NCBI GenBank assembly: GCA_012518355.1
Contig: JAAYSP010000219.1
Span: forward strand, 1-32,103
Direction of reading: 5' to 3'
Source: a candidate division WS1 bacterium
Lineage (GTDB): Bacteria > Armatimonadota > Zipacnadia > Zipacnadales > UBA11051
DNA: 32,103 nucleotides
This document shows positions 1-32,103 of the stretch, one piece after another. The notes under the pieces are model-generated. The model saw only the letters and a list, made by a program, of their open reading frames with translations, did no database searches and was not told the origin of the DNA. The translations under genes were made by a program, and so were the position numbers. Position 1 is the stretch's first letter. Every line of letters starts with the position of its first letter.

Positions 1-1242
1 CATCAACGGCACTATGTGGACTGCCAACAACATACCGATGCCGATCGAACGCCAGCGTTTCTGTTGTATCGTATCTAATCGAGCCAATCGACGGTTAAGC
101 AACTGCAGAAATAGGGCTATCGCAGTAACGCTGACAAACGGCGTCAGCGGAGCCAGCAATCGTGGAGACGCCCCAAGTAGGCTCAAAATACCGATGAGCA
201 GGAGCAAGAGGACATAGACGGACTTACGCACCCGTTCATAGCCGGCGGCACCTAGTGGGATGAGTATTGCCACCCAGAAAAATGCTGCCACGAACGGACC
301 ACCCATGTTGGCCACCACTGGACGCAAAGAAAGCAAGGAAGAACGCACTTTTTGGTACATCTCTCGGGGTGCCTGCAGACAGAACCTGGCCGGGCTCGGA
401 GGCTGCTCCTCCCACATCCGGTACAAAGTGTTGCCTGGATAGCTGTAAGTGCCCATCACTCCTTCGTTCCAACGGAGGGTGAACAATGGATTTCCAGTAA
501 TATTATAGTTGCGTATAAACCAGGGTGTCATCACTGCCAGAGCCAACACGAGAAACACACCGACATTTACAGCTCGACGCCCGGGCTGAGCGTTCAAGTA
601 CACCACGCCAAATGCGGGCAGCAATACAATCACCCAGGCGTATTGAGTAAGATATATGAGCCCAACCAATACTCCAGCGACGCCAGCCCAAATAAGGCGA
701 TGTCTGTCAGCTTTCCAGTGCATAAACAGGGCCAGCAAAAGCACAGTTACTAGTAGGGTCAGAAGCGAGCTTTCAAGGCCCGAAATGGCATACTGCAGCA
801 CCACAGCGTCGGTGGCCACGACAACCAGAGCCAGGAGTGCCACCTGAGGATTGAAAATCTTCAACGCCAGCAAGTACGTAACTCCGATTGTGAGCAGGAA
901 GGCTATACCACATGCCCATGCCATAGTCCTTGCAGTTGGAGCTCCGGTAAGCCGAAACAGGCCTGCAGCTGTTATCGGATGGAGAGGGCTCAGCGTCAAC
1001 TCTGGGTGTCTTTCCAACGATTTGCTCACGGCTAACGATAGGGGCCGGATGATCTTGGTGGTGAAGCCTTCGCCAGCCGCAAAATTGCGGGCCACCTGGG
1101 CCATATCCATGGCATTGATGTCAGTGATGTCGTCAAATTGGGTGGCGTTATATACAAGATAAATGAAAACGACGCCCATAGCCACCAGCACGGAAATGGC
1201 TACCTGGCGAAACCTGGCTTGAATGACATCTGACTGTCGCAT
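1..1242 (-). CDS. Partial membrane glycosyltransferase, GT39/ArnT-like (C-terminus off window)
   Basis: The minus-strand frame is open from an ATG at 1242 to the left edge, giving 414 residues without a stop. After a short basic N-terminus there is a membrane segment, then an acidic first outer loop (DDITDINAMDMAQVARN, about residues 29-45). Such loops carry the catalytic Asp and an ARN/G-G pattern in PMT/ArnT-type GT-C enzymes. Further on are LSPLHPI, many hydrophobic helices, and PWFIRNY followed by GNPLF (about residues 246-257), a hallmark of this superfamily. These enzymes move a sugar from a polyprenyl-phosphate donor to a glycan, lipid or protein outside the membrane. Acceptor and sugar cannot be told. 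A GTACTT-rich stretch and a G-run precede the ATG; an in-frame TTG two codons upstream is an alternative start. The gene follows the secreted paralogue at 1372 after about 130 bases and may be read from its own signal. Confidence 0.8.
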   Translation of the reverse strand, partial: MRQSDVIQARFRQVAISVLVAMGVVFIYLVYNATQFDDITDINAMDMAQVARNFAAGEGFTTKIIRPLSLAVSKSLERHPELTLSPLHPITAAGLFRLTGAPTARTMAWACGIAFLLTIGVTYLLALKIFNPQVALLALVVVATDAVVLQYAISGLESSLLTLLVTVLLLALFMHWKADRHRLIWAGVAGVLVGLIYLTQYAWVIVLLPAFGVVYLNAQPGRRAVNVGVFLVLALAVMTPWFIRNYNITGNPLFTLRWNEGVMGTYSYPGNTLYRMWEEQPPSPARFCLQAPREMYQKVRSSLLSLRPVVANMGGPFVAAFFWVAILIPLGAAGYERVRKSVYVLLLLLIGILSLLGASPRLLAPLTPFVSVTAIALFLQLLNRRLARLDTIQQKRWRSIGIGMLLAVHIVPLM

Positions 1243-1312
1243 ATTCAAGTACGTCCCCCCCAAGGCCGTTCTCGCCCCGGTAGTAAACATGAAAGACGAG
1301 GCTCCCCACAGT

Positions 1313-1335
1313 ATAACACGGGGAGACCCTGTTAT
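1313..1335. other. Intergenic hairpin between paralogue gene and glycosyltransferase gene
   Basis: A 6-bp plus 3-bp stem (ATAACA/TGTTAT and GGG/CCC) with one bulged C closes a GAGA tetraloop. It lies between the stop of the secreted protein at 1372 and the glycosyltransferase start at 1242. No T-run follows on the minus strand, so it is not a clear intrinsic terminator. It could be an attenuating or stabilising RNA structure, or chance. Confidence 0.3.
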
Positions 1336-1371
1336 TGAAGTATCTTGCGGGCAATGCCACGATCCTGCCAC

Positions 1372-2811
1372 TTATTTCTCGGATACCAGTCCTTCCAACT
1401 GGACTCCCGCCCGTTTGGCCGACAGAAGAATGGCGGGAACATACACTGCCTGGCTATCTTCCCCTCGAGCTTCGAACGCTTTCAATGCTAGTTCGTATAC
1501 CTGGGGGTCCCACTGCGACAGTTGTATCCATCCATTCTGCAGAGGTGAACCTGTGTATTGTGCAGAGCCACGCACCCCAGAGGCCATCAACGGATTATCT
1601 TCGTCCTGGTTCCACATCACTCTAAGCCAGGTGTTGACAAAGCGCTGCATATCCTCATCTGTAAACAGCACGCCTCTCCGAACTGCTTCCACCGGCAACT
1701 TGATGTCTATGTTGCCGTAGCCTATGGATTCATAGCTGTCTGGGCCAAAAAAGTGACCGGGCTCGCCAAATTCGATCCAATTCGAGTATCGCCAGTAGTA
1801 CGCATCGTTTTCCTCATCCAAGTAGACGTGGCTCTTGAAATAGCGCACCATCTGTTCGGCACGCTCGGCCATTAGGGGGTGGGCACCTTCCACATCCTTG
1901 AGCACCAGCCACACCAGGGCCAGTTCAGCGTACTGGTTGTGGGGCATGATGAGGTTTGGATACGGGTCAGTCAGATTGGGTTCAAAGCGATATGCTCCAC
2001 CCGTGTCTCCCATATCTAACCAGTCTCGCTCGAAATACTCAAATACATTGCGGTTGATGAAATCCAGGAAAGTTCGGGCGTCGGCGCCGAATTGTTCCTG
2101 AAGCTGTGGATTTTCTGCCACCGAAGCAATCAAACACGCCACAGCATACAAAAAACGGCCCTGATGCACTGCATATCGCAGCGGCTCCGGGGCCATGGTC
2201 CGTATCAGGAAGCGATCGCCCTGATGTGTCGGCCCGCTGATATTGAAGGTGAATGGCTCGATCTCAGTGATGGTCGCTTCGGCCCCATCGTACTCTACTC
2301 CGTCGACTATTATCTCGCGGGTAGTCCAGTCAACCAGACGAAAACGCTCCGCGCTCTCATGAAAGTCGACCAGATAAGTGTGTCCGTTGCACAACGCAGC
2401 CTGTTTGCCATCCCTATTCTTCTGTTGATCGGGCTCAATCTGGGCGTCTGACACATTGTGAAGTCGCTCGCTCCATGCAAGCGCCGACGAGTAGGCCGCA
2501 GTATACCAGCTTACATAACCATCGCCCTCTGGATCGCTGGCATTGGCCATGATGCGGTGGAAATGCTCACTTATCTTTTGCAGCCAGTATGGGTCTTCTG
2601 TAGCCTCCCACATGCTGGCATAATCGGCCATTACGGCGCCTTCAGCCCATCCCAGAGTACTGGAGTCAGCGCTCTCAGAGGAGCCTTTACCATCATTTCG
2701 AGCCATATCAAGAGTCTTGTATGCTTCCGCTAACTTCACCACATCCAGATCAGCGACTGCAAGAGCAACTGGCAAGCCAATCAGCAAAACCGCCAACACT
2801 ATTTCCTTCAC
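1372..2811 (-). CDS. Secreted protein of unknown function, probable helical-toroid fold (paralogue B)
   Basis: The protein has about 479 residues. The longest frame begins at 2868, but the GTG at 2811 is preferred: it has a GGAGGAG ribosome site a few bases upstream and puts the signal peptide (VKEIVLAVLLIGLPVALAVA) at the very N-terminus. The mature part is rich in Trp, Tyr and amphipathic helices, with repeated aromatic-acidic motifs (LGWAEG, GDGYVSWYTAAYSSA, AYYWRYSNWIEFGEPGH, QLSQWDP). This resembles (alpha/alpha)-toroid glycan-active enzymes such as lyases, unsaturated glycuronyl hydrolases and C5-epimerases, but I do not recognise a defined family. The neighbour at 2912 is a close paralogue. 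The stretch around residues 180-250 looks beta-rich and holds DGVEYDGAEATITEIEPF. Location is probably periplasmic or extracellular. Function is unproven. Confidence 0.75.
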   Translation of the reverse strand: MKEIVLAVLLIGLPVALAVADLDVVKLAEAYKTLDMARNDGKGSSESADSSTLGWAEGAVMADYASMWEATEDPYWLQKISEHFHRIMANASDPEGDGYVSWYTAAYSSALAWSERLHNVSDAQIEPDQQKNRDGKQAALCNGHTYLVDFHESAERFRLVDWTTREIIVDGVEYDGAEATITEIEPFTFNISGPTHQGDRFLIRTMAPEPLRYAVHQGRFLYAVACLIASVAENPQLQEQFGADARTFLDFINRNVFEYFERDWLDMGDTGGAYRFEPNLTDPYPNLIMPHNQYAELALVWLVLKDVEGAHPLMAERAEQMVRYFKSHVYLDEENDAYYWRYSNWIEFGEPGHFFGPDSYESIGYGNIDIKLPVEAVRRGVLFTDEDMQRFVNTWLRVMWNQDEDNPLMASGVRGSAQYTGSPLQNGWIQLSQWDPQVYELALKAFEARGEDSQAVYVPAILLSAKRAGVQLEGLVSEK

Positions 2812-2911
2812 TGCGCCTCTCCTCCATGACAGTCTTATTTCCTGACAGCATTTCGTTTGCCGCTGCACAAATAGCTACCGCGATCTTGCATGTGCACGCA
2901 CCGACATCCCA

Positions 2912-4336
2912 CTATTGCGCAGGTATTCGCCCCGCGCGAGCAGCGCTAAGAAGAATAGTGGGCACTGCCTCGGCTTGCTTATCCTCAGGCTGTGCGCTGA
3001 AGGTCTTCAAAGCAAGTTCGTACACCTTCGGGTCCCACTGCGATAGCTGCGCCCATCCGGTGGTCAACGGTGAACTCCCAAACGCTCCAATCCCATCCAC
3101 TCGCGCCGCCATGAGTGGGGTGTCTTCGTCCTGGTTCCACATCACCCGAAGCCAGGTGTTGACAAATCGCTGCATGTCCTCATCTGTAAATAGAACGCCG
3201 CGACGGGTTGCTTCCACCACCAACTTGATGTCTATATTGCCATAGCCAGTGGACTCGTATCGATCGGCAGCAAAATAGTGTCCGGGCTCACCGAATTCTA
3301 TCCAGTTCGAATAGCGCCAGTAATAGGCGTCGTTTTCTTCATCCAGGTAGACGTGGCTCTTGAAATAGCGCACCATTTGTTCGGCCCGCTGAGCCATCAG
3401 TGGATGCGCCCCCTCCACATTCTGCAGCACCAGCCACACACGCGCCAATTCCGCGTACTGGTTATGTGGGATGACACGGTTTGGCTGGCGTTCGCTTAGC
3501 CTCGGTTCAGAGCGATAAGCCCCTCCCATCTCGCCCATATCCAGCCAGTCGCGTTCGTTTTTCTCGAAGACATTGCGGTTGATAAACTGCAAGAATTGCT
3601 CAGCATCGGCGCCGAATTGCTCTTGCAGCTCAGGGCGTTGCTGAACCAATTCGATCAAACGCGCCACCGGATACAGGAAAAGACCCTGATGCACCACATG
3701 AGGAGTCGCTTCTCGGGCCATGGTTCGCACGATGAAACGATCGCCCTGGTGGGTGGGCCCTGTAATCGTGAATGCGAAGGGCTCGATTTGCGTCACTTCG
3801 GTCTCTCCGCCGTCATGTTCCAGTCCATCAGCGATTACCTCACGTGTGGTCCAATCCACGACGCGAAAACGTTGGGCATTCTCCAGGAAATCAATCAGAT
3901 ATGTGTGTCCGGTGGCTTTGGCGGCCGCAGTGATATCAGTGGCTTTCTGCACCGCCGGGTCCACCTTGGCGTCAGAAACGTTATGCAGCCTTTCCGCCCA
4001 GGCGACTGCGGCTGAGTATCTTGCAGTATACCAACTCAGATAACCCTCACCCTCAGGGTCGGAGGCGTTTGCCATGATCCGGTGAAAATGATCGCTTATC
4101 TTCTCAAGCCAATATACATCCTCAGTAGCCTCCCACATGTTGATGTATGAGGTTATGATGCCTCCCTCGCCCCAGCCCAGGTTGCCTGAATCTGGACTAT
4201 CGGAATAGCCCATGCCATCACGGCGCGCCATGTCGAAATCCTTATACGCCTCAGCCAGTTTTGCTACGTCAAGCGCCTGCGCCACACTAACTCCAGCCAC
4301 ACTTAACATCAAGCCCGCTACCAGCAGTTGTCTCAT
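2912..4336 (-). CDS. Secreted protein of unknown function, probable helical-toroid fold (paralogue A)
   Basis: The protein has about 474 residues from the ATG at 4336, which follows GGAGGAG by about seven bases and begins a clean signal peptide (MRQLLVAGLMLSVAGVSVAQA). The longer frame to 4414 lacks such support. It aligns along its whole length with the downstream paralogue at 1372-2811: shared blocks include DVAKLAEAYK, MWEATEDVYWLEKIS, HFHRIMANASDPEG, FINRNVFE, HPLMAQRAEQMVRYFKSH and WLRVMWNQDED. The conserved Trp, Tyr, Asp, Glu and His positions suggest a retained binding or active cleft in both copies. Both are read in the same direction with about 100 bases between them. The MFS gene at 4623 diverges from this gene, so the three may serve one substrate. 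The family was not recognised. Confidence 0.75.
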   Translation of the reverse strand: MRQLLVAGLMLSVAGVSVAQALDVAKLAEAYKDFDMARRDGMGYSDSPDSGNLGWGEGGIITSYINMWEATEDVYWLEKISDHFHRIMANASDPEGEGYLSWYTARYSAAVAWAERLHNVSDAKVDPAVQKATDITAAAKATGHTYLIDFLENAQRFRVVDWTTREVIADGLEHDGGETEVTQIEPFAFTITGPTHQGDRFIVRTMAREATPHVVHQGLFLYPVARLIELVQQRPELQEQFGADAEQFLQFINRNVFEKNERDWLDMGEMGGAYRSEPRLSERQPNRVIPHNQYAELARVWLVLQNVEGAHPLMAQRAEQMVRYFKSHVYLDEENDAYYWRYSNWIEFGEPGHYFAADRYESTGYGNIDIKLVVEATRRGVLFTDEDMQRFVNTWLRVMWNQDEDTPLMAARVDGIGAFGSSPLTTGWAQLSQWDPKVYELALKTFSAQPEDKQAEAVPTILLSAARAGRIPAQ

Positions 4337-4502
4337 ACGGCATCTCCTCCACCAGTTGGATTGCTGGACAACCGACACAATGCTGTACCATCTAACTTTT
4401 CTCCCTGCAACCACACCTTACCTTCAGCAACCAGATATCACTTTGGGCTCGTAATCTGGTTATGGCGGAGGCATAAAGCGCTGGTATTGAGATTTAAGTC
4501 GG

Positions 4503-4531
4503 TTGTGCTGTTCGGCCCGATACAGTATGAT
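4503..4531 (+). promoter_or_regulatory. Possible sigma70-type promoter for the MFS gene
   Basis: TTGTGC (4503-4508) and TATGAT (4526-4531) are separated by 17 bases, in the divergent region of about 286 bases (4337-4622) between paralogue A and the transporter. The -10 matches five of six consensus bases and the -35 only three. No other clear signal was seen in that gap. Confidence 0.3.
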
Positions 4532-4622
4532 ATGTCTGTGATCGGTATCCATAATTCCAGTGTAGTGCGAAGCGACCATTGGCCTCACGCACCCTTCTGG
4601 TAAACTTGTCAGGTGACGGTGA

Positions 4623-5846
4623 ATGACGCACAAATTGCAGTCTGTATCCACTCCGCCGGCCAAAACGCCGGCGTTTTCGCGAAGAATTTACCTGCTTTCG
4701 GCGATCTTCTTCTTCATATTCATGGGTGCTGGAGCCCAGCAAGCCTACCTGGTGTCATACCTGGGTGATGTCACCGATTGGTCCGATGTGGCTTGTAGTG
4801 CTGTACTCACCGTGCTGTATTTTGCCATGCTGGCATTCCGCATCATAAATGTGTACCTGTTTGCTCACTGGTCAGACCGTCGCTTTACCATAATCGGCTC
4901 ACTCACCTATCTCATGTTTACCATAGCCATGTTTCTGGTGCCGTATTACCCCTCGTACCCGATTGTGCTGGTGATGGCTCTGATATGGGGTGCTGGCGGT
5001 GCCATGATGTGGACGGGCACGGCGATGCAGACACTCGAGCTGGCAGACAAAGCCGGATCGCGGCACGGAACCGGCATGGGGATTCTGTACTCGTCGACCC
5101 ACGGAGGATGGTTGGTCGGTGCTATTGTGTTAGGCCTGATCTACCAGGCGTTACCTGTGGAGCAGTCTAACCTGACCTACGTAGCTGCCTCCGTCTTCAC
5201 CGCAATTGGCATCGTTCTGGCCTTCCTGATGCCGGCTACCGGCCAGGCGTTACGCGAGACACCCTCACCAGCAGCTCTTCTCGAGATGACCCTCCGTGCA
5301 CGTGCGGCTATCTCGGGGATACTGCAGCTAGCTGCCGCACTGGCCTACGGTTTTGTCCTCGGTATGATGGGAAAATACGTGAAAGAGACGTTTGGTGCCG
5401 AATGGATATGGATCTCTATCGCTCTATATCCAGCCACTCGCACGGTGCTGAGCGTTCTGGGCGGCCACGTTGTTGATCGAGTTGGCCATACCCCGGTCTT
5501 GATGGGCAGCTTCCTCATCGGTGCTGCAGGTCTATTAGTGGCCGTGCTATGGCACAGCGCCTATGCGGTGATGATTGCAGGCTTCACACTTGGCCTGCTG
5601 GGCTCGATGGTGCCGGTGGTGGCATCAGCCATAGTCGGAAATGCCGCAAACATCAATCGGCGTCCTCTGGCATACGGAGTGATGTTTGCCTGGCGAGATT
5701 TGGGCATCGCTGTCGCAGCAGTCGGCTCAAACATCCTGGGCCTGAGCTTTGACGGCCCCACTGTCTTCAGCATTTTCGCCTACATTTTCGTGGGCTGCGC
5801 TATACTGTCAATCTATCTGGGCAAATTCGCCGATCAGGAGCTGTAG
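4623..5846 (+). CDS. Major facilitator superfamily transporter
   Basis: The protein has 407 residues with about 12 membrane helices and a hydrophilic N-terminal tail of about 20 residues, the usual MFS size. The loop 2-3 signature appears as HWSDRRFTIIG (about residues 80-90), and the matching second-half loop as DRVGHTPVLMG (about residues 286-296), as expected from the two-fold repeat. A helix with GGAMMWTGTAMQTLELAD and a further polar stretch (YSSTHGGW) probably line the pore. AGGTGACGG lies just before the ATG and serves as the ribosome site. The gene diverges from the pair of secreted paralogues, so it may import a product they release. That link is positional only, and the substrate cannot be read from the sequence. 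Confidence 0.88.
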   Translation: MTHKLQSVSTPPAKTPAFSRRIYLLSAIFFFIFMGAGAQQAYLVSYLGDVTDWSDVACSAVLTVLYFAMLAFRIINVYLFAHWSDRRFTIIGSLTYLMFTIAMFLVPYYPSYPIVLVMALIWGAGGAMMWTGTAMQTLELADKAGSRHGTGMGILYSSTHGGWLVGAIVLGLIYQALPVEQSNLTYVAASVFTAIGIVLAFLMPATGQALRETPSPAALLEMTLRARAAISGILQLAAALAYGFVLGMMGKYVKETFGAEWIWISIALYPATRTVLSVLGGHVVDRVGHTPVLMGSFLIGAAGLLVAVLWHSAYAVMIAGFTLGLLGSMVPVVASAIVGNAANINRRPLAYGVMFAWRDLGIAVAAVGSNILGLSFDGPTVFSIFAYIFVGCAILSIYLGKFADQEL

Positions 5847-5935
5847 CCGCACTGATAAGCAGCTCCGATTGGCTGTGGGCTTCGCACTCGCAAATCGCTA
5901 ACAGGAGATGACAGCTTTCGGAGCGCGCAGTAACG

Positions 5936-6007
5936 GCTCAGTGCCTCAGTGTGGAGTGTGACGCTCAGCTTCCCCCCTCGAATTTGGCGCCCTCACACTC
6001 ACTGAGC
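5936..6007. other. Imperfect long hairpin between MFS gene and csaB
   Basis: GCTCAGTG (5936-5943) pairs with CACTGAGC (6000-6007). After a four-base bulge, AGTGTG (5948-5953) pairs with CACACT (5994-5999). The loop is about 40 bases. No T-run follows, so a terminator role is uncertain. The gap between the two genes is 236 bases (5847-6082), and nothing else clear was seen in it. Confidence 0.3.
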
Positions 6008-6082
6008 TGACAGGTATCCACTTCTCCGCTGACGAACATCCATACCAGGACTGCGGTCGTCTCACTGTCATGAAACGATGCG

Positions 6083-7147
6083 ATGAAGCTACTATTGTCA
6101 GGCTACTATGGGTTCGGTAACGCCGGAGATGAAGCGATTCTGGAGGCCATCATCGCCGGAATCCGCCACCATATCCCCGATGCCGAAGTGACGGTGCTGT
6201 CGGCCGATCCCCAGGGCACATCTTCAGAGCACGGGGTTGAGGCTGCCGACCGTTGGAGTCTGCGGCAGCAATTCAGGGCCCTGCGCAGTGCGGATCTGTT
6301 CATACAGGGCGGCGGTGGGCTCTTCCAGGATACAACCAGCAAGCTCTCTGCCCTGTACTACATGAACCAACTGGTACTGGCCCGCATGACCCGAACGCCG
6401 TTTGTCATCCTGGCCCAGGGCCTGGGACCACTGTCAAGCCCCTTCCTGCGCGGCTCACTTGCGCGTAACTTCTCACGCGCCCGGCTTGTCACTGTTCGAG
6501 ATGAGCAGTCTTCCCAGGACCTCGTCACATGGGGTCTGCGTAGCCCCGAACCGCTTGTAACCGCCGATCCCGTGCTACTGCTGCAACCGGCACCACCGGG
6601 CCGCGTTCAGGAATTCTTGAGCGCGCTGGACTTGTCGGCAGGCGAGTACATCCTGGTTGCGCTTCGGCAGTGGCCTGATGCGGACAGCGCCTATGAGGCC
6701 GTAGTGCAGTGGCTAAATCAGCAGGAACGGCCAGTGCTACTGCTACCGTTTCAGTATGCGCATGACCTTCCTATCGCACAGCAGATCCTCGCACGCCTGA
6801 GGCCGGGCCTGGCCAGAATCCCAGATGCCCCTTGCCGCCCACGGGATATCATGGGTCTCATACAGGCCGCTCACGAAGTGCTTGCAATGCGTCTTCATGC
6901 GCTGATTATGGCTGCCGCTGTCGGCACTACAAGTGCAGGCCTGTCTTATGATCCGAAAATAGACGCCTTTTGCCAGCGCAGTGGGCAGCCGGTGAAAAAT
7001 CTGCATCTGCTGGCAACCAGAGACATCGAAGCATTGATACAAGCCGCAGACGACGGCCGCCATCACACCGAAAGCAACCGCGTCCGATTAAGACAGGATG
7101 CCTGGAGGACATTTGAGCTGCTTGCCGAAGTATGCTCTCGGCTCTAG
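6083..7147 (+). CDS. csaB: Polysaccharide pyruvyl transferase CsaB
   Basis: The protein has 354 residues, the usual length for CsaB. It opens with the family signature LLSGYYGFGNAGDEAIL (residues 3-19), then VTVLSADP, the glycine-rich QGGGGLFQDTTS (about residues 74-85) and ILAQGLGPLSSP. The C-terminal half carries VLAMRLHALIMAA (about residues 269-281) and the SYDPKIDAF segment, both typical. CsaB adds a ketal-linked pyruvate to cell-wall polysaccharide, which then anchors S-layer proteins through SLH domains. Its presence suggests SLH proteins elsewhere in this genome. The ATG at 6083 begins directly at the first beta strand; two nearby upstream ATGs are out of frame. The next gene follows after 119 bases. 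Confidence 0.93.
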   Translation: MKLLLSGYYGFGNAGDEAILEAIIAGIRHHIPDAEVTVLSADPQGTSSEHGVEAADRWSLRQQFRALRSADLFIQGGGGLFQDTTSKLSALYYMNQLVLARMTRTPFVILAQGLGPLSSPFLRGSLARNFSRARLVTVRDEQSSQDLVTWGLRSPEPLVTADPVLLLQPAPPGRVQEFLSALDLSAGEYILVALRQWPDADSAYEAVVQWLNQQERPVLLLPFQYAHDLPIAQQILARLRPGLARIPDAPCRPRDIMGLIQAAHEVLAMRLHALIMAAAVGTTSAGLSYDPKIDAFCQRSGQPVKNLHLLATRDIEALIQAADDGRHHTESNRVRLRQDAWRTFELLAEVCSRL

Positions 7148-7175
7148 TGGGCTGATGGACTGACATATCTATGGC

Positions 7176-7204
7176 TTGACACACCCAGACGATCTATCTC
7201 TAGA
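7176..7204 (+). promoter_or_regulatory. Possible promoter upstream of tandem nitrilase gene
   Basis: A perfect TTGACA (7176-7181) is followed after 17 bases by TCTAGA (7199-7204), a poor -10 (three of six). It lies about 60 bases before the start at 7267, in the 119-base gap after csaB. Weak overall. Confidence 0.25.
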
Positions 7205-7266
7205 GCAGCCAGACAATTGATCTGATACTACTACAACACAACATAGCACCCGGGAGTGTATGACTT

Positions 7267-9012
7267 ATGGAGTTGGCCGAACTTGGACATCGCATCGTGA
7301 CCATAGTGACGCTTTGCCTTCTGAATGGCCAGGACTACGAAAACCGCCCGTATGTGTTGCAGGAGTTGCGGAAATGCCCCGAGATGGTGGACTTCGTCGT
7401 CTTGCCCCACATGCCTTTTCTAAGCTTTGACACCGATCGTGCAGCTCGTGATTTGCGCCGTTTTTCTGATTTCGCACGTCAAAGACAGTGTTACCTGGCC
7501 CTCTCCATGACAGAACACGATGGCGATGACACCTACTTCACCGCCGTCTTGTTTGACCGCAAAGGCAACATGGCCGGCCGCTACCGGAAGGCACACGCTC
7601 TGGCCGATGATGTCACCGGCCCTGAACAACCAATCGCTATCGGAGATGAGCTGCCTGTCTTCGAGACCGACTTTGGTATCATAGGGATGACTGTCGGCAC
7701 AGACTTCTATATGCCTGAGGTCTACGAAGTAATCCGCATGAAGGGTGCCGATATCATCACCTGGCACCACTATCCTGAGCGGCTTCGCGACCACTGTACG
7801 TGGGAGCCCCTGCTGATGGCTCGTTGCGTTGACAGCCACGCGCATATGGTAACTGCCATGTATTCCCACGAGCGCACATACTTGACCAACGATTACTCAC
7901 AGCGTCGCGCCGGTTCGCCCTGGGGGCGCAGCATGATACTCAACCGGGTGGGTACTCCAGTCGCTGATACCGGCTACGAAGACGGGTTGGCAGTCGCGAC
8001 GGTCAACCTGGATAGGCGCAAGGTTGATGATGGCGTGGATTTCCGCCGGGAAAACATCTTCATAGTCAGCCATTTTGGTGATCGCAAGGCTCTGAGCCCG
8101 GTGGCTGAGCCGTACCAGAAGCCCGAATTGCCCGCATATGACAAACGCACATGCAGGCTGGCGATCGGCCACCTGCCTCTGGAAGACATATGGCGCGATG
8201 GGCAAGTCCCTGAGGCTATGTTGCAGCTACTCGACGATGCCGCAGCGGTCAAACCTGACCTTTTGCTGTTTTCCGAACAGAGCTGCAACGCTGAGGACGA
8301 GACCACTGCGCGCGTCATGGACATGGTGGCAGAGAAGGCGCGAGAACTGGACTGCTACATCGCGATCGGGGGCATCGGCAACTACGGACACAGCAGTGTC
8401 TGCCATGTATGGGATCGTAGTGGTGAGATTGTGTATGCCCAACCAATCTACTGGACACAGGGTTTCGACGAACTCGAAGTGTTCGATACTGATTTCGGTC
8501 GCGTGGGCTCTCATACATGCGGCGACCTGTTCACGCCACTTTTCGACCGTGTGCTGGCGCTCAAGGGGGCGGAGATAGTCATAGACCCCAGCCAGATGTG
8601 GGGGCCAAATGGCCGCCTGAATGAGGCGATGTTACGTTCTCGTGCGGCTGACAACGGCGTCTGGGTCGCCTGTGCACACTGGGGCAAATCAGACCCGGCA
8701 TTGCGTAGTGTGATCATAGACCCCTATGGCCAGGTAGTTGCCGCCTCCCAGTACGGTAAAGCCGATCTGGTAGTCTATGACATCAACCTCGATGACCAGC
8801 GTGCCTACTACGCAGAAGTAGCGCCTCCCAGAGGTGATGAGACGGTTGATCTGTCATGGTGGCCCGCAGTGGTGCCTCAGAGGCTGCCGGGTTGGCAGGA
8901 GATGGTGTTTGCTGCTCGTCGGCCAGAGCTCTACGGTATCATCCCGACCGTAAACGAAGTGTTGTTGCGCTACCGTCCGGAGAAATCGCCGTATGCTCCG
9001 ACGGAGGAGTAG
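7267..9012 (+). CDS. Tandem double-domain nitrilase-superfamily (carbon-nitrogen hydrolase) protein with split catalytic residues
   Basis: The protein has 581 residues and holds two consecutive nitrilase-fold domains, about residues 8-270 and 295-560. Active members use a Glu-Lys-Cys triad. Domain 1 shows VVLPHMPF, where His48 replaces the Glu; keeps the Lys in GRYRKAHAL (Lys108); and shows IGMTVGTDFYMPE, where Gly144 replaces the Cys. Domain 2 shows LLLFSEQS (Glu337) and GSHTCGDLFTP (Cys418), but the Lys segment reads GEIVYAQPIYW without Lys. Each half is therefore incomplete, and together they hold one of each residue. No signal peptide is seen, so it is probably cytoplasmic. GGGAG stands about ten bases before the ATG. 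An amidase or amide-transfer role, or a pure binding or scaffold role, are all possible. Confidence 0.88.
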   Translation: MELAELGHRIVTIVTLCLLNGQDYENRPYVLQELRKCPEMVDFVVLPHMPFLSFDTDRAARDLRRFSDFARQRQCYLALSMTEHDGDDTYFTAVLFDRKGNMAGRYRKAHALADDVTGPEQPIAIGDELPVFETDFGIIGMTVGTDFYMPEVYEVIRMKGADIITWHHYPERLRDHCTWEPLLMARCVDSHAHMVTAMYSHERTYLTNDYSQRRAGSPWGRSMILNRVGTPVADTGYEDGLAVATVNLDRRKVDDGVDFRRENIFIVSHFGDRKALSPVAEPYQKPELPAYDKRTCRLAIGHLPLEDIWRDGQVPEAMLQLLDDAAAVKPDLLLFSEQSCNAEDETTARVMDMVAEKARELDCYIAIGGIGNYGHSSVCHVWDRSGEIVYAQPIYWTQGFDELEVFDTDFGRVGSHTCGDLFTPLFDRVLALKGAEIVIDPSQMWGPNGRLNEAMLRSRAADNGVWVACAHWGKSDPALRSVIIDPYGQVVAASQYGKADLVVYDINLDDQRAYYAEVAPPRGDETVDLSWWPAVVPQRLPGWQEMVFAARRPELYGIIPTVNEVLLRYRPEKSPYAPTEE

Positions 9013-9116
9013 ACAGGATCGGGCGACTTCCAGGGGGCACCTAATAGGAGCAATTTCGGAGGAACCTGTCAGGAGCAACTGAGGGTGAGTGCAGAGGCAC
9101 AGCCGGTGCCAGACGG

Positions 9117-9164
9117 TACTGCAATAGCATTATGGTTCTATTGTGGCATGATGCTATTGCAGTA
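9117..9164. terminator. 14-bp perfect inverted repeat between convergent genes (probable bidirectional terminator)
   Basis: TACTGCAATAGCAT (9117-9130) is exactly complementary to 9151-9164 across a 20-base loop. It lies in the 176-base gap between the convergent nitrilase stop (9012) and the stop of the gene at 9189. CTATTG recurs three times here, in the loop, in the right arm and just after it. No T-run follows on either side, but position and stem length favour termination for both strands. Confidence 0.5.
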
Positions 9165-9188
9165 TAGTGCTATTGTGCTAAACCACGG

Positions 9189-11936
9189 CTAATCAGAGGC
9201 GTTCGTTTGCTGCTCGTTTTCTCGCTGTGGTGTTAGCCACTGAGCCATCGCCAGCAGAAACACTGCTGCATACAGCCCCCACCCGAGCATCTGCACACTT
9301 GAGAAGCCCCATAGCTTGGCCAGGCTCATGGCTGCTACCGAACCGACAACCGATGTCAGGCCATTTATCCCCCATAGCCACGGGACCAGTCCGTCGCCCC
9401 ACGTCCCTACTGTGCGCAATCCACTGGGGAACGGCATACCGAGGAAAAAGCCAAGAGGAAACAGTAATGCCATGGCGATCAGGCAGCGATACCGGATGTC
9501 GTAAGCCAGTGTGGCGTCAACTATGCTCGGATATAACAGCTGGGCTCCCCAACCATAAAGCACCACTCCGGCCGCCGCAACCATCACAACCTGTGCCAAT
9601 CGCTGGATGGGCCAGCGCTGCGTGAATAGACTGCCGACTGATCCGCTGATAAGTAGCGCAAAAAGTATCGTCGAGAGGCTTAGTACCGGATAGCCGAGAT
9701 ACAGCACCAACTTCTGTATCAGCGAGATCTCTACCAGCATAAAGCCGACGCCCAGAAGCACGAAATAGCCGGCTGCACAAGACAGCCGCCCCCAGCTCAC
9801 GTTGCTATCACCCCCACGCACCGCCCCCATCACCAGCAGCAAGGAACTGACAATTGCGAGGGCCAATGCCCCGATCAGAAAGTAAGTGAACTGTCGGGGA
9901 ATACCGAACACCAGATCTACCACAAAAGGACTGTCATCGGTGCATGGGGTGATGTTGACGGGGTTCAATCCTCGGGCAGTCCACGACTGGTTGAACCGAG
10001 CGACATACTCGTCCGGACTGATATTCGCGTTATCCACAAGCAAATCGAACGGTGCGGGGACGTAAAAACCCGGGATATAGGCCGGGTCGAAACCGCATCC
10101 TACCACCTGTTTCCCGAACTGCTCAGCTGTCGAAGGCGCAATCGGGCTGCGAGACACAATCAGCAAATGCCGGTATGGGCCCATGAAGTAAGCACCGGGT
10201 GGGGCGCTGACTGCCAAAAAGTGGTCCATAGACTGCTCATAAGAGACGCCCGTTTTCGCCAGCGCCTCTCTCGCAGTCAGCATCGTCCGCAGCAGGATGA
10301 GCGATTCCTGACATACGAAAGCGATTTTACCATCATCGCTTAGGTGGTTCAGGCAATCTACGAACGCTTCTCTGGTATGTATGTAGCTCTCCACAAGCGC
10401 AAGACTCGAGGCCGCGGTGGTGGCGGTCTTGGTCAGGGCCATGTAAATCATGTCGTACTGTCGGCCTGAGCGACGCAGGAAGCTGCGCCCCTCGTCCACA
10501 TAGATGGACACGTTTTCGTAGTCATACACGTGGCCCGTAAAGTCGCCATACCGGCGCACTATCCGCGGGATTGACGGATTCAGCTCTGCACCATGGATCT
10601 CCTTGCTGCCCACAGCAAGCGCAAGCAGGATGTCCAGGCCGCCGCCGGGACCAATCAGCATAACGCTGTCGGGCCGAAATTGCTGGAAGGCGATGAAACC
10701 GATGAAGCTCCGCAGACGTCCCTCCAGAGGCCGTAAATCGCCATCGAACGCTATCATGTTAGTCGGGACTTCGCCGTCCGTATAGACGTACAGGTCATCA
10801 GTCGGATCGAATTCTCCCGCCGAATTGGCATATGCGACAACATCGGTACGTGCAAACGCGTTCCATTCACTGTCCACGATCTTCGCATTGACCTGAGGAT
10901 CAGCCAACTCTTGGTACAGTGGCTTTGCCAGAGGGTCATCTTGCAGAGGGAGCATCGGCAAATCAACATAGCGCCCGTAGAGATTAGCCACCAGCATCGC
11001 GCTCAGCGCCACGAACACTACGCCGGGGCCTGCCATGCCGCGGAGTCCCATGCCGGCAACCAATGCAACTCCGAGAATAGCGCCGCCAACTACTAAAGCA
11101 GCGCCCAGAGAGCCGCTCGCAACGGCCGACGGTAGCGAAATCACAATTGCGGTAAGATTCACAAGACCGATTACCGCTAATGCTATCGAGGTTGGTCTGT
11201 CACGCTGCCAGATCATGTACCCGAGGCATGCGGCAGTCACGAACATCACAATCCAGAACAACACTCCGGAGATGGCTTCAAACACGTACATGAAGACTGC
11301 AACGGAGACGGCAACCACCGCGATTCCCCACGCCAGACTGACGACACCGGCAAGCCGGACACTTCGGTTCTGCCACGCCAATGCCAGGGCTCCGGCGACA
11401 GACAGCAGCCCGCATACCAAAGCCGCGTTGATGGCCCCCACCATCTGCAGCACCGCGATGACGCCAAAACTGCCTATGGCTGCCCCTACCAGGTCCGCAA
11501 AGTATAGTCGTCCGCTCTCGGCTGAATACTGTGCAAAAGCTCTGCTCAGTAGCAAGCCTGCTGTCAGGAAGGGGATGATGCACACGAGGCTGACCACCCA
11601 CACCGAGGTCAGTTTGGCCGACAGAGGGCTGGCGAACAGCAATAACGTGACCACCGGATACAATACAGCAGTAAGCAGCGCCCGTATGGTCAGTTGGGTG
11701 GGTACATGCGACTGTGGAGAGCGCCTGTAGAGTAAGTGGTCAAGCAGGCCGCCAACTCCCAGACCGCAGGTAGCTAGAGAGATGGCCAGAAAGACGAAGT
11801 GGTAACGCAACAGAACAGAAAAGGCTCTGGTCAGAGCCACCTCGAATGCCAATACTGACATGGCAGCGGCGAAAACCGCCACTGCCACTGCAAGGCCTGA
11901 CCTACGTTCCTGACGGTCTGAGTCGGGGTGCATCAT
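9189..11936 (-). CDS. Large membrane protein with spermidine-synthase-like (SAM-binding) domain
   Basis: The protein has about 915 residues: roughly ten N-terminal membrane helices, a soluble Rossmann domain and about six C-terminal helices. Residue numbers below count from a GTG at 11969, which would overlap topA by 14 bases; the paired ATGs at 11936/11933 avoid that overlap and are preferred, with weak ribosome sites in every case. YFADLVGAAIGS (about 156-167) is typical of membrane-embedded spermidine-synthase-like proteins. The soluble part has the nucleotide-binding loop LIGPGGGLDILLAL (438-451), the acidic AELNP (461-465) and VDEGRSF (491-497). Where polyamine synthases have Asp gate residues, this protein reads YDMIYMALTKT, so aminopropyl transfer is unlikely. 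SAM or decarboxylated-SAM binding is plausible; the real reaction is unknown. It lies directly downstream of topA. Confidence 0.8.
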   Translation of the reverse strand: MMHPDSDRQERRSGLAVAVAVFAAAMSVLAFEVALTRAFSVLLRYHFVFLAISLATCGLGVGGLLDHLLYRRSPQSHVPTQLTIRALLTAVLYPVVTLLLFASPLSAKLTSVWVVSLVCIIPFLTAGLLLSRAFAQYSAESGRLYFADLVGAAIGSFGVIAVLQMVGAINAALVCGLLSVAGALALAWQNRSVRLAGVVSLAWGIAVVAVSVAVFMYVFEAISGVLFWIVMFVTAACLGYMIWQRDRPTSIALAVIGLVNLTAIVISLPSAVASGSLGAALVVGGAILGVALVAGMGLRGMAGPGVVFVALSAMLVANLYGRYVDLPMLPLQDDPLAKPLYQELADPQVNAKIVDSEWNAFARTDVVAYANSAGEFDPTDDLYVYTDGEVPTNMIAFDGDLRPLEGRLRSFIGFIAFQQFRPDSVMLIGPGGGLDILLALAVGSKEIHGAELNPSIPRIVRRYGDFTGHVYDYENVSIYVDEGRSFLRRSGRQYDMIYMALTKTATTAASSLALVESYIHTREAFVDCLNHLSDDGKIAFVCQESLILLRTMLTAREALAKTGVSYEQSMDHFLAVSAPPGAYFMGPYRHLLIVSRSPIAPSTAEQFGKQVVGCGFDPAYIPGFYVPAPFDLLVDNANISPDEYVARFNQSWTARGLNPVNITPCTDDSPFVVDLVFGIPRQFTYFLIGALALAIVSSLLLVMGAVRGGDSNVSWGRLSCAAGYFVLLGVGFMLVEISLIQKLVLYLGYPVLSLSTILFALLISGSVGSLFTQRWPIQRLAQVVMVAAAGVVLYGWGAQLLYPSIVDATLAYDIRYRCLIAMALLFPLGFFLGMPFPSGLRTVGTWGDGLVPWLWGINGLTSVVGSVAAMSLAKLWGFSSVQMLGWGLYAAVFLLAMAQWLTPQRENEQQTNASD

Positions 11937-11955
11937 ACTGGCACAGGCCTGCCTA

Positions 11956-14460
11956 TCAGTTTTCGGCACCGGTATCCAGGTCGCGAGTGAATCTGCATTT
12001 GGGGAATCCGCTGCAACCCACGAACTTTCCTCGCCGTCCTGACCGCACCATCAACGGCTCGCTGCATTCAGGACATGCTTCATCCAACTTTTGCGTCTCA
12101 GGACGCGGGTAGCCTGCATCGTACGCCACTGACATAGGCTTGTAATTCTTGCACTTCGGATACGCCGAGCATGCCACAAATTTGCCTCTGCGCCCACTTC
12201 TCACTACCATGGGTGCTCCACACTTGTCACACTGTAAATCTAGTTGATCGCCTGAAGCAGTCTGGCCAGTGCCGCCTCCGGTAGCTCTCCTGCCCTCGGT
12301 TGATGCAGCCGAATCGCTTTCACCTGTATCAGAGGCCTCCAGCGATTGAGTATGGCGGCACCTGGGAAAATTGCTGCAGCCGAGAAACTCGCCACGGCGG
12401 CCCTGTCGCACGATCATCTTGCCGCCACACTCAGGACATTCGACATCAGTCTCTTTTGGCGGTGGCAACGGCTGACCATCTGGGCCAAGCCTCTCGATGT
12501 ACTCACACTCAGGGTAGCCGCTGCACCCTATGAAGCGCTGTCCCCGGCGGCTGACACGGGACATCAGCGGTTTACCACACTCAGGACAATCGCGTCCGAC
12601 CTCCTCGGGTTCTCGATCCGGCAGAACATCCGTGAGCAGATCGCGCGTATAGTCGCATTCCGGATAGTTTTCACATCCGGCAAACTTACCATACAGGGAG
12701 AAGCGTTCCTGCAGTCTTCCCCCGCATTTAGGGCAAACCTCACCCTCCAATATTTGGGGCTCAGCTCCGGCGGCAGTCTCCACCTCCTGAGCAAAGCCCT
12801 TGTAGAAGCGCTTCAGGAGCCCCTGCCAACGTAGCTTGCCGGCCTGGACATTGTCTAGTTGCTGCTCGACATTGGCCGTAAATTCCACATCCACGATATC
12901 GGGGAAGTTGGCCAGCAGATAATCGTTCACTACAAAGCCTAGCACTGTCGGCATGAACGTACGCTGCTGCATGTAAACATATTCGCGTTGGCGCAAGGTC
13001 TCTATGGTTGGGGCGTAAGTGCTGGGCCGGCCAATGCCGTTTTCTTCCAGTGCACGAACCAGTGACGCCTCTGTAAAGCGTGGCGGAGGCTTGGTGAAAT
13101 GCTGAGCGGGTAGCACCTCTCGCAGGTCTAGCACCTGTTTCTCTTCGAGTGTGCGCAGAACTTCTGTTTCCGTCTCGTCCCGTTCCTGAGGCAGCACACT
13201 CAGATATCCCGGGAATTGCAGTATAGAGCCTCCAGCTCGCAACCCGTATTCGTCGGCGCTAATCTGCACCGCGATTTCGTCATAGACCGCAGGGGCCATC
13301 TGACTGGCGACGAAGTGTCGCCAGACAAGCTCGTACAGTCGTGCCTGGTCCCGATCCAAATAGCGTGCCATTTGTTCGGGAGTTCGGGATACCTCGGTGG
13401 GGCGGATTGCCTCGTGAGCATCCTGTACGCCCTTACGCCTTTTGCCAGTGATACCTTTGCCGACAAATTTGTCACCAAACTGCTCAGCAATCAAGCGCCG
13501 TGCCTGTTGCTGTGCCTCATCCGCCACACGCGTTGAGTCGGTTCGCATATAAGTTATCAGGCCAACCGTACCTTCAGCGGTCTCCACGCCTTCGTACAAT
13601 TGCTGAGCGATGCGCATAGTCTTGTTGGCTGAAAAGTCCAACTTACCTGCGGCGGTGCGCTGGAGAGTGCTGGTACGGAACGGTGGCTGCGGTGAGCGTC
13701 TTACCCGCTTGTGACCGATGTTTTCGACCTGATAGCGGGCACGTTGCAGCTCTTCGACTATGGGCTGGACTTCGGCTTCGGTGCTGGGGTTCAGTTCTTC
13801 TTCGCCCTTGGTTTTCAATTCCGCGGTAAACTGTTCGCCAGATTTATCGGTAGCCAGCAACACCTCGATAGTCCAGTACTCTTCGGGCACAAAAGCAGCT
13901 ATTTCACGTTCACGGTCACAGATGATCCGCAAAGCGACAGACTGCACTCGTCCTGCGCTCAGAGCACCTTTCTTCCCTCGACTACCGATGCGTGACCATA
14001 GTACTGGACTGAGCATATACCCGACCAGGCGGTCCAGAATCCTCCGCGCCTGCTGAGCGTTGACTCTAGACATATCAATACTGCCCGGTTGTTCCAGCGC
14101 TTTTATGACTGCATCTTTGGTGATCTCATTGAACTCAATGCGTTTTGGGTCCTCGAGCTGTAGAGATTCCACCAGGTGCCAGGCGATTGCTTCGCCCTCC
14201 CTGTCAGGGTCAGTAGCAATGTAAACCTCATCAACACCACGTAGTTGTTTCTTGAGCTCACTCACTGTCTTGCGTTGTGAAGGGATGGTGGTGTAATCAG
14301 GCTCAAATTCATTTTCTACATCTACTGCGAGCCCTCCTTTGGGCAAGTCCCGAACATGCCCACGCGAGGCTAACAGTGTGTAGTCTTCACCAAGAAACCG
14401 TGCCAAAGTCCGTGTCTTGGTCGGCGATTCAACTATGATTGCTTTGCGTTTTGATTTCAA
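11956..14460 (-). CDS. topA: DNA topoisomerase I (type IA) with five C-terminal zinc ribbons
   Basis: The longest frame starts at a TTG at 14475 (839 residues). The TTG at 14460 is preferred because GAGGG lies eight bases before it and the product then begins MKSKRKAIIVESPTK, as in other TopA proteins. In longest-frame numbering: Toprim domain about 10-125 with the acidic DPDREGEA (89-96), the catalytic Tyr309 in ITYMRTDSTRV, and GRPSTYAPTIE in the later core. The C-terminus has five four-cysteine zinc ribbons in a row (CPKCGG..., CPECGK..., CPECGG..., CDKCGA..., CPECSE..., each closed by a C-x5-C pair), separated by a Ser/Thr/Gly-rich linker between the third and fourth. It relaxes negative supercoils. 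It follows dprA by about 47 bases and is probably co-transcribed with it. Confidence 0.96.
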   Translation of the reverse strand: MKSKRKAIIVESPTKTRTLARFLGEDYTLLASRGHVRDLPKGGLAVDVENEFEPDYTTIPSQRKTVSELKKQLRGVDEVYIATDPDREGEAIAWHLVESLQLEDPKRIEFNEITKDAVIKALEQPGSIDMSRVNAQQARRILDRLVGYMLSPVLWSRIGSRGKKGALSAGRVQSVALRIICDREREIAAFVPEEYWTIEVLLATDKSGEQFTAELKTKGEEELNPSTEAEVQPIVEELQRARYQVENIGHKRVRRSPQPPFRTSTLQRTAAGKLDFSANKTMRIAQQLYEGVETAEGTVGLITYMRTDSTRVADEAQQQARRLIAEQFGDKFVGKGITGKRRKGVQDAHEAIRPTEVSRTPEQMARYLDRDQARLYELVWRHFVASQMAPAVYDEIAVQISADEYGLRAGGSILQFPGYLSVLPQERDETETEVLRTLEEKQVLDLREVLPAQHFTKPPPRFTEASLVRALEENGIGRPSTYAPTIETLRQREYVYMQQRTFMPTVLGFVVNDYLLANFPDIVDVEFTANVEQQLDNVQAGKLRWQGLLKRFYKGFAQEVETAAGAEPQILEGEVCPKCGGRLQERFSLYGKFAGCENYPECDYTRDLLTDVLPDREPEEVGRDCPECGKPLMSRVSRRGQRFIGCSGYPECEYIERLGPDGQPLPPPKETDVECPECGGKMIVRQGRRGEFLGCSNFPRCRHTQSLEASDTGESDSAASTEGRRATGGGTGQTASGDQLDLQCDKCGAPMVVRSGRRGKFVACSAYPKCKNYKPMSVAYDAGYPRPETQKLDEACPECSEPLMVRSGRRGKFVGCSGFPKCRFTRDLDTGAEN

Positions 14461-14507
14461 TTGCACAACCCTCAATCCGAGCTTCCCAACTGTTGTCCGC
14501 TTTCATG

Positions 14508-15599
14508 TTATGATATCTTGACATACGCATTGCCCGGAAAGCGGCGTACCAGGCCTTTCATCTCCAGCATCATCAGCACCGCGTTGACAGCGGCAACTGG
14601 CAATTCCACCTGTTCGGCGATCAGGTCAACGATTGTCGGTTCAAAGGACAATACATTCATAACCGCCGCTTCATCTCTCGGCAACTCAGGTTGTTGCCGC
14701 ATACACGATTGGCGACTGGGCACAGCCTCCAGCATGATACCCAGACCTTCGACGATGTCTTCAGCGTTCTCCACGAGTTGCACGCCATCTTTTATCAGCG
14801 CATGACAGCCCTGGCTGGTAGGGCTGTCTATCGAGCCGGGCACAGCAAAGACCTCTCGCCCCTGCTCCGCAGCATGTCGGGCGGTTATCATAGCACCACT
14901 TCTTACGGGAGCTTCGACCACTAACACACCGAGTGATAACCCGCTGATTATGCGGTTCCGTGCTGGAAATCGTTCCCGTATGGGTTCAGTCCCCAGCCCG
15001 TACTCGGTCAACACTGCACCTTGCGCTGCGATTCTCTCACGCAGCTTGCCGTGAGTTCTGGGGTACGTTATGTCCGGTCCGGATGCCATGACCGCGATTG
15101 TGCGCCCACCGGCCTGCAAAGCCCCCTCATGCGCTTCCGCGTCTATCCCATCGGCCATGCCGCTGACAATAGTGAAGCCTCTTCGCGCCAAATCCCCTGC
15201 CAGTCTTCTCGCTACCTGGCGACCATACGGAGTACACTTACGAGTACCCACGATGGCCACAGCCTGGCGGTCATCGGATAGCAGGTCGCCCTGTACAAAC
15301 AGCAGTGACGGGGCTGCATCTGTTTTCGCGAGCCACTCCGGGTACGCTTCGCTTCCCCAGGTGATTAGATGAACGTCAAGCTCACGAAGCTTGTTTCCCA
15401 GCACTGCAGGATCTATTCTTTCCTGCACGTCACGAAGCCTGCTCACGTGCTGGGAATGGATGCCACTAACAGAGCACAGTTGTTCATCAGTGGCTCCGAA
15501 AATCGCCGAGACACGCTCGAACGCTTCCAACAGTGCTGCTTGTCTGGCAGGTGGTAGGCCACTGGCGTTCAGTAGCAGCCACGCATACACATCTTGCAT
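14508..15599 (-). CDS. dprA: DNA processing protein DprA/Smf
   Basis: The protein has 363 residues. An N-terminal helical region with a helix-hairpin-helix flavour (about 1-60) leads into the Rossmann-like DprA core: VAIVGTRKCTPYG (about 114-126), the SGMADGIDAEAHEGAL signature (about 145-160), and PARNRIISGLSLGVLVVEA (about 217-235). The C-terminal 65 residues (VMNVLSFEPTIVDLIAEQ...) form a winged-helix domain seen in many family members. DprA binds incoming single-stranded DNA and loads RecA during natural transformation, and is also present in many non-competent bacteria. The ATG at 15599 follows GGAATGAG. topA lies immediately downstream, a common pairing. Confidence 0.95.
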   Translation of the reverse strand: MQDVYAWLLLNASGLPPARQAALLEAFERVSAIFGATDEQLCSVSGIHSQHVSRLRDVQERIDPAVLGNKLRELDVHLITWGSEAYPEWLAKTDAAPSLLFVQGDLLSDDRQAVAIVGTRKCTPYGRQVARRLAGDLARRGFTIVSGMADGIDAEAHEGALQAGGRTIAVMASGPDITYPRTHGKLRERIAAQGAVLTEYGLGTEPIRERFPARNRIISGLSLGVLVVEAPVRSGAMITARHAAEQGREVFAVPGSIDSPTSQGCHALIKDGVQLVENAEDIVEGLGIMLEAVPSRQSCMRQQPELPRDEAAVMNVLSFEPTIVDLIAEQVELPVAAVNAVLMMLEMKGLVRRFPGNAYVKIS

Positions 15600-15641
15600 G
15601 TAGTCTCATTCCGGCCCGCAAATGGTTGGCGACAAACGGGA

Positions 15642-15663
15642 CAAGAGGCCGCTTGGCCTCTTG
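15642..15663 (-). terminator. Perfect 9-bp hairpin upstream of dprA (possible terminator of preceding operon)
   Basis: CAAGAGGCC and GGCCTCTTG form a perfect stem around a four-base loop. It sits between the LapA-like gene stop (15735) and the dprA start (15599). The minus-strand continuation TCCCGTTTG has only a weak T content, so termination may be partial. Confidence 0.45.
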
Positions 15664-15734
15664 CGCTCTCCGTTGCATCATGTTGGCCCGTACTGACACC
15701 AAACTCCATACGTAAGTAGTGACGATCGCTCTAC

Positions 15735-16127
15735 TTACTCGGCGTCAACATCTTCTTCAGGTTCATTCTCGCTTGCATTTTTGTAGGTGTTTTTGAACCT
15801 GCCGAGTTCAGCACGAAGTGTGCGCACCATGTCGGTACGCTCTTCCAATTTCTGTTTGGCGACAGCCAACTGTCTCCTGGATTGACGTGCCGCATCTCTT
15901 TGCGCAGCCCAGGTGCCCCATGCCGCAATGCCCATGACTACGACACCAATCAGCACGCCAATAGCCGCTAAAAAAGCCTGCGGCATAGTTACAGCGTAGC
16001 CCTGATCGGGGTCCATTGGTGAGACGAAGCCTACTACGGATACGTCATCCATATTCCACATGATGAACATGGCGCCGTAGACTGTGGCTACAAGTAAAAG
16101 TAGCACTGTCAGAATGACCCTTGCCAT
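15735..16127 (-). CDS. LapA-like two-helix membrane protein with coiled coil
   Basis: The protein has 130 residues. A first membrane helix at about residues 4-24 is followed by a short outer loop (NMDDVSVVGFVSPM), then a second helix at about 50-73 (AFLAAIGVLIGVVVMGIAAW), a basic coiled-coil segment at about 76-115 and an acidic tail (ENEPEEDVDAE). The order helix, beta-like loop, helix, cytoplasmic coiled coil matches the LapA/DUF1049 family, whose best-known member works in lipopolysaccharide assembly control in E. coli. Whether this one does so is not shown. It starts 38 bases after the PQQ-repeat protein and is probably in its operon. Confidence 0.7.
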   Translation of the reverse strand: MARVILTVLLLLVATVYGAMFIMWNMDDVSVVGFVSPMDPDQGYAVTMPQAFLAAIGVLIGVVVMGIAAWGTWAAQRDAARQSRRQLAVAKQKLEERTDMVRTLRAELGRFKNTYKNASENEPEEDVDAE

Positions 16128-16165
16128 ACATGCCTCCTATCAACTGGCTGGGGCATCACAGGAAC

Positions 16166-18001
16166 TCAAAACATCGGTCCAGGTGGAGGCTCTGCCCACG
16201 GATCGGGCCCCATACCCGGGCCGAACTCCATACCCGGCTGCTGTTGGCGTTGTGGCGGCCCCGGAGGCTCCAGCGAATTGTCGACAGTCAGGCTAATCTG
16301 AGCCGTGACCTTATTGCCAAGCCAATCCGTGGCACTGATGACCAGGTTCCGGACGCCGTTGGGTAACGATACAGCCGCACCACGAGGGTCATATGTGTAC
16401 CACAGCAGCCCTTGCTGGACATCGTAGGTGCTTTCCAGAAGTTGGCCATCCATCTCCATGGTCAAGCTGGCAGGATTTATTCCTGACCCGGTATCAAGCA
16501 CACTAACCGAGATTGCTATCGGAGGTGCGCCAGGCACTTGAACCAGATCGGCGTACCGGCCGGCGAATGTATCGCCATCATCAACCATCAGCGGGAAGCG
16601 CGCTTGCATACCGCCTTGCCCGCGAACGTCCAAGAGCGCGTCGCTAATCTCTGGCTTGACATTGTCTGCAGCAGTGGCACTAAAGCCATACAGCACGCCA
16701 CCAGACACTACCATATATCCGCTGTCTTCGCTCAGGCTAAAGCCCGGTTTGACCATATCTTCGAACGAATAGCTTCTCACTCGGGTCACGTCGGGGCGTC
16801 CCGGTGGCATACCTGGATCGCCTGGAATGTCCATGGGGATATCCATCATCGGGTCTCCAAGGCCCCCAGGTCCCATGTCTGGATGCATGGGATCACCCGG
16901 AAAGCCATCCATTGGCCCCATTCCCGGCTGGGGAGCAGCTACCTTGGCTTCCGGTTCGGGGAATTTGTACTCCCATTCCAGCTTCCCCCTGTCCATTGAC
17001 AGCGCCACTAAGTTGGTTTTACCGAAAAGCACAAACACTTTGCCCTCGGCAATTCCGACAGATGCCGAGACCGGACGGCGCACTCCGTTCTCTGGAAAAC
17101 GCCAGATGACCTGGCCGTTGTTGCTATCCAGGCAGTACGCCACTCCGTCATGGCTGCCTACATAGACGCGGCGGCCTTCAGTCGCCGCAGTACCTGAGAT
17201 CACATCACCGGCAGTAAAAGTCCAGCGGCGGGCACCACGGCTAGTGTCAAACGCGATCAGCTGATTGCCCGATGCCAGGATGACCTTACCACGTTCGATT
17301 ATTGGAGACGCAAAAATATTCTCAGAAGGCAGATGTGAGCGCCAGGTCTGGTGGCCCCCCCTGCTACTTATGGCGTAGAGATGTCCGTCGCCTGAGGCCG
17401 CGAAGACCGTGTCACGATAGTAACACGGGGCTGTACGTACCGGTCCTTGAGTTTGGAAAGGCGGAGTCACCAGGCTTCGGGAGTTGATATCTAAAGCGTA
17501 GAGGCGCCCATCATCAGAACCGAAATACAACACACCTGAGACATGAAGTGGTGTGCTGCGCACCGGGCCACCAGTCGGGAACTGCCACAAGCGGTTACCG
17601 TTGCTGGCATCAACGGCCCATAACATTTTGTCATCGGAGCCAAAGTACAGCACTCCATCGAGCAAGAGGGCCGTGGAGTAGATTGGTCCACCCACTGACA
17701 ACTTCCAGGCCAACTCTCCAGTGTTGCGATCGACGGCGAACATGGTACGGTGGGCTGGAAAAAATACTTTATCAGGACTAATCGTAGCCGCCCCAACAGT
17801 CTTCACATCTGTATCGATTTCGGGGGCGTTGATCCAACTTAGGACAAGAGGTAACTTCATCGTGTCTGGGCTTACGCCGCTGCGAGCGGCGTCAAAGCCA
17901 GCCATATATGAATACGGGGCATCCTGGGCGAGCACTAGCGCTGCTGCGCAGACAATCAGGACGGCACACAGGACCGACACTGTCAGTTTCATTGGCCGCA
18001 T
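16166..18001 (-). CDS. Secreted PQQ-type beta-propeller protein with Ig-like domain and Met/Gly/Pro-rich segments
   Basis: The protein has about 611 residues. The frame opens at 18031, but the ATG at 18001 follows AGGAGGAAGG at ideal spacing and begins the signal peptide (MRPMKLTVSVLCAVLIVCAA). The next 330 residues hold at least seven PQQ/pyrrolo-quinoline-like blades with the repeated pattern LYFGSDDGRLYALD..., WRFP..., and V.VGS..G..YCLD. A 50-residue insert rich in Gly, Pro, Met and Asp (minus-strand region about 16800-16955) interrupts the protein before a final blade. An Ig-like domain follows (VLDTGSGINPASL ... ISATDWLGNKVTAQI), then a similar Pro/Gly/Met-rich tail. Such propellers are often scaffolds like BamB or quinoprotein relatives; quinone-ligand residues were not evident. 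Probably periplasmic or surface-exposed. Confidence 0.85.
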   Translation of the reverse strand: MRPMKLTVSVLCAVLIVCAAALVLAQDAPYSYMAGFDAARSGVSPDTMKLPLVLSWINAPEIDTDVKTVGAATISPDKVFFPAHRTMFAVDRNTGELAWKLSVGGPIYSTALLLDGVLYFGSDDKMLWAVDASNGNRLWQFPTGGPVRSTPLHVSGVLYFGSDDGRLYALDINSRSLVTPPFQTQGPVRTAPCYYRDTVFAASGDGHLYAISSRGGHQTWRSHLPSENIFASPIIERGKVILASGNQLIAFDTSRGARRWTFTAGDVISGTAATEGRRVYVGSHDGVAYCLDSNNGQVIWRFPENGVRRPVSASVGIAEGKVFVLFGKTNLVALSMDRGKLEWEYKFPEPEAKVAAPQPGMGPMDGFPGDPMHPDMGPGGLGDPMMDIPMDIPGDPGMPPGRPDVTRVRSYSFEDMVKPGFSLSEDSGYMVVSGGVLYGFSATAADNVKPEISDALLDVRGQGGMQARFPLMVDDGDTFAGRYADLVQVPGAPPIAISVSVLDTGSGINPASLTMEMDGQLLESTYDVQQGLLWYTYDPRGAAVSLPNGVRNLVISATDWLGNKVTAQISLTVDNSLEPPGPPQRQQQPGMEFGPGMGPDPWAEPPPGPMF

Positions 18002-18067
18002 TAGCCTTCCTCCTACGGATACCGTAACCACGCCGTCTTACATCAACTGTCGATTGCTCATACGATG

Positions 18068-18096
18068 TTAATATCGCCGAAAAGATGGTCCGGCAA
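18068..18096 (-). promoter_or_regulatory. Possible promoter for the beta-propeller gene
   Basis: On the minus strand, TTGCCG (18096-18091) and TATTAA (18073-18068) are separated by 17 bases, about 70 bases before the start at 18001. Each hexamer matches four of six consensus bases. A seven-base-pair hairpin (arms 18096-18102 and 18108-18114) enclosing the stop codon of the preceding M16-like gene adjoins it. Confidence 0.4.
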
Positions 18097-18105
18097 ACCT
18101 GTGTA

Positions 18106-19470
18106 CTACAGGTTGCGCGGTGTGCCGCCCACCTGTACCATGATGGCATTCGCCGCGCAGAGCTGCGCCGCCTGCTGAACTTGAACTGGTGTCACGCTTC
18201 TTATCTGACGCAGCATATTGGCGTGCAACTCAAGTCCTTTATTCGGCACCATTGCTTCAAGCTGTCCTATGGCTACAGCGGCTTCCAGGTTTGACTGTTG
18301 CTGCGACAAATACCTGCCCACAATATATCCGATCGCATTTGCGACCTGTTTCTCTGAGGGAACGATTGTCCGCAAAGCATCGATCTGGCTGTCCACAATC
18401 TCAGATACTCTAACCGCCTCAGCCGCGTCGCAGATGCATACGACCTGCAACGTACCTGCAACAGATGAGGCATTAACCATGGCGTCCACAGCATATGTCA
18501 GGGGTTCACTATCACGTAGTGCCTGCCAAAGCAAAGACCCCTGGCCTCCGGCGATAACTGCTGCCAGCACCTGGCTGGCAGCATATGCATCTTGATCCGG
18601 TGTAGGCGCTAGCCCCATCACGAGAATCGCCGCATTAGCCGTTGCCCAGGGACGGTACACGTATCCTGACGGCACTCCTGATGATGGTGTTTCGACGAAT
18701 TCGCGTACCACACCGGGCAATGTCAGCGCAAACGCCGCCTCCACCTGACGATGACACTGCTCCGCCGGCATCGGCCCGCTGATAGACAATACTACATTGT
18801 TGGGGCGCCAATACTCTGCGTGGAATCTTCGCACATCGGCCTGCCGCAACCGCCGTAGCGACGTTTCTGTTCCATACAGAGGCCTGCTTCCAGCCGCACT
18901 GTCAAACAAACGCTCATGGGCCAACTCCATAGCGAGCCCAACGGCATTCTCCCGGCTTGCCTCCAGCATACTGGCTGCAGTTGCCCGTACGGAGTTGAGA
19001 TGCTCCCAGGCGAACTGTTCGCCGAACAGAATATCGCGCAGTGGCGATAGGTAGCTGTCAAAGTGCTCTGCCAAACCCGCTACTGTGACCTGTGTGCTGT
19101 CATAATCCACAAAAGTCGCTACAGCAGCTCCGAAACGTCCTAGTTGTTCAATCGGATCGAAACCGCCTGCTTTAGGCGCCCGGTACACCAGCATGCCCTG
19201 CACCAGATGGCGTATACCGGCCTGGTCCACTCTCTCCGCGGTCACAGGAACCTTCACAAAAGCTGCCATCGCCACGGTCTGCGACACGGGATTGTGGCGA
19301 TACAGGACGGTCATTCCATTGTCAAGTCGCCATCGGTATGTTTCGCCTGACCAATCTGCAACGCTGGGCGCACAGTTGAAGGACAGGAACATCGATAGCG
19401 TTAGGACGGCCCAACACTTCATACTACGCCAGTTGGCCTGTGCTCGGAAATCAGGTTTCGACGGCCTCAT
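18106..19470 (-). CDS. M16-family (insulinase-like) peptidase homologue lacking the zinc motif
   Basis: The protein has 454 residues. The hydrophobic stretch at residues 17-38 (MKCWAVLTLSMFLSFNCAPS) looks like a signal peptide; GAGGGG sits just before the ATG at 19470, while the internal ATG for a shorter signal has no ribosome site. The fold pattern is M16: LDNGMTVLYRHNP (49-61), then the helix that normally carries HxxEH, here GIRHLVQGMLV with H88, Q91 and G92, so both the catalytic Glu and the second His are missing. The second half includes ANAAILVMGLAPTPDQDAYAASQVLAAVIAGG, typical of the C-terminal M16 domain. It resembles the inactive partner of M16B pairs, but no active partner lies in the window. 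It starts seven bases after the TPR gene stop, so the two are an operon. Confidence 0.85.
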   Translation of the reverse strand: MRPSKPDFRAQANWRSMKCWAVLTLSMFLSFNCAPSVADWSGETYRWRLDNGMTVLYRHNPVSQTVAMAAFVKVPVTAERVDQAGIRHLVQGMLVYRAPKAGGFDPIEQLGRFGAAVATFVDYDSTQVTVAGLAEHFDSYLSPLRDILFGEQFAWEHLNSVRATAASMLEASRENAVGLAMELAHERLFDSAAGSRPLYGTETSLRRLRQADVRRFHAEYWRPNNVVLSISGPMPAEQCHRQVEAAFALTLPGVVREFVETPSSGVPSGYVYRPWATANAAILVMGLAPTPDQDAYAASQVLAAVIAGGQGSLLWQALRDSEPLTYAVDAMVNASSVAGTLQVVCICDAAEAVRVSEIVDSQIDALRTIVPSEKQVANAIGYIVGRYLSQQQSNLEAAVAIGQLEAMVPNKGLELHANMLRQIRSVTPVQVQQAAQLCAANAIMVQVGGTPRNL

Positions 19471-19477
19471 TTCCCCT

Positions 19478-21421
19478 CTAACCGCTTGCTCCTAGTCGCC
19501 GTAGGCCTTCCCGTGCTTCGTAGTTGGCATCATCGGCATTGAGAGCGGCGGTATAGGCTGCAACTGCATCGTGCGGTCGGCCTCTGCGCTCGTGCATCTG
19601 GCCCATTTGCACGTGTATCTGGCTGTCCATCACTTCATCAGGTGATGCCTCCAGTGCCGTTCGCAACGCAACTTCGGCTGCACGGTACTGGTTGCTAGCC
19701 TCATACGCCCTGGCTATTTGTCTGAGGGCATCAATGTACGCCGGCTGCAACGATAGCGCTCGATTCAGGTACTGAATCTCCTGATCATAAGTGTCGGCAT
19801 GATGGTACGTATAAGCGATCAAATAGTTGACTCTGGCACGTTCTGTTGCCGTGTTGGCAATCAGTGCCTCGGGTATCAATTCCAGCGCATGCAGATATTC
19901 GCGACGCGCGCGATACCACGATTCCATCTGATAGTAAGCGTTTCCAAGCTCCAAAAATGCTTCTGCACGGGTCCCATCAATCTCGGTGGCTTTGGCAAAA
20001 TAGTCAATCGCTGAAGCGGTACGGCCGCGGTAGTAAAAGTCCACCAGGCCCGCACACAGCAAAGCCTCGTAATTGTCTGGATCGAGGGTCAGCGCAGTCT
20101 GCGCCTCTTCAAGAGCCTTCTGGGCTTGTTCCTGGCCCAGATAGGCCTTAGCAAGGCTAGCATGTACAGCGGCATCTTTAGGCGCCATCTGTACCGCCTT
20201 CTCGAGAGCCACTACAGCTTCAGCGAAGCGTCCGATGTCCGTGAACGCTGTGCCTACGTTGTGCAGAGGGGCTACATAGTCGGAGTCAAGCTCGATTGCT
20301 TTCTGGAATGATGCGATTGCGTCATCGAAGCTGTGGGAGGTGATCTCGAGTTCAGGCATGGTCACATAAGTGCGTGCCTGGAAAAGCTGTATTTCGCCCT
20401 TGGTATTGTGAGCCAAAGGCAGGTTTTCGTTGTTGCTTAAAGAGGTCTCGACGCTGGCCAGCGCGGCGTCCACCAACGATATGGACTGAAATAGCATGTT
20501 TTCTTTCTGGAACAACTCCTGAGCGTGACCCAAAAACGCGAGACCGATCAGGCTATGCGGTACAGGATCTGAGGGATTACCGCTTTCTTCCAAAGAGAGA
20601 CATCGCCGGTAAGCACTGCGAGCCTGTGTCCACAGCCCGGCTTTGTAGTAAGCATCACCCCACGCGCGATTGAGGTGAGGCCACAGGTACAGTTCCGAGA
20701 CAAACCTCATGGCTCCGCCATACGTTTGAGCGAGGTACTCCTCGGTAAGCCCCTTCACTCTCTGCTCAACTACGGTCAATTCGCCCTTCTCAAGGCGGCT
20801 GTGCAGAGACTGATATTCCAGGCACAACTCAGAAGCGGCCTGAAAATTGTCAATAGCCTGCTGGTAATTGCCCATAGCGGTCTGGGCCTGTCCAAGATAG
20901 TACAGGCATTCAACGTTCTTAGGATCCGCGCGCACTAAGTCACCAAGTAGTGTGACAGCCTGGTTGTATTCGCCATTGAGGAAATGCACACGCCCAAGCG
21001 CCATGAGCACTTCTTCAATATCACGGCCTCTGCGCAGCCGCAGCTCTTCCTGGTAGACCTGAAGAGCCTCAGGATAAGCGCCTTGATCCTCATAGACCTG
21101 CGCCACGTATAGACGAATGCCCGGGCGTTGCGGATTCAGCTCTACGGCGTGCTGAAATGCATCGAGGGCGGCTTGCAGGTTAGGAGATGGTGTTTTGAGA
21201 TGTGCACGTCCCAGATAGTACCAGGCCGATTCCAGATCGGGCTGGGCTTCAACAGCTGCCTGCAATCTCTGGATGGCTCTCTGGTAATCGCCGTCGTCGA
21301 ACAGCTGCACCCCGTCTGTAAAATCACGTCCGAGTTGAGCGTTTACTTGGGATGGCAAGGTGGTCAGAACCAGGGCAACAAGTACACCCACAGTCGCCAA
21401 GAGGCCATGCGGTCTCGGCAT
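19478..21421 (-). CDS. Secreted TPR-repeat protein
   Basis: The protein has about 647 residues. The frame opens at 21460, but the ATG at 21421 follows GGGAGAG by six bases and gives a clean signal peptide (MPRPHGLLATVGVLVALVLT, cleavage after about VNAQ). The remainder is helical, with at least ten tetratricopeptide repeats in two arrays (about residues 30-210 and 370-640). Typical units are DYQRAIQRLQAAVEAQPDLE and FDDAIASFQKAIELDSDY. A less regular segment (about 215-360) lies between the arrays. TPR proteins serve as protein-binding scaffolds; this one should sit outside the cytoplasmic membrane. It is the first gene after the strong promoter at 21469-21498 and is followed closely by the M16-like gene. 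Confidence 0.88.
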   Translation of the reverse strand: MPRPHGLLATVGVLVALVLTTLPSQVNAQLGRDFTDGVQLFDDGDYQRAIQRLQAAVEAQPDLESAWYYLGRAHLKTPSPNLQAALDAFQHAVELNPQRPGIRLYVAQVYEDQGAYPEALQVYQEELRLRRGRDIEEVLMALGRVHFLNGEYNQAVTLLGDLVRADPKNVECLYYLGQAQTAMGNYQQAIDNFQAASELCLEYQSLHSRLEKGELTVVEQRVKGLTEEYLAQTYGGAMRFVSELYLWPHLNRAWGDAYYKAGLWTQARSAYRRCLSLEESGNPSDPVPHSLIGLAFLGHAQELFQKENMLFQSISLVDAALASVETSLSNNENLPLAHNTKGEIQLFQARTYVTMPELEITSHSFDDAIASFQKAIELDSDYVAPLHNVGTAFTDIGRFAEAVVALEKAVQMAPKDAAVHASLAKAYLGQEQAQKALEEAQTALTLDPDNYEALLCAGLVDFYYRGRTASAIDYFAKATEIDGTRAEAFLELGNAYYQMESWYRARREYLHALELIPEALIANTATERARVNYLIAYTYHHADTYDQEIQYLNRALSLQPAYIDALRQIARAYEASNQYRAAEVALRTALEASPDEVMDSQIHVQMGQMHERRGRPHDAVAAYTAALNADDANYEAREGLRRLGASG

Positions 21422-21468
21422 CCGTAGCTCTCCCTTCGACCCGTCTGGTGCGTGTTTCAAGTGGTTGC

Positions 21469-21498
21469 ATTATATGGTATCATCTTTGCACCTGTCAA
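21469..21498 (-). promoter_or_regulatory. Near-perfect sigma70-type promoter for the TPR/M16 operon
   Basis: On the minus strand, TTGACA (21498-21493) and TATAAT (21474-21469) both match consensus exactly with an 18-base spacer. The expected start of transcription is near 21462, leaving a leader of about 40 bases before the ATG at 21421. This is the clearest promoter in the window. The CsoR-like gene diverges from it, with its start only 74 bases from the -35 element. Confidence 0.75.
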
Positions 21499-21571
21499 CG
21501 CAACTACCTGGCCACCAATAAGTGATGATAGCAACTACCGCCATTGTAACGGCCAGATTCGGTGAAAAGCC

Positions 21572-21853
21572 ATGCCTGACACGCACCAAACAGATGATAA
21601 AACCGCTATAATCAACCGCCTGCAGCGTATTGAAGGCCAGGTGCGTGGCCTGCAACGAATGATGAAAGAAGGGCGTGATGGGGCCGACATCTTGACACAG
21701 ATGAGTGCCGTCCTCGCCGCGACCCGGCGCGCAGCCGGCATCATCACGAATATGCATGTCCGACAGTATATGGAGCAGTCCGAAGACCTGCAGGACGCCG
21801 AAGTCAGATCGAAGCTGCAGGCCACACTGGACGCTTTCTCGAATCTCGGCTGA
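21572..21853 (+). CDS. CsoR/RcnR/FrmR-family transcriptional repressor lacking sensor cysteines
   Basis: The protein has 93 residues, the usual length of this all-helical DNA-binding family (DUF156). It shows the family core INRLQRIEGQVRGLQRMM (14-31), QMSAVLAATRRAAG (43-56) and MHVRQYM (61-67). In CsoR a Cys follows the GRD motif and another follows the helix-2 His by four residues; here these are Gly37 and Tyr66, while His62 is kept. A copper, sulfane-sulfur or formaldehyde switch that uses those cysteines therefore cannot operate in the standard way, and a different ligand is likely. The gene diverges from the TPR operon and could control that promoter, or the rfbD-side genes after the 384-base gap. 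The ribosome site before the ATG is poor. Confidence 0.88.
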   Translation: MPDTHQTDDKTAIINRLQRIEGQVRGLQRMMKEGRDGADILTQMSAVLAATRRAAGIITNMHVRQYMEQSEDLQDAEVRSKLQATLDAFSNLG

Positions 21854-22225
21854 CGAGCGAGCGCTGGGTGGCAGCGCACGGCCAGGGTGCGCCTGCCGAT
21901 GCAGTCCACATGGTTTGTCGATTGTCCCACGTTGGTCGATCTTGCACGGGTAGTGGCTGGTTGATACTATGTGGCAGCACCGGCGGCACGCTATTTGCTG
22001 TGCCACTTCGAGGATGACACGGGGGATACCTCGTGCATTTTCCGTAGAGCTCTGAGTTGATGGGCTGTCTATAGACGTAGGCTGTAACCGAGAACACTCA
22101 ACGTAGGTGTTGTTATAGCTTATCCAAGCCCCACTCTGGAGGCCGGCTGAGAGCATGATTGCGGGAACATAACTACGAGAACATGATCCCGAACAAGTCA
22201 CAGCGATTGTAAAGAAGGTGTAGTC
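21854..22225 (+). other. Gene-free interval with a hairpin, before rfbD
   Basis: No convincing gene was found in these 372 bases on either strand. A hairpin pairs GTGGCA (21971-21976) with TGCCAC (22001-22006), and its inner GCA/TGC pair (21977-21979, 21996-21998) extends the stem. A second short pairing (CGAGG near 22009 with CCTCG near 22029) follows. These might terminate the repressor transcript or form a leader for rfbD. Matches to known riboswitches were not evident. Confidence 0.3.
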
Positions 22226-23074
22226 ATACGAGTACTGGTGACGGGTACGTCTGGAATGCTGGGCAGTGCTGTGGTGCAATGCACGCCTGCGAGCCTGCAG
22301 GTGATACCTTTCACTCGGGCCGATGCGGATCTGACCGAATGGAGTGCAGTTGAGCGTGCAGTCGCCGAACTCTCTCCCCAGACGATAATCCACTGTGCAG
22401 CCTATGCCGATGTAGACGGCTGCACTACCGATCCGCAGCGCGCCTGGGCCAACAATGCGGACGCAACGCGCCTGATTGCTGAGGCCTGCCGCGAAAATGA
22501 TGTGCGACTGGTCTACGTAAGCACTGACTACGTTTTCTCCGGCACCAAATGCGACCCGTACACGCCTGAAGACGAACCGGACCCGATAAACGTGTATGGC
22601 GAGAGCAAGCTGGTCGGTGAGCAGGCTGTCGCTGAATGCCTTGAAGACTATCTGATTGTGCGTACCCAATGGCTTTACGGCCCCGGCGGTAGGCATTTCG
22701 TCGAAGCCGTGATAAGGCGTGCCCGATCTGGCCAGCTACTGAGAGTTGTCTGCGATGAGATGGGCTCTCCGACATATGTCTGTGACCTGGCCGAAGCGTT
22801 GTGGTTGGCAGCCGTCTCCGAGCTTACCGGCGTCGTGCATGTGACCAACTCAGGTTTCTGCAGCAGACTCGAACTGGCGCGCGAGGCACTCGATCTGGCC
22901 GGGATGAGCAGTATGCAGATAGAGCCCATACGTTCTGACCAGTGGCCCAGCCCAACACGGCGTCCACTGCATGCCATTCTGAACAACAGCCGATGGATTC
23001 AGGCCGGTTACCCGTCCCTGCGTCCATGGCAGCAGGCTCTGGCAGATTTCATTGGTAGTTATCTTCTAGCATAG
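22226..23074 (+). CDS. rfbD: dTDP-4-dehydrorhamnose reductase-like protein (RfbD), apparently starting at AUA
   Basis: RfbD makes dTDP-L-rhamnose from the 4-keto sugar with NAD(P)H, for surface glycans. The nucleotide loop VTGTSGMLGSAVV (GxxGxxG), the CAAYADVDGC segment, VSTDYVFSG and the catalytic YGESK (YxxxK) are all present, as is the late PTYVCDLAEAL stretch. The first ATG/GTG/TTG in frame is the GTG at 22238, which would cut the first beta strand to VTG. The frame upstream reads I-R-V-L before it, and the ATA at 22226 lies seven bases after AAGG, so translation most likely begins there as M-RVLVTG. No in-frame conventional start exists between the stop at 22184 and 22238. The product has about 282 residues. 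The GHMP kinase follows 13 bases downstream. Confidence 0.88.
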   Translation: MRVLVTGTSGMLGSAVVQCTPASLQVIPFTRADADLTEWSAVERAVAELSPQTIIHCAAYADVDGCTTDPQRAWANNADATRLIAEACRENDVRLVYVSTDYVFSGTKCDPYTPEDEPDPINVYGESKLVGEQAVAECLEDYLIVRTQWLYGPGGRHFVEAVIRRARSGQLLRVVCDEMGSPTYVCDLAEALWLAAVSELTGVVHVTNSGFCSRLELAREALDLAGMSSMQIEPIRSDQWPSPTRRPLHAILNNSRWIQAGYPSLRPWQQALADFIGSYLLA

Positions 23075-23087
23075 GAGACATCACGTA

Positions 23088-24137
23088 GTGGCATCCAGGA
23101 AAATTGCCCGCGCTCGAGCTCCGGTTCGGGTTGATTTTGCCGGCGGATGGACAGATGTGCCGCCCTTTTCGACAGAAGTGGGCGGCTTTGTGGTGAACGC
23201 ATGTATCAACCGTTACGCGTACGCCACTGCGATGACTACGGAAGCGCATAACTTCATCCTCGAATCGGGTGACTACGGGACCTTCATCGAAGCCCAGACC
23301 ATCCGCGACATGGAGTATGATGGCAATCTGGACCTGCTTAAGGCGGCAGTGCGACGCCTGGACTTTGCAGACGGAGTGCGACTCATCACCCGTTCAGAGG
23401 CACCTCCCGGCTCAGGAACCGGCTCCAGCGCCTCCATGGGCGTTACGCTGGTCGGACTGCTCAACCACATGCAAGACGGCGATATGACGCGCCACGAGAT
23501 TGCAGCACTGGCCAATTGCCTCGAAATTGAAGAGCTCGCTGTCCCCGGCGGCAAGCAGGACCAGTATGCCGCCGCCACCGGCGGTGTCTTATTCATGCAA
23601 TTTGCAAATGGCCGAGTAACCGTGGAGCCACTCTCACTGTCGCGAAGCTTCCTGCTGGACCTGGAGAAGCATCTGACACTGGTATATACCGGCAAATCGC
23701 GCCTGTCGGGCAACATCATCCAGCAAGTCATGGGCCCCTATGCTGAGGGTGACCGGAGCATTGCCGAGGCGCTATACAACATAAGGCAGTGCACACTGGA
23801 CATGAAGGCGGCATTTTGCGCTGAGGACATCGTACGCATCGGTGAGTTGATGAGCGCCAATTGGGAAAACCAGAAACGTCTTTCGCCGAGCATGACGACA
23901 CCAAAAACGGAGGCGCTTTTACGCGTTGCTGAAGACTGTGGGATGCTGGGCGCTAAGGCCTGCGGCGCAGGCGGCGGCGGCTGCCTGCTGTTTCTCTCCG
24001 ATGCTGACCGTGAACATGTCCTTCGAGAAGCGGTTCAGGATCTAGGGGGACAGATACTGCCGTTCAACTTCGACTTCGGGGGGCTGGAAGTGTGGGAACC
24101 GCGACTTCCTGACCAACCCCCAACACCTTCGCACTAG
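23088..24137 (+). CDS. GHMP-family sugar kinase (heptose-7-phosphate kinase-like)
   Basis: The protein has 349 residues from a GTG, 13 bases after rfbD, so the two are co-transcribed. The N-terminus ARAPVRVDFAGGWTDVPPFS (9-28) matches the substrate loop of D-glycero-D-manno-heptose 7-phosphate kinase (HddA) and fucokinase relatives. The ATP loop is PPGSGTGSSAS (106-116), a catalytic Asp lies in GGKQDQY (Asp158), and motif 3 is GAKACGAGGGGCLLF (288-302). GHMP kinases phosphorylate small alcohols and sugars with ATP. With rfbD beside it, a role in making an activated sugar for surface polysaccharide is likely. The exact sugar is not determined; no adjacent nucleotidyltransferase or isomerase is seen. 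Confidence 0.88.
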   Translation: MASRKIARARAPVRVDFAGGWTDVPPFSTEVGGFVVNACINRYAYATAMTTEAHNFILESGDYGTFIEAQTIRDMEYDGNLDLLKAAVRRLDFADGVRLITRSEAPPGSGTGSSASMGVTLVGLLNHMQDGDMTRHEIAALANCLEIEELAVPGGKQDQYAAATGGVLFMQFANGRVTVEPLSLSRSFLLDLEKHLTLVYTGKSRLSGNIIQQVMGPYAEGDRSIAEALYNIRQCTLDMKAAFCAEDIVRIGELMSANWENQKRLSPSMTTPKTEALLRVAEDCGMLGAKACGAGGGGCLLFLSDADREHVLREAVQDLGGQILPFNFDFGGLEVWEPRLPDQPPTPSH

Positions 24138-24139
24138 CA

Positions 24140-24188
24140 CACTGAAGTTCGAAGAAGTTCGAAACAGTGCCCGGTGCCTAGAACCGGG
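24140..24188 (+). promoter_or_regulatory. Tandem hairpins in the leader of ahcY
   Basis: Two adjacent stems occupy the 104-base gap before ahcY. The first has CACTG (24140-24144) pairing with CAGTG (24165-24169) outside TTCGAA/TTCGAA (24148-24153 with 24158-24163) closed by a GAAG tetraloop. The second pairs CCCGGT (24170-24175) with ACCGGG (24183-24188). Such a compact leader before a SAM-cycle gene suggests RNA-level control, or the end of the previous transcript. I could not fit it to the SAH riboswitch consensus. Confidence 0.4.
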
Positions 24189-24241
24189 AGATAGAGACAG
24201 TATGCAGTCGCAAATACATCAAACGGAAGGGATCTCCAATT

Positions 24242-25504
24242 GTGCAGCATACCAATTATGATATAGCCGATATCACTCTGGCCGAAGAGGGCGCGCTACG
24301 CGTCGAATGGGCAGAGGCGCAAATGCCTGTACTAGCCAGCATCAGAGAGCAATTCGAACATGACAAGCCACTGGAGGGGCAACGTATAGCCGCATGTTTG
24401 CACGTCACCACTGAGACCGCCAATCTGATGCGGACACTGGTGGCCGGTGGCGCTGAGGTGAGCCTGTGTGCCTCCAATCCGCTCAGCACGCAGGATGATG
24501 TGGCTGCATGGCTGGTAGATCGTCTGGGCATCGGCACCTTCGCCATCCACGGCGAGGATCGTGATACGTACTACAGTCACATCCACTCTGTACTGGAGAT
24601 CAAACCGACCATCACCATAGATGATGGCGCCGATGTCATCTCCACTCTGCATGCGGAGCGCCAGGAGTTGATCCCGGGCATCATCGGAGGCATGGAAGAG
24701 ACTACCACCGGCGTCATACGTTTGCGCGCGATGGCTCAGGACGGTGCCCTGAAGTACCCGCTTATCGCTGTCAACGATGCCAACACCAAGCATCTTTTCG
24801 ACAACCACTACGGCACCGGCCAGAGCACTATAGATGGCATCCTGCGGGCCACAAACATACTTCTGGCGGGGCGCGATTTCGTCGTATGCGGATACGGACA
24901 GTGTGGTCGCGGGGTGGCGCGCAGGGCTGCCGGTATGGGCGCCTCGGTCATCGTATGCGAAGTGGATCCACTCCGTGCGTTGCAGGCAGCACTCGACGGC
25001 TACCGCGTCATGCCCATCGCCGAGGCCGCCAGAGTCGGCCAGGTGTTCGTCACAGTAACCGGAGATATGGCCGTCATCCGGCGGGAGCACTTCGAACTGA
25101 TGCAGGATGGGGCCATAGTGTGCAACTCCGGCCACTTCGATGTCGAAATCTCGCTGTCCGATCTTCAAGACATGGCGGGCGCGCCACGCAGGATCAGACA
25201 CGCGACCGACGAGTACACTCTCCAGGACGGACGGCGCATTTTCGTACTCGGCGAAGGGCGTCTGGTAAACTTGGCGGCAGCAGAAGGGCATCCGGCAGCA
25301 GTCATGGACATGAGCTTTGCCAATCAGGCCCTGTGCAGTCGCTGGGTTGCCGAAAACCCTAACCTGCCCGTCGCTGTACACCCTGTCCCCCCCGAAATCG
25401 ACCAGCAGGTGGCTTTGCTTAAGCTGACATCGATGAACATGGCCATAGACCAGTTGACTGCCGAGCAAGCCGAGTACCTCAGCAGTTGGCAGATGGGCAC
25501 TTGA
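24242..25504 (+). CDS. ahcY: Adenosylhomocysteinase (S-adenosylhomocysteine hydrolase)
   Basis: The enzyme splits S-adenosylhomocysteine reversibly into adenosine and homocysteine, using bound NAD. The 420-residue length matches the short bacterial/archaeal type, without the roughly 40-residue insertion of the longer type. Visible motifs are [10 protein letters not shown] (54-63), DDGADV (127-132), GGMEETTTG (149-157), [11 protein letters not shown] (178-188) with the substrate Lys183 and Asp187, the NAD loop [10 protein letters not shown] (215-224), and the NSGHFDVEI segment. The start is a GTG at 24242, preceded by AAGGGA. Paired hairpins lie in the leader. The next plus-strand gene starts 28 bases downstream; a PfkB kinase two genes on may remove the adenosine. 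Confidence 0.96.
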
Positions 25505-25532
25505 ACTCTCCACATCAAGCCGGTGAGCGAAG

Positions 25533-27317
25533 ATGTTGCTAACTCTGTCCATGGTGCTGGGCACATCGCTGATACTATCGGCGATCGTGTACTACTTCGA
25601 ACGCTGGCGGCTTGCACGCCCTGGCGGGCCCTATGCTGCTGCCGACTTTTCGGGCGTCATCATCCTCTCCGCTATGGCCATAGGATGGCTTGCGTCGCCA
25701 CACCAGCCTCCCGCACAGGATCACGCCAAACTCATATGGCTGTGGATCTCATCCACCCTGGTGTTCATCGTGGCAGCGATCACGGACCAGTTCAAATCAG
25801 TGCGCGGTCTACGGGCACTGGCAGCGGCGCTGGCTGCCTGGCTGTTGTATGATGCGGGCATTGCCATCGCCACTGTGAAGGTGCCCTTCTCCACAACCTT
25901 CGTCAGCCTGGGCGGATCAGCCCTCATAGTAGGCATGGCATGGCTGGCACTGTGCGGCTCGCTGTTTGCCCGCACCGGCACTCTGCCCCGCGTTTCTCTG
26001 GGGGTAGGCGCACTGACCAGCCTCACCTTCGTCGTGGTTGCGATGCTGGAACCGGCCAACGCCACCTACGCAGGCATGATGGCTGCTGCCACCATAGCCC
26101 TGATTTGTCTCGCACAGTTTCCGTTCACCGCCTATCTGACCCACGGCGGAGCTACCGCAGGATCATACACGTTGGGCGTGCTCATCGGCGCCCTTGCCAT
26201 CGAGGGAGCGCTGAAAAACACGGCGTTTCTCGTGGCGCTTTTGCCACTCCTGGTCATCAGCGTCCCTCTGTTTGCCTCAGCCTATGCATGGATTGCCGAC
26301 TGGAGAAGGGGGCATCGCCGCAATCTGTTTGGCCGCCGAACGCGGCATGTCCACGAAATGCTTGCCGAACAGGGCTACAGCGAGAACCAGACCAGCCTGG
26401 TCCTGCTTTTGGGAACCGCCATGGTATGCGCTCTTGCGGTGCTGTTAGTCATGCTCATCAAGGTCAGTTTCATCATCAAAGCAGTTGTCCTGGCTGCAGG
26501 CTTACTCGGGGCTCTAATCGTCCCCTATGTAGTGCTGCGACTGATGAAGCCGGTCAATCCATCCCGTCCTGACGATGAGTACGACCTGTTGGGAGTGCGC
26601 ATCCACCGCGTCACGATGGAGGAGGCGATGGAACGCGTCGCACACTTCATCAGATTGGACACACCTCATCTGATCGTGACCACTGACGCTGGCGGAGTAA
26701 TCCGAGCTCGCGACGACGAGGAAGTGCGCCACATCATCAATCATGCGGCTCTGATCACTGCCGACGGGGCTGGTGTCGTATTGGCAGCCCGGTTGCTGAA
26801 CCTCGGAATTGACACCCGGGTCGCGGGCTGCGACATGGTTGCCGAAATGTGCAGGGTGGCTGCCGCTATGAACCGATCAGTATATTTCCTGGGGGCGGCG
26901 CCTGGGGTAGCAGACAAGGCTTCTGAGAAGCTGCGAGAGCAGATACCGGGTCTGCAGGTAGCTGGCGTTCGGGATGGCTACTTCACACCAGAGCAAGAGG
27001 CAGAGATTGTCGCAGATATACGCCGCACGAAGCCTGCTGTACTATTTGTGGCCCTCGGTGCTCCCAGACAGGAAAAGTGGATCGTCAAGCATATGGAACA
27101 GTTGGGCGTCCCCGCCTGCATAGGCATCGGTGGCAGCCTGGACGTGATTTCGGGGCTCAAAAAGCGCGCGCCGCTGTGGATGCAGCGTTGTGGGCTGGAG
27201 TGGCTCTATCGCACGGCAAAGGAGCCGACCAGACTGGGGCGGTTAACGGCCTTGCCTCGTATCATCATACTGGCGTTCGCAGAGCTCGTCAGGGCTCCCA
27301 GGCAAAAAGAAAACTGA
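25533..27317 (+). CDS. Fusion of an inactive-looking TagO/WecA-type membrane domain to a TagA/WecG-type (GT26) glycosyltransferase
   Basis: The protein has 594 residues. Residues 1-335 form about ten membrane helices that align with TagO/WecA/MraY phospho-sugar transferases: AAITDQFKS (81-89) against the GxxDD loop, LAIEGALKNT (221-230), LLVISVPLF (239-247), and HVHEMLAEQGYSENQTSLV (272-290) against the HIHHRL...GLS motif. The Asp-rich catalytic residues are lost: the first Asp of DD is Thr84, the NAxNxxDGxDG motif is replaced by CGSLFARTGTLPR (141-153), and GDTGS becomes GATAGS. Residues 350-590 are a canonical GT26 domain, with VTTDAGGVIRA, ITADGAGVV (Asp411), VALGAPRQEKW and GLEWLYRTAKEPTR. 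GT26 enzymes transfer UDP-ManNAc-type sugars to lipid-linked intermediates. The membrane half probably anchors the enzyme or binds lipid carrier. Start follows GGTGAGCGAAG. Confidence 0.88.
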   Translation: MLLTLSMVLGTSLILSAIVYYFERWRLARPGGPYAAADFSGVIILSAMAIGWLASPHQPPAQDHAKLIWLWISSTLVFIVAAITDQFKSVRGLRALAAALAAWLLYDAGIAIATVKVPFSTTFVSLGGSALIVGMAWLALCGSLFARTGTLPRVSLGVGALTSLTFVVVAMLEPANATYAGMMAAATIALICLAQFPFTAYLTHGGATAGSYTLGVLIGALAIEGALKNTAFLVALLPLLVISVPLFASAYAWIADWRRGHRRNLFGRRTRHVHEMLAEQGYSENQTSLVLLLGTAMVCALAVLLVMLIKVSFIIKAVVLAAGLLGALIVPYVVLRLMKPVNPSRPDDEYDLLGVRIHRVTMEEAMERVAHFIRLDTPHLIVTTDAGGVIRARDDEEVRHIINHAALITADGAGVVLAARLLNLGIDTRVAGCDMVAEMCRVAAAMNRSVYFLGAAPGVADKASEKLREQIPGLQVAGVRDGYFTPEQEAEIVADIRRTKPAVLFVALGAPRQEKWIVKHMEQLGVPACIGIGGSLDVISGLKKRAPLWMQRCGLEWLYRTAKEPTRLGRLTALPRIIILAFAELVRAPRQKEN

Positions 27318-27321
27318 CTGC

Positions 27322-27562
27322 TGCGACAACCGAGCTCCATCATCAGCATCACTTGTCTCTTGCAGCCAGGCTCTGAGTGCGAATCTGCCGATGAGACATA
27401 ACGCAGAAGCTGGCCACGTATTCCGTAGTGCGTGACAAACCGATGACTACGATGACTTCTTTGTGCGGCAACCGACTTGTTTCACAGCATCACTTGTTTC
27501 TTGCAGTTGCCATCAGAGTATGAGACTGCTGGGGAAACGCAACACGAAAGCTGACCATCGTA
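27322..27562. repeat. Diverged direct repeat, about 100 bp per unit, period 141-142 bp
   Basis: Units at about 27322-27420 and 27464-27562 share order and many identities: TGCGACAACCGA/TGCGGCAACCGA, a 22-base block at 27344-27365 and 27485-27506 with one difference, and endings GGCCACGTA/GACCATCGTA. The spacer (TGCGTGACAAACCGATGAC, from 27429) resembles a third, broken copy of the unit start. The repeat occupies the whole 252-base gap before the PfkB gene and has no protein-coding look. Nothing matching was noticed elsewhere in the window. Confidence 0.6.
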
Positions 27563-27578
27563 CTATGAGGTGCTTTGT

Positions 27579-28529
27579 ATGGCAGATCCTGTTCTGATTG
27601 TTGGCTCACTTGCACTGGACGACATCGAGACACCGATCGGCAGGCAGCGAGATGTAGTCGGTGGTGCCGCGTACTACGGCGCTCTGGCCGCCAGCCTGTT
27701 TGCGCCCGTCAGGTTAGTGGGGGTGGTGGGAGATGACTTCCCGCAGGAAGCACTGGGGTTGCTGGCCTCACGCGGGGTGGATCTGTCCGGAGTTGAAACG
27801 GTGGAGGGCGGTGCATCGTTCCGCTGGAGTGGTCGCTATCACACCGACATGAATGTACGCGACACTCTCGACACGCAACTGAACGTGTTTGCCGATTTCA
27901 ACCCAGTCCTGCCACCACAATACCGAGATAGCCATTACGTTTTTCTGGCCAACATAACCCCTTCAGTGCAACTGCAGGTGCTCGACCAGATAGAGCCCGA
28001 AGCATTTGTGGCTTTCGATACCATGAATCTCTGGATCGAGACCGCTCGTGATGACCTGCTAAAGGTTATGCGTCGGGCCAATCTTGCGCTGATGAACGAT
28101 GCGGAGGTGCGCCAGTTTGCGGGGGATACGAACCTGGTCAAGGCAGGGGAAGCACTACTCCGCACGGGGCCACAGTATGCAGCGATCAAGCTGGGCGAGT
28201 ATGGTGCTATGCTGGTATCCCAACGCACTCGCTTCACTCTACCGTGCTGCCCTCTCGCACATGTAGAGGACCCCACCGGAGCGGGCGATTCGTTTGCTGG
28301 TGGGCTGATGGGCTATCTGGCCTGGGCAGGCTGCCATGAAGAAGAGACGCTGCGAACGGCACTGGCCATGGGCACGATAACTGCTTCGCGCGCCTGCGAA
28401 AGCTTCGGTACCACGGCTCTGGTGGATACCACCGCTGAGCACATACTGGAGCGATACGAAATGCTGTTGAGCATGACACGTTTCAACCCGCTGCCAGAAG
28501 ACTTACCGATCATCTCCAGTCAGGACTGA
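27579..28529 (+). CDS. PfkB-family kinase, possibly adenosine or sugar kinase
   Basis: The protein has 316 residues. GAGG stands eight bases before the ATG at 27579, which is preferred over the GTG at 27570. It has the ribokinase-family N-terminal GSLALDDIETP (9-19), the glycine pair VVGGAAYY (26-33), and the signature DPTGAGDSFAGG (231-242) with the catalytic Asp237. The central DTLDTQLNVFADF stretch (95-107) is distinctive. From memory, relatives with that stretch are often found beside SAM-cycle genes such as ahcY, which lies two genes upstream here. That makes adenosine a reasonable substrate to consider, though the sequence alone does not prove it. A long intergenic repeat precedes it, and the AstE-like gene follows after 41 bases. 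Confidence 0.88.
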   Translation: MADPVLIVGSLALDDIETPIGRQRDVVGGAAYYGALAASLFAPVRLVGVVGDDFPQEALGLLASRGVDLSGVETVEGGASFRWSGRYHTDMNVRDTLDTQLNVFADFNPVLPPQYRDSHYVFLANITPSVQLQVLDQIEPEAFVAFDTMNLWIETARDDLLKVMRRANLALMNDAEVRQFAGDTNLVKAGEALLRTGPQYAAIKLGEYGAMLVSQRTRFTLPCCPLAHVEDPTGAGDSFAGGLMGYLAWAGCHEEETLRTALAMGTITASRACESFGTTALVDTTAEHILERYEMLLSMTRFNPLPEDLPIISSQD

Positions 28530-28570
28530 TCCTGTCACACAACACTGCACATGAACGCACAGGGGGGTAC

Positions 28571-29581
28571 ATGATGTCTACCACGACTACTCTGGATTAT
28601 GCCGTCGCTCATCTGACCGATGACTCGGAAGTCGCCATCCCTTACTGGCACGTGGACAGCGGTCAGGATGGTGAGACCTTCCTGGTCAACTGTGCACAGC
28701 ATGGCAACGAAGTGCAGGGGTGTGAGTCCATCCGTCTGTTCAAGCAGTTGTGCGAAACCGACTTGAAGCGCGGAAGTGTATATCTGGTGCCGTTCACCAA
28801 CCTCCCCGCAGTCAAATACCGACGGCCTCACATAAACCTGGGCCCGGAGCAGCCCTACGCTGACGCCGAGGGGCACAACATGAACCGTACCTGGCCCGGC
28901 AATCCGGAGGGAAATGACACGGAACGTGTCTCATATGCCATCCACGAAGCCGTGGTCAGGCACTGTACGCGCTGCCTGGACTTGCACAGTTGGTCGGGAT
29001 TTTTCGCATCAGCCACTCTCGCGCCCAACGATGGAGGGCTGGTATCGGAAATGGCCGAGACAACAGCAATCCGTTTCATCAGTTGGAGCAAGCCCGATGA
29101 ACCGGGTGTGGAGCATACCCCCTCGACTATCACGCGTCTCTTCAACAACACGGGTCGGGGCGCTGTGTGCATCGAACTGGCCGGCCAGTATGAGATATCG
29201 TCAAAAAAAGTCGCACTGGGGCTGCGGGCTGCTACCAACCTGGCGAAGCTGTTTGGTATGATGGATGGTGAGCCCGAATTGCTGGACGGCCCTGTCATTG
29301 GCATGACCGACGATATGGGAGATCGAAAATTCGACCTGAATGCACCATGCAGTGGGCTGTTCGTAGGTACTGGTCTGCAGACCGCTGACTACGTGGAAGA
29401 GGGCCAGAAGTTGGGGCATATCATCCGCGACGACAACCTGGAAACTATGGAGATTTTCGCTCCGGTCAGTGGATATCTTTTGCGTTACGGCTGCTATCGT
29501 CCGCACTCGGACGTGGCGCTGCCAGCCAGACACCCATATGCATCAGAAGGCGACCCGTTGGCCACGGTTGTCGTCCCCTGA
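28571..29581 (+). CDS. Succinylglutamate desuccinylase/aspartoacylase-family zinc hydrolase
   Basis: The protein has 336 residues. AQHGNEVQG gives the zinc ligands His44 and Glu47, DLHSW the third ligand His139, HNMNRTWPG the substrate Arg106, and CIELAGQ the catalytic Glu202. This is the full AstE/aspartoacylase active-site set (M14-like fold). The last 90 residues resemble the C-terminal lipoyl-like beta domain (GLFVGTGLQTADYVEEGQKLG), usual in such proteins. It should hydrolyse an N-acyl or amide bond of a small carboxylate or peptide-like compound. The substrate is not determined. The ATG pair at 28571/28574 follows AGGGGGG closely; the second is at better spacing. It ends nine bases from the convergent gene at 29591. 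Confidence 0.88.
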   Translation: MMSTTTTLDYAVAHLTDDSEVAIPYWHVDSGQDGETFLVNCAQHGNEVQGCESIRLFKQLCETDLKRGSVYLVPFTNLPAVKYRRPHINLGPEQPYADAEGHNMNRTWPGNPEGNDTERVSYAIHEAVVRHCTRCLDLHSWSGFFASATLAPNDGGLVSEMAETTAIRFISWSKPDEPGVEHTPSTITRLFNNTGRGAVCIELAGQYEISSKKVALGLRAATNLAKLFGMMDGEPELLDGPVIGMTDDMGDRKFDLNAPCSGLFVGTGLQTADYVEEGQKLGHIIRDDNLETMEIFAPVSGYLLRYGCYRPHSDVALPARHPYASEGDPLATVVVP

Positions 29582-29590
29582 CACGGCCGG

Positions 29591-29929
29591 TCAGACTATA
29601 GTCGGCTCGGCGCGCCCGGAAAAGCTGAACAGAGTACCGTCTCCAAGCTCGAATTTGACGGTGAGGCTGTACCTTTTGTCCTCATACTCCACGATCATCT
29701 GATGGGCTGGAGCCCCCTGGCTTATCATGCGTATCAGGTGAGCGTTCAGACGGTCAGTATCGTCCTGATTGGCCGTCCGGAAATAGCCTTCAAAACGATT
29801 GCGCATGACACGTAACCGGTCGGTATGCTCGATGAACTTGACGCTGCATCGCCCCGACGCCAACTGCTCACCAGTGGAGAAGTCGTACACTGTAGCAGGT
29901 ATGTTGTTTGCTACCTGTGGCAGCTCCAT
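29591..29929 (-). CDS. Small conserved-looking protein of unknown function
   Basis: About 112 residues. The frame opens with a GTG at 29938, but the ATG at 29929 is eight bases after GGGAG and is preferred. The protein has no signal peptide or membrane helix. It alternates hydrophobic and charged residues in a probably beta-rich pattern: SVKFIEHTDRLRVMRNRFEG, MIVEYEDKRYSLTVKF, and a C-terminal GTLFSFSGRAEP. I do not recognise the family. Supporting reality are the ribosome site, the fit into the minus-strand cluster (about 78 bases downstream of the MscS gene) and the tight convergent spacing of nine bases to the AstE-like gene. Confidence 0.6.
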   Translation of the reverse strand: MELPQVANNIPATVYDFSTGEQLASGRCSVKFIEHTDRLRVMRNRFEGYFRTANQDDTDRLNAHLIRMISQGAPAHQMIVEYEDKRYSLTVKFELGDGTLFSFSGRAEPTIV

Positions 29930-30007
29930 GTGCCTCACTCCCTATGCTGGGCCGCAATCCGTGCCTGAGATATCCCCGGCTTGCAACATCTCCGGGCTCG
30001 GGACATC

Positions 30008-30586
30008 CTATGGGGCTATTGGCTTCTGAGTCTCGGTGGCACGGCTATGGTTGATGACTTGTTTGAGAGCTCGGTTGGCCAGTGACACTTCGCGCCCGTC
30101 GTTGGTCAGCAGGCGTGTCCGTCGCAACCCCATCTGCATGACCTGGCCGGTCACCTGCTCAACGCTGATGCGCTCGCCAACTCCGAACAGGTCATCGTAC
30201 AGGATGAAATACCCGGCTGCCATGTCAGCAAGCATGTCGCGAAAAATCACCAGAGCCGCCACCACCAGCACCAGGCCCACTGGAAGCAATTCCGCCGCCA
30301 CCTGGAAGCCCAGATAACGCAGGATGACCAGCAATGCTATAACAATCAATATGGTCTGACTGAGCATCAGTGGCACGCCCAGCACCACTCGTCGCCGCAA
30401 CACTCGCATCGTGGCATCGCGGTACAGGTCCTGAGATAGTACCCTGCGCAAGGCCTTGCGCAGCTGCCAACGGGTCAGCAGGATTAGCACTTCGAACACC
30501 ACGGCGATGAGGATCGCATGGGTCAGTCGAGTGGGCAAAGTGGACTGCCACACACTGTGCACGTAGTTGCTTAACGCATCGAACAA
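30008..30586 (-). CDS. Short MscS-type mechanosensitive channel
   Basis: The protein has 192 residues from a TTG at 30586 that follows AAGGGAG by about eight bases. Three membrane segments (about 22-40, 72-94 and 98-116) are followed by the pore-lining/beta-domain stretch of MscS: FRDMLADMAAGYFILYDD, VGERISVEQVTGQVMQMGLR, then TRLLTNDGREVSLANRAL, ending INHSRATE. The large C-terminal alpha/beta domain of MscS is absent, so the protein stops just after the beta domain. MscS channels release small solutes at hypo-osmotic shock; a channel without the cytoplasmic cage may have altered gating or assembly. It follows the peptidase gene by 36 bases. Confidence 0.88.
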   Translation of the reverse strand: MFDALSNYVHSVWQSTLPTRLTHAILIAVVFEVLILLTRWQLRKALRRVLSQDLYRDATMRVLRRRVVLGVPLMLSQTILIVIALLVILRYLGFQVAAELLPVGLVLVVAALVIFRDMLADMAAGYFILYDDLFGVGERISVEQVTGQVMQMGLRRTRLLTNDGREVSLANRALKQVINHSRATETQKPIAP

Positions 30587-30622
30587 TTCACCAACTCCCT
30601 TCGTGATGCCGTCATCACAGCT

Positions 30623-31534
30623 TTATCCATCCCAGAGCCCCTGCAGCCTCTCCTCTTCCTCCATACGTCTACGGATTGCTTTCCGGCGGCGGACTTGCAC
30701 TAACACTCCGATAAGAAACAGACTCCCCATGATGCTGCCAATCAGAAGCTCTGTAGACAGCGGCATGCCAGCCACCAGATACTCGCCACGTATCTGCGCC
30801 AGCCATTCGCCTTCTATCTGCTGCCGGGTCAGTCCATAGGTACGGACAAAAGCACGGTCCAGATCGCCAGTGCTACCAAGATTGGTCACCAAATCGGCAA
30901 TTCCGCCCTGGTGTTTCATCTCATGAAGATATCGCACCAGCGTGAACGCCTGAGCATAGGCCAACGCGACCTCTTCACTGGTACCGGAAAACGCCTGCTC
31001 CATCTGTTCGATGTCCAGTAGCGTGTTGGCCACTGCTGCCTGCCCCAGTAGTGCTGCCTGGTCCGGCGCCAGCTTTGCTGAAGACAGTTGTGCAAAGCCC
31101 TCGTGAAGCCATCGGGGCTGATCGGCGGGATGTGCCGTGCCGAACTTGCGATGCAGCACTATGTGAGCCAACTCATGTGTCACAGTGCGCAGCATCTCGT
31201 CTTCCCCCACGATGCCCACAAGTATCAGACTTCGCTCCAGCAATGCCAGTCCCATCACAAACGGCCTCGGGGCTTCTCCAAGCGCAGCGAACATCTCGGT
31301 GCGCGTCTTGAACAGACGGATGGTCACCGGCTCGCCGAATTCCATGTCCAGTGCCGCGCACAGATCACCTATGGCCATTTCCGAAGCCTGCGCCACGGCA
31401 TGGGCAATGGCGTAGTGGTCTTGCGGATAGTTCACCATGAAATTGTCTGTCTGCAGCCAGTGATTTCCCCACGCTGCAACTGGAGCACACAAAAGCAGCA
31501 CTGCGACTGTCAGGCGTCCGGCACAGCTTTTCAT
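30623..31534 (-). CDS. Secreted/membrane-anchored HExxH metallopeptidase (peptidase MA-like)
   Basis: About 303 residues. The frame opens at 31579, but the ATG at 31534 overlaps the upstream stop as ATGA and begins a signal peptide (MKSCAGRLTVAVLLLCAPVA), so it is preferred. The zinc motif is THELAHIVLH (HELAH), and WLHEGFAQLSS about 24 residues later supplies the third ligand Glu; this is the gluzincin pattern of peptidase MA-type proteins. Near the C-terminus is one membrane helix (LLIGSIMGSLFLIGVLVQV) followed by a basic and acidic tail (RRRKAIRRRMEEEERL), so the catalytic part should lie outside the cytoplasm. The ATGA junction suggests translational coupling to the PD-(D/E)XK-like gene. 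The substrate is unknown. Confidence 0.9.
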   Translation of the reverse strand: MKSCAGRLTVAVLLLCAPVAAWGNHWLQTDNFMVNYPQDHYAIAHAVAQASEMAIGDLCAALDMEFGEPVTIRLFKTRTEMFAALGEAPRPFVMGLALLERSLILVGIVGEDEMLRTVTHELAHIVLHRKFGTAHPADQPRWLHEGFAQLSSAKLAPDQAALLGQAAVANTLLDIEQMEQAFSGTSEEVALAYAQAFTLVRYLHEMKHQGGIADLVTNLGSTGDLDRAFVRTYGLTRQQIEGEWLAQIRGEYLVAGMPLSTELLIGSIMGSLFLIGVLVQVRRRKAIRRRMEEEERLQGLWDG

Positions 31535-32103
31535 CTCTTCCACGCCCGACAGCGATTGCGCACCCGGCACCAGCGACACTGGCTGCCTTTCTGGGGCTCG
31601 AAATCCACTTCGCGGCGCATCCGTGTTACTCGTGCAGACAGCGTTTCGCGCAACTGCTCCTGCTCTACGGGAGAGAGCTCATATGTTGTCAGCCTTCCGG
31701 GGCGCAGGCAGTAGTACCCCACCCGCACCTGGCGTGGCGCAAAGTGCCCTGTCGCCAGCAGCCACAGAAGGCCTGCCGACAAGTCACTGCCCAGTTCTCG
31801 CTGAGACGGCGGCCGGCGACTGGAGTTCAAGCGTACTACCTGCACCGCTCCGGTATCGTCTTCATCTGCGAAAACTAGGTCTGCAACTGACGCAAACCGC
31901 CCCTGCCCCATCTGCGCTGCCAACTGTAGGTCAGTGTGCAGCACCTGGTGTTCCGCGCCTACCCAGCCATCAGCGAACTCCCTCAGTATCTGCCGGCCCT
32001 GACTATGAAGATTCTCCTCCTCCATGCTGTCGGCGCACAAGCTCCCATCCCAGGTATCTTCAAACAGACCGATCAGGATCGTCTGAGCATCTTCGGCAGA
32101 GCG
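31531..32103 (-). CDS. Partial PD-(D/E)XK-nuclease-like protein with C-terminal cysteine cluster (N-terminus off window)
   Basis: The frame stays open to the right edge, so the TTG at 32040 is not a confirmed start and about 190 C-terminal residues are seen. The pattern follows RecB/AddB/Cas4-like nuclease domains: an acidic helix with ENLHSQGRQILREF, a strand pair around ASVADLVFADEDDTGAVQVV, then the Tyr-rich strand VRVGYYCLRPGRL and a final CRWCRVRNRCRAW (C-x2-C-x5-C), where such proteins hold an iron-sulphur cluster. Where the motif DYKTG should follow VV, the sequence reads RLNSSRR, so the catalytic Asp and Lys look lost. The fourth cysteine was not identified here. The stop overlaps the start of the secreted peptidase as ATGA. 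Confidence 0.7.
   Translation of the reverse strand, partial: RSAEDAQTILIGLFEDTWDGSLCADSMEEENLHSQGRQILREFADGWVGAEHQVLHTDLQLAAQMGQGRFASVADLVFADEDDTGAVQVVRLNSSRRPPSQRELGSDLSAGLLWLLATGHFAPRQVRVGYYCLRPGRLTTYELSPVEQEQLRETLSARVTRMRREVDFEPQKGSQCRWCRVRNRCRAWKR

Follow-up and report, generated by a model that had tools for sequence, protein, structure and literature searches.

The window (the whole stretch of DNA analysed here, 32,103 nucleotides from a candidate division WS1 bacterium of the Armatimonadota) encodes at 7267-9012 a protein in which two nitrilase-like domains are fused and neither holds a complete Glu-Lys-Cys triad, half 1 having only the Lys and half 2 only the Glu and Cys. The ORF is intact, with an ATG at 7267 and the stop at 9012, and its 581 aa product, in which a signal peptide is not visible, matches a single Pfam family, PF00795 (CN_hydrolase), in two stretches (143 bits against a cut-off of 23.2); none of the named NCBIfam nitrilase/amidase equivalogs was reached, the best scoring 80.7 bits against a cut-off of 500. 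An earlier note on this DNA had offered three accounts of the complementary pattern: an inactive pair used for binding, an enzyme with a composite site shared by the halves, or a new chemistry using His48. The features on which the argument turns are as follows.

7267..9012, plus strand: tandem nitrilase-fold protein (intact ORF, PF00795 in two stretches, orthologs in 18 genomes)
7288..8121 (residues 8-285), plus strand: half 1, a predicted pseudo-domain that has neither the catalytic Glu nor the Cys (aligned by profile with single nitrilases; site states in orthologs)
7408..7410, plus strand: His48, catalytic Glu position (H, Y, L or F among orthologs)
7588..7590, plus strand: Lys108, catalytic Lys position (kept in 16/17 orthologs and 11/11 sister-family rows)
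7696..7698, plus strand: Gly144, catalytic Cys position (G, S or T among orthologs)
8131..8994 (residues 289-576), plus strand: half 2, a nitrilase domain with Glu and Cys and without Lys (profile alignment, predicted fold)
8275..8277, plus strand: Glu337, catalytic Glu position (17/17 orthologs)
8446..8454, plus strand: Ile394-Tyr395-Trp396, with Ile or Leu at the Lys place and Trp396 invariant (ortholog and profile alignments)
8512..8520, plus strand: His416-Thr-Cys418, an invariant His at -2 of the invariant nucleophile Cys (18/18 orthologs)

Each half was aligned profile-profile (hhalign) with 14 single-domain nitrilases from Armatimonadota, with a probability of 100 in both cases. In half 1, His48 falls on the catalytic Glu, Lys108 on the Lys and Gly144 on the Cys, and in half 2 Glu337 and Cys418 fall on the Glu and Cys; the five residue positions given in the earlier note are exact by this alignment and by the ORF. 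The place of the half-2 Lys is occupied by Ile394 when compared with a sister tandem family (see below) and by a gap when compared with the single-domain set, with a Lys in neither alignment, and the loop that follows (residues after Trp396) is shorter than in relatives. The profile alignments agree with the picture of a tandem CN_hydrolase whose first half lacks Glu and Cys and whose second half lacks Lys.

The full-length AlphaFold model, run on a shallow alignment of three sequences, has a mean pLDDT of 41 and is unusable for distances or domain packing. Half 2 folded alone with a six-row alignment (pLDDT 62, pTM 0.68) gave a model in which strands end at Ile394 and just before His416, and whose best matches are all nitrilase-superfamily structures (top match 2w1v, E 2.7e-15, TM 0.56). 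The alpha-beta-beta-alpha fold is thus predicted for half 2 by a model of moderate confidence, and for half 1 by profile alone. Both fold and profile are shared with single-domain amidases such as Nit2 (2w1v), PH0642 (1j31) and N-carbamoylputrescine amidase (5h8i), which differ in carrying the full Glu-Lys-Cys set in one domain and in being single-domain chains that dimerise. By descent and predicted fold the protein is a member of the nitrilase superfamily, its status as a functional nitrilase or amidase being putative, and it fits a tandem nitrilase in which one nucleophile has been lost (half 1) and one kept (half 2).

Homologues with the same fused order and the same losses, which the earlier note had suggested looking for, are present in 18 of 291 Armatimonadota genomes (ortholog threshold E < 1e-100), spread over nine GTDB families, some of them beyond the window's class, and are 49-71% identical to the window protein. 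Both halves are under purifying selection of similar strength, with pairwise dN/dS values of 0.06-0.36 for the ortholog pairs with unsaturated dS, which argues that half 1 is kept despite its apparently dead site; the losses have become fixed across a family that is conserved and under selection, and the earlier note was right to doubt random decay. Over 16 long orthologs, half 2 has 62 invariant positions at a mean identity of 58%, and half 1 has 42 at 56%. The half-1 Glu site is His only in the window's own GTDB family (6/6 members) and Tyr, Leu or Phe elsewhere, and at the half-1 Cys site no ortholog has Cys. Lys108 is replaced by Gln in one ortholog, L050. In half 2, His416, which is specific to this family, and Trp396 are present in 18/18 orthologs, as is Cys418, and the Lys in 0/18. 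The catalytic positions of half 1 drift within a well-conserved domain, whereas the nucleophile and base of half 2 do not. No relocated, conserved Lys or Arg was found near the half-2 Lys place among the orthologs. Position 398 was considered as a substitute for the catalytic Lys and rejected: it is mostly Lys or Arg, but is Gln in the window and Ser or Glu in others (the exceptions being the window, L042, L043 and L048).

Signal-peptide-like starts, judged by eye, are found in orthologs L041-L043, L046-L048 and L051, and likely in L040 also, while all four members of the window's genus lack one. Since many distant orthologs have such a start and the window's genus does not, the protein has probably been relocated in the course of the family's history, being probably extracytoplasmic in many relatives and cytoplasmic in the window's genus. 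Scans of viral contigs (protein scans and a pattern scan) found no relatives. The Armatimonadota genomes of this family carry many nitrilase-fold proteins, with as many as 10 matching loci in a single genome, and several of these have extra N-terminal regions (L033 1171-2934 and others).

The gene's surroundings are conserved only locally. Its upstream neighbour is

6083..7147, plus strand: csaB, polysaccharide pyruvyl transferase (TIGR03609 above cut-off)

which by synteny comparison adjoins the nitrilase in one congener only and is not a family-wide partner; no neighbour is conserved across the ortholog family beyond close relatives. One congener shares with the window a cluster made up of an MFS transporter, csaB, the nitrilase and two paralogs of unknown function. 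These paralogs (window 1375-2868 and 2915-4414, minus strand) are adjacent proteins of 498 and 500 aa that are 69% identical; their N-termini resemble signal sequences, neither matches a Pfam or NCBIfam model, and they form a pair in one congener too. On the other side (9192-11969, minus strand) lies a 926-aa protein, also without a Pfam or NCBIfam match, in which hydrophobic segments can be seen by eye to flank a spermidine-synthase-like stretch.

The history of the protein is illuminated by an unnamed sister family of tandem nitrilases from about ten Armatimonadota genomes (L011/L064, L012, L054-L057, L059-L063), which likewise consist of two fused CN_hydrolase halves with the same C-terminal RRPELYG motif and an apparently dead half 1, in which the Lys is kept and Gly stands for Cys. 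They differ in having about 200 aa extra at the N-terminus, in being only 27-30% identical across the tandem region, and in a half 2 with a complete Glu-Lys-Cys triad. The Glu place of their half 1 is Met or Gln, with a Glu one residue further on as a possible stand-in. In a tree of 65 domains the halves 1 of both families cluster (SH-aLRT 93), as do the halves 2 (98), and the two families share common ancestry; the program warns of long branches meeting, and this support is good, albeit not final. The simplest reading is of one fusion, with half 1 already dead in the common ancestor of the two families and the half-2 Lys lost later in the window's family. Because the death of half 1 would predate the split of the families and the Lys loss would follow it, the complementary losses would be the sum of two events.

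A literature search found no paper on tandem or pseudo-nitrilases of the window's kind. A parallel is provided by a Rhizobiaceae 'nitrilase-related carbon-nitrogen hydrolase' (for example WP_006313564, pAtC58), encoded on Agrobacterium and Rhizobium plasmids (L082 264-2015; L086 6001-7752, which is pAtC58 529894-531645). This is also a fusion of two nitrilase domains, of 583 aa, in which one half has a complete triad and the other lacks the Cys. Its order is the mirror image, with Glu-Lys-Cys in half 1 and Glu-Lys-Gly in half 2, its identity is about 24%, and its gene follows the urea ABC transporter genes urtBCDE. The pairing of one complete and one predicted dead half is seen in two lineages, in opposite order.

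We consider it moderately probable that the window protein descends from an ancient single fusion in which half 1 has become a dimer-partner pseudo-domain and half 2 provides the only functional pocket, remodelled without Lys, with catalysis putative. Functional nitrilase-superfamily proteins are described as being built on a dimer that forms across the A-surface (PMC4700190). Half 1, in which the loss of Glu and Cys is ancient, would have been retained because of its fold, most likely to take the place of the second subunit in an intramolecular pseudo-dimer. In half 2, Glu337 as base and Cys418 as nucleophile would be held by selection and may still be catalytic; the Lys would have gone together with some of its loop, leaving the invariant His416 and Trp396 beside the pocket residues in sequence, His416 perhaps with a role in the pocket. 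The pocket could have been remodelled for a Lys-independent substrate or step, such as covalent acyl capture or transfer, or hydrolysis with the oxyanion stabilised by another group. That this pocket is in use is suggested by the retention of Cys and Glu without exception and by the invariant His at -2 of the Cys, and either turnover or binding only, covalent or not, would be compatible with it. A more specific form of this proposal, that half 2 is an active, Lys-independent enzyme working through Cys418, Glu337 and His416 with half 1 as its obligatory intramolecular pseudo-subunit, we put forward only tentatively.

The apolipoprotein N-acyltransferase Lnt performs acyl transfer via the Cys of a nitrilase fold, but is a membrane protein with a full triad and a fourth residue, a Glu, all required for activity (PMC5500890). 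The catalytic Lys is normally part of the oxyanion hole, Glu343 of Lnt stands in the loop after the Lys, and both the K335A (Lys) variant and a variant of E343, the fourth residue, are inactive (PMC5500890). Against remodelling, half 2 has no Lys and its loop is shortened where the fourth residue would stand, Ser377 appears from the alignments to occupy the place of a conserved Asn that supports the Glu, and His416 at -2 could be structural. A possible, though less probable, alternative is that both halves are catalytically dead and that the protein serves in binding, sensing or as a scaffold, with Cys418 and Glu337 holding a ligand or the fold. The requirement for Lys in Lnt, a characterised relative (PMC5500890), speaks for it, as do the loss of the half-2 Lys throughout the orthologs with no relocated basic residue and the degeneracy of half 1. 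It does not readily account for the contrast between the halves, in that the half-1 nucleophile has been lost to Gly, Ser or Thr, yet Cys418 persists together with Glu337 over nine families. The inactive pair proposed in the earlier note therefore stands in part: a dead site is likely for half 1, and for half 2 it is a live rival to the remodelled pocket.

Far less probable is the composite site, in which Lys108 would complete a triad with Glu337 and Cys418, either within a chain or between chains. The kept residues are formally complementary, and Lys108 is nearly constant among the orthologs. In the nitrilase fold, however, the Lys is carried by an internal strand of the domain to which it belongs, normally far from the partner's pocket. 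The sister proteins, which have a Lys in half 2 as well, keep Lys108 equally, and this argues that Lys108 is retained for some reason other than serving half 2. It can also be lost: L050, with Gln108, yet keeps Glu337 and Cys418, has no half-2 Lys and shows no rescue. In view of these two observations, the shared site envisaged in the earlier note is not supported.

The third suggestion of the earlier note, that His48 serves a new chemistry in half 1, is more improbable still; the residue is constant in the window's GTDB family, but the Tyr, Leu or Phe found there in other orthologs refutes it as a family-wide mechanism, and a half-1 Cys is found in none. Least credible of all is a decaying gene or sequencing artefact. 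Most of 18 independent genomes have an unbroken frame and carry the same residues, and dN/dS is well below 1, which refutes this account for the family. Damaged copies do exist: L035 (JAUWAU010000014.1, about 5900-6590) is clearly a broken remnant of this gene family, in which a start resembling a signal peptide and the opening residues of half 1 run straight into the central part of half 2 before a frame break, and the copy in G252 is frame-broken and in two pieces.

In summary, comparison of these sequences defines a conserved subfamily, as yet without a name, of tandem nitrilase-fold proteins whose first half is predicted to be dead and whose second half lacks the Lys; the automatic label 'carbon-nitrogen hydrolase' is unsafe for it. 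In the nitrilase superfamily the Lys is regarded as indispensable, and this subfamily, which has maintained Cys and Glu without it across a phylum, is a natural case on which the rule can be tested. The dead first half, seen beside a sister family with one dead and one apparently live half, documents in two steps how a homodimeric enzyme may turn into a single chain of enzyme and pseudoenzyme.
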